DNA from: Pseudobdellovibrionaceae bacterium
GTDB lineage: Bacteria > Bdellovibrionota > Bdellovibrionia > Bdellovibrionales > Bdellovibrionaceae
Reading direction: 5' to 3'
DNA: 64,000 nt
NCBI GenBank assembly: GCA_030158485.1
Contig: JAOASS010000004.1
Coordinates: 1-64,000 of the forward strand
Shown here: positions 1 to 64,000 of the stretch, piece by piece
Layout of the letters: each line of letters begins with the position of its first letter
Position numbering within the stretch: position 1 is the first letter of the stretch
Program-made: the position numbers and the translations under genes
The notes under the pieces: model-generated
What the model was told of the DNA's origin: nothing
The model's database searches: none
What the model saw: only the letters and a program-made list of their open reading frames with translations

Positions 1-240
1 AGCAAATCTTGAAAACGAATATACGATAACTTGTGAGATCTTTCCTAGCCTAGCTTGATCTAACATACTATCTAGCCCAGGCCTTGATGACCTTGCCCCT
101 GAAATTCCGAAATCTTGATAAATTTCGAAGTTCTGAATGTCCTTTTGTTCACAGTAGATTTTCAATGCACTTAGCTGCGCATCTAGACCTTTTGTCTGTA
201 GTTCCGTTGATGTACGTAAATACAATGCAACTGTCTTCAT
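1..240 (-). CDS. Serine recombinase (resolvase/invertase family), N-terminal part, cut by window edge
   Basis: Reading the minus strand from an ATG at 240 gives 80 uninterrupted codons to the window edge. The product has the resolvase catalytic N-terminus: ALYLRTST with the nucleophilic serine at residue 11, then the QDFGISGARSSRPGLD block (residues 42-57) and the VIVYSFSRFA strand (residues 71-80), which corresponds to the DRLGR region of the family. A good Shine-Dalgarno sequence (GAGGTG) sits just before the ATG. The rest of the catalytic domain and the DNA-binding C-terminus lie outside, so small resolvase and large serine integrase cannot be told apart. It is divergent from the regulator at 331. 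The plus-strand open frame covering it is a shadow. Confidence 0.88.
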   Translation of the reverse strand, partial: MKTVALYLRTSTELQTKGLDAQLSALKIYCEQKDIQNFEIYQDFGISGARSSRPGLDSMLDQARLGKISQVIVYSFSRFA

Positions 241-265
241 ACTCACCTCTATGCAAACATAATAA

Positions 266-300
266 CGCATTACGTATTACAAAGTAAACAACGTATTACG
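266..300. repeat. Repeated ACGTATTAC boxes, candidate operators
   Basis: The 90-base gap between the divergent recombinase and ribbon-helix-helix genes carries the box ACGTATTAC at 272-280 and again at 291-299. An imperfect copy (CGCATTACG, 266-274) differs from 292-300 by one base. The copies are 19-26 bases apart and overlap where the -35 region of the rightward gene would lie. Short direct repeats are typical operators of ribbon-helix-helix dimers, so autoregulation and control of the recombinase is a reasonable inference. Confidence 0.5.
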
Positions 301-317
301 TTTTTCTAAATTTGAGA

Positions 318-323
318 TATAAT
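318..323 (+). promoter_or_regulatory. -10 box TATAAT for the ribbon-helix-helix gene
   Basis: A perfect TATAAT ends 7 bases before the ATG at 331. Transcription would start at or next to the start codon, and no Shine-Dalgarno sequence is seen, so the mRNA would be leaderless. A -35 box is not obvious; the repeated boxes cover that area. Confidence 0.55.
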
Positions 324-330
324 ATTCAAT

Positions 331-513
331 ATGAAAGCATTGCCAAAAAAACCTAAGCTCAAGTATGTTAACGGCATTAGAGAAGTCCTTTCAATTAGAT
401 TGCCACTAGATCTAATAAAAAGACTCAAAGAAGAATCAAAAGGAAGTGGCTACTCTCAGACTGAAATTATCCAGCATTCATTAGATTTATATCTTCAGTC
501 ATTAGATAAGTAA
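331..513 (+). CDS. Ribbon-helix-helix (CopG/Arc-like) DNA-binding protein
   Basis: This 60-residue protein has a basic N-terminal arm (KALPKKPKLKY), then a beta strand VLSIRLP (about 19-25), helix DLIKRLKEESKGSG and helix QTEIIQHSLDLYLQSL. That is the ribbon-helix-helix fold used by CopG/Arc regulators and many antitoxins. No toxin gene is adjacent on the same strand: 514-684 has no convincing gene, and the next genes are convergent. It more likely regulates its own promoter and the divergent recombinase through the ACGTATTAC boxes. A role as a partition-type or excision regulator of the element is possible but not shown. Confidence 0.75.
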   Translation: MKALPKKPKLKYVNGIREVLSIRLPLDLIKRLKEESKGSGYSQTEIIQHSLDLYLQSLDK

Positions 514-684
514 TGCTGGCTCGGGTATGTGGAAAATCAATTTGCATTCCTACACTTAATACGCAGAAAAAAAATTTGCTTATTATTTATTTATTACACT
601 TTTTTAAATATCAAAACTGAATGTTTAGTTAAGCATCTCTCAATCTAAGATTTTAAGATCATTACTTAAATTGGGAAGTAATAT

Positions 685-1209
685 TTATTTTGATAATTCT
701 TTTTGAATTTCCGCTTTATCCAATGGCTTTTTCAGCAATGGCATAATAATTCGCGGTAAATCCATTTGGTTAAACATGGAGTCGACATGACTTCTGATAT
801 ACGGATATGCATGGGGTAACGCATTTCCTTCTGTAAATCTGTTGAGAATTGCGTCAGTTGGCTTGGCATCATGTTTTAGTACGTATCTAACTACAAACTT
901 GCAACTACCCCCGAAAGCAACCCCTTCAGGAATCTGCTTAAATTGCGGACTGTCATTTTTAAAAATTCCATGAACCTCTGTTCCAACGAAACAAAATAAC
1001 TGTCTTACTTTTTTATCTGTGAGTGTCGGCTCAAGATTCCAGCCAAAGTTGTACTTAAACGTTACATTTAGTACGTCTAGAGATATTCTTTCAGGAGGCA
1101 ATGCAATTGAAAATTCTGACTCTACCATTTGAATCAATGCAATCTCTGTATCCTTAAGGAAATCTATAAACTCTTTGTTACTGTCTATGTCTACCATGGG
1201 CTCCCGCAT
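685..1209 (-). CDS. SecB-like chaperone of a toxin-antitoxin-chaperone operon
   Basis: The 174-residue product resembles the export chaperone SecB. Beta-strand-rich blocks (about 46-112) are followed by the signature NALPHAYPYIRSHVDSM and a LPRIIMPLL tail (about 129-159), which match the SecB segment LFPYARE...FPQLNLAP. It is the last gene of an operon with an MqsA-like antitoxin and an MqsR-like toxin, overlapping the antitoxin by about 30 bases. In known toxin-antitoxin-chaperone systems a solitary SecB-like protein folds and protects an aggregation-prone antitoxin, so that is the inferred role here rather than general export. The start could be the ATG at 1209 or the one at 1197, which has GGGAG only 3 bases upstream. 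Confidence 0.78.
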   Translation of the reverse strand: MREPMVDIDSNKEFIDFLKDTEIALIQMVESEFSIALPPERISLDVLNVTFKYNFGWNLEPTLTDKKVRQLFCFVGTEVHGIFKNDSPQFKQIPEGVAFGGSCKFVVRYVLKHDAKPTDAILNRFTEGNALPHAYPYIRSHVDSMFNQMDLPRIIMPLLKKPLDKAEIQKELSK

Positions 1210-1813
1210 ATCCGTTGTTTAAATTAGTAAAGTGCACAGGCACTTCCTCATCACCCTCGGGATGAGGACTTATAGGATGTGAATGAACGACTGCTAGTTT
1301 GTGCACAAGATCTCTGATTTCATTCATTTCTGGCTTTACACTGAAGAAAATTTTAACTTCTGAGTGACCCGAAACACTCCATGGAGAACCGTAACCCTTG
1401 CAAAATCCATTCAACTTTATGCCAGTTAATTTTGTTATTAGCTCGGGGTGCTCCACATAACTCAAAAGTAAATTCATTGTAGTCGAACTTAATATCTTAC
1501 TTCCCGATTTAACCATTGAAACATACTCAGGGGTAATACCCAACGCTTCACCAATCTGCTCCTGATTCAAACCAAGACTCTTAATCAGAAACGTTATTGC
1601 TTGCTCTGCTTTGATTTTCAAAGAAGCTTCTATATTTTTATCTAACCTGAGAAAATCCTTTGTACTTAAAATTTGATTCTGACAATTTTGACAAACAAGT
1701 GCATTCTGATCACATAATAGCTCAACCTGAGAATAGCTTCTCCACGGATGCATACTACCTTTGATGTTTTGAAGTTTTAAATGGGTGCTGCCACATTCTC
1801 CACAACGCTTCAT
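1178..1813 (-). CDS. MqsA-like zinc-finger/HTH antitoxin with C-terminal extension
   Basis: The 211-residue protein has an MqsA/YgiT architecture. An N-terminal zinc site is formed by C4-x2-C7 and C41-x2-C44, followed by ILSTKDFLRLDKNIEA and an XRE-type helix-turn-helix (about residues 72-117, GLNQEQIGEALGITPEYVSMVKSG). E. coli MqsA is about 131 residues. Here about 80 extra residues follow, including SEVKIFFSVKPE and VHKLAVVHSHPISPHP. In toxin-antitoxin-chaperone systems such a tail is the chaperone-addiction region that makes the antitoxin depend on the SecB-like partner; that role is inferred. Its start overlaps the toxin stop by 4 bases (1810-1813), so translation is probably coupled. It should also be the operon's repressor. 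Confidence 0.8.
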   Translation of the reverse strand: MKRCGECGSTHLKLQNIKGSMHPWRSYSQVELLCDQNALVCQNCQNQILSTKDFLRLDKNIEASLKIKAEQAITFLIKSLGLNQEQIGEALGITPEYVSMVKSGSKILSSTTMNLLLSYVEHPELITKLTGIKLNGFCKGYGSPWSVSGHSEVKIFFSVKPEMNEIRDLVHKLAVVHSHPISPHPEGDEEVPVHFTNLNNGYAGAHGRHRQ

Positions 1814-2223
1814 ATCTTTACCCTGGCCTTCTTAATTGTCGTTCCATTCTCCAGACGCATATCAGAATTAGTTTCATGAAAAGAAATCTCATCTAAGCAA
1901 TCTGAACCATTCTCGATTATAAACTTTATGAACCACGCGATTCCATCTTTTCGGATTCCGTATTGATCAGTAATTAATTCTTTAAATCCCCACTGTCCCG
2001 CTTCTTGTCTATAGAAATCTGAATCAGTAAGCTGCATAATGCTATTCATAATATACTCATTTGCTTTTTCACTTGTTACTTTCATTCCTATAGATCTTAA
2101 AGTTTTAACTACTTCATGAGTTGACCTCGAAGGTGCCGAAAACCAAACCTTTTCAGATTCTGGATTTTCTAATGCCATTTTAGTGAATTTTTTAACCTCT
2201 ACTAGAGGGTACTTACATGGCAT
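1810..2223 (-). CDS. MqsR-like toxin (mRNA interferase family), divergent
   Basis: The 137-residue product shares the MqsR plan. A VKKFTKMAL helix near the N-terminus is followed by helix MNSIMQLTDSDFYRQ (compare LSESDFYKS in E. coli MqsR), then strand regions WGFKELITDQYGI and GIAWFIKFIIE (compare WQDVY and GQVYLKI), ending in a LDEISFHE strand. MqsR cuts mRNA at GCU-type sites without the ribosome. Here residues aligned with E. coli K56, Q68 and Y81 look substituted (R, T and F by my alignment), so its specificity or chemistry may differ. It is the first gene of the three-gene operon. A TAGGAG sequence about 11 bases before the ATG can serve as ribosome site. Confidence 0.7.
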   Translation of the reverse strand: MPCKYPLVEVKKFTKMALENPESEKVWFSAPSRSTHEVVKTLRSIGMKVTSEKANEYIMNSIMQLTDSDFYRQEAGQWGFKELITDQYGIRKDGIAWFIKFIIENGSDCLDEISFHETNSDMRLENGTTIKKARVKI

Positions 2224-2250
2224 TAATTAAATAACTCCTACCCGGCTACT

Positions 2251-2278
2251 CTTATATCTTAGTCATCGGAACTTGCAA
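2251..2278 (-). promoter_or_regulatory. Promoter of the toxin-antitoxin-chaperone operon
   Basis: On the minus strand a -35 box TTGCAA (2273-2278) and a -10 box TATAAG (2251-2256) are separated by 16 bases, placed about 25-30 bases upstream of the toxin start. This is a normal sigma70-like arrangement. Confidence 0.6.
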
Positions 2279-2286
2279 GAACATAC

Positions 2287-2336
2287 TTAAACTCAGTTTA
2301 ACTTCCTTAAATTAGTTTATAATATTAAGTACTTAA
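2287..2336. promoter_or_regulatory. Two inverted repeats upstream of the operon, candidate antitoxin operators
   Basis: TTAAAC-tca-GTTTAA (2287-2301) is a perfect 6-3-6 inverted repeat and TTAAGTACTTAA (2325-2336) a perfect 12-base palindrome. Both lie just upstream of the -35 box. MqsA-type antitoxins bind short palindromes through their helix-turn-helix, so these are plausible operators, though AT-rich palindromes also arise by chance. Confidence 0.4.
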
Positions 2337-2538
2337 ATTGCAACAAAAATGTGAATTTGGGCAAAGATCTCGTATTTTGATTTAATAACGATTACAAACA
2401 AATAGGATGTCTCATTTCTAAACAACCCACCCAATGACTAGTTCTATATTACTTCCGTAAGCTTAAATTCTTTGCCGTGCGATTCGTTCGGTATCACGGC
2501 TCTAGCTAATGCCCAATAGAAACTCAAGCTAGATAAAA
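2337..2538. other. Intergenic region with an inverted repeat, no gene seen
   Basis: The region between the toxin promoter and the end of the integrase gene holds no convincing coding sequence. It contains GCCGTG (2474-2479) paired with CACGGC (2495-2500) across a 15-base loop, and CTAGCT (2502-2507) paired with AGCTAG (2526-2531). These could be a weak transcription stop for the integrase or recombinase arm sites; neither is established. Confidence 0.35.
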
Positions 2539-3705
2539 CTATTTTATTGCAATCAACTTGGCTAATTGTGGAACTTCAGTAAAATTAATTTCTTCTTTGT
2601 CTTTGTAATGCTGCCAAGTAGTAGAAATGTCTTTATGGCCCAACCACATACTTATGTCTTCAAGCTTTTGGCCTTTTGATAGCATTAAATCAACGAATGC
2701 TTTCCTGCCACCATAAAGAGTAATTCCATTGCCTACATACTTGCGAACTGTTTTATGCAGAGGTCTCTTAAACGATTTAGCTTGTATTATATCAAGGCAA
2801 TTTTTTTGTTCAGGAAAAATAATTGGAATTGCTTTCCATCTTTTTTCCTCGGCAATATTTTGTAACTTGGATTGATATATATGCAACACATTAACTTTTT
2901 TCTTAGCGTTAACCTCAATTCGAAAGCGTTTAGGTTGATTTAATAATTCAACTTCTTCAGGTCTTAATCCAAACCAAATAGTCAGCAATAACCAATTAAA
3001 TTGTTCAGGAATTAGCTTATCTTTAGCGTTGAATAAGGCAGCTGGCGTTAAAGGTAGCGATTCAGTTCGGACACCTAATTCAGTGTTGACTCCAGACTTG
3101 GTTAATTGAGCGTCAGCGATAGCAGACTTCTCCCGACCTCTAGGCAATGGGACCTCGTCATAGAAATTTCCACTAATTCTAGAGGCAAACTTCCCCCAGC
3201 GATTTAAAAATGAAACAATCCTAGCCGCATAGCTTGGACTAATTTTTTCTTTAATAAAATATTTGTATATTCGTTTGGATGCTTGTTTATATTCAATGGG
3301 TAGTATTCTAAGTTCATTGCACATTTTTTGAATAAAATTAAAGTGAGAATTCAGTTTTTCAAGATGCTGTTCAGATCCAAAGTTTTCTTCTTCCAGCAAT
3401 TCTTGAAACTTATTAATTCTATCTTGTGGAAAAAGAATTTCATCTAGAGTTTTTAGTGAAGTAACCCTCTTAGCTGCAACTCTGATTTTATCTTTAAGTA
3501 ATGACCGCTCTTTATTTATTTGAGTGCAAAGTTTTTTTGCATCAGTGACAGACATTTCAGGTTTAAAACCTAAGTCCCTTGCAGCTTTTGAATCAACTCG
3601 CTCTTGATGACGAACACCATTTTCATAGAATTGATACCACAGAAACCAACCCGTGGTTCTCACTCTGATATAGTAATTTCCTCTAGGGATATTATTGTCT
3701 TTCAC
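2539..3705 (-). CDS. Tyrosine recombinase / integrase
   Basis: The 388-residue protein has an N-terminal Arm-type region, a SAM-like core-binding domain (about 95-180) and a C-terminal catalytic domain. The visible catalytic residues are R248 (FGLRPEE), R334 (YGGRKAF), H357 (WLGHKDISTT) and nucleophile Y367 (WQHY). The first histidine of the usual HxxR motif is a tyrosine here (Y331). The length is normal for an integrase of a genomic island or prophage. It is read away from the tRNA gene at 3837-3913, whose 3' end is the likely attachment site. It should catalyse integration and excision of the element lying to its left. Confidence 0.88.
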   Translation of the reverse strand: MKDNNIPRGNYYIRVRTTGWFLWYQFYENGVRHQERVDSKAARDLGFKPEMSVTDAKKLCTQINKERSLLKDKIRVAAKRVTSLKTLDEILFPQDRINKFQELLEEENFGSEQHLEKLNSHFNFIQKMCNELRILPIEYKQASKRIYKYFIKEKISPSYAARIVSFLNRWGKFASRISGNFYDEVPLPRGREKSAIADAQLTKSGVNTELGVRTESLPLTPAALFNAKDKLIPEQFNWLLLTIWFGLRPEEVELLNQPKRFRIEVNAKKKVNVLHIYQSKLQNIAEEKRWKAIPIIFPEQKNCLDIIQAKSFKRPLHKTVRKYVGNGITLYGGRKAFVDLMLSKGQKLEDISMWLGHKDISTTWQHYKDKEEINFTEVPQLAKLIAIK

Positions 3706-3787
3706 TCTGAAAGTCTTATCGGATAATTCTTAAAAAAGTTCAGCTAAAATGAAAAACTGTTGAGGCACCACCGACCCAAACCACCTA

Positions 3788-3830
3788 CCTACAAAAAACC
3801 CAACTACTTTATTTCATTGGGATTTGTAGG
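3788..3830 (-). terminator. Hairpin downstream of the tRNA, probable terminator
   Basis: Read leftward, CCTACAAA and CCCAA pair with TTGGG and TTTGTAGG across a short loop, with six T bases inside the descending arm. It lies directly after the tRNA 3' end and could end the tRNA transcript. It could equally be part of the recombinase attachment region. Confidence 0.4.
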
Positions 3831-3836
3831 AAAATT

Positions 3837-3913
3837 TGGTAGTGAGAGGCGGACTTGAACCGCCGACCTATGGATTATGATTCCATTGCTCTAACCAGCT
3901 GAGCTACCCCACC
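3837..3913 (-). tRNA. tRNA with anticodon CAT (Met, or Ile2 if lysidine-modified)
   Basis: The 77-nucleotide sequence folds as a full cloverleaf. The acceptor stem GGTGGGG/TCTCACT contains three G-U pairs. The D stem is GCTC/GAGC, the anticodon stem ATGGA/TCCAT with loop ATCATAA (anticodon CAT), and the T stem GGCGG/CCGCC with loop TTCAAGT. The discriminator is A and CCA is encoded. It lacks the initiator-type acceptor mismatch, since G1-U72 can wobble, so it is elongator Met or the Ile(CAU) species. Its 3' end faces the integrase gene and is the presumed integration target. Confidence 0.93.
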
Positions 3914-4053
3914 ACGCGCCAGAAGGAATTGTTTTAAATAACGCTGAGCAACCTGTCAACACGCTAAAAATTCGACTTTAGCATTGACGAGTACCCCCTC
4001 CTCAGACTGCAATAATTTAAGATTTTGTCAGTTTGCCATGGAAAGGGAAATTA

Positions 4054-5511
4054 ATGAAAAATCAATCCATCGAGAAACTATTGAAATGCTTCACTTTATG
4101 TCTGTCTCTTGCGTTTGTTGGCTGTAGCAAGGACGATAAGCCCAAACCAAAAGAGTATTCTCCCATTGGAGTATTCAGTGAAAAATTGAGTACGCCTACT
4201 TTGCGGTTCGTGAATGAACTCGGCGAACCCTTGGCACAAACCCAAGTGTTAATAGGTTTGGCTGCTGATGCTTTTCCCGGAAACTCTGGATTGACAGACG
4301 AAAATGGAGAGTTTCAAGTGCCCGCAGATTGGACAACTCCAGACATGGTGACGGCTGACGCGACGGGCTATATCCGCGCAACTTACATGGGACTTCTGCC
4401 TGAGTCTCAAACTTTTACTCTCAAGAAAAAGTTTGCTGCTCAAGTTCAACTTCGCGGAGTAACAAGCGGTCACCCCGTCAAACAGAAAGATGGATTTATT
4501 GATTTTTCCCTTGTGATGTCGGCCATGACTCGACAAGATCTTTTAAATTTTCAAATTCAAAAAGTTGTTTCACCCCTCAATGACACTTTATCGGTTGTTG
4601 GGCGTGATGTTCAAATTCCGGCCAACGTGTCGCTCCCAAAACAGACTGAAAACTATTTAATCGGCATCACTTTAGACAAGCCAGCTTACCGTTTGTTTTT
4701 CTCTGATAAAGGAGTTCAACGTGTTTTTGCGGCTCGTGGGCGATTTCCTTTTAAGTCGGTTGTAGATGGTCTTCGCGAAGAAAAGCAAATTTTCGAACTG
4801 ATCAACTATTTTTCTATTTCTGGCGGCAGCATTCGCGACGTGAATTTAGTAGAAGATAAAAATAGTTTAAATATTCCAGTCATGGATCTTACTTTTTCAG
4901 CTAAAAAAGATTTTAAAGCGCCGAAACTTTCAAATAATCAAGTGATGGTGGCTCTGACGGTTGCGGATAACGGAGGCTTTTTAATTCCAACTGACGTTAA
5001 ACGTCTTACTTCAGAACAGTCTGTGAAACTTGCCGTTTGGAATGAGAACCCTGCCTACTTAGCTCAAGTGATTAAAAATAAATCTGAGTTTGATGAAACC
5101 AAACCCGGCTTGGACCGCTTAAGCGCAATCCTTCTTCCTTTCGATGAACAAGTGACTTCACAATACTTACCTTTGATTTCAAATCCCACGGTGAAAGGAA
5201 ACAATATTTTTATCATTCCAAGCATCGACTCAAACCTTCACAAATTAACGACTTATGGACTTATTTCAGACGTTAAAGTCGAAAAAAATTCAAACGGTCT
5301 TGTGACTAAAACCCCTTCTGCTGTTTGGGAAGTCTACGCCCCAAGTTGGGTTACTGAAATTAAGTTACCTGAATGGAAATGGAACAAAACAGCACCTGGA
5401 ACACGATTTGAGGTTTCACTTGTGGGATCAACTTCATCTGATACAATTCCCCTAGGTCCTCAAATGATGGAGAAAGCAACCCATGTTACGCGAAGCTCAG
5501 TGGATTACTAA
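4054..5511 (+). CDS. Lipoprotein of unknown function with a carboxypeptidase-regulatory-like N-terminal region
   Basis: I chose the ATG at 4054 because GGAAAGGG lies just before it and it opens a signal peptide ending in lipobox FVGC (lipid-modified C24); a TTG further upstream is unlikely. The 485-residue product has no catalytic motif I recognise. Residues about 45-120 (RFVNELGEPLAQTQVLIG ... ADATGYIRATY) look like a beta-sandwich of the carboxypeptidase-regulatory or Ig-like type found in outer-membrane lipoproteins. The remainder appears beta-rich. The following lipoprotein gene overlaps it by 29 bases, so the two are probably co-translated and may act together at the outer membrane. Confidence 0.75.
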   Translation: MKNQSIEKLLKCFTLCLSLAFVGCSKDDKPKPKEYSPIGVFSEKLSTPTLRFVNELGEPLAQTQVLIGLAADAFPGNSGLTDENGEFQVPADWTTPDMVTADATGYIRATYMGLLPESQTFTLKKKFAAQVQLRGVTSGHPVKQKDGFIDFSLVMSAMTRQDLLNFQIQKVVSPLNDTLSVVGRDVQIPANVSLPKQTENYLIGITLDKPAYRLFFSDKGVQRVFAARGRFPFKSVVDGLREEKQIFELINYFSISGGSIRDVNLVEDKNSLNIPVMDLTFSAKKDFKAPKLSNNQVMVALTVADNGGFLIPTDVKRLTSEQSVKLAVWNENPAYLAQVIKNKSEFDETKPGLDRLSAILLPFDEQVTSQYLPLISNPTVKGNNIFIIPSIDSNLHKLTTYGLISDVKVEKNSNGLVTKTPSAVWEVYAPSWVTEIKLPEWKWNKTAPGTRFEVSLVGSTSSDTIPLGPQMMEKATHVTRSSVDY

Positions 5512-6013
5512 ACAAACTTTTAAAAATTTATTTTTTTCGGCAGGCCTCTTCATTTTTTTAGGAGGTTGTGTTCAAAAAACTCTGAAGCCCGAAGACGTGA
5601 TCAGAACCCAGACAAAACAAAAAGTTTTTTTGTCTTCTTACGATGAAGTCTGGCGAGCGGCTCACGCTGTACTCAAGTACCCTATCGTGAATGAAAATCA
5701 AGATACGGGCCTTATCGAAACAGATTTTATTAAATCTCAAGATGGCTTTACAGGCCCTGATCAACCGTCAGCTTCTTCTGGTTTGAGATATAAAATTGTG
5801 ATGATTTTTGCAAAAGGAAAAAGCCAAGGACAAGAATCAGTTCGACTGACAATTGATAAAAAAATTGAAAAACTCAGGGATTTTTTTTCCGAAGCTGAAA
5901 GCCTTACAAGTGATGGCTTAGAAGAAAAAGTTTTATTCTACCGTATTGAGCGTGAACTTCTTATTTCAAAAGGCTTAAAAAAAGCAGCAGATGATCAAGC
6001 TGTGAATCAGTAA
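5483..6013 (+). CDS. Small lipoprotein, function unknown
   Basis: The 176-residue product has a hydrophobic leader and lipobox FLGGC with the modified cysteine at 29. The mature part contains SSYDEVWRAAHAVLKYP followed by GLIETDFI, a pattern seen in small alpha/beta lipoprotein domains such as those of BamC-like proteins. The similarity is too weak to assign a function. The start ATG overlaps the previous lipoprotein gene and has GGAGAAAG 7 bases upstream. The C-terminus is helical and charged. It ends 12 bases before the converging HEAT-repeat gene. Confidence 0.7.
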   Translation: MLREAQWITKQTFKNLFFSAGLFIFLGGCVQKTLKPEDVIRTQTKQKVFLSSYDEVWRAAHAVLKYPIVNENQDTGLIETDFIKSQDGFTGPDQPSASSGLRYKIVMIFAKGKSQGQESVRLTIDKKIEKLRDFFSEAESLTSDGLEEKVLFYRIERELLISKGLKKAADDQAVNQ

Positions 6014-6025
6014 AAAATAAAAGAC

Positions 6026-6601
6026 TTAATTTTTTTGTAATTTCTGAAGAGCGGTCTGAGCTATTCCACGAATTTCATCATCTTTTTCATCAGCTAAACT
6101 TAAAAACTTTTCACGCTCCTGTGGCATGGGCTCAGCAGCTAAATATTGACTGATCTGGGGACGAATCCATAGCGACTTTGACTTCACTTTGTTTTTTTTA
6201 GAATGAATCTCTTTCCATAAAATTTCTCGAACTTCAGCTGTTTTGTTTTTATTTTTAACTAAAATATCAACAGCTGCGGATCGAACCACTAGAGCTGGGT
6301 CGTTTAACTGTTTCTTCGCAATATCGTAGGCCAGTGTAGGATTAATTGAATCTAGAGCGATTAATCCTGCATTTCGCATATACCAAGTGTTTGAACTCAA
6401 AGCTTTTTTGAGATCCATCACACTTTCATTTTTTTTCATTTTTGTCATTTGCATTAATGAGTTCCAGCGAACGGACATTTCTTCTGCTTCCGAAAATGCT
6501 TTTAATCGAAGTTCTTGATACGTTTCAGCTTCAGCAGAGAGAGACAAACTCAGTGCACAAACCACAAAGAGTGGTGATAATTTGAAATTTAATTTTTTCA
6601 C
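6026..6601 (-). CDS. Exported HEAT-repeat protein
   Basis: The 191-residue protein begins with a signal peptide (LSPLFVVCALSLSLSAEA). Helical repeats of about 31-35 residues follow, of HEAT type, for example DLKKALSSNTWYMRNAGLIAL, PALVVRSAAVDILV and EIRGIAQTAL. Such repeats are protein-binding scaffolds, here in the periplasm or outer membrane. The start codon overlaps the stop of the upstream membrane coiled-coil gene by 4 bases (6598-6601), so the two are translationally coupled and probably work together. The partner or ligand is unknown. Confidence 0.75.
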   Translation of the reverse strand: MKKLNFKLSPLFVVCALSLSLSAEAETYQELRLKAFSEAEEMSVRWNSLMQMTKMKKNESVMDLKKALSSNTWYMRNAGLIALDSINPTLAYDIAKKQLNDPALVVRSAAVDILVKNKNKTAEVREILWKEIHSKKNKVKSKSLWIRPQISQYLAAEPMPQEREKFLSLADEKDDEIRGIAQTALQKLQKN

Positions 6602-7515
6602 GAGCCCTCTTTTTTCTGAACAAAACTTTCAAACTGGCCCATCAAATCTTCATTATCAGAACTTGGAGGAGGAACGCTTGCCGCTTGACTCGCAGCTTTT
6701 TGCCCTTCTACTGCGGCCGCAAACTCTTTCATTAAATCGTCGTCAATTGCGGCGCTTACTGCGGGATCAAGCTCAGCACTCGCAGTTGACACTTCCGATA
6801 CTACAACTTGAAGTTCAGGTGCTGTCATAACAGGAGCCGTTGTAGCTGGCGGCGGCACTGGTTGTGCAGAAATCTGGGCCTCTGCAGCTACAACAGGTTC
6901 AGAAATGACAGCAGCTGTAACTGGCGCGCTCGCGGGCGCCGCTGCCGTCCCTTTTAAACTCGCTAATTCTGCTTTGATTTTATCATTTTCGTCTTTGTAG
7001 CGGGAAAGATCTGCAATATCTTCGCTGATAATATCATATTCTGCTAATCGAGCTTCCAGTTCTTTTATGCGCGCTTCAAGCCCGCTGGTGTCGGCCTTTG
7101 AAACATTGCTTGATTGACTGACAGCTTCTGAAAGCTGAACATTTAGATCTTGAATTTTCTTTTCCCGAACCGCCATCTCAACTTTGAGCTTTTCAACTTG
7201 AGCTAAAACTTCCGCCGATGGAGCTCCTGGCTGGGCTGCAATTGAAGAAGGTGCACCATTTTCCTGAGTCTTTGAAAAATCAAATACAGCCGCTTTCGTT
7301 TGATTCTCTAACATTTTTTGTAAGGATTTTTCAAGCTCGGGACTAAGTCCCATGGCCGCACTAGTTGATTCTTCATTTTTAGACCCAAAAAGAGTAATAA
7401 AAACCAACGCCACTATTAAAATAAGAGTGACGACTATCAGAGCCTGAATAATGGTCTGATTATAACGGGACCAAAAATCTAAGAAGTGATCGAGATTCAC
7501 AAGTTCTATTGTCAA
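6598..7515 (-). CDS. Membrane-anchored coiled-coil protein with Ala/Pro-rich linker
   Basis: The 305-residue protein has one transmembrane segment near the N-terminus (about 23-43, IIQALIVVTLILIVALVFITLF). A coiled coil follows (about 100-185, VEKLKVEMAVREKKIQDLNVQLSE and related heptads), then a long Ala/Pro/Val-rich linker and an acidic tail (DNEDLMGQFESFVQKKEGS). It resembles cell-envelope spacers or scaffolds but no family is recognised. It is upstream of, and coupled to, the exported HEAT-repeat protein. It is divergent from dihydroorotase, with 83 bases between starts. Confidence 0.7.
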   Translation of the reverse strand: MTIELVNLDHFLDFWSRYNQTIIQALIVVTLILIVALVFITLFGSKNEESTSAAMGLSPELEKSLQKMLENQTKAAVFDFSKTQENGAPSSIAAQPGAPSAEVLAQVEKLKVEMAVREKKIQDLNVQLSEAVSQSSNVSKADTSGLEARIKELEARLAEYDIISEDIADLSRYKDENDKIKAELASLKGTAAAPASAPVTAAVISEPVVAAEAQISAQPVPPPATTAPVMTAPELQVVVSEVSTASAELDPAVSAAIDDDLMKEFAAAVEGQKAASQAASVPPPSSDNEDLMGQFESFVQKKEGS

Positions 7516-7598
7516 ATTTTAAAAGCCTCAGCGTCAAGTCTGTTCCTTTTATGTAGACTTTCTGGACCTAGACCCCTCTCGACTGATAAGACTTTACC

Positions 7599-8933
7599 AT
7601 GAGTTTAGATCTTATTATCAAAGGTGCTACCGCTATTCTTCCTGGACCCGATTCCAAATTAGTCGAACAATCAATCGACATTGGAATATCAAAAGGCAAA
7701 ATCGCTGAATTAAATTCCACAATATCTTCAGCGAAAGGTCCCGTGTTGCAAGCGCAGGGACTTCATGTTTTGCCTGGCCTTATTGATACTCAAGTTCATT
7801 TTCGAGAACCTGGCCTTACTCACAAAGAAGATTTTGAAACGGGATCTAAGTCTGCTTTGTTTGGCGGAATTACCGCCTACTTTGAAATGCCGAATACAAA
7901 ACCTCCAGTTACCACTTACGATTTACTTCAACAAAAATATGATCTTTCAAAAAATAGATGTCATACCCATTTTGCTTACTACGGTGGATCGATTGGGGCC
8001 GATTTTGATCAACTTTCTAAAATGGAAGCACATCCAAATTCCCCCGGCATCAAAGTTTTTATGGGAACTTCTACCGGCGGCTACTTAGTCGACCAAGATG
8101 AAATTTTAGATCTTATTTTAAAAAGAACTTCCAGACGTTTGGTCGTTCATGCTGAAGACGAAACAACACTTCAAGCCAGAAAATATTTAATTGATGAAGA
8201 TCCTCATCCGCGATCTCATTATAAGTGGCGCAATGAAGAAAGTGCGATTAAAGCCACTCAAAGAATCTTAAGTTTAGCCAAAAAAAATAACCGAAAACTT
8301 CACATTCTTCACATCACAACTGCAGAAGAAGTTGAAATTTTAAAACAAAATAAAGATATCGCAAGTTTTGAAATTCTTCCCCAGCATCTTGCATTAGCCG
8401 CACCTGAATGCTACGAACGCTTGGGAACACTGGCTCAAATGAATCCCCCTATTCGTGATAAAAGACACCAAGATGCCCTCTGGAAAGCGGTTTTAGATGG
8501 TTCGGTATCAGTTATGGGATCTGATCATGCTCCGCACACTTTACTAGAAAAACAAAAGCCCTATCCAGAATCACCTTCTGGATTTCCAGGAGTCCAAACA
8601 ACTGTCCCACTGATGCTTAATTTTGTGAATCAAGGAAAACTTCCATTAACTCGGTTTGTAGAGCTCATGGCTGAAAATCCCAAAAAGCTTTTTCAAATCA
8701 AAAATAAAGGCCGAATTGAAATTGGTGGTGATGCTGACTTCACAATTGTCGATATGAATGAAGAACGCATTCTTGAAAATAGCTGGATTCAAAGTAAATG
8801 CGGATATACTCCGTTTGCAGGAATGAAATTAAAAGGCTGGCCTCGAATTGTCATCTTAAATGGCGAAATTGTTTTACAAGAAAATGAACTTTTAAAGCCA
8901 TCAAAAGGACAGGCTTTAGAATTTAACTTTTAA
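7599..8933 (+). CDS. pyrC: Dihydroorotase
   Basis: This 444-residue class I dihydroorotase interconverts carbamoyl aspartate and dihydroorotate in pyrimidine synthesis. Metal and substrate motifs are present: DTQVHFREPG (H67, R69), the carboxylatable lysine in GIKVFMGTSTGG (K152), H184 (VVHAEDE), H238 (LHILHITTAEE) and the catalytic aspartate in GSDHAPH (D309). The first histidine of the usual HxH pair is Q65; as I recall, a group of bacterial enzymes of this type shares this DxQVHFREPG form, so it is not necessarily inactive. No Shine-Dalgarno sequence precedes the ATG, and a GATAAG box 8 bases upstream suggests a leaderless or very short leader. PyrE is elsewhere (55.2 kb). Confidence 0.92.
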   Translation: MSLDLIIKGATAILPGPDSKLVEQSIDIGISKGKIAELNSTISSAKGPVLQAQGLHVLPGLIDTQVHFREPGLTHKEDFETGSKSALFGGITAYFEMPNTKPPVTTYDLLQQKYDLSKNRCHTHFAYYGGSIGADFDQLSKMEAHPNSPGIKVFMGTSTGGYLVDQDEILDLILKRTSRRLVVHAEDETTLQARKYLIDEDPHPRSHYKWRNEESAIKATQRILSLAKKNNRKLHILHITTAEEVEILKQNKDIASFEILPQHLALAAPECYERLGTLAQMNPPIRDKRHQDALWKAVLDGSVSVMGSDHAPHTLLEKQKPYPESPSGFPGVQTTVPLMLNFVNQGKLPLTRFVELMAENPKKLFQIKNKGRIEIGGDADFTIVDMNEERILENSWIQSKCGYTPFAGMKLKGWPRIVILNGEIVLQENELLKPSKGQALEFNF

Positions 8934-9007
8934 ATTAAAAATGACTGTAGCTGATTTAAAAAATAACTTTTCTTTCATTATAAATCAGACCCATTAACAA
9001 ATCATAA

Positions 9008-9042
9008 AAAAGCCAGATTAACTAAGAGTCAATCTGGCTTTT
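9008..9042. terminator. Bidirectional terminator between pyrC and the subtilase gene
   Basis: AAAAGCCAGATT (9008-9019) pairs perfectly with AATCTGGCTTTT (9031-9042) around an 11-base loop, with A and T runs on either flank. It can therefore stop transcription from both converging genes. Confidence 0.88.
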
Positions 9043-9106
9043 TTGTACTTCTTAAAACTCAAGAGGCAGAAAGTAACTTATACTTGTGGCCTGAACCACA
9101 AAACTT

Positions 9107-10627
9107 TTATTTACACCAAGGAAGATCAGGTATCACTTGGCAGGCAATTTCACAAATCTGTGGATCTCCTAATGGACACTCACCAGGAGCTCCCGGATCC
9201 CCGGGATTTCCAGGAGTACTTGATACTGCACCAACATTAATATCTAAAGTTGTTGCAGTTGCTCCGGAAGAATCTTTTGCAGTAACTTGCGCCGTTCCTT
9301 TGGCAACAGCTGTTATTAAACCATTGTTATCAACAGTTAATGCTGCAGGATTTGAACTGACGTAAGTAATTCCTGAACCTAAATTCATCGTGCCCAATTG
9401 CAAAGTCGCTTTTTCAGCAATTGTTGCAGCAGCAGGATAAAGTAATGGCTTCTTACTTAAAAGATGATCAACGGCATTGAAAGCATCAACACGGCAATTA
9501 CAAGCTGTATCAATTGAATTCTTAACACCTGTTGTTTGCAAAAGTGCTTTGATCTGAACACCTGTGAGTGAAGGATCTTGAGCTTTTAAGAATGCCACCA
9601 TTCCTGCTACCATTGGCGTTGCCATAGACGTACCAGAAAGATTTCCGTATTTATCACTTGGCAATGTTGACATGATATTTTCACCAGGTGATGAAACGTG
9701 AACTTTTGCTTTACCGTAGTTTGACCAACTTGGCTTAGCATCACTTGTATTTGATGCCGCCACATTGATCACGTTCGGAAAACCAGCATTTGCAGGGTAA
9801 AAATTAGATGTATCATTATTTTTGCTACTGTTCCCAGCCGCTACAACAAAAATAATTCCTTTATCAGTCGCACGCTTAACAGCTTCTAATAATGGAGCCG
9901 CTGTGCTTTCTGGAACTTCGGCACCCCAAGAAGCCGAAATAACTTGAACACCTTTTTCGATTGCGTAATCGATAGCTTTAATACCATTATTCAAATCACC
10001 AGAACCTTTTTCGTCTAAGAAACGAAGAGGCATCATGCTGACATCTGGGCTCATGCCCACGATTCCACCTTCAACCACACCATTCGCACCAATAACACCA
10101 GCACAATGTGTTCCGTGGCCTGGATTTTGTGACGACGTCTTATCCATTGGATCATCATCATTTTGAGCAAAATCATAACCTTTAACCATATTTGTACTTA
10201 ATGATTTGTGATTGTAATCAACACCCGTATCGATCACAGCAACTAACACGTTTTTATTTCCCTTGTTACTAGCACGCTGCCAAGCTTTTTCAGCTTGAAC
10301 TTTAGAAATCGCCCATTGCTCTCTTAAAGCTGTCCCTTCAAAAGGAACACTGGCAAAACTATGTAGTTTAAAGTTAGGAACAACATACTGAATTCCAGGG
10401 TGACTTAAAAGCTCTACGATAGCTTTTGCTTTTTTACTTTCTGGTATGTTCACAAGAATCAAGTTTCCCGTCGGATGCGTATCTAAAACCTGCATCTGCA
10501 TTCCACTTGCCGTACGTGGTGAAAGAACCGCCATAGCTCCCTGCTGATTGCGATATTTCACTAAAAATTCCGCTGCGAAAGCTTGAACTCCAATAGCTAA
10601 CGACAGCAACAATAACAACTTATTCAT
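9107..10627 (-). CDS. Secreted subtilisin-like serine protease with Ig-like domain and Gly-Pro tail
   Basis: The start at 10627 is supported by GGAGGGG upstream and by the signal peptide MNKLLLLLSLAIGVQAFA; the open frame continues further upstream without support. The 506-residue product has an inhibitor-like propeptide (about 20-95) and an S8 domain with D133 (VIDTGVD), H171 (GHGTHCAG), oxyanion N266 (AAGNSS) and nucleophile S334 (SGTSMATP). Next comes a BIG2-like Ig domain (TYVSSNPAALTVDNNGLITA...GTAQVTA) and a C-terminal GNPGDPGAPGE segment ending in a cysteine-rich tail. An extracellular peptidase of this kind could serve prey digestion; that is inference. It is divergent from uppP. Confidence 0.92.
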   Translation of the reverse strand: MNKLLLLLSLAIGVQAFAAEFLVKYRNQQGAMAVLSPRTASGMQMQVLDTHPTGNLILVNIPESKKAKAIVELLSHPGIQYVVPNFKLHSFASVPFEGTALREQWAISKVQAEKAWQRASNKGNKNVLVAVIDTGVDYNHKSLSTNMVKGYDFAQNDDDPMDKTSSQNPGHGTHCAGVIGANGVVEGGIVGMSPDVSMMPLRFLDEKGSGDLNNGIKAIDYAIEKGVQVISASWGAEVPESTAAPLLEAVKRATDKGIIFVVAAGNSSKNNDTSNFYPANAGFPNVINVAASNTSDAKPSWSNYGKAKVHVSSPGENIMSTLPSDKYGNLSGTSMATPMVAGMVAFLKAQDPSLTGVQIKALLQTTGVKNSIDTACNCRVDAFNAVDHLLSKKPLLYPAAATIAEKATLQLGTMNLGSGITYVSSNPAALTVDNNGLITAVAKGTAQVTAKDSSGATATTLDINVGAVSSTPGNPGDPGAPGECPLGDPQICEIACQVIPDLPWCK

Positions 10628-10773
10628 ATAGACCCCTCCATGGTTATCTAAAATCGTATGACGTCCTTTTGAGCACAGTGAAGCTAATTCTTTAAAAAAG
10701 TGTATTTTCAGTTTTGCGTTATGTCCCCAGAAATTGTTTAACTCTGTTTCATCTTTCGTCAAAAATCAGTGAT

Positions 10774-11550
10774 ATGAATATATTAGATGCGATTATATTA
10801 GGAATTGTTGAAGGCCTTACAGAGTACTTGCCGATCTCCTCAACGGGTCATTTAATTGCGACTTCGCAGTTTCTGGGCTTAGAACAAACTGAATTTTTAA
10901 AGAGTTTTGAAATTGGCATTCAGTCCGGCGCTATTTTGTCTGTTGTCATTGTTTACAGAAATAGATTTCTCAAAAATTTCGATATGAAGTTCTATCAAAA
11001 ACTCTTCTTCGCCTTTATTCCAACAGCCATTTTAGGTCTTGTGCTTAAACATTTGATTGATGGATGGCTTGAAAGCTTGCTCCTGGTTGCCATCACAACT
11101 TTATTAGGTGGCATTTTTTTAATTTGGATGGAAAGAAAAAATCTTTTCGACAAAAATCAAAAAGTGATCGATGACCTCAGCATTAAAGACTGTGTCCTAT
11201 TAGGCTTAGCCCAGTCTTGCGCGATGATTCCGGGAACTTCAAGAAGCGGCGCCACTATTGTCGGAGGACTTTTTCTAGGACTTAAAAAAGAACAAGCCAC
11301 TGAATTCAGTTTTTTTCTAGGAGTTCCGACACTTCTAGCTGCGACAATTCTTAAAATAAAAGATGTTATTCCCCATTTAAACATGGAAACTGTCAAAATA
11401 TTAACTGTAGGCTGGATCGTCAGTTTTATAGTCGCAATTATTGCGATTAAAACTTTTATTAAAATTGTCAGTTCAAAAGGTTTTACGGGATTTGGAATCT
11501 ACCGCATTATTTTTGGTGTGTTTTTGATCTGGTTTATTTACCGCAAATAA
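10774..11550 (+). CDS. uppP: Undecaprenyl-diphosphatase
   Basis: The 258-residue integral membrane enzyme (BacA/UppP family) recycles the undecaprenyl pyrophosphate carrier used in peptidoglycan and polysaccharide export. Both family motifs are present: GIVEGLTEYLPISSTGHLI near the N-terminus and PGTSRSGATIVGG in the middle, holding the catalytic glutamate, serine, histidine and arginine. About eight hydrophobic segments are visible. I start it at the ATG at 10774 because this gives the canonical MNILDAIILGIVEG terminus; the longer frame adds 20 untypical residues. No clear ribosome site is seen. It converges with the trypsin-like gene, 24 bases away. Confidence 0.95.
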   Translation: MNILDAIILGIVEGLTEYLPISSTGHLIATSQFLGLEQTEFLKSFEIGIQSGAILSVVIVYRNRFLKNFDMKFYQKLFFAFIPTAILGLVLKHLIDGWLESLLLVAITTLLGGIFLIWMERKNLFDKNQKVIDDLSIKDCVLLGLAQSCAMIPGTSRSGATIVGGLFLGLKKEQATEFSFFLGVPTLLAATILKIKDVIPHLNMETVKILTVGWIVSFIVAIIAIKTFIKIVSSKGFTGFGIYRIIFGVFLIWFIYRK

Positions 11551-11574
11551 TCATAAAACAAAAAATGACCTGGC

Positions 11575-12453
11575 CTACAACAAGGGCCCTTGAACAAACT
11601 GAGTTTTCGAAGGCAATTGGCATCCGACAAGGTTTAAATCGATATCTCTTTCAAAATTTAAACAAGAATAGATCCAATAAGTTTGTTGTCCGTAAGAATA
11701 ACCTTTTACAAAAGTAATCTGACCATACTGATCAACTTCACATGGGTTATTCATTGTACACTTCCACCCACTTTCATTGCCCGTATTATTAACTCCCACA
11801 ACTGTCCGAGTTCCTTTTTTTAAGATGGGTGCCCCGGAAGTCCCTCCAATTGTTTCACAACCTGGACGGCTGTAGCGTATTGAATCCGCGAAAGTCCACT
11901 TGTCTTCACGAAGTTCAAATATGAAATTTTCAATTGAACAAGTGAACCCACGCTTCCAATATCCAGAAATAATTTCAATTTCCTCAGATAGCTGAGGAGC
12001 TCCTGGTTCAATCGTTAAAGGGTTAACTGCAAACTGAGCCCTGATTTCATCATAACTTTCCCGTAGCCGGTAAAGCGCCATATCCGTTCCGGTCATAGTC
12101 GCATAGGTCAATTCAGAAGCATAAACTCGACCCATTGCCTGAGCTTTTGAGTTCAATAAAGTAAAGTATCGAGAACTTGGCTTTTTATAAATTGCAAGAC
12201 CTGGTCGAACAAAACCTTCATGACAGTGGCCATTCGTTAGAATCCAAGCCTTATCGGTGGACAAACTTTGTTTGAATCGAACTAAACTTCCCGAACAATT
12301 TGATAAGGCCACAATCCCTTCAAAATCATAGTCATTGGTAAAAGTTGATGGCAACTCGACCTGACTCATTTGATACTGGGGTAATGGAAAAGCCACTGCT
12401 TGATTTGAAATAAACAGCATGACAGCAAAAACTTGAGAAATAAAAATATTCAT
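11575..12453 (-). CDS. Secreted trypsin-like serine protease
   Basis: The 292-residue protein has a signal peptide (FAVMLFISNQAVA) and a chymotrypsin-fold peptidase domain of family S1. The triad is H76 (ILTNGHC), D124 (GTDMALYRL) and S206 (GGTSGAPI). Paired cysteines (C53/C77 and others) suggest disulfides and thus an extracytoplasmic location. The leader before the catalytic domain is short, so there is little if any propeptide. Together with the nearby subtilase it adds to a set of exported proteases. The substrate is unknown. Confidence 0.87.
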   Translation of the reverse strand: MNIFISQVFAVMLFISNQAVAFPLPQYQMSQVELPSTFTNDYDFEGIVALSNCSGSLVRFKQSLSTDKAWILTNGHCHEGFVRPGLAIYKKPSSRYFTLLNSKAQAMGRVYASELTYATMTGTDMALYRLRESYDEIRAQFAVNPLTIEPGAPQLSEEIEIISGYWKRGFTCSIENFIFELREDKWTFADSIRYSRPGCETIGGTSGAPILKKGTRTVVGVNNTGNESGWKCTMNNPCEVDQYGQITFVKGYSYGQQTYWIYSCLNFERDIDLNLVGCQLPSKTQFVQGPLL

Positions 12454-12506
12454 TTAAAAAGTCTATTGCCTGATTCGAACAATACCAGTGACGCCGCGTC
12501 GTAAAC

Positions 12507-13718
12507 TTACGTTGAAAGTCTGATTTTAACTGTTTCTAGTTTAGTTTTTTCAGTTTCGTGTTCTGTTTTAATAGTCTCGTTTTTATATTTCATATCATCC
12601 AGATCTGCTTTTTTATTTTTCAGCTGTTTTTCAAGCTTTTCTCTTTCTGCTTTTGTCTTTTTAATTTCTTCAGATAAACGTTTGTTTTCTGAATCCATTT
12701 GCTGAATTTGAGCTTGAGCTTCTTGCTCTTCACGTTGGTATTTTGAAATTTCAAGTCTCATTTGCCCTAATTCTTTTTCTTTTTCAGCTTTTTCTTTCAC
12801 ATAAAGCTCTCGAGTTTTGACAAGCTTTTCATTTGCTTTTTCTTGAGCTTTCTTCGCTTCTTTGTAAGAAGACTTCTGGTTTTCAGTTTGTTTTTTTAAT
12901 TGACCCAATTCCTCTTCCATTTTTGCAATTTCAGCTTGAGTCTGAGTCAACATGCTTTTCTGTTTGTCTTCTTCGGCCTTTAACATACCTTGCTCTTTTT
13001 GTTGAACCGAAATCTCATTTTTAACTTTGGCTTTTGTTAATTCTGCTTGCGCCTGTGTCGCTTTGAGCTGAGCCAACATTTTTTGTGTATTAAGTCGAGC
13101 TTGAGCTAACTTTTGCTCACCTTGTTTAGACTCTAAAACAGCTTGATCAGCTTCTTTCTGAGTTTTTTGAGAATCTTCTTGAGCTTTTTGAGCTTCGCTA
13201 TTGGATAAATTTGATTTATCTTGAGTGTCTTTCGTAACAGCTTCAGCATTCTTTCTTTTCTCGACTGCATCATCACGAAGTTTTTGGGCTTGCTTTGATT
13301 TTTCTCCAGCTAATTTGATTTTTTCATCTGCTGCTTTTTTTTCAACTTCCGCTAGTGCCATTTGCTTTTCTTGATCTGCCACTTCTCGCTTCATCTCGGC
13401 TAAAGTTTTTTCGGCTTCAGCTTGCTCTTTTTTAGCTTCGGCTTCTGTTTTTCTAGCATTCGCAACAGCCGTTTGCGCGTCACTTTTTATTTTTTCAAAA
13501 CGTCTTCGTTCCTCTTCGGCTCTTTTCTTCGCTTCAAGCGCTTCGGACTTTGCTCTTTCCGCATCCGCTTTAGCTTCTTCCGCTTCAACTTGAGAAATAT
13601 CCACTTGCGCATAAACTTCAGAAGGATTCAGAATCGCAATTACAACTGTTAACGTGACTAAAAAACTTGCCAGTTTTTGAGTTGAAAAAAGAGAATTTAA
13701 AATAAACTGTGGCTTCAT
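12507..13718 (-). CDS. Exported long coiled-coil protein
   Basis: The 403-residue product has an N-terminal signal or anchor segment (about 17-38, ending near VYAQ). It then continues almost entirely as Ala/Glu/Lys/Gln-rich heptads such as AEEAKADAERAKSEALEAK, with no globular domain. It should form a long helical rod in the periplasm, possibly a TolA- or OmpH-like spacer, but no domain at the tip is visible. Low-complexity composition makes homology searches unreliable. The upstream spacing holds AGGACTC before the ATG. Function unknown. Confidence 0.72.
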   Translation of the reverse strand: MKPQFILNSLFSTQKLASFLVTLTVVIAILNPSEVYAQVDISQVEAEEAKADAERAKSEALEAKKRAEEERRRFEKIKSDAQTAVANARKTEAEAKKEQAEAEKTLAEMKREVADQEKQMALAEVEKKAADEKIKLAGEKSKQAQKLRDDAVEKRKNAEAVTKDTQDKSNLSNSEAQKAQEDSQKTQKEADQAVLESKQGEQKLAQARLNTQKMLAQLKATQAQAELTKAKVKNEISVQQKEQGMLKAEEDKQKSMLTQTQAEIAKMEEELGQLKKQTENQKSSYKEAKKAQEKANEKLVKTRELYVKEKAEKEKELGQMRLEISKYQREEQEAQAQIQQMDSENKRLSEEIKKTKAEREKLEKQLKNKKADLDDMKYKNETIKTEHETEKTKLETVKIRLST

Positions 13719-13808
13719 AGCTTGAGTCCTCCTGAAAGGTCGATAAGTCGACTTTTATCATAAACTTTTTTTAATGATGAAAGCAACCCTCGAGCTAGAC
13801 TGGATTTA

Positions 13809-14393
13809 TTATAAAATCCAACGCAAACCGAAACTATAACTGTAAGCAAGAGGTGCCCCAAAATTTCCAAAACTCTGAAAAAGTGTCAGGTTATTTGATA
13901 GTCTAAATTTAAAATTAAGTTGATTATTAAACGCTTGAGTCGGATCAACTGACTGAATTGTGATGTAATACAATCCTAGCCCATAGGACAGGTCCAGATC
14001 TTGATTGAGTCGGTAGCCCACTTCAGCACCTGATAGAAGTGAAGTAAAACTTTTTCGTGGATAAGTCACATTAGGAACACTTTCGGTGTCAATAGTTCCA
14101 GATAAAGCTCCCGCGCGAACACTCCAAAAATATTGATTTGAATAAGAAACCCTCTCGATGTCAGCACCAAATGATGAAAACTGCGAACGGGCTTTTGTTT
14201 TTTGACCTGCATAATTAATCACAACTCGATCGGCAAAAGAAAAGTAGTAGGTATTAAGATAGTAAAAGGATGACTTCTTAATCGCATTGTCTTGGGTCGA
14301 CACAACTTTATTTTTAGATATTGGAGCTGCGCTCCCGTAGTTCCATGAAAAAAGAAACAAAGGTAAAAAAAGAAAGAGTTTCAAAGAATTCAT
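13809..14393 (-). CDS. Probable small outer-membrane beta-barrel protein
   Basis: From the ATG at 14393 the 194-residue product has a clear signal peptide (SLKLFLFLPLFLFSWNYGSA). The mature part consists of alternating hydrophobic/polar strands with aromatic girdles (YFSFADRVVINY, LDLSYGLGLYYITI) and ends in the aromatic-rich strand YSYSFGLRWIL. This fits an outer-membrane barrel. The AAGGA preceding the ATG is too close to be an ideal ribosome site. An upstream start at 14444 would overlap the neighbouring gene and hide the signal peptide, so I rejected it. It follows the haem-barrel gene by 14 bases and is likely co-transcribed. Confidence 0.65.
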   Translation of the reverse strand: MNSLKLFLFLPLFLFSWNYGSAAPISKNKVVSTQDNAIKKSSFYYLNTYYFSFADRVVINYAGQKTKARSQFSSFGADIERVSYSNQYFWSVRAGALSGTIDTESVPNVTYPRKSFTSLLSGAEVGYRLNQDLDLSYGLGLYYITIQSVDPTQAFNNQLNFKFRLSNNLTLFQSFGNFGAPLAYSYSFGLRWIL

Positions 14394-14407
14394 TCCTTTC
14401 AAAGGTT

Positions 14408-15586
14408 TTAAAATGAAAAATGGATCTGCGAAGTTGCAATCCAAGTATCGGGACTTGTTTGAGCAGGATTAAATGTTCTGTAGTTATAGACGTCTAATCT
14501 AAACTCCGTCCGTGACCATGGAAAGCTTAAAAGACCCAATCCGTAACGATAACTTTCTTGATTTCGACTTTCGATATTTGGCTTCCAAGTCTCAAAATTC
14601 ATCAATAAAAAATAACCTCGGGCCAATCTGTTCATATTTTGAAAAAAAGAATACAAACCTTTTAGGCTTGATCCGCCAGTCGGGGTCTCGTCGACAAGGC
14701 CAATTTCGGATATAAAACTGTCTCCTTCCCGCTTCAGACCAGAACGATATTGGAATGAGTACATATTTCTTTTGGCATAATCATTTTTTTGCTGAAGGTA
14801 AGAAGCTCCTAATGCTTTTTTTTCATCTAATAAGTAGTCAATATGAGTTGTGAAACCCACTGGCCTTAATGATCCCTTCTGCTGGATATTTCCAATAAAG
14901 TATTGGCCCGTGATTTCAAATTTATCTTTTATATAAAAAGCTTTAACAGATTCGCTCTGATCTTCCATAGTCAGCTGAGTTTTTACTCTTTGAAAAGAAG
15001 TGTGATCTACATTTTTAATCCCGAAGACTTTATCCATTAACCCCGCAAAAAGAAAAAGATTTTCTTTGTACTGCCATTTAACGAAATATTCACGAATCGC
15101 CCATTCGTTTGGTTTATCACCCCGGTAAGTCGCACGGTTATATCGTTCTGGAGTTGGCCTGAAAGCATAAGCTCCGTATATTGTAGTTTTTTGATCCCGA
15201 TCAAGAAAAAATGCTGCATTCACTTCTTCCTGCATATTAATCCATCGATCAATACTATCTTGACTGCCCACATCTCTGACTAAATAAAGACCTCTGTATT
15301 TGACTCCGGGACGAACCCACCAAGGCAATTGCCAAGATCCGGCGAAACCAGATTTTTCTGCCATTTGTTCGTCAGTCATATTGCGGTGAAAAATAGACTT
15401 AGAAGTCATTTCAGAAGCCCAGACCGCCCTTCCATAATCATTGAGAGCGCCGCCCCCGCTGCTATTAAAATGGCAAGTCAAACAGCTTTGATATCCATAT
15501 CCAATGAAATTGGGATAAGCTTGGCTGTACCGAGCTGAAACAAATAATAAAATGACTGTCAAAAAAGTACGCATAAGGCTGATCAT
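14408..15586 (-). CDS. Probable outer-membrane barrel with N-terminal c-type haem motif
   Basis: The 392-residue product has a signal peptide (TFLTVILLFVSARYSQA). Close after it comes SCLTCHF, a CxxCH haem c attachment site (C35, C38, H39), within GGGALNDYGR. The rest is beta-strand-rich with many aromatic residues and a final strand ending in HFSF, typical of outer-membrane barrels. Proteins with an N-terminal CxxCH followed by a porin-like region occur in other bacteria, and roles in electron transfer across the outer membrane have been suggested for related porin-cytochromes. That function is inferred here. The start could also be the ATG at 15574. It is divergent from the haem/DUF1501 cluster. 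Confidence 0.65.
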   Translation of the reverse strand: MISLMRTFLTVILLFVSARYSQAYPNFIGYGYQSCLTCHFNSSGGGALNDYGRAVWASEMTSKSIFHRNMTDEQMAEKSGFAGSWQLPWWVRPGVKYRGLYLVRDVGSQDSIDRWINMQEEVNAAFFLDRDQKTTIYGAYAFRPTPERYNRATYRGDKPNEWAIREYFVKWQYKENLFLFAGLMDKVFGIKNVDHTSFQRVKTQLTMEDQSESVKAFYIKDKFEITGQYFIGNIQQKGSLRPVGFTTHIDYLLDEKKALGASYLQQKNDYAKRNMYSFQYRSGLKREGDSFISEIGLVDETPTGGSSLKGLYSFFQNMNRLARGYFLLMNFETWKPNIESRNQESYRYGLGLLSFPWSRTEFRLDVYNYRTFNPAQTSPDTWIATSQIHFSF

Positions 15587-15778
15587 TGATTCTCAGGATG
15601 TCATATCTTTCGACAGGGTCAATCTCATAAAGAAACGTAAAGCATTTTTTTTAATTGGATATTTTGAATCAATGTACACTTGTTTATAGATGCACAGTTT
15701 TGGAACCTTCTGATTTTTTAATCCCATATTAAAATTCAGACGCCACTTTCAGATTGAGCTCTTGTTCGGGGGGAATAA

Positions 15779-17053
15779 ATGAGAATAGCTTTGAGTCTTT
15801 TAGCATTGATGCTTTTTTGTGCCTCAGCCCATTCGCAAAGTCAGATTCAAAAAGATGACGCGAAATGGTTGCTTGAAAGAATCACAGGAGTCAAATGGTC
15901 AGCCGACCACCCTGTTCTATTACAAATGATATCTCTTATCCAAACCGGAAACAGACGCGGGGCCGTCGAACTCGCGACTCAACAGTCTGATTTTTTGAAC
16001 ATAACAGTCAAGAATTTTGGCCTTAAAATGTCAACTCGCGAAGAAACAATTCGATTACCACTGAACGATTTTACCGCGACGATTATGGGCGTAGTTCGAG
16101 ATGAAATTGATGCAAGGCAACTTTTGTATGGAAATTTTCTCTACGTGGGCGACCCATCAAAGATTCCTAGCTCAACAAACACTGAAACAAACGCCAGGCT
16201 GATGGCAACTCAAAATTTAAATACTTACGCAAGACATCTTTTATCTTCAAATAACCACTATCAAGCTCTCGACAATAAAAAAATTGATATCGGACAAGTC
16301 CTCATTCGACGAGCGACTCAATATCTTGTCGTATCTGAAAGTAATGGAGCCTACACAATTGACAGAAATCCTGACCCTGCTGGCATCCTCACTTCAAGAA
16401 CTTTTGTCGAAGCTCATGTTGAGGCTGGAACAAACAGACGGCCAGTCGAATACACTTTTAGAGAATTCATGTGTCTTCCAATTGAAGCTTGGGCCGACAC
16501 CGCTTCATCAGACGTTCGAATCGGACGTGATATCGATCGCATGCCCGGTGGAGATCACTTGAAATTTCAAACTTCTTGCAAAGGCTGTCACACTGTTATG
16601 GACGGCTTTCGTGGGGCATGGGCTAAATGGGATTTTAATAATGATATCGCGATTCAGTCCACTATTCGAAAAGGTAACTCTGATAATAACGGTGTGATGC
16701 AGAAATTAAATCGAAATGGAACTGTCTACGCTGGAGGCTACGTCACAATCGGAGACTCTTGGGTTAACAATGCCAGCAGAGGAATCAACCAAACATTGTT
16801 TGGCTGGCGTGGACTCGACGGCAGAACACCAGCCTCTTCTGGAGACGGTGTTAATGGATTCGGTCGCATGGTCGCTAATTCAAAAAGATTTTCAACTTGT
16901 ATGGGAAAAAGAGTTTTTGAGCAAGTTTGCAACAAAACACTTCCTACAAACGAGACCGCAACTTTCGAAGGACTCGGTTCAAAATTTGAAATTGCAAATT
17001 ACAATCTGAAAGAACTTTTTATTCAAGCCGCTCTTGATCCGAAATGTAAGTAA
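15779..17053 (+). CDS. Exported mono-haem cytochrome-like protein
   Basis: The 424-residue protein has a signal peptide (LSLLALMLFCASAHS), a long helical region of unknown fold and a CxxCH haem motif SCKGCH (C267, C270, H271). The motif is followed by MDGFRGAWAKWDFNND, reminiscent of the C-terminal haem domains (DUF1588/DUF1592-like) of planctomycete and myxobacterial cytochromes. I could not assign it firmly to one of these. A strong G-rich ribosome site directly precedes the ATG. It opens a rightward cluster with a lipoprotein, a DUF1501-like protein and two haem lipoproteins. Confidence 0.72.
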   Translation: MRIALSLLALMLFCASAHSQSQIQKDDAKWLLERITGVKWSADHPVLLQMISLIQTGNRRGAVELATQQSDFLNITVKNFGLKMSTREETIRLPLNDFTATIMGVVRDEIDARQLLYGNFLYVGDPSKIPSSTNTETNARLMATQNLNTYARHLLSSNNHYQALDNKKIDIGQVLIRRATQYLVVSESNGAYTIDRNPDPAGILTSRTFVEAHVEAGTNRRPVEYTFREFMCLPIEAWADTASSDVRIGRDIDRMPGGDHLKFQTSCKGCHTVMDGFRGAWAKWDFNNDIAIQSTIRKGNSDNNGVMQKLNRNGTVYAGGYVTIGDSWVNNASRGINQTLFGWRGLDGRTPASSGDGVNGFGRMVANSKRFSTCMGKRVFEQVCNKTLPTNETATFEGLGSKFEIANYNLKELFIQAALDPKCK

Positions 17054-17074
17054 CTCAAATTCTTTGGAGTTTTT

Positions 17075-17758
17075 ATGACGAGTGTTAAAATGTTTTTAAA
17101 AAAATTTAAAGGACCGATTGCAGTTTTAGTTATTTTTTCTTCTTTGAGCGTATTAAGTTTTAATTGCGCTCCACAAAGTTTTAAACTTCAAGATGCAACT
17201 TCGCTTGTCTTAAAAGATGATGCTATTGTGTTCGAAGAATCTTTTGATACGAAACCCACTCTTCCAGAAGCACTTCTAACAAGCGAGCAGATTTTCAAGT
17301 CACTTCTGAATCTGACAAATCAAAATTCACCAGACGATCAACAACTCAGAGAATTTAATCGCAGACAAGGATCATTTCCTATTTCATCTGAAGTTTCACT
17401 TGTTAATTCACCAATGCTGATGTCTTTGACTTCACTTGCTGGCACTGTTTGTAATTCTCTGGTCACCACCGAAATGTCTAAGCAAATGACAGACCGAAAG
17501 TTTTTTGGACCAGTTACTTTTACAAGTCCTGTCGCAAACTTAGCCGCGAACGACTATTCACTCATTGTTGATTCATTCGCAAAATCTCTTTGGGGCCGCG
17601 CCCCTAGTTCTGAAGAAAATCAGGCTTTTTTAATATTTCGAAATGAATTTATAGCGGAAATTCCATCCGCAGAACTGGCCGATGTTAAACATACTCGAAA
17701 TCTTATGATATCAACTTGCACCGCGGTTTCTAGTTCGTTTGATGTTTTTACGTACTAA
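17075..17758 (+). CDS. Lipoprotein of the haem/DUF1501 cluster, unknown function
   Basis: The 227-residue product has a hydrophobic leader and a non-standard lipobox SFNC, with the modified cysteine probably C31. No domain is recognised; the mature part is helical and contains three further cysteines. It begins 21 bases after the cytochrome gene with TTTGGAG as ribosome site, so it is in the same operon. It may be a membrane-anchored partner of the flanking cytochrome and the Tat-exported protein. Confidence 0.68.
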   Translation: MTSVKMFLKKFKGPIAVLVIFSSLSVLSFNCAPQSFKLQDATSLVLKDDAIVFEESFDTKPTLPEALLTSEQIFKSLLNLTNQNSPDDQQLREFNRRQGSFPISSEVSLVNSPMLMSLTSLAGTVCNSLVTTEMSKQMTDRKFFGPVTFTSPVANLAANDYSLIVDSFAKSLWGRAPSSEENQAFLIFRNEFIAEIPSAELADVKHTRNLMISTCTAVSSSFDVFTY

Positions 17759-17806
17759 GTTAAGAAAGAATTTGCATTTCTAAAATAGAAAGTTCTTGAG
17801 GGGGAT

Positions 17807-19228
17807 ATGATGAAGAAAAAAACACCCATTTGGGCAGAAAAAGGACATGGCAAACCGATCACGCGTCGTGATTTTTTAGCACACGGGATGATTCCTTTTG
17901 CAGCTTCTATCTTTATGCCAAATTGGATGAAGCTTCTTTCTCCTGAAAACAGTTTGGCTCAAACAATCACAAGTTGCCCTGTTGCTAACTCATCTATGAT
18001 TCCTTTTATTCAATATAATCTGTCGGGCGGAGCCGGATTGATGGCAAATTATATTCCTCGGGATGCCGCTGGAAATCAGTTAACTAACTATTCAAAAATG
18101 GGCCTTGGCGGCCCAGGCGTTCCGGAAGAAATTGAATTTGGAAATGTTCCTTTTGCTGGCAATTTGAATGGAGTTCTTATCAGCCAAGTTTTGGCAGGCA
18201 TTCGCGCAACATCAAGCCAAGCAACACGAGATAAAACAGCTTTTATTGGAGTATGCGTTCGATCAAAAGATGATTCCAGAGACAATCCTTTTGCGATGAA
18301 TGGATTGGCTCATCTGGCAGGATTAGCAGGAACAAAACTTCCTCACCTTGGGAACCAAGACACGCCAACTGGAATTAGACAAAGTCCTTGTTTTGCTTCT
18401 CCGCCGTCTCCTTTGATTGTTAAAAGTTTTAACGATATTGCTAATTCCTTAACTTACACAGAAACACTAGCTCAACTTAATCAAAAACAAAAAGAGAAGC
18501 TGACAAAATTAGTTTCAAGCTTAAACACAAGTCAGTCTAAAAGACTCATGGCTTCCCAAGCCGGATCAGACATTCAAAAGCTGATCGACTGCGCAGGAGT
18601 CAAAAATAATCAATTGATTTCTGAAGGCGCTTCAACATTAAGCCCTGTGAACGATGCCAATGTCGCAAGCGTATGGGGACTTAATGCAAATACTCAACCT
18701 AATAATGAAAATTTTGTTTTAGGATCTATGGTTTACAACACTTTAAATGGTCAGGCGGGAAGTTGCTCTTTTGATAAAGGCGGATACGACTATCACGGCA
18801 GCACAAGAGCTCAAACTAACGCAAAAGATTTAGAAGCCGGCCAAGCTATCGGGCGAATTCTTGAAACGGCTGAGCGAATGGGTAAACCTGTTTTTCTGGT
18901 CGTGACAACTGATGGTTCCGTTAGCTCTGTTGATTCAACAGATCGGCAAGCACAGTTTAACTCCGATCGAGGCTCTGCCGGCATGATGTATGTGTTTATG
19001 TATTCTCCAAGTGGACGACCGAGCACAAATGGGTTTCAAATTGGTCATTACACAAGCGCTCAAGCAGCGGATGACACAACTGCAGTTGGCAATAGTGCCG
19101 AACTTGCAACTCAGGCTGTGTTCGCAAATTGGCTTAAACTGAACAGTCGCTTAGATCTTTTCGAAAAAATAATAACAAGAGGCGCCCTCAGCACAGAGGC
19201 TCTCAATAAGGTTATAAAGGTCGGGTAA
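17807..19228 (+). CDS. Tat-exported DUF1501-like protein
   Basis: The 473-residue protein starts with a twin-arginine signal, ITRRDFLAHG followed by a hydrophobic stretch (FAASIFMP). The mature part has features of the DUF1501 family: FIQYNLSGGAG, GGYDYHGSTRAQTN with its histidine, then the helix AIGRILETAERMGKPV and the strand FLVVTTDGS. DUF1501 proteins are distant relatives of the sulfatase/alkaline-phosphatase fold and in other phyla are paired with haem proteins, as here. Tat export implies folding in the cytoplasm, often with a cofactor. GGGGG lies just before the ATG pair (17807 and 17810). The substrate is unknown. Confidence 0.72.
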   Translation: MMKKKTPIWAEKGHGKPITRRDFLAHGMIPFAASIFMPNWMKLLSPENSLAQTITSCPVANSSMIPFIQYNLSGGAGLMANYIPRDAAGNQLTNYSKMGLGGPGVPEEIEFGNVPFAGNLNGVLISQVLAGIRATSSQATRDKTAFIGVCVRSKDDSRDNPFAMNGLAHLAGLAGTKLPHLGNQDTPTGIRQSPCFASPPSPLIVKSFNDIANSLTYTETLAQLNQKQKEKLTKLVSSLNTSQSKRLMASQAGSDIQKLIDCAGVKNNQLISEGASTLSPVNDANVASVWGLNANTQPNNENFVLGSMVYNTLNGQAGSCSFDKGGYDYHGSTRAQTNAKDLEAGQAIGRILETAERMGKPVFLVVTTDGSVSSVDSTDRQAQFNSDRGSAGMMYVFMYSPSGRPSTNGFQIGHYTSAQAADDTTAVGNSAELATQAVFANWLKLNSRLDLFEKIITRGALSTEALNKVIKVG

Positions 19229-19232
19229 CTTT

Positions 19233-20459
19233 ATGAAGTGGAACGTTTCATTTTTAGCCGCAATTATACTCACGCCAATTCTTTTAATTGGCTTTCAAAA
19301 CTGTGGGTTCAATTCGCCTGAAATCAATATCACAGATCAAGCTTCCACAAGTACACAGTCCTTAAGCTTCAAAGAAGGCTGTGAAACAAAAATTATGGCC
19401 AAATATCAAAATCTTTTTGCAACGACCTATCATCCTTTTTTATCTGATACGTGCAAAAGGTGCCATACTTCGGGCCCTGGTAGTGGACTTTTTGCTTTTC
19501 CAGATCCATCTATTGCAGGACCTCACTTTATCAGTCGCTTCGAAAAAATTAATCAGAATGCAGTGAACTCTCGGCACGCAAACGAGATAGCGGATTTAAT
19601 TAAACAAAGAGGCCAAATCCAACAAGAAGCTTTTATTCAAAACTTAAGATCTCAGTGGACTACAATCAACACCGAATACGTCAAGTGCGCTGACGTACCG
19701 GCACCAGGTGAAGGCGTGATCACAATTGAAAAATCCAATCCAGCGATTCTTGCTTCAATGAATAATCCTGCCACGTGGACTCCGATTGAGTGGAATTTGA
19801 TGACTGATTTAAAAGATACAACTTTGAGAAATAAAATCTCAGCTACAATTCAAATTGAAATTCGTGTGGCAAGATACAATGGAACCATTTGGGGCTACGA
19901 ATTTAGAAATCCTTCGGCAAAAATTAATATGCCAAGCGCCCCACCGCTGAATCTGAAAACACTTCGACTCTACATTAATAAACAATACCAATCAAATGTG
20001 ACAACCTATGCACTTTTAGACAAAATTGTGAGCTCTGATACTTATCTAAATCTAGCTCCAGGCTCTGCTTTAGGATTGGCTGTCATTCCAACGACACTTG
20101 TTAATACGGATACATTTTCATTGGAAATTGCTTCTATTTCTGACGCCACGGGCGTTTCAATTGAACCCACTCCTGTTGTGGTGCCACCACCATCAACACT
20201 TCCAGCAACTGTTACTTACGATCAGTTAATTAGCAATGATCTAAACCTTGGAGTCTTTAAAAATGCTTGTTCAAGATGTCACAATGCAACTTCATTAGGA
20301 GGCGGGTTCGACATCACGAACCCTCTGGTGGCCAAAGCGATGGCTCAGAAAATTTTTCTCAGAACTCGAGATGCTGATAATCCAATGCCTCAAAGTGGCC
20401 TGATGACTCCGTTTTCCCAAGATATTATTCGAATCTGGGTTGATGGTGGCGCCAAGTAA
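19233..20459 (+). CDS. Di-haem lipoprotein
   Basis: The 408-residue protein has an N-terminal leader with a non-standard lipobox GFQNC (C24). Two CxxCH haem sites follow, C74-KR-C77-H78 (HPFLSDTCKRCHTSGPGSG) near the N-terminus and C346-SR-C349-H350 near the C-terminus. A Pro-rich linker (about 310-325) separates a middle beta-rich domain from the second haem domain. The MPQSGLMT motif after the second site is a common place for the distal methionine ligand. It starts 4 bases after the DUF1501-like gene, so the two are translationally linked. An outer-membrane electron carrier or surface haem protein is likely. Confidence 0.75.
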   Translation: MKWNVSFLAAIILTPILLIGFQNCGFNSPEINITDQASTSTQSLSFKEGCETKIMAKYQNLFATTYHPFLSDTCKRCHTSGPGSGLFAFPDPSIAGPHFISRFEKINQNAVNSRHANEIADLIKQRGQIQQEAFIQNLRSQWTTINTEYVKCADVPAPGEGVITIEKSNPAILASMNNPATWTPIEWNLMTDLKDTTLRNKISATIQIEIRVARYNGTIWGYEFRNPSAKINMPSAPPLNLKTLRLYINKQYQSNVTTYALLDKIVSSDTYLNLAPGSALGLAVIPTTLVNTDTFSLEIASISDATGVSIEPTPVVVPPPSTLPATVTYDQLISNDLNLGVFKNACSRCHNATSLGGGFDITNPLVAKAMAQKIFLRTRDADNPMPQSGLMTPFSQDIIRIWVDGGAK

Positions 20460-20507
20460 TTAACAATTAACACAGTCCAAAGTTGAGCTTTTCAATAGCT
20501 TAATATT

Positions 20508-20537
20508 TTGACAGTAAAAACAATCTTTTGATAAAAT
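20508..20537 (+). promoter_or_regulatory. Strong sigma70-like promoter for the small haem lipoprotein
   Basis: A perfect -35 box TTGACA (20508-20513) and a -10 box TAAAAT (20532-20537) are 18 bases apart. The ATG at 20543 lies 5 bases beyond the -10 box, so transcription would begin on the start codon and give a leaderless mRNA. Confidence 0.7.
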
Positions 20538-20542
20538 GTGAC

Positions 20543-20956
20543 ATGATTTCTATTTCAATCAAAAGATTGTTTTTTTTAAAATGGGTTTGCTGTTTTTTTG
20601 TAGTTATCAATTTAACTTCCTGTAATGACCTCATTCTCAATTCAAATACTTTCGATGAAAGTCGTTTTAATACCACTTATGATGGTGGTAGTAATTTTCA
20701 ACGAATTATGCCGACGATTGTTTCGAAGTGCGCAAGCTGCCACGAACATTCTGAATGGCTTAGCTTCTCAGAACTCGACTTTGTTGATGCCGGCTACGTC
20801 GTCAATGGAAGCCCCAGTCTTTCGTCCATGTATTATAGACTGTCCAATGCCCTTGTCGGACCAGGTCCTCGAAATATGCCCCAAGGGGGCGGTTCAGATT
20901 TCACTGATGAAGAAGTAACCGAACTTGAAAACTGGATTAACGGCGTCGGTTTTTAA
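20543..20956 (+). CDS. Small mono-haem lipoprotein (cytochrome c-like)
   Basis: From the ATG at 20543 the 137-residue product has a leader, lipobox NLTSC (C27) and a single haem site C63-AS-C66-H67. The C-terminus GPGPRNMPQGGG...FTDEEVTELENWI is the typical class I cytochrome c end, with a likely methionine ligand in NMPQ and a final helix. It is the last gene of the cluster but has its own promoter. An in-frame TTG at 20528 overlaps the promoter and is not a likely start. It converges with the methyltransferase gene, whose end is 1 base away. Confidence 0.8.
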   Translation: MISISIKRLFFLKWVCCFFVVINLTSCNDLILNSNTFDESRFNTTYDGGSNFQRIMPTIVSKCASCHEHSEWLSFSELDFVDAGYVVNGSPSLSSMYYRLSNALVGPGPRNMPQGGGSDFTDEEVTELENWINGVGF

Positions 20957-20957
20957 A

Positions 20958-21806
20958 TCATTTGTCCTTTGAACGATTTTGCGAAATCGCAAGCCATGTA
21001 CGCCCCGACCCCCAAAAACTAGGATCCGTACTCAAGGCAAATAAAACTTGAGACCAAATGGCTTTAAGCTCATCAGATAAGGAATTAAAGATTTTATCTT
21101 CACCCGCAATGGCGGGGTCTAGTATATGAAGCTTTTGAATCGGCATTTCGCAGCGATTATGAATTTCTTGCATGTCCTGAAGATCGCTAAAATAACCTCT
21201 GAAAGTTCCATTTCGAGGATGAGAAGAATAAAAACCTTGTGTCATAATTTCACGAAAACCGTCGGGATCCTGAATTAAAATATCGGGCTGCTGGTTAAGC
21301 ACATAAGAAGCATATCCCACTTTTGAAAGAAAAATACCAAAATGCAGTCCTTCAGGTTTTAAAAGCTGAACGGATTCTTGGAAAACTTGATGCCGATCTG
21401 ATTCTTTTTCAAGATGATAAAACGGCCCCATATTAAGAACGATATCGAATTTTTCAGAATCTTGATTTGCTTTGACAACGGAGCCCAGGTCCCTTGCGTC
21501 CGCATGAACCCACTGAACTCGTTCTTCTAACTTTTTATCTTTGATTCTTTTTTCATTCAGCTTAATCAATAATTGAGTCGGCTCTAAGGCCACAACATCA
21601 TGCCCCATTTGAGCCAAAACTGCTGTATACAATCCACTCCCTGCACCGAGCTCTAAAATCTTCATGGGACGAGACGATAAATACAGTTTAAAAACCTCTC
21701 GCATCATCGCAAATTCCAACTGATGCCGTTCGTGACGCAACTCTTCAGTGTTTTGAGAGTAATATTCAATAATATCAGCCAAACTATCTTTTTTTTCATC
21801 GCTCAT
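20958..21806 (-). CDS. SAM-dependent methyltransferase (class I), substrate unknown
   Basis: The 282-residue protein has a Rossmann-type methyltransferase core. Motif I is KILELGAGSGLYTAVLAQMG, the acidic residue ending strand 2 is in VVALEPT, and motifs VQWVHADARDLG and FDIVLNMGPFYHL follow. The motif after FDIVL (NMGPFYHL) resembles small-molecule methyltransferases such as UbiE/Methyltransf_11 relatives. Substrate and pathway cannot be told from sequence or context. It converges with the haem lipoprotein gene and is divergent from the membrane protein at 21970. Confidence 0.82.
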   Translation of the reverse strand: MSDEKKDSLADIIEYYSQNTEELRHERHQLEFAMMREVFKLYLSSRPMKILELGAGSGLYTAVLAQMGHDVVALEPTQLLIKLNEKRIKDKKLEERVQWVHADARDLGSVVKANQDSEKFDIVLNMGPFYHLEKESDRHQVFQESVQLLKPEGLHFGIFLSKVGYASYVLNQQPDILIQDPDGFREIMTQGFYSSHPRNGTFRGYFSDLQDMQEIHNRCEMPIQKLHILDPAIAGEDKIFNSLSDELKAIWSQVLFALSTDPSFWGSGRTWLAISQNRSKDK

Positions 21807-21969
21807 TTAATTGCCTACTTCACTTTTTCAAAAACAATCTCTGATTACAATTATTTTAATTATGTTTCAGAAATAAATGTAAATACATTTTTACTTTATT
21901 TTCAAAATATTTTAAAATCCAAGGTTTATTCTCTTTCCTTATTCAAAATTTGTCTCGATAATAATAAAT

Positions 21970-22875
21970 ATGGCTGATGATGAAAAAAATGTGACTGGCT
22001 TAGCTCATGATAAGAAAGTCATCAGACGCCTTTTATATCGATCTCATTTTAAATTATTTATTTCCATTTCTGTTGGCTTTGGACTTTTAGTTTCTGGAAT
22101 CGGCTTGATTGTTGGAATCTCGACTTTTATCGAATCACTCACAATTTGGACATTTGGAAACATTTTAGTTTCGCTTGTTTTACCTGTTTTGGTACTTTTT
22201 ATTTCTCGATACAAAAGTCCCCACATTTCAAGTGACCAAATAACACTGACTTCAGAAAGTTTGATAGTTCGTCGTGGTCGTACAGAAAAAACTTATCAAT
22301 TCAAAGATTTCGTTAAAGCAAACTTTTATTTTTTTTCATTTATTGGTGATTGGCTTAAAGTTTTGAACTCTTCCGGAGAAGTCAAATTGATCAATATTAC
22401 AGTCGAACGCAAAGACTATATTGTCAAAAGCCTTTATGATTTTAATCCTGCTTTTATTCTACCCGAAAAATTTCCACAAGTTCATCGCGCTGCCATTCAA
22501 GGTGATCATACTTGGGCTCGTATTCACGAAACCCTGAAAGATACTCAAGGAAACATTATTTTTTTAATTGTAATTCCAGTTCTGTCTTATTTGATTTTGC
22601 TCAAAGGTCTTTCCTTTGACACGAGCCTTGTCTTAGATGCGCCAAATTGTTTTTATATTGGATTTTCTTGGATTTTGATTCATTGGGTTTTAGCTTTTAC
22701 TCTTTACTCTTTGCGGGAATTTATTCTCGACGTGCGGATGAAAAATGACATGAAAGTTGATCCCCAATGGGCTCGCAGAAGTCTTGCTCTAGAAAAGAAA
22801 TTAAAAATTATTTTAAGATCCACTTACGTCGTCGTTTCACTCATTATCTTAGTCAGTCGCATTTTTTTGATGTAA
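21970..22875 (+). CDS. Four-span integral membrane protein, unknown function
   Basis: The 301-residue product has two transmembrane helices near the N-terminus (about 28-80), a soluble beta-rich stretch (about 85-150, DQITLTSESLIVRRGRTEKTYQF) resembling bacterial PH-like domains, two central helices (about 196-240) and a last hydrophobic segment at the C-terminus. No catalytic motif is seen. There is no Shine-Dalgarno sequence; a GATAAT box (21957-21962) 7 bases before the ATG suggests a leaderless transcript. A GC-rich hairpin follows the gene. Confidence 0.65.
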   Translation: MADDEKNVTGLAHDKKVIRRLLYRSHFKLFISISVGFGLLVSGIGLIVGISTFIESLTIWTFGNILVSLVLPVLVLFISRYKSPHISSDQITLTSESLIVRRGRTEKTYQFKDFVKANFYFFSFIGDWLKVLNSSGEVKLINITVERKDYIVKSLYDFNPAFILPEKFPQVHRAAIQGDHTWARIHETLKDTQGNIIFLIVIPVLSYLILLKGLSFDTSLVLDAPNCFYIGFSWILIHWVLAFTLYSLREFILDVRMKNDMKVDPQWARRSLALEKKLKIILRSTYVVVSLIILVSRIFLM

Positions 22876-22902
22876 CAAGCAAAACAAACGCTCCGACAGG
22901 TC

Positions 22903-22919
22903 GGCCGCAGAGCGCGGCC
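22903..22919 (+). terminator. GC-rich hairpin after the membrane protein gene
   Basis: GGCCGC (22903-22908) pairs with GCGGCC (22914-22919) around a 5-base loop, 28 bases past the stop codon, but only three T bases follow. It may be a weak or Rho-assisted transcription stop. Confidence 0.45.
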
Positions 22920-23029
22920 TTTGACTAAAAGCTCGACATATAAAATTCCCACGCAAAGAATTTACAGGGTAATGGATCAAAGGCTAGTTTGGCACCTCTG
23001 TTGCTCTAGTATTAAGTTACCCCCCCATG

Positions 23030-23068
23030 GCGGTCAGGCACCCCCCCTAGCCTGGCCGCTTTTTTTTT
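23030..23068 (+). terminator. Strong intrinsic terminator directly upstream of amiC, possible small-RNA end
   Basis: GCGGTCAGGC (23030-23039) pairs with GCCTGGCCGC (23050-23059) and is followed by nine T bases. The loop and the 5' flank both contain runs of seven C bases. The terminator lies 110 bases beyond the previous hairpin and 26 bases before the next start codon, so it may end a short non-coding transcript from the 22.92-23.03 kb interval rather than the upstream gene. Confidence 0.8.
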
Positions 23069-23093
23069 ATTAAATACTGTCTTAAAATAAGAC

Positions 23094-23837
23094 ATGTTTT
23101 TAAAAACTCAAATTTTATTTTTAATCTTATTAAGTGTCAGTCCCGCTTATGCTGTTCGCATCTTGATTGACCCAGGACATGGAGGCTATGACAAAGGCGC
23201 ACAGGCCTCTTCACAGAGCGAATCTCATGTGGCCTGGACTTGGAGCCTTGAGCTTAAAAGAATTTTACAGGATCGAAATTTTGAAGTCGAACTGACTCGA
23301 AATGAGACCTCTGGCCTTTCACTCCAAAAACGGATCCATAAGCTCAATCAAAAAAAATTCGATCTTGTGATCAGCCTTCACGCAAATTATTTAATTGATT
23401 CAAGAGTTAAAGGAATCGAGTATTTTATCGCGGCTCCGTTAGATCTTGAAGATCAAAAACTACAACTAGCCCATGAAGAAATTCAAATCCAAAAAGGGCA
23501 AAAAAAAATCAGCCCCCTTCTGGCCAGCTTAAATGAAGAAAAAAAATCTCAAGTCACCGCGATTCTGAATGATCTTCAACAACAATCAAAATTAGAAAAA
23601 AGCCTCAGAATTGCAACAAAACTCAATCAAATTTGGCCTGGTAAAATAAAGCAAGGACCCTTTGATTTACTCACGCAATCACAATCTCCTGCAATTTTAA
23701 TTGAGCTCGGATATTTATCTAATCCAACGGATCATAAAAACTTAATCGATCCGCAGTTTAGACTGCAAAAAAGTCTTATGATCAGCGACGCCCTGACCTC
23801 TTATTTTGAGAATCAAAAAATCAAACAAGTCGATTAA
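23094..23837 (+). CDS. N-acetylmuramoyl-L-alanine amidase (Amidase_3)
   Basis: The 247-residue periplasmic enzyme cleaves the bond between muramic acid and the peptide stem. It has a signal peptide (QILFLILLSVSPAYA), zinc ligands H29 (DPGHGGYDKGA), probably E43 (SQSESHVAW) and H96 (LVISLHAN), and the catalytic glutamate in ILIELGYLSN. An insert of charged helix (about 120-180, EEIQIQKGQKKISP onward) resembles the blocking helix of AmiA/B/C-type enzymes that are activated by EnvC/NlpD factors. The TAAAAT box at 23083-23088 lies 5 bases from the ATG and no Shine-Dalgarno sequence is seen, suggesting a leaderless mRNA. Confidence 0.9.
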   Translation: MFLKTQILFLILLSVSPAYAVRILIDPGHGGYDKGAQASSQSESHVAWTWSLELKRILQDRNFEVELTRNETSGLSLQKRIHKLNQKKFDLVISLHANYLIDSRVKGIEYFIAAPLDLEDQKLQLAHEEIQIQKGQKKISPLLASLNEEKKSQVTAILNDLQQQSKLEKSLRIATKLNQIWPGKIKQGPFDLLTQSQSPAILIELGYLSNPTDHKNLIDPQFRLQKSLMISDALTSYFENQKIKQVD

Positions 23838-23940
23838 CTTGATTTGAAAGCATTCGTGCGGGGCCGTCTTGGACTTCAACTTGCTCAGTTTAAGTAATGT
23901 AACTCTGGGAACGCAATAGAACGTTTACAAAGGTTGAGTC

Positions 23941-25056
23941 ATGACAATTTTCAGAACCCTGTCTAAAATTAAGACGTTTTCAGCGGCTGCGCTGATTTCC
24001 ATTTTATTTTTATCTTCCGTTGGGCAAACGCAAAAACTCTGTTTGGATCAGCTCAGTGGCGTCAGTTCCGAATCCACTTCCCATTTTGTCATATCGAAAA
24101 AAGGTAGCATCAAAGTTTCTCCAAAAATTGGAGAACTTTTTATAGACACAGCAACAAGTCAATTGAACTCAACAACAGGCAACAGAACAGAACTTAAAAG
24201 AACTGTCTTAATAGAAAAACTGAGTCTTGCTTTGGAAAAACTCAGTCAAACTTTTCCACTCAAACCACGAGACACAATTAAAGCTGGCACTAAAAATGTG
24301 ACTGTCACTCAATACCTGAATATATTGAAGTTTGATTACAAAGGACAAGAGCTCAGCGTTAAAATTCGTTTTCGAAAATATGGAACTATGCGGACAGGTC
24401 TTCCTAATATTCCTGAAAATGTTCAATTTATTCCAGAGATGAAAGATGTTTCATTTCTGGAGTTCAAAATTGATCACCCCGATTTTGACAACTCCGTTTT
24501 GAAACCCAGAGGACTTCAGCTTGATTCTGATATTCAAATGATCGGAACTCCCCAATTCTTAGCTCAATTCGAGCAAATTCTTGAACGGGCTGTAGGTCGA
24601 AACTCAAAAAATATAGATTCAATTCAGACTATGACTAAAATGCAAAATCTTTTAAAATATTTGCATGAAGTTGGCGTACCACTTCAAAAAGATTCACGCA
24701 CTATTTATGAAAGAACTTCTTATGCCCTTCCTGCAAAAAATATTGAAACAAATGCAGAACATGAAATTCAAATTACGATCGATGAAGGTATTTTAATCTA
24801 CAGTTACCCTCATGATAAGACCATCGACGCTTATCAATCAGAAAAACCCCTGGCCGTTGTCGAGCTTAAAATTCCAGTGGAAATGATTGATAACCGCACA
24901 AAAAGCTTTAGCGATCAGTTTTTACAATTAGTTCCAGCACTTAAAAAAATACAAGCGTTCCTAGACGACCTCACTTCAGCCCAGGCTCCGGGGTTTGACA
25001 TGAACAAGGGAAAACAATCTCGTATTAAAACTATGCTAGAAAACAACGAAGAATAA
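23941..25056 (+). CDS. Exported protein of unknown function
   Basis: The 371-residue product has a signal sequence (FSAAALISILFLSSVGQT) and a mature part of mixed alpha/beta character. It includes repeated segments of the kind VSFLEFKIDHPDFDNSVLKPRG and AVVELKIPVEMID, but no motif that I can name. The style (long, soluble, few cysteines) suggests a periplasmic or secreted protein. AAAGGTTGAG upstream of the ATG can act as ribosome site. Neighbours are the amidase and a barrel protein, but gaps of about 100 bases suggest separate transcription. Confidence 0.65.
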   Translation: MTIFRTLSKIKTFSAAALISILFLSSVGQTQKLCLDQLSGVSSESTSHFVISKKGSIKVSPKIGELFIDTATSQLNSTTGNRTELKRTVLIEKLSLALEKLSQTFPLKPRDTIKAGTKNVTVTQYLNILKFDYKGQELSVKIRFRKYGTMRTGLPNIPENVQFIPEMKDVSFLEFKIDHPDFDNSVLKPRGLQLDSDIQMIGTPQFLAQFEQILERAVGRNSKNIDSIQTMTKMQNLLKYLHEVGVPLQKDSRTIYERTSYALPAKNIETNAEHEIQITIDEGILIYSYPHDKTIDAYQSEKPLAVVELKIPVEMIDNRTKSFSDQFLQLVPALKKIQAFLDDLTSAQAPGFDMNKGKQSRIKTMLENNEE

Positions 25057-25168
25057 GATTTTGCCCTAATACTGAGATCAGGATCAGACTTTCAGATAGT
25101 CTTCAAGGATTCCTCTTCCCACTCCGGACCTTTAACTTGTAATCTGGTTGTGGCGCAAAGGAGTGCTT

Positions 25169-25954
25169 ATGAAATTACTCAAAGTTTTAATGATTCTTAT
25201 TTTTCCACTTTCTGTTTTTGCAGAACCGGGGTTCACAGATATCAGTGAACAAGATTTAAAAGATATCACGGAAGGCATGGGCGCAAACTTTGTCCACAAT
25301 TCAATGCTAGGCGCTTCCAAAATGGGAACTCTTTTTGGTTTTCAAGTTGGACTTGTAGGGGCGCAAACCGATACTCCCAAGTTGCATACTCTGGCTAAAG
25401 AAGCAGGTGGCGAACTTAAAAACCTTTATAATGCTGGTATCATGGGAGCTGTTGGAATCCCCTTTGGAATCGCTTTCGAAGCGGTCGCCATGCCCACTTT
25501 TAAAAGTGATGATGCCTCCCTTCGCTCAACTTCGTTTGCTTTAAAGTGGAATATAAATGATGTGATTCCAGTTCTTCCCGTTAACTTAGCACTTCGCGGC
25601 GTTTCTTCAGATGCTCAATTTTCTTTCAGCCAGACTATTTCAAGCGTGCCTGTTAAAGTTAAAAACACAACATCAGTGACTGGCGTTCAACTTCTTTTTA
25701 GCCCACAATTGCCGATTGTTGAACCTTACATTGGAGTTGGAATGTTGAGCGCAAAAAATACACTTGAAATTGTTGGTACGGGAACATTTTTTAATGCCGC
25801 TTACAGCACTGCTCAAAAAGAATCAGAAACGGTTTCGGGCACTCAGATCCTCGCTGGTGTTGAAGTGAATTTACTTTTGCTTAAACTAGGTCTTGAATAT
25901 AGCAATGCTTTTGATAACTCACGCGTAGGTTTTAAGCTCGCTTTCGGTTTTTAA
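25169..25954 (+). CDS. Probable outer-membrane beta-barrel protein
   Basis: AAGGAG before the ATG at 25169 and the signal peptide (KLLKVLMILIFPLSVFA) set the start. The 261-residue product shows alternating strands (LFGFQVGLVGAQ, VNLALRGVSSDAQFSF, PYIGVGMLSA) and ends VGFKLAFGF, the C-terminal aromatic strand recognised by the Bam machinery. It resembles small barrels of the DUF6588 kind, without certainty. No enzyme motif is seen. Confidence 0.68.
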   Translation: MKLLKVLMILIFPLSVFAEPGFTDISEQDLKDITEGMGANFVHNSMLGASKMGTLFGFQVGLVGAQTDTPKLHTLAKEAGGELKNLYNAGIMGAVGIPFGIAFEAVAMPTFKSDDASLRSTSFALKWNINDVIPVLPVNLALRGVSSDAQFSFSQTISSVPVKVKNTTSVTGVQLLFSPQLPIVEPYIGVGMLSAKNTLEIVGTGTFFNAAYSTAQKESETVSGTQILAGVEVNLLLLKLGLEYSNAFDNSRVGFKLAFGF

Positions 25955-25999
25955 TTCTGATCTTTTACTTATTCGGGTCATTTCTGAAAAACTCACAGA

Positions 26000-26028
26000 T
26001 TGACCCCGTTAAATTCAAAGACTATGGT
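26000..26028 (+). promoter_or_regulatory. Promoter of rph, giving a leaderless start
   Basis: TTGACC (26000-26005) and TATGGT (26023-26028) are 17 bases apart, and the ATG at 26036 lies 7 bases further, where transcription would begin. No Shine-Dalgarno sequence precedes it. Confidence 0.5.
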
Positions 26029-26035
26029 CCATTTT

Positions 26036-26761
26036 ATGCGAACTGATGGACGACACTTCAATCAATTAAGAAATATTAAAATAACACCTCATGTTGCAGA
26101 ATATGCCGAAGGTTCTGCTCTCGTTGAATTTGGTAAAACCAAAGTTCTTTGCACAGCTAGCTATGAACCAAAAGCCCCTCAATGGCTTCAGGGATCTGGT
26201 GAAGGCTGGGTCACAGCTGAATACGGAATGCTTCCTCGAAGTACTCAACAAAGAATTAAGCGTGACAAAGCCGCTGGTAGTGGACGAACTCAAGAAATTT
26301 CGAGACTCATTGGACGCAGCCTTCGCGCCGCGATAGATCCAAAAGCAATAGGCGAAAGACAGATTATGATCGATTGCGATGTGATTCACGCTGATGGCGG
26401 AACTCGAACCGCTTCTGTGACAGGTGGATATGTTGCTTTAGCATTAGCTCTCAAAAAATTGTTAGACGTTGGTGAAATAAAATCTTTAGGTCTGACTCAT
26501 TACGTATCGGCAATCAGTGTTGGACTTCATAACGGACAAGCCTTGCTTGATTTGAATTATGATGAAGATTCTTCTATCGGAACTGATATGAATTTTGTTA
26601 TGACTCATAAGAATGAATTTGTTGAACTTCAAGGAACAGCTGAAGAATTACCCTTCACTAAAAATCAACTTCTCACGATGATGGAATACGCCGAATTAGG
26701 CTGCCGCGAACTTTTCAAAAAACAACAAGACATTATAGGTGCGTTTTACAAGTTACCTTGA
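26036..26761 (+). CDS. rph: Ribonuclease PH
   Basis: The 241-residue enzyme is a phosphorolytic 3'-5' exoribonuclease that trims tRNA 3' ends. It begins MRTDGRHFNQLRNIKI, the standard RNase PH terminus, which decides the start (earlier in-frame starts at 26000 and 26024 add non-family residues). Family segments are EYGMLPRSTQQR, the phosphate-binding GRTQEISRLIGRSLRAA, the catalytic region QIMIDCDVIHADGGTRTAS, and DLNYDEDSSIGTDMN. It is followed by rdgB 54 bases later, the usual pairing in many bacteria. Confidence 0.96.
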   Translation: MRTDGRHFNQLRNIKITPHVAEYAEGSALVEFGKTKVLCTASYEPKAPQWLQGSGEGWVTAEYGMLPRSTQQRIKRDKAAGSGRTQEISRLIGRSLRAAIDPKAIGERQIMIDCDVIHADGGTRTASVTGGYVALALALKKLLDVGEIKSLGLTHYVSAISVGLHNGQALLDLNYDEDSSIGTDMNFVMTHKNEFVELQGTAEELPFTKNQLLTMMEYAELGCRELFKKQQDIIGAFYKLP

Positions 26762-26815
26762 AAGTAACTTATAAGTTAAACACCCAGTCTTTTGACGAAT
26801 AGATAGGCTCAATTC

Positions 26816-27412
26816 ATGGAACTGTGGATCGCTTCAAGCAATACGGGCAAAATCAAAGAATTTCAAAATTTACTTTTTGATTTTCCCACCGTTCATGTAA
26901 GAACTCAAAATGAAATATCGGGCTTCACAACACGGGAAGAAAATGGAGACTCTTTTTTAGCCAATGCTCGAATCAAAGCAAAATCTTTAAGATCGATTAA
27001 AAACGAAGCTTGGGTTTTGGCTGACGATTCTGGCCTGGAAGTTTTAGGACTTGGCAACCTTCCCGGAATCCACTCGGCTCGCTATGCCGGCCCCAAAGCT
27101 CGAGACAGTGAAAATATCGCGAAACTTCTTAAAATGATGAAAATCAGAAACGTATCAGATCGTACTGCGCAATTTAAAGCGGCCCTTGTTGCGATTTCTC
27201 CGACTGGTGAAGAGTTCACTTTTGAAGGCCTTATGAAAGGTCTAATTTCGACTCAAGTTGTGGGAAATCATGGTTTTGGCTACGATCCGATTTTTATACC
27301 CGATGGCCAAAACCAAACTCTTGCAGAATTAGGACCTGGATATAAAAATCAAAAGAGTCACAGAGCCCTCGCTTTTAAACAATTTCTCGATATTTTAAAA
27401 GCTCAAGTTTGA
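26816..27412 (+). CDS. rdgB: Non-canonical purine NTP pyrophosphatase (RdgB/HAM1)
   Basis: The 198-residue enzyme hydrolyses dITP, ITP and XTP to monophosphates and so keeps deaminated purines out of nucleic acids. Family motifs are ASSNTGKIKEF at the N-terminus, ADDSGLEVLGLGNLPGIHSARYAG (catalytic aspartates), GNHGFGYDPIFIP and KSHRALAFKQF. The length is usual. It lies directly after rph and is probably co-transcribed. Confidence 0.95.
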   Translation: MELWIASSNTGKIKEFQNLLFDFPTVHVRTQNEISGFTTREENGDSFLANARIKAKSLRSIKNEAWVLADDSGLEVLGLGNLPGIHSARYAGPKARDSENIAKLLKMMKIRNVSDRTAQFKAALVAISPTGEEFTFEGLMKGLISTQVVGNHGFGYDPIFIPDGQNQTLAELGPGYKNQKSHRALAFKQFLDILKAQV

Positions 27413-27528
27413 TGCTGAATGTAGAGCTCCATCTCTATGTGCAGACCCGCCACAAAAAATAATTTTCTCTAGTCGACTTCTGATAATTTTGGTACACGTT
27501 TAAAAACCAAAATGCCGAGGCGGTTTCC

Positions 27529-28509
27529 ATGTCAAATACTCACGCCACATCTCATGATTTTGATCCCAGCAGTCTTAAACTTTTCACGGGCAATGCGAAT
27601 CCAGAACTGGCCCAAAAAGTGGCAGAATCAATAGGCATTCCTCTTGGGCATACTAAAATTAGTACTTTTGCTGATGGTGAAATTCAAATCGAAATTCACG
27701 AAAGCGTCCGCGGAAAAGACGTTTTTGTCATCCAAAGCACTTGCCCCCCAGTGAACCAAAATGCCATGGAACTTTTTATCATGCTGGATGCTCTTAAACG
27801 GGCTTCAGCAGCTTCCATTACGGCAGTGATTCCCTATTACGGATATGCGCGTCAAGATCGAAAAGTCGCACCTCGAGCCCCCATTTCAGCAAAACTTGTA
27901 GCGGATTTATTAGTTGCCGCCGGGGCCACCCGGGTCGTTTCAGTCGATTTACATGCAGCTCAGATTCAAGGATTTTTTAATGTCCCAGTTGATCACTTAT
28001 TCGCAACTCCAACTTTAGCACGCTACTGGCGTGAAAAATTTGGAACAGGTGATGAATTTGTAGCCGTGAGCCCTGATGCCGGGGGCGTTGAAAGAACTCG
28101 GGCTTTCGCAAAACGTATTGAAGCCTCCCTTGCCATTATCGATAAAAGACGAACTGGACCCAATGAAGCTAAAGCGCTGCATTTAATAGGTGATGTAAAA
28201 GACAAAACGGCCATCATCGTTGACGATATGATTGATACAGCAGGAACACTGACACAAGCTGTTGACACTCTTATCAAAAATGGGGCAAAACGAGTGTTCG
28301 CTGTGGCCAGCCACCCTGTTTTATCGGGGCCGGCTGTGGGGCGGTTGATAGAAAGTCGCATAGACAAAGTCTTAGTGACGGACTCAATACCACTCAGTGA
28401 AGCAGCGAAAAAAAGTGGTAAAATAGAAGTGATTTCAGTCGCACCCGTGTTGGCTGAAGCCATGAAAAGAATCCACGGAAATGACTCAGTCAGTTCGCTC
28501 TTTGATTGA
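27529..28509 (+). CDS. prs: Ribose-phosphate pyrophosphokinase
   Basis: The 326-residue enzyme makes PRPP from ribose 5-phosphate and ATP for nucleotide, histidine and NAD synthesis. It starts with LKLFTGNANPELAQKVAESIG and has the ATP-site motif PYYGYARQDRK, the divalent-cation motif SVDLHAAQIQGFF and the ribose-phosphate loop VDDMIDTAGTL. A ribosome site (GAGGCGG) precedes the ATG. It heads the conserved order prs-rplY-pth-ychF. The N-terminal extension before LKLFTG is about a dozen residues. Confidence 0.97.
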   Translation: MSNTHATSHDFDPSSLKLFTGNANPELAQKVAESIGIPLGHTKISTFADGEIQIEIHESVRGKDVFVIQSTCPPVNQNAMELFIMLDALKRASAASITAVIPYYGYARQDRKVAPRAPISAKLVADLLVAAGATRVVSVDLHAAQIQGFFNVPVDHLFATPTLARYWREKFGTGDEFVAVSPDAGGVERTRAFAKRIEASLAIIDKRRTGPNEAKALHLIGDVKDKTAIIVDDMIDTAGTLTQAVDTLIKNGAKRVFAVASHPVLSGPAVGRLIESRIDKVLVTDSIPLSEAAKKSGKIEVISVAPVLAEAMKRIHGNDSVSSLFD

Positions 28510-28569
28510 TATCATTTAAATAAAAATGAGAGCTTAACAGTAATAGGAAGTAGCCGGAGGTAATGGCCT

Positions 28570-29274
28570 ATGAAAAGTCGTATTGAATTAAACGTAGAAT
28601 CCAGAGAAACAGGAAAAGGCAATAGCCGAAACTTGCGAACTGAAAAGAAAGTGCCCGCTGTTGTGTACGGCGCTATCGAAAATGTGCATTTGCACGTGAG
28701 CGAAAAAGAAATTGTAAAATACAATGTTCGCGCTTTCGAAAATGCTCTTTTTACTTTGAAAAGTTCGAATGGAACAGCCAATGGTAAAGTGGTTTTGATG
28801 AAGCAAGTTGATGTTCATCCTTTAAGCCGCCGACCACTCCATGTTGATTTTTTCGCACTTGATCTCACTAAAACTGTACGAGTCAGCGTTGAAATTAAGC
28901 TTGAAGGTAAGCCTATCGGTCTTTCTGAGGGCGGATTGCTCAACGTCGTCAATCGTTCAATTGAAATTGAAGTTCTTCCAACTGATATTCCAGAAAATAT
29001 AACGGCTGATATTTCTCATTTAGGTCTTGGTGATGCACTTCACGTTTCCGATCTCAAAGTGCCAGAAAAAATTAAAGTCCTTTCTGCACCTGAAACAACT
29101 ATTGCAGTTGTGAATGTCCAAGAAGAAGAAGTTGTTGCAACTGTTGCCGCTGAAGCAGTTCCTGCTGCTGGTGCCGCTGCTCCCGCTGCCGCCGCTGGTG
29201 CAAAAGCTGGTGCCGCTGCTCCTGCCGCTGCTAAAGATGCCAAAGCAGCTGCTCCTGCAAAAGCGAAAAAGTAA
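28570..29274 (+). CDS. rplY: Large-subunit ribosomal protein bL25, Ctc/TL5 long form
   Basis: The 234-residue protein binds 5S rRNA. The N-terminal L25 domain (KSRIELNVESRETGKGNSRNLR, KKVPAVVYG) is followed by the TL5/Ctc beta domain (about 100-190). The C-terminal tail of about 35 residues is almost pure Ala/Lys/Pro/Gly (AAAPAAAAGAKAG), a low-complexity addition. GGAGG lies 9 bases before the ATG. It is followed by tandem hairpins and a terminator before pth. Confidence 0.95.
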   Translation: MKSRIELNVESRETGKGNSRNLRTEKKVPAVVYGAIENVHLHVSEKEIVKYNVRAFENALFTLKSSNGTANGKVVLMKQVDVHPLSRRPLHVDFFALDLTKTVRVSVEIKLEGKPIGLSEGGLLNVVNRSIEIEVLPTDIPENITADISHLGLGDALHVSDLKVPEKIKVLSAPETTIAVVNVQEEEVVATVAAEAVPAAGAAAPAAAAGAKAGAAAPAAAKDAKAAAPAKAKK

Positions 29275-29320
29275 AAATCAATTTTTGATGGGCCCAGAAA
29301 TGGGCCCCAAACGGGAGATC

Positions 29321-29354
29321 GCGGCTTGAATAAAAATCCAAGCCGCTTTTTTTT
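29321..29354 (+). terminator. Terminator after rplY, abutting the pth start
   Basis: GCGGCTTG (29321-29328) pairs with CAAGCCGC (29339-29346) and is followed by eight T bases ending 3 bases before the pth ATG. A second hairpin, GGGCCC (29290-29295) with GGGCCC (29302-29307), lies just upstream. Confidence 0.85.
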
Positions 29355-29357
29355 ACA

Positions 29358-29930
29358 ATGTGGTTAATTGTAGGTTTAGGAAATCCAGGAAAAAAGTATC
29401 AATTGAACCGACATAATATCGGTTTTCTTTGCATCGACTACTGGCTTGAATCTTTGGGCAACGCGAAGCCTAGTTGGAAAAAAGATCATAGTTCTGAAAA
29501 TCTCACATTTGAATTCGAGAATGAAAAAGTTTGTGTCGTAAAGCCACAAACTTTTATGAATCTTTCAGGTCAAGCTGTTCAGTCATTGATGGCTTTTTAT
29601 AAAATACCACTTCAAAACTTAATTGTGATTCACGATGAAATCGATCAGTCTTTTGGCATAATGAAAGTAAACAAGAATCGCGGACATGCAGGCCACAATG
29701 GAATTAGAAATATCACTCAAGTTCTTGGCAACATGGATTACGCAAGACTTCGTCTAGGGGTCGGACGCCCTCAGAATCCAGAATTCAGTGTAGCGGATTA
29801 TGTTTTGCAGAATTTTTCTGAAGATGAAATGCAAAAGATTCCAGACTTCTTAAGTAAAGGCTGCGATGCTCTTGAAATGATGATAAAAGAAGGCGTCGAC
29901 AAAGCATCGACTCTTTTTAACGGAAAGTAG
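29358..29930 (+). CDS. pth: Peptidyl-tRNA hydrolase
   Basis: The 190-residue enzyme releases tRNA from prematurely dropped peptidyl-tRNA. Its N-terminus MWLIVGLGNPGKKYQLNRHNIGF is canonical and contains the catalytic histidine (H20). KPQTFMNLSGQAV, VIHDEIDQSFG, and GHAGHNGIRNI are the other family motifs. The start codon follows the T-run of a terminator by 3 bases with no ribosome site, so expression may depend on read-through or on translational coupling. ychF starts 6 bases after its stop. Confidence 0.96.
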   Translation: MWLIVGLGNPGKKYQLNRHNIGFLCIDYWLESLGNAKPSWKKDHSSENLTFEFENEKVCVVKPQTFMNLSGQAVQSLMAFYKIPLQNLIVIHDEIDQSFGIMKVNKNRGHAGHNGIRNITQVLGNMDYARLRLGVGRPQNPEFSVADYVLQNFSEDEMQKIPDFLSKGCDALEMMIKEGVDKASTLFNGK

Positions 29931-29936
29931 GAACTT

Positions 29937-31043
29937 ATGGCTTTACAAGTTGGAATCGTCGGATTACCAAACGTTGGAAAAAGTACTTTATTTAATGCTC
30001 TCACTTCTTCTGCAAAAGCTGAAGCCGCTAACTACCCATTTTGCACAATTGATCCCAATGTTGGAATTGTGACTGTTCCAGATTTAAGGCTCGAAAAAAT
30101 TACTCAGTTTATTAAGCCGCAAAGTGTTGTTCCCACAACAATGGAGTTTGTTGATATTGCAGGAATTGTAAAAGGCGCAAGCCAAGGTGAAGGATTGGGA
30201 AATCAGTTTCTATCTCATATCAGACAAACTGATGCGATCGTTCACGTCGTGAGATGTTTTGATGATTCTAATATCATTCATGTATCGGGTTCTATTGACC
30301 CACTCAGAGACATGGAAATTATTAATACTGAACTCATGTTGGCTGATTTAGACTCTGTTGAAAAACGTTTTCAAAAAATTCACAAAACAGCAATCAATAG
30401 CACCGACAAAAAAGTAAAAGCTGAATACGAAGTTTTAAAAAAATTAAAAGAAACTTTAGGTGCTGGATTACCTGCAAGGTCTGCTCAATTTGACGAAGTT
30501 CTTGAAATGCCGACAGCAAAAGAATTACATTTGCTCACCATGAAACCTGTTTTGTATGCTTGCAATGTTTCAGATGTCGACTTTGCAGCCGGAGGCAACG
30601 AATGGGTTAGGTCCGTTGAAAAACGGGCTTTGGAAGAAGGTAACAAATGCATTATGATCTGCTCTGCTATGGAAGCTGAAATTTCACTTCTTCCACCCGA
30701 AGAGCGTCCAGAATTTTTAGCTGCAATGAATGCAACAGAACCCGGACTCAATCGACTCATCAGAGAAGCTTATAACTTATTAGGTCTTTATACTTATTTT
30801 ACAGCTGGTGTAAAAGAAGTCAGAGCTTGGACAATCCGCAAAGGATTTAAAGCACCTCAAGCAGCTGGTGTGATTCATACTGATTTTGAAAAGGGGTTTA
30901 TTCGCGCAGAAACTTATCACTGTGAAGACCTGTTCACTTTTAAAAGTGAACAGGCTGTTAAGGACTCTGGAAAATACCGTGTTGAAGGAAAAGATTATGC
31001 TGTTAAAGATGGAGACGTTCTTTTCTTCCGCTTCAACGTTTAG
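29937..31043 (+). CDS. ychF: Ribosome-binding GTPase/ATPase YchF (OLA1 family)
   Basis: The 368-residue protein has the Obg-related G domain: GLPNVGKSTLFNAL (G1), DIAGIVKGASQGEGLGN (G3) and KPVLYACNVSD in place of the usual NKxD, which explains the ATP preference known for the family. A coiled-coil insertion and the C-terminal TGS-like domain (LYTYFTAGVKEVRAWTIRKG ... DGDVLFFRFNV) are intact. It is in the standard pth-ychF order, with GGAACTT before the ATG. Confidence 0.96.
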   Translation: MALQVGIVGLPNVGKSTLFNALTSSAKAEAANYPFCTIDPNVGIVTVPDLRLEKITQFIKPQSVVPTTMEFVDIAGIVKGASQGEGLGNQFLSHIRQTDAIVHVVRCFDDSNIIHVSGSIDPLRDMEIINTELMLADLDSVEKRFQKIHKTAINSTDKKVKAEYEVLKKLKETLGAGLPARSAQFDEVLEMPTAKELHLLTMKPVLYACNVSDVDFAAGGNEWVRSVEKRALEEGNKCIMICSAMEAEISLLPPEERPEFLAAMNATEPGLNRLIREAYNLLGLYTYFTAGVKEVRAWTIRKGFKAPQAAGVIHTDFEKGFIRAETYHCEDLFTFKSEQAVKDSGKYRVEGKDYAVKDGDVLFFRFNV

Positions 31044-31116
31044 AAATTCTAGATATGGGCTTAAGTCGAGTCTGTCCAGATTTGAAATCTAAAGAGACGC
31101 AAGTTAGCCTAAGTGC

Positions 31117-31869
31117 ATGCCTGTTCTAGATCTTGAAAACAAAAGAGTTTTTCTTATTGCTTCGCAAAATCAAACTCTTGTCACTGCACTTTCATCAAAA
31201 ATAAATCAGCACATTGCCGACTCGACAATTTTTACGAGCAGAGATGGCAGTGATGTTTTATTTAAAATAGATAATGCTCCACCGCACATACTTATTTTAG
31301 ACAAAGAGTTACCTAAAATTGATAGCGTTGAAGTCGCGCAAAGACTTGTCACGCAGGATAAGTACCCACAAATCTCAATCATTATGATCAGCCACATTCC
31401 AGATACAGAACGCTTCGTTGATGAAGTTGTAACTGGAAAAATTCAATACTTAACTGATATTGATGACGATATAAAATTTCAGCAAATGATCGCAAGAGGC
31501 CTTAATCGACTGGCGGACTCACAAAATCTAGGCTACAAAATTCTTTTTTTAGTGAAAGGTGATACTCTTTTCAAAGAAGGAGAATTAGGAAAGTCTGCTT
31601 ATATTGTTAAGTCCGGCGAAATGAAAGCGACTAAAAAACAAAATGATCAGATCACTATTATTGGTAAAATTCAGCCCGGAGAATTTGTAGGTGAAATGTC
31701 CCATATTAACAATGAGCCTCGATTTGCGACTGTTATTGCTTCTCATGACTGTGAACTGATAGAAATCCCCTTTGGCGTTCTTGATTTCGTACTCTTCACG
31801 AAGCCTGCCTGGGCAAAAGCTCTTGTTATGACTTTATCAAAACGCTTACGAAACGCTTTTAAACAATAG
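31117..31869 (+). CDS. Pseudo-receiver plus cyclic-nucleotide-binding domain protein
   Basis: The 250-residue protein has an N-terminal receiver-like domain (about 9-130). Its acceptor aspartate may be D62 (ILILDKELP), but the paired acidic residues of strand 1 and the strand-5 lysine are absent, so it is probably not a normal phosphoacceptor. Residues about 140-245 are a cyclic-nucleotide-binding domain: LVKGDTLFKEGELGKSAYIVKSG, and the phosphate cassette GEFVGEMSHINNEPRFATV with its glutamate and arginine. There is no DNA-binding output domain. It may relay cAMP or a cyclic dinucleotide signal to a partner. Confidence 0.8.
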   Translation: MPVLDLENKRVFLIASQNQTLVTALSSKINQHIADSTIFTSRDGSDVLFKIDNAPPHILILDKELPKIDSVEVAQRLVTQDKYPQISIIMISHIPDTERFVDEVVTGKIQYLTDIDDDIKFQQMIARGLNRLADSQNLGYKILFLVKGDTLFKEGELGKSAYIVKSGEMKATKKQNDQITIIGKIQPGEFVGEMSHINNEPRFATVIASHDCELIEIPFGVLDFVLFTKPAWAKALVMTLSKRLRNAFKQ

Positions 31870-31877
31870 TCACTTTT

Positions 31878-32750
31878 TCAAATAACAATTTCTAATTTTG
31901 GAAACTCGATCCAATCTTCATATTCTGGGAAGTCCGCAGGTCTTTTTTCTGTCTGTTTTGTATATTTTAAATATAAAGTGTAAGCGCAAATAAAAGCATC
32001 AAATGCATGTACACTCTGAATCATCGTATTCACATCATCTTTATATAAAAATACAACGTCATGTTCCTGTAATGAAATTAAAATTTGCTTTCGACAAGCT
32101 TCACCAACCGCTGACTTTCGATATGATCGCAGATCACTTTTTTTGATATTTAAAACCCGCCCGATTCGCCAAACACTTAATGGTGGAAAAATTTCCCTCC
32201 AGTCACATTTCGTACGACGTTTCAAATAAGAAGCTCGCGCTAACAGCGGTGCAGAATTAGCACCCATAGCATGAGATATTTGGAATGGTTCTTCAAGTTC
32301 AGTCAAAAGATAGTTTTCAACACATCTTTGAGTATAGGGAGTAAAGATTTTAGTCGGTTTTTTCTTTTGTTTTGTTTTTCGATAATGTTCCCAAAACCAC
32401 TTAATATGGGGTCTCTCACAAACTTCATATCCACCACATGCCACTTCACACTGAAAACAGGGAGGCGGAGTCCAAGAGTTATCTACCCCGATATACTCAA
32501 TGGTAGATTCATACTGCAAAAGAAGATCTATGATTTTAGCATCTGCCGAAAGATTTTCTTCTTGTTTAAGCGAATAAAACAGCCGACTTAAAAAAACTTT
32601 TTTTTGTTCAGGGTAATATTCAATTAAGGCAAGGCTCGCCTTATCTGTTTTTCCCCCAGACAAACTAAGACCTAAAAACTTTTTTGCAGAGGATCTGTCA
32701 GCATGTTGACGGGCTGCGCGCTCATGACTTGAAATCCGGCTTTTTGACAT
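31878..32750 (-). CDS. DUF429-like protein with a cysteine cluster
   Basis: The 290-residue protein starts FLGLSLSGGKTDKASLALIE and contains IGVDNSW (D90), the pattern of DUF429 proteins, which have an RNase H-like fold and are predicted nucleases. Right after it comes C98-x2-C101-x3-C105-x5-C111, a potential metal site. The C-terminus has VHAFDAFICAYTLYL, matching the DUF429 end with its conserved aspartate. The ATG at 32750 has AGGTGG 8 bases upstream and overlaps the kinase gene by 79 bases. It is the last gene of the leftward run. Function unknown. Confidence 0.6.
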   Translation of the reverse strand: MSKSRISSHERAARQHADRSSAKKFLGLSLSGGKTDKASLALIEYYPEQKKVFLSRLFYSLKQEENLSADAKIIDLLLQYESTIEYIGVDNSWTPPPCFQCEVACGGYEVCERPHIKWFWEHYRKTKQKKKPTKIFTPYTQRCVENYLLTELEEPFQISHAMGANSAPLLARASYLKRRTKCDWREIFPPLSVWRIGRVLNIKKSDLRSYRKSAVGEACRKQILISLQEHDVVFLYKDDVNTMIQSVHAFDAFICAYTLYLKYTKQTEKRPADFPEYEDWIEFPKLEIVI

Positions 32751-33688
32751 GTTTGCGCCACCTTTTCCTTACTATCAGGAGAACACCACACAAGAATACA
32801 ACCCCCGCCCCCTGCTCCGCATATCTTAACAGCGTCAGCTCCGGCCTCCAAAGTGATTTTATTTAAATGTTCAATTTCAGGGCTTGTAAAAGCAGGTGCC
32901 AGTCTGACACGAGCATCAAATTCTTGATTAAAAAGTTCTGGCAAATCGGTCCATTTTTTTTCAAGAATCGATTTCTCCATTTTTTCAGCAATCAATTTTA
33001 AATCTAGAAGTGCTGTCATTGTTTTTTTATCTTTTTGTACTGCACTTTTCATCACTTCAAAATTATTAAGTCCTGAATGATGTGATTTCCCCGTATAAAC
33101 CAACATAAAATGATCTTTCAAAGGAGAATCTTGAACATTTATTATTTCTTGTTCAATACCAGAAAAATTATATTTTAAAATATTCAATCCACCACTCACA
33201 GCAGGATAATAATCTTGTGTTCCTGTTGGCGTATTAAGAACAAAAGCTTCTAAATTGTGTGCCACGTTGACCATTTCATGAACAGAAATAAACTTTTTTT
33301 GATTCCATATAGAAAAAGCTTTCATTATTGAAATTGTTAAAGACGAACTTCCTCCTAATCCACCTCCAACAGGTGACTGAGATTTCGTCGACAACTTAAA
33401 TCCTCTATCTGGTCTAAAAAAATTCAATAGTGATTGAAAGAGAACAACTTTGGGATCTTGGTCATTGAGCGCCTCTTCAAGATTGTGGTATTTTTTTTCT
33501 AAATTCAAATCTTGAGAGTTCCAAGTAATTTGTTTTGAATCTAGAGGCTCCAAAGTGGCTTCGGTCCAAACATCAATCGCCACATTCAGTGTTGTTGATC
33601 CCCCTACAAATTGATTTAAAGGCCAAAGATCTAAAGTACCACCCGCTAAGTCGACCCGGGTTGGGCTTTTAACCTCAATTTTTTTCAC
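32672..33688 (-). CDS. GHMP-family sugar kinase (heptose/galactokinase-like)
   Basis: The 338-residue kinase has SPTRVDLAGGTLDLWPL at the N-terminus, the ATP-binding PVGGGLGGSSSLTIS (about 107-120), and the C-terminal GHMP motif VKICGAGGGGCILVW. The opening sequence is like that of D-glycero-D-manno-heptose 7-phosphate kinases (HddA) and similar sugar kinases, so it probably phosphorylates a sugar or sugar phosphate for envelope polysaccharide. The exact substrate cannot be read from the sequence. It overlaps the preceding DUF4340 gene by 14 bases, which suggests co-translation although no functional link to the transporter is known. Confidence 0.82.
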   Translation of the reverse strand: MKKIEVKSPTRVDLAGGTLDLWPLNQFVGGSTTLNVAIDVWTEATLEPLDSKQITWNSQDLNLEKKYHNLEEALNDQDPKVVLFQSLLNFFRPDRGFKLSTKSQSPVGGGLGGSSSLTISIMKAFSIWNQKKFISVHEMVNVAHNLEAFVLNTPTGTQDYYPAVSGGLNILKYNFSGIEQEIINVQDSPLKDHFMLVYTGKSHHSGLNNFEVMKSAVQKDKKTMTALLDLKLIAEKMEKSILEKKWTDLPELFNQEFDARVRLAPAFTSPEIEHLNKITLEAGADAVKICGAGGGGCILVWCSPDSKEKVAQTCQKAGFQVMSAQPVNMLTDPLQKSF

Positions 33689-35045
33689 TTTTTTCTTCTT
33701 TCTGCTCTTTATGGATTTTGGTTTCAGGCAGCATTGGTTTTACTATTTCATGAAACATGAGTCTGTTCACCTGAGCATCATCTATTTTAAAAGTTTCATT
33801 AAATAAATTAGTTTTAGCGAAACCAACATGATCCGTGAATTGGCTCCATGACATTCTAAAAATAAGCCTATTATTTTCTTCGTAAAGCTCGACTTCTGAA
33901 TCTAAAATAGCATTTTTAGTGTTGGTTTCTTGAAAACCATAAACAGTCATTCTTTTTAATTTACCGATTAAATCTTCGGCCAAAGTTGAATTAATCACGA
34001 TATTTTTATCTGGAGGATCAAGATGCCAACTTTCTGCTTTTCTTATCAAAGTAAATGATTTCAATGGCGTTCGTGCCACAATTTTGACAACATCATCACT
34101 TTGGAATCGAAAAGGCTCTAATTTATCACGGAAATCGATTAGTTTCTGAGTTCTAAGATCCTCTAAAGTTTGAGGGGGAAATCGAATAATCATACGCTCA
34201 GGAGAAACTGCACCAATAACATCTTTTGTTTTTGTATCTTGATGTAATAAACCTTTCCAGGTTACTTTTTCCCCGCTCAACTCTAAAGTCAGTAAGTGAG
34301 CTCCAACGGGCCCGTAAGGCTTTGTTTCTGATATAATCGATGTCCCCTTAGATGTTATGGCTTCCGTTAGAATTTGACGAACAGCATTTTGATCTATTTT
34401 CCAACTTGTTTGTTGTGGTGAAAACCAAAAACCATCATTGTATCTAAAGTCAAAACTTCCGAATTTATTTTTTAATTTTATTAAATTTATTTTGGAAATA
34501 GAGCCCCTGAAAAGTCGAAGATTTCGAAATTGATCTGCAGGCTTTGTTAAAAATGAAATCCAAGTTGCACTTGATGTGAGGATTTTATTTTCATGATCTC
34601 GTCTTAAAAAAACTAACCCTTCGAAATTTTTTTTACTCGATATCTCAACTTCTTGTCGCCGTTTTGCATTGTCAATCAATACCACAATACCCAGTGAAGG
34701 CTTAAATCCATATTGGTCTAAATCAGTGCCCTGAGCTTCGATTTGATCAACAGCCGTTTCACCGGTAATTTGGTCTAAAAACGCTTCAATGATTTCATTA
34801 TCTGCCTGATCTTGAATAGGTTTTAAAACATTCCATCCATCAACAGTTCTTTCTAAAACGATCGAAGATGTGTCACCTTTGTGTAGTTCAATTTTCTGAA
34901 CTTGATCTTTTTTTAAATTGATAATTTGATGGGCTTCTTTTTTAGAAACCTCTTCATTGATTTCACGTTTGTATTCACCAAAATAGGCATAAAGACTTAA
35001 TACAAGAACCAAACCACTGAGTACCAAGATATGTTTGTTTTTCAT
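33675..35045 (-). CDS. DUF4340 domain protein, partner of the Gld-like ABC system
   Basis: The 456-residue product has one N-terminal transmembrane anchor (LVLSGLVLVLSLYAYFG). A large extracytoplasmic region of DUF4340 type follows, with the repeated form VQKIELHKGDTSSIVLER...GWNVLKP and later VVKIVARTPLKSFTLIR...SWHLDPP. In many bacteria DUF4340 genes follow gldA-gldF-gldG-like ABC genes, as here. It starts 3 bases after the GldG-like gene. It probably forms a periplasmic part of that complex. Confidence 0.82.
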   Translation of the reverse strand: MKNKHILVLSGLVLVLSLYAYFGEYKREINEEVSKKEAHQIINLKKDQVQKIELHKGDTSSIVLERTVDGWNVLKPIQDQADNEIIEAFLDQITGETAVDQIEAQGTDLDQYGFKPSLGIVVLIDNAKRRQEVEISSKKNFEGLVFLRRDHENKILTSSATWISFLTKPADQFRNLRLFRGSISKINLIKLKNKFGSFDFRYNDGFWFSPQQTSWKIDQNAVRQILTEAITSKGTSIISETKPYGPVGAHLLTLELSGEKVTWKGLLHQDTKTKDVIGAVSPERMIIRFPPQTLEDLRTQKLIDFRDKLEPFRFQSDDVVKIVARTPLKSFTLIRKAESWHLDPPDKNIVINSTLAEDLIGKLKRMTVYGFQETNTKNAILDSEVELYEENNRLIFRMSWSQFTDHVGFAKTNLFNETFKIDDAQVNRLMFHEIVKPMLPETKIHKEQKEEKSEKN

Positions 35046-35048
35046 TTA

Positions 35049-36572
35049 TTAAGCTCTTCTTCTGCGCACAAAAAAGACAACCGCTGATATTAAAAGACTT
35101 AATGGAATTAATATCATTGATATATAAAATGTTCCCAATTTGGCTGTCGTCATCTGTAATTCAGTCTTCTGAATAGCTCGAGGCACAATGCTGATTAAAT
35201 CTGCTTCGTGAGTCAACTGAGATATGGAATTTAAAGCAAGATCTCTGTTTAAACTTTGAAAAAGTAATTCATTTCTTAAAAATTCAGAGTCACCAAACAC
35301 AAGCATTTGAAACTTTTGATCACTTCCTGGCCACTGCCCAATCACATCAAGTGCAAGCTCAAATGGCCCTTGTGGATGATTTCCGACTGAAACTTGGGGA
35401 CTGGTAAAAGCGGCTGAATTTTGATCCGTTTTAATAAGGGGGTCGACAATAACTCCATTGGGAACTTTTTCAGTTTTAAAACTCATCGGCCAATTCAAGC
35501 GAATAACATCTTTTTGATTTGAAAAAACTTTGGTGATGCTACTATTTGAAGAAAAGATATTTCCTAAAGTCGGACCGTCAATAAACCCCATTCCCATAAA
35601 GTTTGATTTAATATAATTATTTTCGGCTTTAATTCCTAACTTTTGCAAAAGAATTTCAAGGCCAACAGTTTTTCCAGATTCAAGGGCCAGTAAGAGGCTA
35701 CCGCCTCTTTTAAGATAATTTTCAAGCTCCTTAATTTCATAATCAGCAAATTTTTGATTGGGACCCACAATGAGAACAGCATCGGCATCAGCCGGAAGCT
35801 GGGGAGTTGTGGGCAAGTTCCAAGTTTTAACTTTGAAACTATTATTTTCAATTAATAACTTCATGGCATTAAGACCTGAACCATCTTGGTTGTCTTCAAT
35901 ATCAGCTTCGCCATGACCCGTGATAAAATAAGCCGTTTTTGATTGAGTTCTTGTTACTTTAATTATCGCCTGAGTCACTTCCTGCTCATCAACTCGCTCA
36001 AGGCGATTTTTACGTCCTTCATATTCAACAAAAGCTAGACCGCCGCCTTTTGTGACGGCATAATCTTCTGCAAGCTTGGGATGCTGATTAATTTCAAAAA
36101 ATTCAAGACGAATAAAGCGAGACTTGTCTTGATATTTTTTTAAAAGTTCTCGAAAAGCTTTTCTATTTTCATCTACTCCTTGCGTGCCTTCTTTGTAAAA
36201 AAATAACACCCTTAAATCAGACTTTAGTCCTTGAACAATTTTAACGGACTGATCACTTAATGTATTTGTTTGTGCTTGGGAAAAGTCCCAGGTTTTATTT
36301 CGCTTAATTGAAATATAATTAACAACAACTAGCAAAGCGATAATCAAAAACACCATAGCACCCATATTCATGCCATGCTTAGTTGTTTTCATATTTAAAA
36401 TTTCAGCAAAAAACTTTCGATCAAATGCAAAACCTGCCACCAAAAAAAGTGCGAAAAATCCCAATAGAACTGTGTAAAACGGCATCCAGCCACCAAGTAA
36501 AAAACGAACAGATATAAACGCCATTAAAGAAAGAGTCGCTAACGAAAATAAAACTTTTCCTAATTTACTCAT
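35049..36572 (-). CDS. GldG-like ABC transporter auxiliary protein
   Basis: The 507-residue membrane protein has about three N-terminal transmembrane helices (KVLFSLATLSLMAFISVRFLL and others). It continues with an extracytoplasmic domain of the ABC_transp_aux/GldG kind (NTLSDQSVKIVQGLKSDLRVLFFY, YFITGHGEADIED, LKRGGSLLLALE), and a C-terminal helix before an Arg-rich end (FVRRRRA). In Flavobacterium GldG acts with GldA and GldF in gliding and secretion. Here it is likely the cargo-side subunit. It overlaps the permease gene by 4 bases. Confidence 0.85.
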   Translation of the reverse strand: MSKLGKVLFSLATLSLMAFISVRFLLGGWMPFYTVLLGFFALFLVAGFAFDRKFFAEILNMKTTKHGMNMGAMVFLIIALLVVVNYISIKRNKTWDFSQAQTNTLSDQSVKIVQGLKSDLRVLFFYKEGTQGVDENRKAFRELLKKYQDKSRFIRLEFFEINQHPKLAEDYAVTKGGGLAFVEYEGRKNRLERVDEQEVTQAIIKVTRTQSKTAYFITGHGEADIEDNQDGSGLNAMKLLIENNSFKVKTWNLPTTPQLPADADAVLIVGPNQKFADYEIKELENYLKRGGSLLLALESGKTVGLEILLQKLGIKAENNYIKSNFMGMGFIDGPTLGNIFSSNSSITKVFSNQKDVIRLNWPMSFKTEKVPNGVIVDPLIKTDQNSAAFTSPQVSVGNHPQGPFELALDVIGQWPGSDQKFQMLVFGDSEFLRNELLFQSLNRDLALNSISQLTHEADLISIVPRAIQKTELQMTTAKLGTFYISMILIPLSLLISAVVFFVRRRRA

Positions 36573-37354
36573 GATGCCCTCCAGCGATGAGATTCAACAA
36601 CTCTTTCTGCTAAAAATAAAAAGAGTGCGACTGCCGAAACAAAAAAAGCTAACGTCTGAATACGTAAAGTCCCTTCAACTAACCCAGAAAGTTGATTAGC
36701 AAGGGAAATATGCTCAAAAAATTGCCGAGCCCACTGACTGTCTACGACTTCGACACCAATGCCAACAAACCAAATAGAAACGTTTAAAATCACTGATAGA
36801 ATAAAAGCAATTAAAACACTTTCTGTTAATGACGAACAAAATAAATTCATCGAAACATAAATCAAGCTCAAAATAAAAATACCTGAAAATGCTAGTATTA
36901 ATGATGGCCAATGAATCTTATCAACAAATATCAGCGTGATAAGCGGATACAGCAATGCAATCAGCATGATTGCGGCTATCGCTCCGGCAACTGCAAGAAA
37001 CTTACCCAATACGATATCCCAAGATGTCACAGGCGAAGTCAGAAGAAGATCAAATGTTCTGAGTTTTTTTTCTTCAGCAAAAAGCTTCATAGTCAAAGCG
37101 GGAACAACAAAAATCAACAACAAATTCATGTAACTTAAATGTCTTAAATAAAGTCCATAGTGAATATTTCCTTGTTGACCACCATCTGGCCCCATTTGCT
37201 GGGCTGCCATCTGAGATGTATTTACAAACATTGAAAAATGGGCTGGAAACAGAAGACTTAAGATCACGCAAATAAGTCCCGTAATAAAATAAAAAGAGGG
37301 GGTCAGAAAAAAACTTTTTAATTCCTTTTGTGCAATCACATAAGTTGAATTCAT
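36569..37354 (-). CDS. ABC-2 type permease (GldF-like)
   Basis: The 261-residue protein has about six transmembrane helices and an ABC-2 permease layout. The N-terminal TYVIAQKELKSFFLTPSFYF is typical of GldF/NatB-type permeases, and so is KLFAEEKKLRTFDLLLTSPV. It overlaps the ATPase gene by 4 bases (37351-37354) and the GldG-like gene by 4 bases, so the three form one translationally coupled unit. The substrate is unknown. In relatives such systems are tied to envelope or gliding functions. Confidence 0.88.
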   Translation of the reverse strand: MNSTYVIAQKELKSFFLTPSFYFITGLICVILSLLFPAHFSMFVNTSQMAAQQMGPDGGQQGNIHYGLYLRHLSYMNLLLIFVVPALTMKLFAEEKKLRTFDLLLTSPVTSWDIVLGKFLAVAGAIAAIMLIALLYPLITLIFVDKIHWPSLILAFSGIFILSLIYVSMNLFCSSLTESVLIAFILSVILNVSIWFVGIGVEVVDSQWARQFFEHISLANQLSGLVEGTLRIQTLAFFVSAVALFLFLAERVVESHRWRAS

Positions 37355-38277
37355 ACTGAAGCCTCCTGACCATAAGTGAGCTTAAGAAACACATCTTCAA
37401 GATCCATTTTTTTAGGGAAAAATTCGACAAGCCCTATTTTCGATTGAACTAATTGTGAAAGAATTGCGTCGTGAACTTGATTATCCCCATTAAACTTAAT
37501 TTCCCAATCTAGACCTTGACCCTGCACACTGATCAGACCATGAATAGAACTCAAAAATGAATTTAAATTCACTTCTGTTCTAAGACGAACTTTAAGTGAG
37601 GCACTGCCTTTTTCTAACTGACTTAAATTCGCTATAGAATCTTCAGCCACGATACGACCTTTATTAATTATAATCGCTCTGTCACATACAGCTTGAACTT
37701 CTGATAAAATATGAGTCGAAAGAATAATTGTATGCTCACCCTTCAATTGCTTAATAAGATCTCTAATTTCAGAAACTTGCTTCGGATCAAGGCCAACTGT
37801 GGGCTCATCAAGAATAAGGACTTCAGGATGACTCACAAGAGCCTGCGCAATTCCAACACGCTGACGAAATCCTTTTGATAGAACTCCAATTAATCGATTA
37901 GATACTGATTGCAAATGAGTTTTTTCAATCGCTGAATCAACAAATGACTTGATTTTGGATGATTCAACTTTTTTGAGTTGAGCCACATATTCCAAGTAAT
38001 CGCGTACAAACATATCGGTGTAAACTGGTGGGGTTTCAGGTAAGTAACCAATCCGTTTTTTAACTTCTATCGGGTACTCAAATACGTCGAATCCATCAAC
38101 TTTAGCTTCTCCCGACGTTGGGGCCATAAACCCCGTGATAATTTTCATCGTTGTTGATTTACCCGCGCCATTGGGACCTAGAAATCCCACGACATCGCCT
38201 TTTTTAAGACTGAAGCTGACACGGTCAATAGCACATACAGGACCATAGTTCTTGCAAAGATCTTTCACTTCAACCAT
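37351..38277 (-). CDS. ABC transporter ATP-binding protein (GldA-like)
   Basis: The 308-residue ATPase has Walker A (GFLGPNGAGKSTT), the Q-loop in IGYLPETPPVY, the signature LSKGFRQRVGIAQAL, Walker B (VLILDEPTVGLDP) and the switch histidine (ILSTHILSE). The C-terminal domain (about 215-308) is like that of GldA/NatA-type proteins. It is the first gene of the leftward operon ATPase-permease-GldG-DUF4340-kinase-DUF429. Confidence 0.93.
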   Translation of the reverse strand: MVEVKDLCKNYGPVCAIDRVSFSLKKGDVVGFLGPNGAGKSTTMKIITGFMAPTSGEAKVDGFDVFEYPIEVKKRIGYLPETPPVYTDMFVRDYLEYVAQLKKVESSKIKSFVDSAIEKTHLQSVSNRLIGVLSKGFRQRVGIAQALVSHPEVLILDEPTVGLDPKQVSEIRDLIKQLKGEHTIILSTHILSEVQAVCDRAIIINKGRIVAEDSIANLSQLEKGSASLKVRLRTEVNLNSFLSSIHGLISVQGQGLDWEIKFNGDNQVHDAILSQLVQSKIGLVEFFPKKMDLEDVFLKLTYGQEASV

Positions 38278-38342
38278 AGGTTTACGAGCTCCTTACAGAG
38301 TAAGTTTGATGATGTTAAATCGTAATTCTGATTAGTTCAGAG

Positions 38343-39608
38343 TCAAGGTATGACAACAGTCAAAACTCGCTCATTTTGATAGTGGACTCGGCCTAGCTTA
38401 TCACCTTTGATTGGGCGAACAAATCGACACTCCGTCACAACAACATCCAATTTTGAACCCGCGGGCAGCTTTTGACTGGCTTTTGTTTCCGTTGCAACCC
38501 AAAGAGCCACTTCTCTTAAAATTCCATCAGGAATGTGTTGATTCTTATCTAAAGAAACAATGGCATGAGTGCTTGGGTAATCCCTTAAATGGACCCATAT
38601 ATCCCAGGCTTTAGCCTTGCGCAGTAAGGCTAAATTATCCGCAGCACTTTTTCCCCGTGATGCCGTTAGGCTTCCGAATCTCTTAATTCGGCCTTCAGCT
38701 CCTGCCGATTTAAGCATTTCACTGGATTTATTGCGTGGTGGTAAGGCAGGAGGACTTTCTAAGGCTTCCAACTTTTCGATTTCAATTTTGAGTATTTCAA
38801 TGCGGGCCAAGGAACCTTCTTTTTTCCCCTCTAAACGTTTTGCTTTCGAAAAAGCCTGCTCCATTTGCTCGTAACGACCAATGCCTTTCGTTAAAAAGTT
38901 TTTCCATTCAGAACCCAGTTCAGAAATTTCAAAAGATTTTAAGAGCTCTCCCAAAGTCTTCCACTGATAAGCTAAATCTTCAGTCGCATGTTTTTGCAAT
39001 TCATCAAGAGCTTTTCTTTTTTTTAGAATATTTTTTGATTTTTGTTTTTCCCAATCATCGAGATTCATTTTTTGCGTATGCAAATGAGTCCTAGAACTAT
39101 TTTCATCAAGCCACTGACTTTTTATATCGCTTAATTCTCTGTTAGACTCATTTTCGATTTGCGGCGCAACACCCAGCTCTTTTATTTTTTCCCATGATAT
39201 CGATTTTTCTTCGTTACGCACAATCAGATTAACTGCTTTGGGAACAAGTTGAATTTCCATTTGACAAATTTTTTGCGAATTCATCCACTCGACTTCAATA
39301 ATTCGACCCGCGCCATTTTTTAATTCAACTTTGGAAAGAAATAAATTTTTTGCATGAGAACTCAAAAAGAGCGCCACAGGCTTGGGGCTTTGCTTTTTAC
39401 CCCAAGGAGAGTGTTCAAAAAAAATAAGGCTCATAGGTATTTGCTGATTTAAGTCAAACAACCACCAAACTTGCCCCCGTTTATAAAGCGATAAAGCCAA
39501 ACCCTTTGGATGAGTTTCAATCTCTTGAAGCTGGGCACCAATCAACGACTGAAGCTCTTGAACATGCTTTTGTAGTTCGAGTAAAGAGAAGGGTTTCATG
39601 ACTTTCAT
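38343..39608 (-). CDS. NFACT-family protein (RqcH/FbpA-like), short form
   Basis: The 421-residue protein has a diverged NFACT-N region, a charged coiled-coil middle (about 185-290, DDWEKQKSKNILKKRKALDEL) and a C-terminal NFACT-R domain: TASRGKSAADNLALLRKAKAWDIWVHLRDYPSTHAIV, with GDKLGRVHYQNERVLTVVIP at the end. Full RqcH is about 550-580 residues and adds alanine tails to stalled nascent chains. This one lacks about 130 residues, mainly N-terminal/HhH, so catalytic competence is unclear. It lies 65 bases upstream of the ABC operon with its own start. Confidence 0.75.
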   Translation of the reverse strand: MKVMKPFSLLELQKHVQELQSLIGAQLQEIETHPKGLALSLYKRGQVWWLFDLNQQIPMSLIFFEHSPWGKKQSPKPVALFLSSHAKNLFLSKVELKNGAGRIIEVEWMNSQKICQMEIQLVPKAVNLIVRNEEKSISWEKIKELGVAPQIENESNRELSDIKSQWLDENSSRTHLHTQKMNLDDWEKQKSKNILKKRKALDELQKHATEDLAYQWKTLGELLKSFEISELGSEWKNFLTKGIGRYEQMEQAFSKAKRLEGKKEGSLARIEILKIEIEKLEALESPPALPPRNKSSEMLKSAGAEGRIKRFGSLTASRGKSAADNLALLRKAKAWDIWVHLRDYPSTHAIVSLDKNQHIPDGILREVALWVATETKASQKLPAGSKLDVVVTECRFVRPIKGDKLGRVHYQNERVLTVVIP

Positions 39609-39741
39609 GAAGCCACAGAGATCTTAGGTTGTGAAGTGAAAACTGTACTTTAAGGAAGGCTTTAGAAAAAGAATGAATCGATCTTCAAATTTGATAAAAA
39701 TTCCGAAAGTGTTTTCTTCTCGATTTATTGATGTTTAAAAC

Positions 39742-39990
39742 TTATTGAACTACATCAAAAGAAGGGTCTAAAGCTTGAAACTTTTCAAATTGGCAATTCT
39801 TATTTTTAGCTTCACACTTTTGAACACGAACTTTGGCTTTTTTCATAGAAGTGTCGAATTCCGATTCCCATTCTGTAAAATTGATCCCGTCTCCAGATGC
39901 AACAATTTGCTCCTGTTGTTTTGATGGTTTAATCAATTGAGTTGCAAGAACCGAGTTAGCAAAAAACAGTAACACAAAAAGTAACTTCAT
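39742..39990 (-). CDS. Small exported protein
   Basis: From the ATG at 39990, with GAGGAAG just upstream, the product is 82 residues. It has a signal peptide (KLLFVLLFFANSVLA) and a charged mature part with one cysteine pair (C-x6-C in VQKCEAKNKNCQ). The reading frame continues upstream but without a ribosome site. The signal, the ribosome site and the small size suggest a real periplasmic protein. No family is recognised. Confidence 0.6.
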   Translation of the reverse strand: MKLLFVLLFFANSVLATQLIKPSKQQEQIVASGDGINFTEWESEFDTSMKKAKVRVQKCEAKNKNCQFEKFQALDPSFDVVQ

Positions 39991-40185
39991 AAATACTTCC
40001 TCTAAGCTTAAGAGCCACAAACTTTGTTCTCAAACTGAGACACTTTTTACTAAGCTCTGCTTACAGTGTTACGCTTCAATTTTTAAGCCAAATCAGAAGC
40101 CTTCTTTTTGCCACTCAGTGGAACATGAGTCGACAAAAGTGTTTCAAACTTGGGCAATCGGTGTTTTTTTAGACAGTACGGAAGC

Positions 40186-40581
40186 TTACTTGAAGCTGCA
40201 CGTCAGAGCTGTGAAGTTAACTTGATCGCCTTCTTCTTGCGATAAAAAGGCATTTATTGATTTCATCAAACGGAAGTTGGCAGGTAAAAGAACTGCCAAA
40301 TCTTCGTTAGAACGAGGCGTGAAAATAACATGATTCACGATAATACCATCATTATAAACTTGGCCCATCACCTTGTTGATTTCATTAACCCAAACTTGTT
40401 TTTTGTATTGAATTTTCAATCCTTCAACTTGCTTTGAGTTCAAAACAAAAAATTGAACAAGAATAGGAGCTTTCACACCATCAAGCTCAGCTCCGAAACA
40501 AGACATAAACTGACGGCCGGGAGCTTGGTTTGCAAATGCAACAGTTGAAAAAAGAAATACAAAAGACAATAATAATTTCAT
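40186..40581 (-). CDS. Small exported protein of unknown function
   Basis: The 131-residue product has a cleavable signal peptide (LLLSFVFLFSTVAFA). The mature part has two cysteines, in FMSCFGAELDG and at the end in ALTCSFK, probably joined by a disulfide, and mixed strands. GGGGAT lies before the ATG. It follows the HD-GYP gene by a 119-base gap and is read in the same direction. The function cannot be told. Confidence 0.65.
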   Translation of the reverse strand: MKLLLSFVFLFSTVAFANQAPGRQFMSCFGAELDGVKAPILVQFFVLNSKQVEGLKIQYKKQVWVNEINKVMGQVYNDGIIVNHVIFTPRSNEDLAVLLPANFRLMKSINAFLSQEEGDQVNFTALTCSFK

Positions 40582-40700
40582 GAAATCCCCTTTACTTGAT
40601 AAGTGGCTTGATACCCGAAAGCGACTTCAGAGCCTATCCTATTCTGAACCGGTGAATTACTTACAAAAGTTATGATGTAAAATCAAACGAAGAATTTAAA

Positions 40701-41708
40701 TTATGAGCTTTTACTAGCTAAATGTTGTTTGTTTATAATGTTCTTGAGCGCTAAGAAAGTTTGCTTATTGAAAGGCTGCCCCTGGATAGCTTCAATATAC
40801 TGAATAGCTTCGTCGGGACTATAGGTTTTTGAAGCTGCAACGCTTCCGAATATTAAATTTGCGAAATAGTTTGCAAGACTCACAATCCGAGCCAATGGAC
40901 TGACTTTCACATCCCTCATTTTTTTCGGAAAACCTGTTGAATTCGCATTCTCATGATGTTCTGCAATGATAAGCAATACATCCTGGGGGATTTCTTTTAT
41001 TTCCCTCAGCATATCGGCCCCTTTAAGCGGATGTTGTTCGTAAATATGAAGCTCCTCAGCTGACCAATTGTGCCTGGCTTTTTCCATGATCGATTTTGGG
41101 ACATACTTCATACCCACATCATGCAGGAGCGAACCTAAAATCAGTTTTTCTTGTACAGCGGGTTGGTTCATATGCATTTCATCAGACAATAAAATACTAA
41201 TAAAACACGTTGTCATTGAGTGTTTAGATTCGGCGGGATGAAGATCACTTAAAATGCCAACAAGCTGATCAAATGCATTTAATCTGGGACTGAGCTGTTG
41301 AACAAGCTGAGCCACTTTTTGAATTTTTGCTATCGATGTAAAGTTACTTTTTTCTAAAGAGCTCACGGCATCGGAAGTTAAACTTGTCAGAAATTTGACT
41401 TTAGTCACATCAGGAACACTTTTCTGATTTACAATTTTGCCGGTAATTTGAGTCACGTAAGCAATCAAAATGGGCTGATCCACTTGCTGAACAAAAATAA
41501 CAACATTCGGATTGTTATAAGCATGTAAACCACTAAATTGGGCTTTATCGTTTTTTTTCCCAATCACCAAATAAGATTGAGGCCCCATTTTCAAATATAC
41601 AGGTACAGGCAAAACCATTCCATCGAAAAAAAAATCTTTCGACACTTCACTCATTTCATGATCTTGAAATATCTCAATACCGTTTTGTGATTTCGGTGAA
41701 TCTGACAT
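40701..41708 (-). CDS. HD-GYP-like phosphodiesterase
   Basis: The 335-residue protein has a poorly conserved N-terminal region (about 1-120) and an HD-GYP domain from about 140. It carries H196-D197 (LLHDVGMKYVP), H226 in EQHPLKG, H251-H252-E253, and GFP at 259-261 in place of GYP. The usual DG before the GYP is NS here, so c-di-GMP activity may be reduced or altered. Such enzymes hydrolyse c-di-GMP and adjust surface behaviour. It is the last gene of the porin/phoU/phoB/phoR run, 39 bases after the methyltransferase gene. Confidence 0.82.
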   Translation of the reverse strand: MSDSPKSQNGIEIFQDHEMSEVSKDFFFDGMVLPVPVYLKMGPQSYLVIGKKNDKAQFSGLHAYNNPNVVIFVQQVDQPILIAYVTQITGKIVNQKSVPDVTKVKFLTSLTSDAVSSLEKSNFTSIAKIQKVAQLVQQLSPRLNAFDQLVGILSDLHPAESKHSMTTCFISILLSDEMHMNQPAVQEKLILGSLLHDVGMKYVPKSIMEKARHNWSAEELHIYEQHPLKGADMLREIKEIPQDVLLIIAEHHENANSTGFPKKMRDVKVSPLARIVSLANYFANLIFGSVAASKTYSPDEAIQYIEAIQGQPFNKQTFLALKNIINKQHLASKSS

Positions 41709-41747
41709 ATTCTATTATCGGTCTTGTTGATCAGAAAAATAAATATT

Positions 41748-42599
41748 TTAGCTCGATTTTAGTCCGGACTTTTGAATTAAACACCCATAGAGTGGACCAA
41801 AACCAAATTGATCTGGAAAGTACTGAAAGCCATGCTTTGTTCTTTCAGGATCAAGGGCGGGTTTCGCTTGAAGAATATGAACTTCATTCTTTTTCTTTTT
41901 CAGAAGTTTTTCAATAACTCCATCATTTTCCAAGGGGCTGATTGAGCAAGTTGAATATAAAATAAAGCCCCCCGGCTTAAGCGCGCTCCAGGCACTACTC
42001 AAAAGTGAATACTGCTTAATTGAAAGACTCTTAGTTCGATGAGGACTCCATAAATTCATTTCATTTTTATTTTCAATCAGATGCGCTTCACTTGAACAAG
42101 GAGCATCTAACAAAATAGCTTCAAAACTTTCAGGCTGCTGAAGCCCAAAGCGAACTCCATCTTGACCCTTAACCCAAATTTGTTTTCGACTTTCCATTGA
42201 AATGTAATTCTGAATAACTTTAGTCAAAGCTTCCCTTCGAGGTCCTGAAATTTCATTGGCAATGAATTCTGCTTCCGGTGATATTTGACAAAGTCTTGAG
42301 AAAAGTACCAAAGACTTCCCACCTGGCGCTGCACACATGTCAAGGACTCGAGTTGTATTATCAAGCGGCAAAGTCTGAGCCAATAAAAGGCTAGCCAGAT
42401 CCATAAAGTATTCTTCTAATAAACCATTTTCTAATCGTTTAGGAAGTTTTCCGGGAGAGTGTAGAGATAATTTTTCAAAACTTAAAAAAGCTTGGCTCGG
42501 AACAAAACCTACTTTTTTATCCTGCCCCAAAGACTTCAATAACTGGGGCCATCTTTGCTGATAAATATTTTCATAGTAGGCATTAAATTTTTGATTCAT
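41748..42599 (-). CDS. rRNA/tRNA m5C methyltransferase (RsmB/NOL1-NOP2-Sun family)
   Basis: The 283-residue enzyme contains the SAM site VLDMCAAPGGKSL, the catalytic DAPCSSEAHL and the second cysteine motif LYSTCSISPLEND, all typical of RNA cytosine-5 methyltransferases. It lacks a long N-terminal RNA-binding domain and is shorter than RsmB (about 430 residues), so rRNA versus tRNA as target is uncertain. Its start overlaps the PhoR stop by 4 bases (42596-42599), so the gene is part of the phosphate-regulator run although a functional link is not expected. Confidence 0.88.
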   Translation of the reverse strand: MNQKFNAYYENIYQQRWPQLLKSLGQDKKVGFVPSQAFLSFEKLSLHSPGKLPKRLENGLLEEYFMDLASLLLAQTLPLDNTTRVLDMCAAPGGKSLVLFSRLCQISPEAEFIANEISGPRREALTKVIQNYISMESRKQIWVKGQDGVRFGLQQPESFEAILLDAPCSSEAHLIENKNEMNLWSPHRTKSLSIKQYSLLSSAWSALKPGGFILYSTCSISPLENDGVIEKLLKKKKNEVHILQAKPALDPERTKHGFQYFPDQFGFGPLYGCLIQKSGLKSS

Positions 42600-43888
42600 C
42601 TTAATAAGGCATCATCATTTATTTTTTTAATTTGTGGAAATCGACAAATAAATTCAGCCCCTTGGCCAAGGGAGCTCTTCACTTCAATTGAACCGCCATG
42701 ACTTTGCATAATATGTTTCGCAATCGCCAAGCCCAATCCAGTTCCACCCGTTTCACGCGCGCGTCCGCGATCAATTCTATAAAATCTTTCGAATAACCGT
42801 GGTTGATGCTCTTCCGAAATTCCGGGCCCATTATCTGATACTTTTAAAACGACATCACTGTTTTGTATTTCCCAATTAATATGAATTTCTTTTCCTTCAG
42901 AAATATATTTGATGCCATTTGAAATAAGATTTCTTAAAACTTGCTCGACTTTCTGACCATCAGCTTCAATCTCGGAAACTTGTGAATGAAGTTTAATTAA
43001 AATATTTTTTTCCTGTGCCAACAAAGCCAATTCTGCGATCACATTTTGTGAAATGAGCAAAGGTGAAAACTTTTGAACTTTAAGCTCTGAACTGGATTCC
43101 ATTTTCGATAAATTCAGTAGATCGTTTACTAAATCAATCAAGCGATCTACATTTCTCGAAACAACTGAAATAAATTTTTCAGTTTGGTCATATCTTTTTT
43201 GCTGAATATCTTCCCTTAAAGTTTCGACATAGCCTTTTATCGAAGTCAGCGGCGTCCGAAGTTCATGAGAAGCATTTCCGACAAACTCAATCCGAATTTG
43301 TTCAGATTTTTTGATGTCAGTAATGTCATGAAAAACACAAACAACTTCATAAAGTTCTGCATTTTTTCTTTTTTTAACTGGAGTGACATTGATATTAAAA
43401 AAACGAGGCTGCGAATCAAGTAAAGTTGGAAGACTGAGAGTCAAATTTTGAGAAGATCCGAGTCTTATAACATCGTTAACAGCTGATAATAAATCGATGT
43501 TAGCAAAAACATTTTCAAAAGACTTTTTTCGATCATTTTTTGCAGATCCCACAAATAAAGTAGCAAAGCGAGTATTAAAAAAAAGGATTTTTTTGTCCAG
43601 ACCGAAAGTCACGACCCCTTCCTGTATGGAAGTCAAAAAAGCTTGGGTTTCTTCTCGCTCACGATGCAGATTAGCTTTTTGATCTTTCAATGAAACTGCA
43701 AGCGAATAAACTGGCTTAATAAGAATAAACGTACTTAAAAAGCTTGCAACAGTGCTCAGTAAAAACAAGGAACCGTCCCAACTTTCAGAACGAATCAAAC
43801 AATAAGACCCATACAAAAAATTAAAAACGGCTAGTTGAGCAATAAGACTCAAACAGAAAATCTGCCAGGGAAATCTTTTTAAAATCAT
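42596..43888 (-). CDS. phoR: PhoR-like sensor histidine kinase
   Basis: The 430-residue kinase has two N-terminal transmembrane helices (about 11-32 and 40-60) and no periplasmic sensor domain. A PAS domain (about 82-190) and a HisKA domain with phosphorylated H208 (SHELRTPLTSIKGYVETLRED) follow. The HATPase region has N (LISNGIKYI), G1 (VSDNGPGI) and G2 (GGTGLGLAIAKHI) boxes. The minimal sensor and its place after phoU and phoB identify it as PhoR, sensing through the phosphate transporter and PhoU rather than by itself. It overlaps phoB by 4 bases (43885-43888). Confidence 0.88.
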   Translation of the reverse strand: MILKRFPWQIFCLSLIAQLAVFNFLYGSYCLIRSESWDGSLFLLSTVASFLSTFILIKPVYSLAVSLKDQKANLHREREETQAFLTSIQEGVVTFGLDKKILFFNTRFATLFVGSAKNDRKKSFENVFANIDLLSAVNDVIRLGSSQNLTLSLPTLLDSQPRFFNINVTPVKKRKNAELYEVVCVFHDITDIKKSEQIRIEFVGNASHELRTPLTSIKGYVETLREDIQQKRYDQTEKFISVVSRNVDRLIDLVNDLLNLSKMESSSELKVQKFSPLLISQNVIAELALLAQEKNILIKLHSQVSEIEADGQKVEQVLRNLISNGIKYISEGKEIHINWEIQNSDVVLKVSDNGPGISEEHQPRLFERFYRIDRGRARETGGTGLGLAIAKHIMQSHGGSIEVKSSLGQGAEFICRFPQIKKINDDALLR

Positions 43889-44586
43889 GAAATAGAATTA
43901 AGGTCTGACTTAAAACGGTAGCCAATTCCACGAATTGTATCGATATGATCAGCCCAAGCTCCCAGTTTTTTTCGAAGTCCAAAAATATGTGTATCGACAG
44001 TTCGACCCGTTACACTGATCCCTTCGCCTTGCACTCGCTCAATTAATTGATCACGAGTTAGGACTCGCCCTTGGCATTGTATCAGTGTTGCTAAAAGTTT
44101 GTACTCTGAAGGAGTAAAGTGCAGCTGTTGACCATCTAAGTAAACTTCGTAGGCGTCAAAATTAAGCTTTAATCCAGCCCACTCGAAATGCTGGGGATTT
44201 GTGGGTGACTGGCCTTCTCTTCGAAGTAAGACTTTAACTCGGGCTAAAAAAACAGAAGGATCAAATGGCTTTGTTAAGTAATCATCTGCACCTTTTTCCA
44301 GACCAAAAACAATATCTTGAGGTTCCGACTTAGCTGTCACCATCAGAACTCGTGGATTTAACTTAAGAGTTTTTAATCGATCTAAAAATTCAACGCCGCT
44401 CATCCCAGGAAGCATCCAGTCCAGTATTAAAAGATCAAATTTTTGTGTTTTCATTTTTTCAATTGCTTCTTCACTACTCCCGCTTTCGGTTACAGAATAA
44501 CCCTGACGAGATAAATGTAATGCCATCAATTCACGAATTTCAAATTCATCTTCAACCACATGAACTTTTAAAGAATGAAGATTCAT
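43885..44586 (-). CDS. phoB: PhoB-like response regulator
   Basis: The 233-residue protein has a receiver domain with an acidic pair (VVEDE), phosphoacceptor D56 (LLILDWMLPG) and the conserved lysine in TAKSEPQDI. A winged-helix DNA-binding domain of OmpR type follows (LHFTPSEYKLLATLIQCQGRVLTRDQL ... GRTVDTHIFGLRKKL). It should activate phosphate-starvation genes. It overlaps phoU by 4 bases at 44583-44586 and phoR by 4 bases at the other end. Confidence 0.9.
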   Translation of the reverse strand: MNLHSLKVHVVEDEFEIRELMALHLSRQGYSVTESGSSEEAIEKMKTQKFDLLILDWMLPGMSGVEFLDRLKTLKLNPRVLMVTAKSEPQDIVFGLEKGADDYLTKPFDPSVFLARVKVLLRREGQSPTNPQHFEWAGLKLNFDAYEVYLDGQQLHFTPSEYKLLATLIQCQGRVLTRDQLIERVQGEGISVTGRTVDTHIFGLRKKLGAWADHIDTIRGIGYRFKSDLNSIS

Positions 44587-45242
44587 ACGAATCCTCCGTG
44601 ACGAACATCTTGACCAGCTTCAGTGTAAATAACGTCTTCACAAATATTTGTTGCGTGATCACCAAATCGTTCCAAATTTCTTGCAATTAAAATCAAAGAA
44701 AGTCCACGATCGACAAATTCACTGCTTTTTTTCATTTCTAAGATCATATCGGATTGAACTTTCTTTTTAAGATCATCAACTTCGTCGTCCATCATCAAAA
44801 CTTTTTGTGCGATTTGAGAATCATGCTTAATAAAAGATTCTAAAGATTTTTCGATCATTTCTTGAACAATCGAAAACATTGTCCGAACGGCAGGAATATT
44901 AAGGTCCAGATTTTTTTTCAAAGAATCTTTACCGATATAAGCCATATTGACACATTGGTCGCCCATGCGCTCAAGGTCAGTGTTAATTTTAACAAGGGAA
45001 ACGACGGCTCTCAGATCTCTGGCAACAGGACCGTTAGCCGCTAAGTATTCGACGGCCTCTTCATCTAGCTGCTTGTGCCATTCGTTGATTTTTTTTTCGA
45101 TTTCAAAAACTTCATCGAATAGATCCAAACGTTTTTCCACTAAAGCTTGTAAAACAAGTCCTAAAGCTTTTTGAGCATAGGAGCCCATATTGGCTATTTT
45201 TGATCTTAAGTTTTCTAATTGTGCCGAGTGCGATCTTTCCAT
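44583..45242 (-). CDS. phoU: Phosphate transport regulator PhoU
   Basis: The 219-residue protein has the two-repeat helical PhoU fold with metal-binding motifs: LDEEAVEYLAANGPVARDLRA with NTDLERMGDQCVNMA in the first half, and MILEMKKSSEFVDRGLSLILIARNLERFGDHATNI in the second. PhoU links the Pst phosphate transporter to PhoR. No pst genes are in the window. It heads the phoU-phoB-phoR run, 120 bases after the porin. Confidence 0.94.
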   Translation of the reverse strand: MERSHSAQLENLRSKIANMGSYAQKALGLVLQALVEKRLDLFDEVFEIEKKINEWHKQLDEEAVEYLAANGPVARDLRAVVSLVKINTDLERMGDQCVNMAYIGKDSLKKNLDLNIPAVRTMFSIVQEMIEKSLESFIKHDSQIAQKVLMMDDEVDDLKKKVQSDMILEMKKSSEFVDRGLSLILIARNLERFGDHATNICEDVIYTEAGQDVRHGGFV

Positions 45243-45362
45243 CTTCGGAGCCCCCTGCTATGTCATAAACTGACTTACAAAGGAAGTCCAACTCGAAGGA
45301 TCTGGAAGTCAGGATTTGCATCAGTCTGCTTTCAATTTTGACCGAATCCTGACAAAAAACGA

Positions 45363-46427
45363 CTAAAATACGATTTCAATGCCTAAGCGAGCCCGCTCTC
45401 TTTGCCTGGACTGAGATGAATGCTGAGCGCCAAACTCAGTTTTTTCAATAAATAAACCCCAAATCAAATTTGACGATTCTTTTTTAATCCAAGCGGTCTC
45501 AAAAGATTGAAGTTTCTTCGAGTTCGATCCCGGTCTTATTTCATCAAATCGCAAAATAACTTTTTGAGTGCTTGAAAGATCATAGCCCAAATCAAGTCTG
45601 TAACCACTTGTGTTAATTTCTCGAGGCTGTAATAGTTCTGTAAAAGTGATCCCTTCAAAGCGACCGTTTGCTTCCAAATCTAGACTCGAGTCTTTCGCGT
45701 AAACGCCTTCAACTCCCAAAGTCGATCGACCAAAACGCTTCTGAAATGCCAAAAAAATCCTTTGCTTATCGCTCAATTCCGTATCAATTCGATCAACACG
45801 GCCTGCGCTGCCCCATATCCTTATTATCAAGTCTTGCTGCTGAAAAAAGTGACCCACAAAAACTTCTTTGTTAGGGCCTTTTTCATTTTCTTTATTTTCT
45901 TCTCCATTTGTAATTCCAAAGACCCAACTTCTCTTATCATTTTTTTTATAATGCCCTTGGTAACCCAAATCTCCTTCTGCAACTAGACCATAACGACGTG
46001 CTAAACTTCGTCCTGGGTCACCAAAAAAATCAAGATCATGAATTTCAGTTTCGACATTATGCCAAGCGCTACGAATCAGACCCAATTCATGGATCCAGTA
46101 TTCGTGATTCAGGTCCCTATAACGAATAAAAGCATTTTGAAGTTCAGTTAGATAGTTTTTTTCAGAAGTGCTTCTTTCTTCTGCTAAGACAAATCTAAAA
46201 TAAAGTGCCACTTTTTCGTCTACTTTTATTTCGGGACTGATCTGCAATAATGCAAAATCAAATCTCGACTGCCCCTGGACTGAGCTTGGACTGTGAGCTA
46301 GCTCCAAAAAAAAATTAGCTTCAGCGCCAATTTGAAACTCTGGTTTAAGATCAAGCTTTGAAGTTTCAGCCATCAAATTTGATCGTATAAAAAAAGTAAA
46401 AAAGAGCACGAAAATGAAATGTTTCAT
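45363..46427 (-). CDS. Porin-like outer-membrane protein
   Basis: The 354-residue protein has a signal peptide (FIFVLFFTFFIRSNLMA) and a beta-barrel pattern with many alternating strands (VALYFRFVLAEE, WIHELGLIRSAWHN, RVDRIDTELSDKQRIFLAFQKRFG). It ends ERARLGIEIVF, a typical barrel end. Its place upstream of phoU suggests a phosphate-selective porin (OprO/P-like); this is from context plus general resemblance, not a motif. PhoB regulation is therefore plausible. Confidence 0.7.
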   Translation of the reverse strand: MKHFIFVLFFTFFIRSNLMAETSKLDLKPEFQIGAEANFFLELAHSPSSVQGQSRFDFALLQISPEIKVDEKVALYFRFVLAEERSTSEKNYLTELQNAFIRYRDLNHEYWIHELGLIRSAWHNVETEIHDLDFFGDPGRSLARRYGLVAEGDLGYQGHYKKNDKRSWVFGITNGEENKENEKGPNKEVFVGHFFQQQDLIIRIWGSAGRVDRIDTELSDKQRIFLAFQKRFGRSTLGVEGVYAKDSSLDLEANGRFEGITFTELLQPREINTSGYRLDLGYDLSSTQKVILRFDEIRPGSNSKKLQSFETAWIKKESSNLIWGLFIEKTEFGAQHSSQSRQRERARLGIEIVF

Positions 46428-46541
46428 TTCGAAATCCCAACATATGTGTTTGGCTGTTGCAAGAGAAGCTCACAAATCTTATTCTGAGTGTTATAAAAAT
46501 GCTTGAATCTCTTTCACACTTCTTATTCAAGAAAGGCTTTA

Positions 46542-47897
46542 ATGCCACAAAGTTCAGTTAACAAAATCCATATTCTGTTAGAAAAAATTGAAAAAGATCT
46601 CTTGAATCCTGAAGTTTTTAATCGTGAAAATGCGATTGAATATATCCGCAATTTAACAGAAGCAGCTTACAACCTCGAATCAAGTGAACTTGACCCCGAC
46701 TCACCTTCCGAACAAGCACAATTTGCTGAAAATAGAAAAATTTGGATGGAAAAACTATTTAGAATTCAACTTCAACTCCGAGACAAAATGCACGAGTTTA
46801 ATTTACAGGCACCACTTTCTGAAGAACAAATCGCAGGCTTTAGAAATGGTAATATGTATTTAAGCTATGCCCAAGACTTTATCTTGATGGAGTGGTCTCT
46901 AACGCAAGACTTGATTCCGCCCAGCAAATTATTTGCAGCTCACTTTCCGATCACATTAAAAAACTCAAATCTTCAATATTTTGAACTCATGCCTGGTGAT
47001 ATTATTCTTGTTCGTGGTAGTTCATTTGTCTCTGCCACCATTGCTAGATCGGGTGACTACCTTTCAAATTACAGTCATGTTGCGATGGTTATTCAAGATC
47101 CCAGAGGTAACATTTCTGTTGCAGAGGCTTTGTTAGAAGAAGGAATAATTGTCTATTCTATTGAAAAATATTTAAATCTTGAAAGACTTTCTCGAGCAGC
47201 TGTCATTCGTCCTCAAAATAATCATGATGCTCAAGCTGCTGCACGGGCTGGATTTAAAATTGTCGATGAGGATCTGAAGGCCTCTAAAAGAAAAATGTTT
47301 GATCTTCTTATGAACCCTAAAAGCACCGACAAAACTTATTGTTTTAAACTCCTCATTTCAGCTTTTAGTATTGGAACAAATGATAAGATTCATTTACCAG
47401 CATTCCCGATGACTTTCAAAAAAGCTCTTGCTGGAAATTCTTTCTATAGAGGCCTTGGCAACAAACTTGAAGTCGGAGCTGCTCCTGACGATATTTTTTT
47501 TCAACCCGAGTTTGATATTTTAATGGTCCAACGTGATGTTAGCATGCTTAAAAAAGACTGGGCTTTTGATGTGACAATGTCGGCAATTTTTGAATTTATA
47601 GATAAAAAATACGAATACAAAAAAAGACTTCCGATATTTTTATTAGCTCACCTGCTGTTTTTTCTAAAAAATGACCTCAATATTTCGATCAAACAAGTCC
47701 CCTCGGGAGTTTCGCAAAAAGCTCTTCAACTGATACTTCTTCATAAGAATTTATCACATCAATTACAAAGCCAATTAATGAAGTTGATGACAGCTCGCCT
47801 ACGCCCACTTGCTTACAAAGAGCTTGAAGCCCATGCGAAAGTCTTCTTAGAAAAAAATAAAGAAAAATTTTTCTCACCTCTTAATAAAATGATATGA
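46542..47897 (+). CDS. YiiX/YebB-like permuted NlpC/P60 protein
   Basis: The start ATG at 46542 has AAAGG before it; a TTG 39 bases upstream is less likely. The 451-residue product has a helical N-terminal third, then ELMPGDIILVRGSSFVSA and YSHVAMVIQDPRGN with the catalytic histidine, and DKTYCFKLLISAF with the cysteine. The histidine precedes the cysteine, as in permuted papain-like YiiX proteins. No signal peptide is seen. These act on lipids, peptides or peptidoglycan fragments; the substrate here is unknown. Confidence 0.8.
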   Translation: MPQSSVNKIHILLEKIEKDLLNPEVFNRENAIEYIRNLTEAAYNLESSELDPDSPSEQAQFAENRKIWMEKLFRIQLQLRDKMHEFNLQAPLSEEQIAGFRNGNMYLSYAQDFILMEWSLTQDLIPPSKLFAAHFPITLKNSNLQYFELMPGDIILVRGSSFVSATIARSGDYLSNYSHVAMVIQDPRGNISVAEALLEEGIIVYSIEKYLNLERLSRAAVIRPQNNHDAQAAARAGFKIVDEDLKASKRKMFDLLMNPKSTDKTYCFKLLISAFSIGTNDKIHLPAFPMTFKKALAGNSFYRGLGNKLEVGAAPDDIFFQPEFDILMVQRDVSMLKKDWAFDVTMSAIFEFIDKKYEYKKRLPIFLLAHLLFFLKNDLNISIKQVPSGVSQKALQLILLHKNLSHQLQSQLMKLMTARLRPLAYKELEAHAKVFLEKNKEKFFSPLNKMI

Positions 47898-47979
47898 AAC
47901 AAAAGCTTGCTCAAATTTTTGATGAATCAATATGAGCCATCTTCTTGTTTAAATTTTAGAAATCAAGGCTAAAGCCCAC

Positions 47980-48543
47980 ATGGTCATTCTGCCGATAAGC
48001 AGAAGTATGGCTCAAGGACTTGCAAGATATCATGGTCGGTCACCACGTTACATTTTGAACACTCAAGATGATTCCCTTATTCGCGTCGCAGGCCCCCGTC
48101 AAATGCCTTGGGAAGAAGGCACGGAAATTAAAAACATCTCCCTGACTGGATTGGCTTTTATTGCTCCTTCGGACTTGTGTCCTCTTTTGGGAGAAGTGGT
48201 TAAAATCCAATTTGAAGTTCCGGGCTCGCAACCAATGGCATGTTACGCAGTTGTGACTCGAATTGATCCCCTAAAAAAACAAAAAATGCTTGTTGGCGTC
48301 CACTTCTATAAGCTTGAAATGGCACAGCGTATTGCGATTGCCCAAGGCCTATCGCGTAAACTAAAAGACCAAGTTGATCAGCAGCTGATAACACAAAATT
48401 CAGTCGCTACGATCTCTTCTGCTGATTTATTTAAAATACTTGTGATGTCGAGTTTAATGGCTATCTGGGCTTTTTTCACGTGGGCCTTAGCGACTGGTCT
48501 TTATCAGAATTGGAATGAATATTTTAAAGGTGTTATTTCTTAG
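47980..48543 (+). CDS. PilZ domain protein with C-terminal membrane anchor
   Basis: The 187-residue protein has a PilZ c-di-GMP-binding pattern: RSPRY at about 21 (the RxxxR-type arm is imperfect) and NISLTGLAF (the D/NxSxxG motif), then a beta-barrel up to about 130. A C-terminal transmembrane segment (ILVMSSLMAIWAFFTWALATGLY) tethers it to the membrane. The ATG at 47980 is used; the alternative at 48010 gives MAQGLARYHGRS. It ends 11 bases inside the convergent aat gene (48533-48543 shared). Confidence 0.72.
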   Translation: MVILPISRSMAQGLARYHGRSPRYILNTQDDSLIRVAGPRQMPWEEGTEIKNISLTGLAFIAPSDLCPLLGEVVKIQFEVPGSQPMACYAVVTRIDPLKKQKMLVGVHFYKLEMAQRIAIAQGLSRKLKDQVDQQLITQNSVATISSADLFKILVMSSLMAIWAFFTWALATGLYQNWNEYFKGVIS

Positions 48544-49177
48544 CTTCATTTATTTGCGTCTTGGACAAAAGAGTTAAATATTGTTGCTTCGGAATTTCTT
48601 CTGCTCCAAATGATTTCAAAAGTGGGGTTACCATTTGTGTGTCCATCCATTTAAGACCTTGCTTTTTTAAATCACTAACCATTTGAATCAGGGCTAACTT
48701 AGACATATTTGTTTTTTTATGAAACAAGCTTTCTCCGGAAAAAACTCCTTTACAAAGGACTCCGTAACCCCCACCGACTAGTTCACTATTTTCCCACACT
48801 TCCCAAGAATGAGCCAAACCCGCTTGATGAAGATTAATGTAACCTTCTATGATATTTTCACTTATCCAAGTTCCAGCTTGATCATTTCGTTTTTGTGCAG
48901 AACAAGCTTTGATAACTTCAACAAAATTTTTATTTTGAGTGTATTGAATACTTTGATAAAGTTTAAGTTTCTTTTTAAGGCTTTTTGGAATTTTAAATTG
49001 ATCGAATTTAAGAATACCCCTTTGTTCAGGACAAAACCAAAGCAAAGGATAACCTTCTTGTGGCCAGGGAAATATGCCTTTTGTGTAAGCTTCAATTAAG
49101 ACTGAAACTTCTAAAGTTCCACCAATCCCAACAAGCCCTTGTTCATAATTTAAAGACGGATCAGGAAACATTCCCAT
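48533..49177 (-). CDS. aat: Leucyl/phenylalanyl-tRNA-protein transferase
   Basis: The 214-residue enzyme adds Leu or Phe to N-terminal Lys/Arg for the N-end rule pathway. It has FPDPSLNYEQGLVGIGG and the family core YTKGIFPWPQEGYPLLWFCP, HSWEVWENSELVGGGYGV, and GVFSGESLFHKKTNMSKLAL. A cognate ClpS/ClpA is not in the window. The ATG choice (49177 or 49171) is uncertain. It converges with the PilZ gene. Confidence 0.93.
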   Translation of the reverse strand: MGMFPDPSLNYEQGLVGIGGTLEVSVLIEAYTKGIFPWPQEGYPLLWFCPEQRGILKFDQFKIPKSLKKKLKLYQSIQYTQNKNFVEVIKACSAQKRNDQAGTWISENIIEGYINLHQAGLAHSWEVWENSELVGGGYGVLCKGVFSGESLFHKKTNMSKLALIQMVSDLKKQGLKWMDTQMVTPLLKSFGAEEIPKQQYLTLLSKTQINEAKK

Positions 49178-49192
49178 TCAGTCATTTTATAC

Positions 49193-49603
49193 TCAAGGAT
49201 TGGTCTGAGCACCAGGATTTAATTTTTCGCTTAACTTTTTGATTTTCTCTTTTTGCTCGGGAGTCAGTCGGTTGTAAAACGAAACGGGATCGGTTTTGGC
49301 GTTTGAAATATCCCGCTTCATAGCGGCCTCATCTTTTGCTTCTCGGTAGTTATTTAGAATTTCGGCGGAAAGTTCGTAGTACTCATCTTGAGTTTTAGCA
49401 TCTGGAGCTAATTTTTTTACTTGCGAATCCGCTTTTTGAGCATCTTGACTTTCAGATATTGCTTCATTTCGCTCTGATCGATTCTTTAAAAAATCTTGGG
49501 TCTTATTCAAGGAATCATCAAATGTCGATTCATCTGAATGTGACTGAGTCTGGGCAACTGAACAAAGTAAACTCAAAATGCATGAAATTATTATTTTTTT
49601 CAT
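49193..49603 (-). CDS. Small exported charged protein
   Basis: The ATG at 49603 gives 136 residues with a signal peptide (MKKIIISCILSLLCSVAQT). The mature part is highly charged and helical (DDSLNKTQDFLKNRSERNEA and AKDEAAMKRDISNAK). No ribosome site is obvious. Upstream in-frame codons continue but have no signal. It is read 12 bases upstream of the aat start. Function unknown. Confidence 0.6.
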   Translation of the reverse strand: MKKIIISCILSLLCSVAQTQSHSDESTFDDSLNKTQDFLKNRSERNEAISESQDAQKADSQVKKLAPDAKTQDEYYELSAEILNNYREAKDEAAMKRDISNAKTDPVSFYNRLTPEQKEKIKKLSEKLNPGAQTNP

Positions 49604-49738
49604 ATTATTATTATCGGAAAAAAGAGCATTTTCTTGAGAGCCAAAATGAGATCTAAAGGCTCTCCAATTTGTTTCAATTTGAAACAGCAATATCAACTTC
49701 GAAAAAATAAGTTCGTCCCAAAAAAGGCCTTCAAGATC

Positions 49739-51172
49739 CTAGCGCGACTTCTGGCAAATATCGCAAATCCCGCAATTGATTGTTTCCAAAACACCAAAGT
49801 ACCGATAAATATGTAGCAAACGACATTCTTCTTGATTCTTAATCCATTGAAGAAATGAATAAAGCTTTTGATTATGATGCTTCAATAAAAGTTGCTGATT
49901 TTCGATTTTAAAAAGCTCTGGGTCCAAGGGGCCTGTAATTTGAATGACTTCTTTTTCTTGGGAAAGACAACCCCATCTTTCTAGAATATTCAATGCGGCT
50001 TGCACTCGGTGATCATTTCTATTTTTAAAACTTATTTGATCCGCCAAAAACTCTTTCCCTAAAGATTTTACTTTATCCGGGTTCACTTCGATCAAGCGGT
50101 ATATTTTTTCAATATAAGCTTCTTCTGGATGGGCGCTTTGAATAAACTGCATGGGAATTGTCAGATCCTCTTCGTCATAAAAAAGGACAGCCTGACTTGG
50201 CAAGCCGTCACGGCCGGCCCGACCCACTTCTTGAAAATAACTTTCCAGAGAACCTGGAGGCTCTAAGTGATAAACGCCACGGATGTTGGACTTATCAATA
50301 CCCAGACCGAAAGCCGGTGTCGCAATCATTAAAGCTTTCTCATCACTCATAAAGTTTTTTAATGAGGCTCGTCTTTGGGGAGGTTGTAAATCACCATGGT
50401 AAATCAACGGATTAAAACCTTTTTTCTTGAGTAAGTTTCGAACCTCTTCGGCAGTTCTAATAAGTGTTGTATAAATTAAAACCGCACCTGTTCGCTTCTG
50501 AAGAGAAGACACGAGATCTTCGACTTTTTCTTGCAATCCATAAATTTCTCTCACTGAAATTCCAATGTTGTCCCGCTTCAGCCCCGTGCTGACAATTTGA
50601 TTTTTATCCAATGAAAGATTTTGCAAAATTTCTTTTTGAACATCCGGCGTCGCAGTTGCGGTTAATGCTAATGTCAGTGGATTCTTTAAAAACTTTTGAA
50701 AGTCTCCGAGTTTTGCATAATCGGGCCTAAAATCATGCCCCCACAAACTGATGCAATGAGCTTCATCAACAACAAAAAGTCCCACTTTTCGATTTGCTAA
50801 AGCTTCTTTGAATTCTGTCTTTTGAAGCCTTTCAGGAGTCGCAAAAAAAAGGCGAAACTTTCCTTCTTTTAGATTTCGAAGTCTTTTGGATTTTTCTGAA
50901 GCTGGAATTTGCGAATGAATGAAACCAGTTTCAATTCCAAAACTTTGAGCTTTTTGGGATTGATCTTCCATCAAAGCAATCAAAGGTGTGACAACCAAGA
51001 CGAGCTCTTGTTGAAGATGAGTAAAAAATTGATAAGTTAAGCTTTTTCCGGAACCTGTTGGCATCAAACCTAAAACCGATTTTTTTCGATCTAAAAGTTC
51101 TAAGATTTCCAACTGACCGGGCCGAAAATGATCAAAATTAAATTCGGCTTTAAGTTTTGATTTCCAATCCAT
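49739..51172 (-). CDS. recQ: RecQ-family ATP-dependent DNA helicase, short form
   Basis: The 477-residue helicase has LGLMPTGSGKSLTYQ (Walker A), VVDEAHCISLWGHDFRPDYAKL (DEAH-type, plus the RecQ aromatic loop), and RecA2 motifs LGIDKSNIRGVYHLEPPGSLESYFQEVGRAGRDGLPS. A zinc site uses cysteines of ECRLLH and the end motif NCGICDIC. The winged-helix and HRDC domains of E. coli RecQ (about 610 residues) are missing, a common short form. It unwinds DNA in 3'-5' direction in recombination and repair. It is divergent from fusA across a hairpin-rich gap. Confidence 0.92.
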   Translation of the reverse strand: MDWKSKLKAEFNFDHFRPGQLEILELLDRKKSVLGLMPTGSGKSLTYQFFTHLQQELVLVVTPLIALMEDQSQKAQSFGIETGFIHSQIPASEKSKRLRNLKEGKFRLFFATPERLQKTEFKEALANRKVGLFVVDEAHCISLWGHDFRPDYAKLGDFQKFLKNPLTLALTATATPDVQKEILQNLSLDKNQIVSTGLKRDNIGISVREIYGLQEKVEDLVSSLQKRTGAVLIYTTLIRTAEEVRNLLKKKGFNPLIYHGDLQPPQRRASLKNFMSDEKALMIATPAFGLGIDKSNIRGVYHLEPPGSLESYFQEVGRAGRDGLPSQAVLFYDEEDLTIPMQFIQSAHPEEAYIEKIYRLIEVNPDKVKSLGKEFLADQISFKNRNDHRVQAALNILERWGCLSQEKEVIQITGPLDPELFKIENQQLLLKHHNQKLYSFLQWIKNQEECRLLHIYRYFGVLETINCGICDICQKSR

Positions 51173-51186
51173 GCTAACCTACTCCG

Positions 51187-51223
51187 CTCGCCAAAAACGC
51201 TGCGCGTTATTTTCTTTGGCGAG
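51187..51223. repeat. Perfect long inverted repeat between recQ and fusA
   Basis: CTCGCCAAA (51187-51195) pairs with TTTGGCGAG (51215-51223), and inside it AACGC (51196-51200) pairs with GCGTT (51204-51208). The result is a nested hairpin in the divergent gap. It could be a regulator site, a leader structure, or a remnant of a REP-like repeat. Confidence 0.55.
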
Positions 51224-51328
51224 ATCCTCGCCCTACCCTGATTCTGTTTTGCGCTCAGACAAAAGTCATGATAGACCCAGTCTTTCCACTTTGGAAGTTT
51301 AATCAATAGTTAGCGAAAGGGCTTAACC

Positions 51329-53437
51329 ATGTCTAAAAAATGGGACATTAATATTGTGCGAAATATCGGTATTTCGGCGCACATCGACTCAGGTAAAACA
51401 ACCCTGTCAGAACGCATCCTCTTCTACGGTGGTAAAATTCACGCCATTCACGAAGTTAAAGGTAAAGACGGAGTCGGTGCCACCATGGATTCCATGGACC
51501 TTGAAAGAGAAAAAGGAATCACAATTCAATCTGCTGCGACTCAAGTTCAGTGGAAAGACCATGTCATTAATCTGATCGATACTCCGGGGCACGTTGACTT
51601 TACGGTTGAAGTGGAAAGATCTTTGCGCGTTCTTGATGGTGCAATTCTTGTTCTTTGTGGTGTTGCTGGTGTTCAATCACAGTCCATTACAGTTGATCGT
51701 CAGATGAAGCGTTACAGTGTTCCAAGACTGGCTTTTGTTAATAAACTCGATCGCCAAGGTGCAAACCCACTTCGCGTTAAAGATGCACTCGTTGACAAAC
51801 TTAAATTAAATGCCGTTATGGTCCAACTTCCTATTGGATTAGAAGAAGAACACAAAGGCGCTGTTGATCTTGTGACAATGAAAGCTTTCATCAATGAAGG
51901 CGCAAATGGCGAAACGATCAAAGAAGTTACCATTCCCGAAGACATGGTTGAACAAGCCAAAGAATACCGCCAAATTTTGATCGGTAAACTAGCTGATATT
52001 GACGATGCTATCGGTGAAAAGTTTTTGATGGAAGAAGAACCTACTCAGGAAGAAATCAAAGCCGCTATCCGTAAGGGTGTTATTTCCTTAAAACTAGTTC
52101 CAGTTTTTTGCGGATCTGCTTTCAAAAACAAGGGCGTTCAATTACTTCTCGACGGAGTACTCGCTTACTTGCCAACTCCTGCAGAAAAAAAAGAATTTGC
52201 TTTGGATTTGAACAAGAACGAAGAAAAATTCGAACTTTTCCCAGACAATCAAAAGCCACTTGTGATGTTAGCATTCAAACTTCAGGAAACTCAGTTTGGT
52301 CAGCTGACTTACATGCGAGTTTACCAAGGTAAAGTCAGCAAAGGTGATTTTATCACAAATATGACAAATAAGAAGTCTCTTAAGGTTCCGCGATTAGTTC
52401 GAATGCACTCTGATAAAATGGAAGATATCGATTCTTCATTTGCTGGTGACATCGTAGCTGTATTCGGCATCGATTGCGCATCTGGTGACACTTTTTGTGA
52501 TGATAAAGTTCAAGCTTCAATGCAATCTATGCATGTACCTGATGCTGTTATCAGCTTAGCTGTTTCTCCGAAATCAAAAGATGGGGCTAATAACTTTACA
52601 AAAGCACTTCAGAAATTTAGAAAAGAAGATCCCACATTCCGCGTTCACCGTGACGAAGAATCTAACGAAACGATTATTTCAGGAATGGGCGAACTTCACT
52701 TAGAAATTTACGTTGAACGTATGAAGCGGGAATTTAATTGCGAAGTCAATGTGGGTGCTCCGCAAGTTGCCTACCGCGAAACAATCAACTTAGAAGCTGG
52801 CTATGATTACACTCATAAAAAGCAAACAGGTGGTTCGGGTCAATTCGCAAAAATTTCAGGAAAAATTCGTCCACTTCCTGCTCAGGAAGATGGCGCTGTC
52901 TTCAAGTTTAATAACGAAGTTGTTGGCGGACGAATTCCAAAAGAATTTATACCAGCTGTTGAAGAAGGTTTCCGTGAACAGTGCGTAAAAGGACCTCTGA
53001 TAGGGTTCCCAATTGTTGGCGTTGAAGTCGACTTGGAAGATGGCTCTTACCATGATGTGGATTCAAGCTACATGGCGTTCAAAATTGCAGCAATGGCTGC
53101 CATGCGTGAAGTTTATCCTAAAGCTAAACCTGTTGTCCTTGAGCCTATTATGAAGCTTGAAACAACTGTTCCAGAAGAATATCAAGGCCCTGCAACTGGC
53201 CAAATCAATCAGCGTCGCGGTGTTATCACGGGAACAACATCTTTTGAAGGAAGTGTTGTAATTGAAGCCGAAGTGCCCTTAACAGAAATGTTTGGCTACT
53301 CGACTGATTTACGATCTGCTACAAAAGGTAAAGGCGAATTTACGATGGAGTTTGCGAAGTACTCTCAAGCTCCTCGCAATATCCAAGATGATTTAGCTAA
53401 AAAATACCAAGCTAAACGTTTAGCTGAACAGAAATAG
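51329..53437 (+). CDS. fusA: Elongation factor G, mitochondrial/spd type
   Basis: The 702-residue GTPase has all five EF-G domains: P-loop AHIDSGKTT (about 17-25), switch regions and [18 protein letters not shown], then domains II-V through [20 protein letters not shown]. The P-loop has S where E. coli has A (AHIDAGKTT), and residues about 38-62 ([16 protein letters not shown]) match mitochondrial EF-G1 and the bacterial spd EF-G1 group. This suggests it belongs to that clade. It stands alone, not in an rpsL-rpsG-tuf operon. AAAGGG sits 8 bases before the ATG; a strong terminator follows. Confidence 0.95.
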
Positions 53438-53465
53438 TTTATTTTAGTAACCAAAAGTTTCAAAA

Positions 53466-53500
53466 AAAAAGAGCAGCTTTTTAAAGCTGCTCTTTTTTTT
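53466..53500 (+). terminator. Strong terminator after fusA
   Basis: AAGAGCAGCTTT pairs with AAAGCTGCTCTT around a short loop, with an A-run before it and a T-run after. It can end transcripts in both directions, from fusA and from the small gene read leftward at 53521. Confidence 0.9.
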
Positions 53501-53520
53501 TGAATTTAAAATCTAAACAA

Positions 53521-53682
53521 TTAGTTTCTAACCTTTTTATTTATGACTTGCTTGGCAGAGACTTTGCCATTTTTCTTTTCCAAATTCGAATATTCACCTG
53601 AGTTCAATTCAGTCCAGATACCGAGTCCAATAACAAGCCCAATACCCATACAATAAACGAATATTTTAATAATTTTGTTCAT
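53521..53682 (-). CDS. Small single-span membrane protein (53 residues)
   Basis: Read on the minus strand from the ATG at 53682 to a TAA at 53521-53523, the product begins with a basic MNKIIKIF, then one hydrophobic segment (about 6-22, VYCMGIGLVIGLGI) and a charged tail ending KKVRN. CAGGAG lies about 10 bases upstream, and a TATAAG box is seen further up. The strong fusA terminator lies just beyond the stop. The features together suggest a real small membrane protein of unknown function. Confidence 0.6.
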   Translation of the reverse strand: MNKIIKIFVYCMGIGLVIGLGIWTELNSGEYSNLEKKNGKVSAKQVINKKVRN

Positions 53683-53939
53683 ATTCACCAAACTCCTGAT
53701 ACGTACTGTTAACTTATATTAACTCTTAAGCAGAAGTTCATCTGTAAATAAAAATGAATTTCTCAAAACGAGACATAACTGAATCGTATTTTCAAAGCTT
53801 CTTGGTGTTATTTTGAATCATGTCCTGCGTTACTTCATTTTATCTGGATGACGATTTTTCATAAAAAGTCTATCGTTAATTAGATGTTAACGTCTCAATC
53901 AGAACCTTACCTTATCCAAAATAAACAGCCTATTCTGCT

Positions 53940-54980
53940 ATGACAACTCTTATAGTCGTAACTCTGCTGGTTTTACTTGTATCGTTCATCACATCACTTA
54001 TGGAAGCCGTAATATTGTCTGTCAATTCAGCTTTCGTTGCTATCGCAGTTGAAAGTCGAAAACCTTATGGGCTTTTATTAGAACATCATTTAGAAAAAAT
54101 TGACCGCCCGCTTTCTGCTATTTTAACCGTGAATACAATTAATAATATCGTAGGCTCTTCCTTAATCGCTTATCATGTTCAACAAAAATATGGCGAAACA
54201 ATACTCGCTCTTTTTTCTGGGACTCTGAGCCTTTTGATTCTGGTCTTTTGCGAAGTCATTCCAAAATCAATAGGATCCACTTATTGGAAAAAATTTGCAC
54301 CTGCAGCAGCTTATATTATTCAAGCGATGATCTTTTTTATGTATCCTGTCGTGTGGTTAATAGAAAAAATCGGCGGTTTTTTTAAGCAAAAAAATGAAGC
54401 CCCCGAAGTCACACGAGACGAGCTCATTATGACAGCTCAGATTGGCGCAGAAGAAGGTATCATTAAGACAAAAGAATCGACTATTATTAAAAACCTTTTG
54501 ATGCTCGATAAAATTTTTGTAGCCGATGTTATGACTCCTCGAACTGTTTTATTTGCTTTAGAAGATATAGAAACTGTCGACGATGTCGTTGAAAAATATA
54601 AACCTATTCGTTTTTCTAGAATTCCAGTTTACAAAGACAATTTAGATAATATCATCGGTATGACGTCTCGATACCGTATACTTGAAGCATTATCCCATGA
54701 TGAACATGATAAAAAACTGGGTGATCTTCTGACCCCGATTGCAACCGTTACTGAAGGTATGCACGTCTCACAACTGCTTGATTTTTTTATTCGCGAAAAA
54801 GAACACTTAGCCCTTGCTATTGATGAGTACGGGGTTGTTACGGGGCTTGTAACCCTTGAAGACGCGATCGAAACATTACTCGGTGTTGAAATCGTAGATG
54901 AATTCGACAACGTTGAAGACATGAGAAAATACGCTCTTGAACAGTGGCAAATTAGAAAGCAAAAGCTTAGAAAAAGTTAG
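53940..54980 (+). CDS. CNNM/CorC-type membrane transporter with CBS domains
   Basis: The 346-residue protein has a DUF21/CNNM domain with about three to four transmembrane helices (LIVVTLLVLLVSFITSLMEA, and IPKSIGSTYWKKFAPAAAYI with the conserved PKS). Two CBS domains follow (about 185-320, ADVMTPRTVLFALEDIE and TPIATVTEGMHVSQLLDFF). The C-terminal CorC/HlyC ion-transporter domain is missing, so it is a short form. Relatives handle magnesium or cobalt. There is no clear ribosome site before the ATG. Its stop overlaps the small leftward gene by 4 bases. Confidence 0.85.
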   Translation: MTTLIVVTLLVLLVSFITSLMEAVILSVNSAFVAIAVESRKPYGLLLEHHLEKIDRPLSAILTVNTINNIVGSSLIAYHVQQKYGETILALFSGTLSLLILVFCEVIPKSIGSTYWKKFAPAAAYIIQAMIFFMYPVVWLIEKIGGFFKQKNEAPEVTRDELIMTAQIGAEEGIIKTKESTIIKNLLMLDKIFVADVMTPRTVLFALEDIETVDDVVEKYKPIRFSRIPVYKDNLDNIIGMTSRYRILEALSHDEHDKKLGDLLTPIATVTEGMHVSQLLDFFIREKEHLALAIDEYGVVTGLVTLEDAIETLLGVEIVDEFDNVEDMRKYALEQWQIRKQKLRKS

Positions 54981-55111
54981 AAATTGGGCCAGGATGTGGT
55001 CGCTGGGGTCAAAGTGAGACTTTGAATGCCCCAAACTACTCCTATTGTCAGAATGGTTAAGATCAAGAAAATCCAGACCATTTCCCAATCTCGTTTTAAA
55101 AGTGGCTTCAT
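54977..55111 (-). CDS. Small single-span membrane protein (44 residues)
   Basis: The ATG at 55111 is preceded by GGAG at a proper 8-base spacing. The product is MKPLLKRDWEMVWIFLILTI..., one hydrophobic segment (about 12-32) flanked by a basic N-terminus and a short polar C-terminus. A longer open frame upstream lacks a start signal. It converges with the CNNM gene (4-base overlap of stops) and is divergent from pyrE, 88 bases away. Function unknown. Confidence 0.55.
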   Translation of the reverse strand: MKPLLKRDWEMVWIFLILTILTIGVVWGIQSLTLTPATTSWPNF

Positions 55112-55199
55112 ATTTTCGACTCCAAAGGACAAAGCTGTCTCACAAAGAATTAATTGTGCATACTTGAGGCCACTCAATGAGCAACCTAAAGGAGCCAAA

Positions 55200-55763
55200 A
55201 TGCCTTCAAAGCCTGAGTTTAATTCAGCCGCATCAATGGATCGCAAATCCTTATGCAAAGCCATTTTCAAAGCTTGCTACCGCCAAGGAAATTTCAAATT
55301 ACGCTCGGGCCTCACTTCAACAGAGTACTTTGATAAGTATCGATTCGAATGCCAACCACAGATTTTAAAAGCTGTTGCTGAACATCTTATAAAATTTATA
55401 CCTGCTGATACTCAAGCCCTAGCTGGACTCGAAATGGGTGGGATTCCAATCGCAACAGCGCTTTCATTAGCCACAGGCCTTCCGACAGTATTTGTACGAA
55501 AAAAAGCAAAAGACTACGGGACTGAACAATTTGCTGAGGGCTTTGATATCGTGGATAAAAAAATCCTGATCATCGAAGACGTTGTGACAACAGGTGGCCA
55601 AGTTCTTTTAAGTTCAAATGACTTACGCAAAGCTGGAGCTCAAATTAGTGATGTTTTATGCGTTATTCAAAGAAGTCAGGATCTATCACCCTTCACAGAA
55701 AACCACTTAAAACTACAAAGCCTTTTTACAATGGAAGAACTTAAACAAAGTGTTGATACTTGA
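55200..55763 (+). CDS. pyrE: Orotate phosphoribosyltransferase
   Basis: AAAGGAG precedes the ATG at 55200; the much longer open frame before it has no support. The 187-residue enzyme makes OMP from orotate and PRPP. It shows LRSGLTSTEYFDKYRFE near the N-terminus, the orotate/PRPP region GLEMGGIPIATALSLATGLPTVFVRKKAKDYGT and the PRPP-binding loop ILIIEDVVTTGGQV. It works with pyrC (7.6 kb). No other pyr genes are in the window. Confidence 0.93.
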   Translation: MPSKPEFNSAASMDRKSLCKAIFKACYRQGNFKLRSGLTSTEYFDKYRFECQPQILKAVAEHLIKFIPADTQALAGLEMGGIPIATALSLATGLPTVFVRKKAKDYGTEQFAEGFDIVDKKILIIEDVVTTGGQVLLSSNDLRKAGAQISDVLCVIQRSQDLSPFTENHLKLQSLFTMEELKQSVDT

Positions 55764-55776
55764 AGGCTTTCAGATT

Positions 55777-56619
55777 TTATTTTTCAGCAACCACATAAGC
55801 GATCCAACTATCACAAGCTTCGCCTTGTTCGGTTCGAGTAAACTTCCCGTTTCCTAAACCACCGCGAGTTGTACCTTCCCAATAGACATGGGTCTTTTTA
55901 AATCCAACTTCATCTAGTAAATCCCTAAGTTCGGGAATCGTCCACATACGCCAGTCATATGTAAAAACATTTTCAATTTTTTTATGTCCCGCCGGTTGGA
56001 AATGAATATGAAAAACAGCTTCATTCGTGACTGGATCAAAATTTTCTTGATCCCAAAAATAAGTAAAGCCTTTTCTTTTGAGCTTATCTTCAATCGCATC
56101 TGTGCACTGGGTACCACCAAATGCATCAATAACAAAAAGGCCCTTCTTTCGAAGGCTACCGTATACATTGGAAAAATAAAGTTTCAGTTGTTTTCTTTTT
56201 TTGAAAGCAAAGTATGAAAAATTCAATGCAGCAGCAATATCGGCTTCTGGTAGTTGTCCGGTCAGCACGTCACCTTCAAAAATTTTAAGTCTTTTTTGCG
56301 CTGATAAAGTGAGTTCATCCCAATAATGATTGCGGCCATATTCAAGAGGCTCTGGATCAATATCAACTGCCCACGCTTTATTTTTCGGTCGGCTTTTGAC
56401 CCATGTATGACTTAATAAAAACGTTCCGCAAAAATCTTCTCTAAAAACTTCAGCGGATCGGCCTCGAAGTTCTTTGTATGCTTTTTGGAAAAACTCTACG
56501 TCGACTTCTGGAGATTGAACTGCTTCTCGGTACATTTCGTACTTATCAAAAACAAGCTTTGTGTTTTTTCTCGTGACTCTTCGCCGTAAAGATTTTGCTG
56601 GTTTTTTTTTCTCAGCCAT
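55777..56619 (-). CDS. SAM-dependent methyltransferase, target unknown
   Basis: The 280-residue protein has a basic N-terminus (EKKKPAKSLRRRVTRK), then a class I methyltransferase core: FREDFCGTFLLSHTWV as motif I region, AWAVDIDPEPLEYGRNHY (acidic loop), IFEGDVL and ADIAAALNFSYFAFK. The substrate cannot be inferred. Its ATG overlaps the E1-beta stop by one base (TAATG at 56619), so the two are translationally coupled, a link to 2-oxoacid metabolism that is unexplained. Confidence 0.78.
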   Translation of the reverse strand: MAEKKKPAKSLRRRVTRKNTKLVFDKYEMYREAVQSPEVDVEFFQKAYKELRGRSAEVFREDFCGTFLLSHTWVKSRPKNKAWAVDIDPEPLEYGRNHYWDELTLSAQKRLKIFEGDVLTGQLPEADIAAALNFSYFAFKKRKQLKLYFSNVYGSLRKKGLFVIDAFGGTQCTDAIEDKLKRKGFTYFWDQENFDPVTNEAVFHIHFQPAGHKKIENVFTYDWRMWTIPELRDLLDEVGFKKTHVYWEGTTRGGLGNGKFTRTEQGEACDSWIAYVVAEK

Positions 56620-57674
56620 TAAGGTTCCTCGCTCAATATTTCATGGATTTCTCTTGCGATATCAGACTTTTGAGGGACCGAAGCTTCTTCTAAATTATGA
56701 TGTAATCCAATTCCAGGTAAATTTTTTCCGGCCAGAACTCGAGGTCTGGCATGTAAATGATAAAAGAGTTCTTGAACACAGCGGTATACTAAATGTTCCG
56801 CAAAGTTTGTTACTTCGGTATCTTCATTGACAAAAAGAACTCGCTTCGTTTTTTCGACCGAATTTTTAATCATATTCCAGTCATAAGGAAAAAGAGATCT
56901 CAAATCTATGACTTCAACGGAAATCCCTTCCGACTTCATCTGATCTGCTACTTCATTGCAAAATAAAAGATGCCGACCGTAACTCACCACCGTTATGTCT
57001 TTTCCTTCGCGAGTAATTTTTCCTTTACCAATTTCAACGTAATATTCTTTTAAATCAGGCCAGCGTGGCTTCCAATCAGTCCGATCACCGATAGGCGCAT
57101 CAATTCGGGCTTTTAAATCTTTTTCATCCGAAGGCTCTCCAGGAATCAAATCGTCACCTTTTACACGCATAAGAGCTTTCGGTTTTAAATAAAGGACTGG
57201 GTTCGGGTCTCGTATCGCAGAAAGTAAAAGTCCGTAGGCATCAAGCGGGTTAGAAGGCATCACTATTTTCCAACCTGCCAACCGAGACGCCCAAGCATCA
57301 AAGGAATGGGAGTGATAAATACTGCCGCGAATTCCAGCCCCAACAGGAGTCATCACTGTCATGGGAAGAGTATAGTTACCATTCGTAACCCAGTTGGTAT
57401 TACCAGCAATTTTGAGTAAGTCGATAGTATTAAAAATGTAATCAACAAATTGTATTTCAGCTACACATCGATCACCGGCCATCGCAATTCCCATCGCCAT
57501 CCCGATTATACCGCGCTCATCAAGTGGAGTATTCCAAGCGTTTTTCAAACCTTGAGTCGCAGTGAAAACCCCACCCAAAGGTGCGCCAACATCTTGTCCA
57601 AAAATATCTTGAACTCCGAGTTTTGTTTCACCTACGTGAAGTGCCATTCGAATAGCTTGTGCCATATTGGACAT
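56619..57674 (-). CDS. 2-oxoacid dehydrogenase E1 component, beta subunit
   Basis: The start ATG at 57674 forms TAATG with the alpha stop and has GGAG 9 bases upstream; a TTG earlier is not needed. The 351-residue product is a transketolase-like beta subunit (AQAIRMALHVGETKLGVQDIFGQDVG, VAEIQFVDYIFNTIDLL, GAGIRGSIYHSHSFDAWA). With alpha it decarboxylates a 2-oxoacid using thiamine diphosphate. The substrate (branched-chain or pyruvate) is not decided. E2 and E3 genes are not in the window. Confidence 0.9.
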   Translation of the reverse strand: MSNMAQAIRMALHVGETKLGVQDIFGQDVGAPLGGVFTATQGLKNAWNTPLDERGIIGMAMGIAMAGDRCVAEIQFVDYIFNTIDLLKIAGNTNWVTNGNYTLPMTVMTPVGAGIRGSIYHSHSFDAWASRLAGWKIVMPSNPLDAYGLLLSAIRDPNPVLYLKPKALMRVKGDDLIPGEPSDEKDLKARIDAPIGDRTDWKPRWPDLKEYYVEIGKGKITREGKDITVVSYGRHLLFCNEVADQMKSEGISVEVIDLRSLFPYDWNMIKNSVEKTKRVLFVNEDTEVTNFAEHLVYRCVQELFYHLHARPRVLAGKNLPGIGLHHNLEEASVPQKSDIAREIHEILSEEP

Positions 57675-58699
57675 TAAAATTTTCTCCAATCCGCATTTTC
57701 ACTACCAACAAAAACATTTTCCCATATACTATCAGATTGAGGCTGAGCTTCACTACGAGCTTGTTCTTGTGCTTTAATTCCTTCTTCTTCATAGCCAGAC
57801 CAAATTATTTTCACCTGTTCAGCTTTTAACAGTCCTACTTTTAAAAGCTTTTCTTCAAAATCTTTTACAGGATCAACTTCATTTGCATCAGCATTTGCAC
57901 CACTGGCAGATGAGTGTCCATAAAGTCTTGAGACTTTACTTTCAATAAAACTTGGTTTTCCAGTCTGACGAATATATTCCATCTCTTCTTGCAAAGCTAA
58001 GTAAGTTTCAATTGGATCGTTTCCATTAATGACTCGCGATCTGATTCCAAAAGCTTTTGCACGATCGGCAACATGTTCTTCGCCGTGCTGTCCTTCCCAT
58101 TTTGTTGAAATTCCCCATTTATTATTTTGGACTGTTATTAACATCGGAAGTTCTTGGCCACGACGAGAAGCCCAAATCAGACAAGATGCAAAATCACCTT
58201 CTGCCGTTCCCGCATCACCACCTGTAACGATTGTCAGGCTTCGATGCCCGGCTCTTTTTTGCGCATGGGCCGTTCCTAAACCAATTGAATACTGAACTTC
58301 AATTGGCGATGTCACTGGGGCGACATTCCAATCAGGGATGCAATAGTGACCTGAAAAATTTCGACCCCCAGTTGAAGGATCTGTTTTTCGATTCATCATC
58401 AAACGAATCGAATCAATCATCGGCATACCCATTGCAACTAAAGTCGGAGTACAACGATAATGAAGATGAAGAAAATCATAACTAAGACCTTTACCTTTAT
58501 GAGCTAGCAAACCCAAACAAACTCCCCAAGATTCTTCCCCTGGGCCACCAATCCAGAAATAAGATTCTCCGGCACGGTAAATTTTAATCAAGCGCTCTTC
58601 TAGAACACGCGACTTTACCATCAAATTATGAATTTTTAAAAGAAGCTCTGGAGCAAGCCCACCAAAATCATTTTTTTTCACCATAAGTGACAGGTACAT
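57674..58699 (-). CDS. 2-oxoacid dehydrogenase E1 component, alpha subunit
   Basis: The product (about 341 residues from the ATG at 58699) has the thiamine diphosphate motif TGGDAGTAEGDFASCLIWASR...NNKWGIS and the E1-alpha start LLLKIHNLMVKSRVLEERLIKIYRAGESYFW. The phosphorylation-loop region is SRLYGHSSASGANADANEVDP. A start at 58684 is equally possible, since no ribosome site is clear; a TTG at 58723 is less likely. It forms an alpha2beta2 enzyme with the next gene. Candidates are branched-chain 2-oxoacid dehydrogenase or an acetoin/pyruvate type. Confidence 0.88.
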   Translation of the reverse strand: MYLSLMVKKNDFGGLAPELLLKIHNLMVKSRVLEERLIKIYRAGESYFWIGGPGEESWGVCLGLLAHKGKGLSYDFLHLHYRCTPTLVAMGMPMIDSIRLMMNRKTDPSTGGRNFSGHYCIPDWNVAPVTSPIEVQYSIGLGTAHAQKRAGHRSLTIVTGGDAGTAEGDFASCLIWASRRGQELPMLITVQNNKWGISTKWEGQHGEEHVADRAKAFGIRSRVINGNDPIETYLALQEEMEYIRQTGKPSFIESKVSRLYGHSSASGANADANEVDPVKDFEEKLLKVGLLKAEQVKIIWSGYEEEGIKAQEQARSEAQPQSDSIWENVFVGSENADWRKF

Positions 58700-58779
58700 G
58701 AGGCGCAACGGCGTGTCACGCAATCTTGCGATGCATTCCCAGGGTTTGAAGGGTTTTTACAGATTTTGAAAGTTTCTTT

Positions 58780-60792
58780 TTACGGAAGCACTCTTTGGGT
58801 TTCACTTAAATCAGTTAAAACTGCAACCGCTTCTAAAACTTCTGGCCGCTTCATATACTCTTTTATTCTCTCGTCTTTATTGTAGCGAGATTGTTTTGCC
58901 TTCTTTTCTTTTTCTGTTTTCTCTTTCGTGTCTTTTAAAATATCTGAAACTTTGATGAGTTTTCCTTTTTCTTCTGCTTTTTTTGCTTCTTCAATTTGTT
59001 TTTTAAATTCGGCATCAACAGCAACGCGCTTTTCAGATTTATTCTTTAATTGCTTTATCATATCATCGCCAATGACTTTCCACGCACCTTCGCCCTCTTT
59101 AACTAAAGCTGTTTTCGAAACAAACGATGGCAGTTTTGCGGGAGGAAGTGAATAATCCAAAGTCTTTTCACCAATATCGTCTGAATAAAAGTTTGGAAGA
59201 ATAACGTCTCCTAAAACGCCACGGTGCTGAGTGCTATTTCCTCCAGGAATATAAAACATTCCAATCGTCACTTTGACTGCGCCTAAATCATAGGGAATCG
59301 GAACCACAGTTTGAATACTCCCTTTACCGAAAGTATGATCTGAACCGACAACAACTGCGCGCTTATAATCTTGCAATGCGCCCGACACGATTTCAGAAGC
59401 ACTTGCGGAAACCCGCGAAGTCAAAACAACAAGTGGTCCAGCCCAATCAATTGCAGAATCTGAATCAGAATAAGTTTGCTCTTCACGTCCGTCATCGCGA
59501 CCTGCTTGTTTGACAACATCACCTGTTTTAAAGAAAAGTCCTGCTATTTTAACAGCATCTTCTAAACTTCCCCCTCCATTTTGAGAAAAATCTAGCACAA
59601 GACCTTCCATTTTTTGTTCCCGAGCTTCCTTAACAAGTTTTTTCATATCTGCCGCACAAGATCGGCCGCCACGCTTACCATCAGAATAAAACGAAGGTAG
59701 ATTAATCACGCCATATTTTCTTTTCTTACCACTCACTTCGCGATCAATCGGAATGAGCTGTGCGGCTTCGTCTTCTAAGCTCACTTTGTCACGCACTAAA
59801 GTCACTTCCAATTTTTTTCGACCGTCACCTTCTGCTCTTAAAATATTAAGTTTAACTTTAGTGCCTTTTTTTCCGCGAATTTTCTTCACGACATCTTTTA
59901 AATCAAGATCTATCACATTTTCTAGAGCACCGGTCTCTTGGCCCACAGCTAAAATTTTATCTTCAATCAAGATTTGTCCAGATTTAGCGGCGGCACCACC
60001 AGGAACTAAAGCTTCAATCACAGTGAATCCATCTTTCTGGGAAAGAGTGGCCCCTATGCCCTCAAGTGACAGACTCATGTTGATATTGAATTCTTCGAAA
60101 AAATCACGCGATAAAAAACTAGAATGAGGATCCATTGCTCGGGCAAAGGAATCAAGGTACTGAACAAGCAAGTCTTCTTGGGTTGTGTCACTCACACGCT
60201 TAACAGCGCGCTCGTAATTTTTAATGACGCTTTTTTTTGCCTCATCCATTTTCATATCTGTTGCAATATAATTCGCAACTTGAAAATGAATATAACTTTT
60301 CAAAAAAGCTTCAACTTCTTTGTCAGTCTTGGCGAAATCTTTATGATCAGGATCGAATACAAATTCAGCTTTGCTGTCTAACTTATAGTCTTTATCTAAA
60401 AACTTTTTTGTAAAATCAGCTCGAGACTGGACTTTTTCCAAGTAGATATTTTGAACGTCTTTTAAAAAATCACATTTGCGATTTTTAATTTTATCAAAAG
60501 CGTCGCTCATCATTTTTTTTACTTTTGTCACATCTGATTTCGTAAAATAGATTTTAGTTCCATCAAGTCTTTTAATGTACTGATCAATCAAACGATTCTC
60601 GAGCTCTTTTGTGCGTGATTGATTTTTGATGTGATTTCCTAGAAACATTTGTTCAATTGAGTTAACAAATTGACATTGCAACTGAATTTGACTGGCTTCA
60701 CTTTTCTGTTGAGCCTGAGCCAATGGTGAAAAGTGAAGAGTAAAGAGAAGAGTCGATACGAGAAGTGATAAATTGATAGTTACAAAACGCAT
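58780..60792 (-). CDS. C-terminal processing protease (Prc/Tsp family)
   Basis: From the ATG at 60792 (AAAGGA upstream; a GTG 18 bases earlier is possible) the 670-residue protease has a signal peptide (INLSLLVSTLLFTLHFSPLAQA). A long N-terminal helical region and a PDZ domain (about 245-325, GIGATLSQKDGFTVIEALVPGG) follow. The catalytic pair is S466 (SRVSASASEIVSG) and K490 (GSDHTFGKGSIQ). The Prc-type helical tail (DUF3340-like) follows. It trims periplasmic proteins and regulators such as peptidoglycan hydrolases. Gene symbol prc or ctpA cannot be chosen with confidence. Confidence 0.93.
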   Translation of the reverse strand: MRFVTINLSLLVSTLLFTLHFSPLAQAQQKSEASQIQLQCQFVNSIEQMFLGNHIKNQSRTKELENRLIDQYIKRLDGTKIYFTKSDVTKVKKMMSDAFDKIKNRKCDFLKDVQNIYLEKVQSRADFTKKFLDKDYKLDSKAEFVFDPDHKDFAKTDKEVEAFLKSYIHFQVANYIATDMKMDEAKKSVIKNYERAVKRVSDTTQEDLLVQYLDSFARAMDPHSSFLSRDFFEEFNINMSLSLEGIGATLSQKDGFTVIEALVPGGAAAKSGQILIEDKILAVGQETGALENVIDLDLKDVVKKIRGKKGTKVKLNILRAEGDGRKKLEVTLVRDKVSLEDEAAQLIPIDREVSGKKRKYGVINLPSFYSDGKRGGRSCAADMKKLVKEAREQKMEGLVLDFSQNGGGSLEDAVKIAGLFFKTGDVVKQAGRDDGREEQTYSDSDSAIDWAGPLVVLTSRVSASASEIVSGALQDYKRAVVVGSDHTFGKGSIQTVVPIPYDLGAVKVTIGMFYIPGGNSTQHRGVLGDVILPNFYSDDIGEKTLDYSLPPAKLPSFVSKTALVKEGEGAWKVIGDDMIKQLKNKSEKRVAVDAEFKKQIEEAKKAEEKGKLIKVSDILKDTKEKTEKEKKAKQSRYNKDERIKEYMKRPEVLEAVAVLTDLSETQRVLP

Positions 60793-60896
60793 ATGTGGAG
60801 TTCCTTTCACACAGGCTTTTATTTTGACAAGACGCTTGTCTGCTGTCTATGTGTCAGTTTTGATATTCAATAATTATGACTTAGATCAATCCCAGA

Positions 60897-61826
60897 CTAA
60901 AGTCGCGGTGCCTTGTCGAATAGATTCATTTGGGCAAAATGTTCGGCGCTTTCAGAACTGAGCCCCGATGTAAAGATCTCATGTTTAATAAATTGGCCGG
61001 CATGGGTTTCAATCATAAAAAATGACATCTCGCTATAGTCATTTTTAAGACGCACGAGCTCCTCGACAATCATCTGGATATTTTGAGGATCATCTTCGCT
61101 CATACCAAATCGATGATGAGGACTGTAACCATAAGTTTCGATCGCTTTTTCAACACTTGCACGAATTGCTTTTTGTTTGAGCATTGAAGTCGATAATTTT
61201 ATTTCTGAATCTCCAAGTTTTTTTCGTGTTTCAAAATGATTAACAGGAAAAAGACTTAAATAGTTAGGCTCATGAGGTAAAACTTTTTTCTTCACAAATT
61301 CGGCGATACCATCTTGAATCGTTTTTGGTGAATGCCCCCGAGCCGTGATCAATGAAACAGGTCGATGATTAAATGTCGCATGATAAAAACATTCCCAAGA
61401 AGGCCCCTTCCATTGCAAGTCGGGTAACAAAAGTGCTTTTTGAATATCATCTACAAAAATCTGCCTTGTTCGTCCCAAAGTATTCAATTCTGACTCAGTA
61501 TGATCACGAAAATATCGAAAAGAACCCACTTTATCGTCGTACCGTATTTCATATTCCTCGTGCGGCCCCGAGCGTCCAATTTGGGCATGGCAAGCCGCCC
61601 ATTCTCCGCTGGAAAGAAATAATTCTTCGTCAGTTTTTCGGTGAAAAATAACAAGTGGAGTTGTCAGAAAAGCAATATTATCATCGAAGTCAAAAAAATA
61701 AAAACTTCGACCACCCAAATGATAATTTCGGTCTTTTTCTGGAACTCTTGAGATTCCTAATTCAAGCTGACCTTTTATAGACTCATCAGACATATATTCT
61801 TTTACTATCATATTGGGGCGGTTCAT
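60897..61826 (-). CDS. HAD-like protein, possible hydrolase
   Basis: The 309-residue protein carries FYFFDFDDNIAFL, an HAD motif I (DFDD), LITARGHSPKTI as motif II, and RFGMSEDDPQNIQMIVEEL as a motif IV-like acidic pair. These fit a haloacid dehalogenase-type phosphatase fold, with a large insert (about 85-160). No signal peptide is seen. The substrate is unknown. It follows topA by 19 bases on the same strand, so co-transcription is likely. Confidence 0.7.
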   Translation of the reverse strand: MNRPNMIVKEYMSDESIKGQLELGISRVPEKDRNYHLGGRSFYFFDFDDNIAFLTTPLVIFHRKTDEELFLSSGEWAACHAQIGRSGPHEEYEIRYDDKVGSFRYFRDHTESELNTLGRTRQIFVDDIQKALLLPDLQWKGPSWECFYHATFNHRPVSLITARGHSPKTIQDGIAEFVKKKVLPHEPNYLSLFPVNHFETRKKLGDSEIKLSTSMLKQKAIRASVEKAIETYGYSPHHRFGMSEDDPQNIQMIVEELVRLKNDYSEMSFFMIETHAGQFIKHEIFTSGLSSESAEHFAQMNLFDKAPRL

Positions 61827-61845
61827 TTCTCCCCATTTGTAATTA

Positions 61846-64000
61846 TTACTTCTTACGTAGCTTAATTGGATTGATCACTTGCTGTTTTTCCGGCGTAGAA
61901 ACTATTATTTTTGCAGTTTTTTTAGTGGTCGACGATTTCTTCTTAGTTTTTTTTGCTCCTGATGATTTTTTAGCCGGCTTTAAATCCATTTTAACGTTCA
62001 AGAGCTCAAGAGCTTTTTCCATCGTCATGGAATCAGCCGTTTCTCCTTCAGCCAAAGAAGCATTCACTTTTCCAGCTTTCACATAAAGACCATAAGGGCC
62101 ATTCAAAAGCTGAATTTCATCTTCTGTTACGGGATGCTGACCTAGTATTTTAAGAGGAGCACCACGACCTCCACGACCTTTTTTAGGAGTCGATAGCAAC
62201 GCCATAGCCTGATCAAAAGTCAGTTCAAATAAGCTTTGCCCTTTAGGTACAGAGCGATAATCTTTCTCACAAACAACATAAGGGCCAAAGCGACCAATCC
62301 CGACTTTTACATCTTTTGCCAGAGTCGGATGTTTTCCAAGAGTTTTAGGAAGTTCTAAAAGCTGCAAAGCTTTTTTAATATCGACTTGAGTTGGATCAGT
62401 CCCCGTGGGAATGCTGACACGCTTAGGCTTTTCGTCGTTTTCACCTAATTGAACATAAGGCCCATATCGCCCCGAAAGAACATAAACATTTTTGTCGGAC
62501 TCTGGATCTTTTCCCAAACTATCTTGTCCATGCAATTTTTGTTCAATAATTCGATTAACAGTTTCCATGTTCATATCAGCAGGTGCTTCTGCATCTGGAA
62601 TTGAAGCATTTACCTTGTCTTCACCTCTGTGGGTCGTCAGATAAGCACCGTATTTACCAACATGAAAAATAACTCCGGGAAGATTATCAAAATGGATCGA
62701 GCGTGCTTCTTCTGGATCAATATTTTTTTCCTGTTTTTCAACAGAAGCTTTTAAACCTTTTGCACCATTATAAAGTTGCTTCAGAAATTTAATCGAATCG
62801 AGATCTCCGTCAGCGATATGATCTAACGACTGTTCCATTCCCGAAGTAAATCCTAAATCAACATATTCGGGTAAGTGCTTGTTAAGCAATTTTGAAACAA
62901 CGAGAGCTGTAAAAGTTGGAACAAGAGCACTTCCTTGTTTTCGAACATATCCTCGATCAATGATCGTACCAATTACAGAAGCATACGTCGAAGGACGTCC
63001 AATTCCTTCTTTTTCCATTTTTTGTACCAAGCTGGCTTCCGTGTATCTGGCCGGTGGCTTTGTTTCATGATCTGTTACTACTAATTTATTTGTTTTTGTT
63101 TTGTCGCCTTTTTTCAGAAGTGGAAGTTTAACTTCTTTTTCTGCCAACTCAGCTTCAGGATCATCTTGACCTTCAACGTAAGCTCTTAAGAAACCAGGAA
63201 ATTCTATCGTCATTCCTGAAGCTGAAAAAGTCGCATCTCCAGATTTAATTTTTGCTGATACTTGCAATTGTCTGGAATCCACCATCTGGGATGCAACGGT
63301 TCTCATCCAAATCATCTCATAAAGCTTAAGCTGAGCCCCAATCAATCCAGTTTCCCCAGGGTGAACAAAACTAGCACCCGCAGGTCTGACGGCTTCATGG
63401 GCCTCTTGCGCTCCTTTGGCTTTTTTTGCATCAAACAGGCGAGGCTGGGACGGTAAATAATCTTTTCCGTATTCTTGTGATATCCACTTGCGAGCGGCAG
63501 CAATCGCTTCTTGAGATAAAAATGTCGAGTCTGTTCTCATGTAGGTGATAAAGCCTTGTTCATAAAGCTTTTGAGCAACTTGCATTGTTTCTCTTGCGCC
63601 CATTCCTAATTTTCGATTGGCTTCCTGCTGTAACGAGGAAGTGATAAACGGCGCAGCTGGTTTTCGTGAAACTGGCTTTTCATCAACTTCATCAACAGTG
63701 AAATTCAGATTTTTGATTTGCGATAAAATTTCTTCGGCTTTTTTATGGTCTAATAAAGTTACATTTTGTCCAGATAAAAGCAAACCTGTATCAGAATCAA
63801 AGTCTTTACCTGTAGCAACTCGTGTGTTTTTAACAGATTGAAGTTTGGCTTCGAAACCAACTCCATCTTTTTCCAGTTCTGCTGAAATACCAGAATATAT
63901 CGATTTTTTAAACTTGAGTCTTTCCAGTTCTCGTTCGGCTGCCATTCTGACAGCTACAGATTGGACTCGCCCTGCAGATAATCCGTAAGCAATTTTTTTC
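61846..64000 (-). CDS. topA: DNA topoisomerase I, C-terminal two-thirds, cut by window edge
   Basis: The open frame runs through the window end: reading inward from 64000 gives KKIAYGLSAGRVQSVAVRMAAERE, the conserved TopA region, so the Toprim N-terminus lies outside; the ATG at 63945 is internal. The catalytic tyrosine is in GFITYMRTDST, and ATEASLVQKMEKEGIGRPSTYA-type residues are present (RYTEASLVQKMEKEGIGR). Four C-terminal repeats, each with a GPY- or GAY-type core (VGKYGAYL, SGRYGPYVQLG, IGRFGPYV, NGPYGLYVKAG), precede a Lys/Ala-rich tail. No zinc-finger cysteines occur. It relaxes negative supercoils. Confidence 0.96.
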   Translation of the reverse strand, partial: KKIAYGLSAGRVQSVAVRMAAERELERLKFKKSIYSGISAELEKDGVGFEAKLQSVKNTRVATGKDFDSDTGLLLSGQNVTLLDHKKAEEILSQIKNLNFTVDEVDEKPVSRKPAAPFITSSLQQEANRKLGMGARETMQVAQKLYEQGFITYMRTDSTFLSQEAIAAARKWISQEYGKDYLPSQPRLFDAKKAKGAQEAHEAVRPAGASFVHPGETGLIGAQLKLYEMIWMRTVASQMVDSRQLQVSAKIKSGDATFSASGMTIEFPGFLRAYVEGQDDPEAELAEKEVKLPLLKKGDKTKTNKLVVTDHETKPPARYTEASLVQKMEKEGIGRPSTYASVIGTIIDRGYVRKQGSALVPTFTALVVSKLLNKHLPEYVDLGFTSGMEQSLDHIADGDLDSIKFLKQLYNGAKGLKASVEKQEKNIDPEEARSIHFDNLPGVIFHVGKYGAYLTTHRGEDKVNASIPDAEAPADMNMETVNRIIEQKLHGQDSLGKDPESDKNVYVLSGRYGPYVQLGENDEKPKRVSIPTGTDPTQVDIKKALQLLELPKTLGKHPTLAKDVKVGIGRFGPYVVCEKDYRSVPKGQSLFELTFDQAMALLSTPKKGRGGRGAPLKILGQHPVTEDEIQLLNGPYGLYVKAGKVNASLAEGETADSMTMEKALELLNVKMDLKPAKKSSGAKKTKKKSSTTKKTAKIIVSTPEKQQVINPIKLRKK

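Follow-up and report, generated by a model that had tools for sequence, protein, structure and literature searches.

A divergent MqsRA-type operon with a SecB-like chaperone gene, probably a chaperone-dependent toxin–antitoxin system, in a Pseudobdellovibrionaceae bacterium

The window analyzed here, a stretch of 64,000 nucleotides from a Pseudobdellovibrionaceae bacterium (contig JAOASS010000004.1), carries three overlapping minus-strand genes that very probably (a probability of roughly 0.8) constitute a divergent chaperone-dependent toxin–antitoxin–chaperone (TAC) operon of the MqsRA type. The MqsR-like toxin is encoded by a 137-residue open reading frame (ORF) at positions 1810–2223 and overlaps the ORF of the MqsA-like antitoxin (1178–1813; 211 residues) by four bases (ATGA), and the antitoxin ORF in turn overlaps that of the SecB-like chaperone (685–1209; 174 residues) by 32 bases, or by 20 bases if translation of the chaperone, then 170 residues long, begins at the second ATG (1197). 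The original prediction, made from the letters alone, had placed three real genes here with overlaps of four and about 30 bases, and described them as one operon of an MqsR-like toxin, an MqsA-like antitoxin with a tail, and a SecB-like protein that is not next to secretion genes. The minus-strand ORFs bear out this layout, no secretion genes adjoin the chaperone gene or lie nearby, and both the profiles and the relatives support the core of the description. The identical three-gene order is present in three further genomes of the phylum, and because it recurs although the proteins share only about 24–42% identity with those of the window, the order is more than chance. Toxin, antitoxin, and SecB-like genes are thus united in one operon, as is characteristic of SecB-linked TAC systems, by overlapping ORFs and by an order kept in four genomes.

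The antitoxin has the architecture of MqsA, namely, an N-terminal zinc domain containing two CxxC pairs, followed by a C-terminal helix–turn–helix (HTH; about residues 70–120), extended by a further C-terminal tail. It matched the MqsA-family model TIGR03830 at E = 4.8e-11, with a score of 42.6 bits that lies under the curated cut-off of 61.8, together with HTH_3 (E = 1.4e-5) and, weakly, PF15731 (E = 0.0013). A four-member antitoxin profile was aligned over residues 2–129 with E. coli MqsA (E = 2.7e-10), and the zinc-binding cysteines are invariant in the aligned antitoxins. Compared with E. coli MqsA (131 residues), the protein has exactly 80 additional residues, in line with the original estimate of about 80, and its last 80 or so residues are without counterpart there. 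The DNA of this tail (1178–1423, minus strand; about residues 131–211, beyond the MqsA homology) is favored by codon usage as coding in the antitoxin frame. It is the candidate chaperone-addiction region, through which, by analogy with known TAC systems, the tail would impose chaperone dependence on the antitoxin.

The distribution of such tails was compared across 369 genomes of one phylum, among which 20 MqsA-like loci were found in 18 genomes. A SecB-like gene is next in four loci (those of the window, G007, G247, and G089), 15 are two-gene loci, and one (G076) has a ParA-like ATPase as the third gene; the chaperone profile had no significant match in the remaining MqsA-like loci. Counted after the N-x-L that closes the HTH, the antitoxins run on for 95, 87, 79, and 67 residues where a SecB-like gene follows, for 60 in G076, and for 21–39 in the 15 two-gene loci, so that an extension of 67–95 residues goes with the chaperone and is absent from the two-component homologues, as expected for a chaperone-addiction region. 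The candidacy of the tail for this role had been proposed at the outset and is strengthened by the long tail being confined to loci that have a third gene (SecB-like in four, ATPase in one). The association of tail and third partner is significant when the relatedness of loci is ignored (Fisher p = 0.001), and since the four chaperone loci are related, it does not stand for four independent events; a tree of the N-terminal domains is compatible with the chaperone group having arisen once (80% of bootstrap trees). No shared sequence was found among the tails, and published ChADs are likewise not conserved in sequence (PMC5105189). In two genomes of the same genus as the window, both the antitoxin and the chaperone are absent.

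Two of these loci have peculiarities of their own. In G076 (C1, about 2912700; L024 1070–3390), the MqsRA-like pair is accompanied by an overlapping third gene that encodes a ParA-like ATPase (KGGVGRTS) and not a chaperone, and the operator, TTAAATTGAGTTTAA-N15-TCCGAT, is nearly the same as that of the TAC operons. Given this 60-residue tail, ATPase gene, and near-identical operator, antitoxin tails may have a wider role as modules that bind a partner. Beyond a stretch of seven G in G007, the coding score of the terminal part of the antitoxin tail (L003 1950–2117) moves to a different frame, a pattern that points to a frameshift or a sequencing error.

The two-gene relatives in the same phylum are presumably functional without a chaperone, and one member of the chaperone family, in G033, has an XRE-type HTH gene as its neighbor and no MqsRA pair. 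Both observations could be accommodated by a working two-component MqsRA-like pair in the window, with an antitoxin that folds alone and with the SecB-like gene and the tail serving some other purpose, e.g., that of a general chaperone of the element. Such an arrangement is improbable, since the tail and the chaperone were gained together and are absent together in 19 of the 20 loci, the translation of antitoxin and chaperone overlaps, and the best match of the chaperone profile in the PDB is a known TAC chaperone.

The operon is preceded by a predicted operator, consisting of the palindrome TTAAACTGAGTTTAA at 2287–2301 (minus strand; found once in the window, against an expectation of 0.07) and a TCCGA element at 2266–2270 (minus strand), 16 nucleotides after the palindrome. 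The latter lies between a likely −35 (TTGCAA, 2273–2278) and a likely −10 (TATAAG, 2251–2256), which were read by eye and are not listed by the consensus scan. All four TAC operons have the palindrome in their upstream region, as TTAAACT(C/G)AGTTTAA, followed by exactly 16 bases and then TCCGA. Searched as the palindrome, N15–17, and TCCGA, the motif has four matches across the 369 genomes, one in front of each TAC operon, and the reversed-pattern control has none; because it was derived from the same four operons, what is informative is that it occurs nowhere else and has been retained by operons whose proteins are now only about 24–42% identical. Variant palindromes are found closer to the start codon in most two-gene relatives. 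E. coli MqsA is known to autoregulate, with the operator AACCT-N3-AGGTT (PMC4894380), and by analogy, the conserved palindrome supports a putative autoregulation by the antitoxin, which would bind at the predicted operator.

The toxin is related to MqsR only remotely. It matched the Pfam family MqsR (PF15723) at E = 0.13 in a collinear stretch reaching the end of the profile, and its score of 13.1 bits vs. a cut-off of 26.2 falls short of strict MqsR membership by sequence; a similarly weak match was obtained for the G007 toxin and, of four two-gene relatives that were scanned, for three. A 14-member profile of the toxin family matched E. coli MqsR at E = 3e-5, indicating remote homology. When the family is aligned with E. 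coli MqsR, D69, Y71, K83, and F95 are invariant, the position of the catalytic K56 is variable (R in the window toxin), that of the catalytic Y81 is occupied by Y or F (F in the window toxin), and the K96 position is His in all 14 members, this being His116 in the window toxin. The window protein thus lacks the catalytic Lys56 and Tyr81 of MqsR toxins, both of which E. coli MqsR requires, and a conserved catalytic His is absent from the E. coli protein (PMC9636575). Because the catalytic residues differ, the toxin is described as MqsR-like and is not filed as a strict MqsR; the resemblance originally predicted holds at the level of remote homology, and the weak Pfam match and altered residues stop short of a clear MqsR. 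With K56 and Y81 replaced and an invariant His at the K96 position, set against the needs of E. coli MqsR, the alignment makes the toxin an MqsR-like member of a divergent subfamily, the chemistry of which may differ from that of MqsR. Single-sequence AlphaFold models (mean pLDDT of 37 for the toxin and 38 for the chaperone) were too poor to use. The weak MqsR match and the altered catalytic residues count against the TAC reading, as does the long tail of G076 with its different third gene.

The same substitutions could also mark a decayed or inactive module, in which toxin catalysis has been lost and the operon is a passenger of the element, as the K56A and Y81A variants of E. coli MqsR are inactive (PMC9636575). 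Decay is more doubtful still than an independent two-component pair, for the three ORFs are intact, the operator has been kept in genomes that are distant from one another, and Y and F alternate within a family that keeps the His throughout; this alternation together with the invariant His suggests a different but conserved active site.

For the third protein of the presumed TAC operon, no Pfam or NCBIfam match was obtained, and its predicted SecB-like nature is upheld as homology to the SecB-like chaperones of TAC systems. A four-member chaperone profile searched against all PDB sequences had Rv1957 of Mycobacterium tuberculosis (5mtw_C) as its best match (E = 1e-4), and the window protein matched the PADLOC model PD-T4-9_C, the CmdTAC chaperone, at E = 7.9e-5; only the chaperone resembles a PADLOC model, the toxin having no PADLOC match. 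Any three of the four chaperones recover the omitted member at E = 1e-18 to 1e-29. Since no canonical SecB (PF02556) was matched in the window's genome and E. coli SecB aligns with the chaperone over only 16 columns, the protein is grouped with TAC chaperones and not with export SecB. That it is a displaced housekeeping SecB for protein export, as the lack of any other SecB match in the genome might suggest, can be dismissed as highly improbable in view of that short alignment, of Rv1957 as the best PDB match, and of a sporadic family that occurs in 6 of the 369 genomes (the window's, G007, G247, G089, G160, and G033) and is missing from the two same-genus genomes. In G160, the chaperone gene lies at a contig end and the upstream genes are missing. 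The G033 locus (L050 3703–4409), possibly a different chaperone-linked module, comprises a short SecB-like gene that adjoins the XRE-type HTH gene and has an HEVVH-motif gene close by, with recombinase-like genes on either side.

The operon is probably located on an integrated element, as it occupies a segment at the contig end bounded by a serine recombinase gene that is cut by the contig end (1–270, minus strand; PF00239, E = 6.2e-18) and, on the other side, by the tyrosine integrase of the presumed element (2539–3705, minus strand; PF00589, E = 5.4e-4) beside a tRNA-Met(CAT) gene (3837–3913, minus strand; ARAGORN and Rfam), the likely integration site. A small ribbon-helix-helix (CopG-type) protein of 60 residues is encoded at 331–513 on the plus strand, between the serine recombinase and chaperone genes. 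The remainder of the element must be on another contig. Of the original placement inside an integrated element, the integrase beside the tRNA and the recombinase are in favor, whereas a second att site was not found, as a search with the 3′ end of the tRNA-Met gave only the known copy; neither of the two same-genus genomes gave a match to the neighboring chromosomal gene. The contrast in G+C content is weak, approximately 33–38% over positions 1–3500 vs. approximately 35–47% beyond. Among the relatives, an integrase and a TraD/TraG-like coupling protein are encoded close to the G089 operon, a recombinase is encoded close to that of G247, and the G007 operon (L041 5316–15853) lies amid a cluster of toxin–antitoxin-like genes with ParE-like, HipA, and Fic members (Pfam) and a Phd/VapC-like pair recognized by reading. 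The contexts of the four operons fit mobile elements or toxin–antitoxin islands. Pattern scans of a contig collection with the antitoxin alone and with the pair alignment found nothing, nor did scans of viral contigs with the chaperone, the antitoxin, and the operator. Plasmids gave no match for the window antitoxin and toxin or for the antitoxin and chaperone of a relative, and among phages, no more than two weak, partial matches turned up, both to the chaperone of a relative.

Several characterized systems are comparable. As the original prediction stated, TAC systems with SecB-like chaperones include MqsRA members, and the kind of system is already known, since the MqsRA-type TAC of Vibrio cholerae RC385 has been published (Bordes et al., 2016; PMC5105189). 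Like the window operon, it has an MqsR-family toxin, an MqsA-family antitoxin with a C-terminal extension, and a SecB-like chaperone; by the published description, its extension is 41 residues long (136–176) vs. about 80 in the window. The HigBA1-SecB TAC of M. tuberculosis (Rv1955–1957) shares the toxin–antitoxin–chaperone logic and provides the best PDB match of the chaperone, but its pair is HigB/HigA instead of MqsR/MqsA and its ChAD has approximately 42–45 residues (PMC5105189). In CmdTAC (PD-T4-9) of E. coli ECOR22, the SecB-like chaperone CmdC, which the window chaperone resembles, protects the antitoxin, whereas the toxin CmdT is an mRNA ADP-ribosyltransferase, unlike the MqsR-like toxin of the window, and CmdA is a different antitoxin (PMC11618068). 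The E. coli K-12 MqsRA has the same toxin-then-antitoxin order, a zinc/HTH antitoxin, and a palindromic operator; it differs in having no chaperone and no tail, in the operator sequence given above, and in the catalytic residues of its toxin. The new features here are the lineage and the operator specific to it, together with the long antitoxin tail and the altered active site of the toxin.

By analogy with these systems, the antitoxin would bind toxin and operator through its zinc domain and HTH and act as repressor of the operon, while the C-terminal tail would keep the antitoxin unfolded and prone to proteases until the SecB-like chaperone binds it, so that the toxin would be neutralized only while the chaperone is available. 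Toxin would be freed if the chaperone were drawn off, e.g., by an abundant unfolded phage structural protein, or if its synthesis stopped with the loss of the element, and the freed toxin, probably an mRNA-cleaving RelE-fold nuclease, would stop growth. We infer the toxicity, the binding of tail and chaperone, the proteolysis, and the trigger from such precedents. In CmdTAC, a phage capsid protein diverts the chaperone and frees the toxin (PMC11618068), and in HigBAC, a lambda tail protein does so (PMC11980606). The role of the window operon is probably the stabilization of a mobile element or the stopping of phages, as the original prediction of a stabilization or defense module proposed. A more speculative proposal, which we hold to be rather unlikely as a whole, is a separate chaperone-controlled MqsRA lineage spread by mobile elements through one phylum, with an invariant-His toxin chemistry replacing Lys/Tyr, transcription set by a two-part operator of its own (palindrome and TCCGA at a fixed distance), and a chaperone that senses infection by phages of these bacteria.

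The operon adds to the SecB-controlled toxin–antitoxin systems a divergent lineage that escapes standard profiles, and its close relatives, some with chaperone and tail and some lacking both, constitute a natural comparison for the evolution of chaperone addiction. Should its chaperone sense phage proteins, as that of CmdTAC does, the operon would be a candidate defense system in these bacteria.
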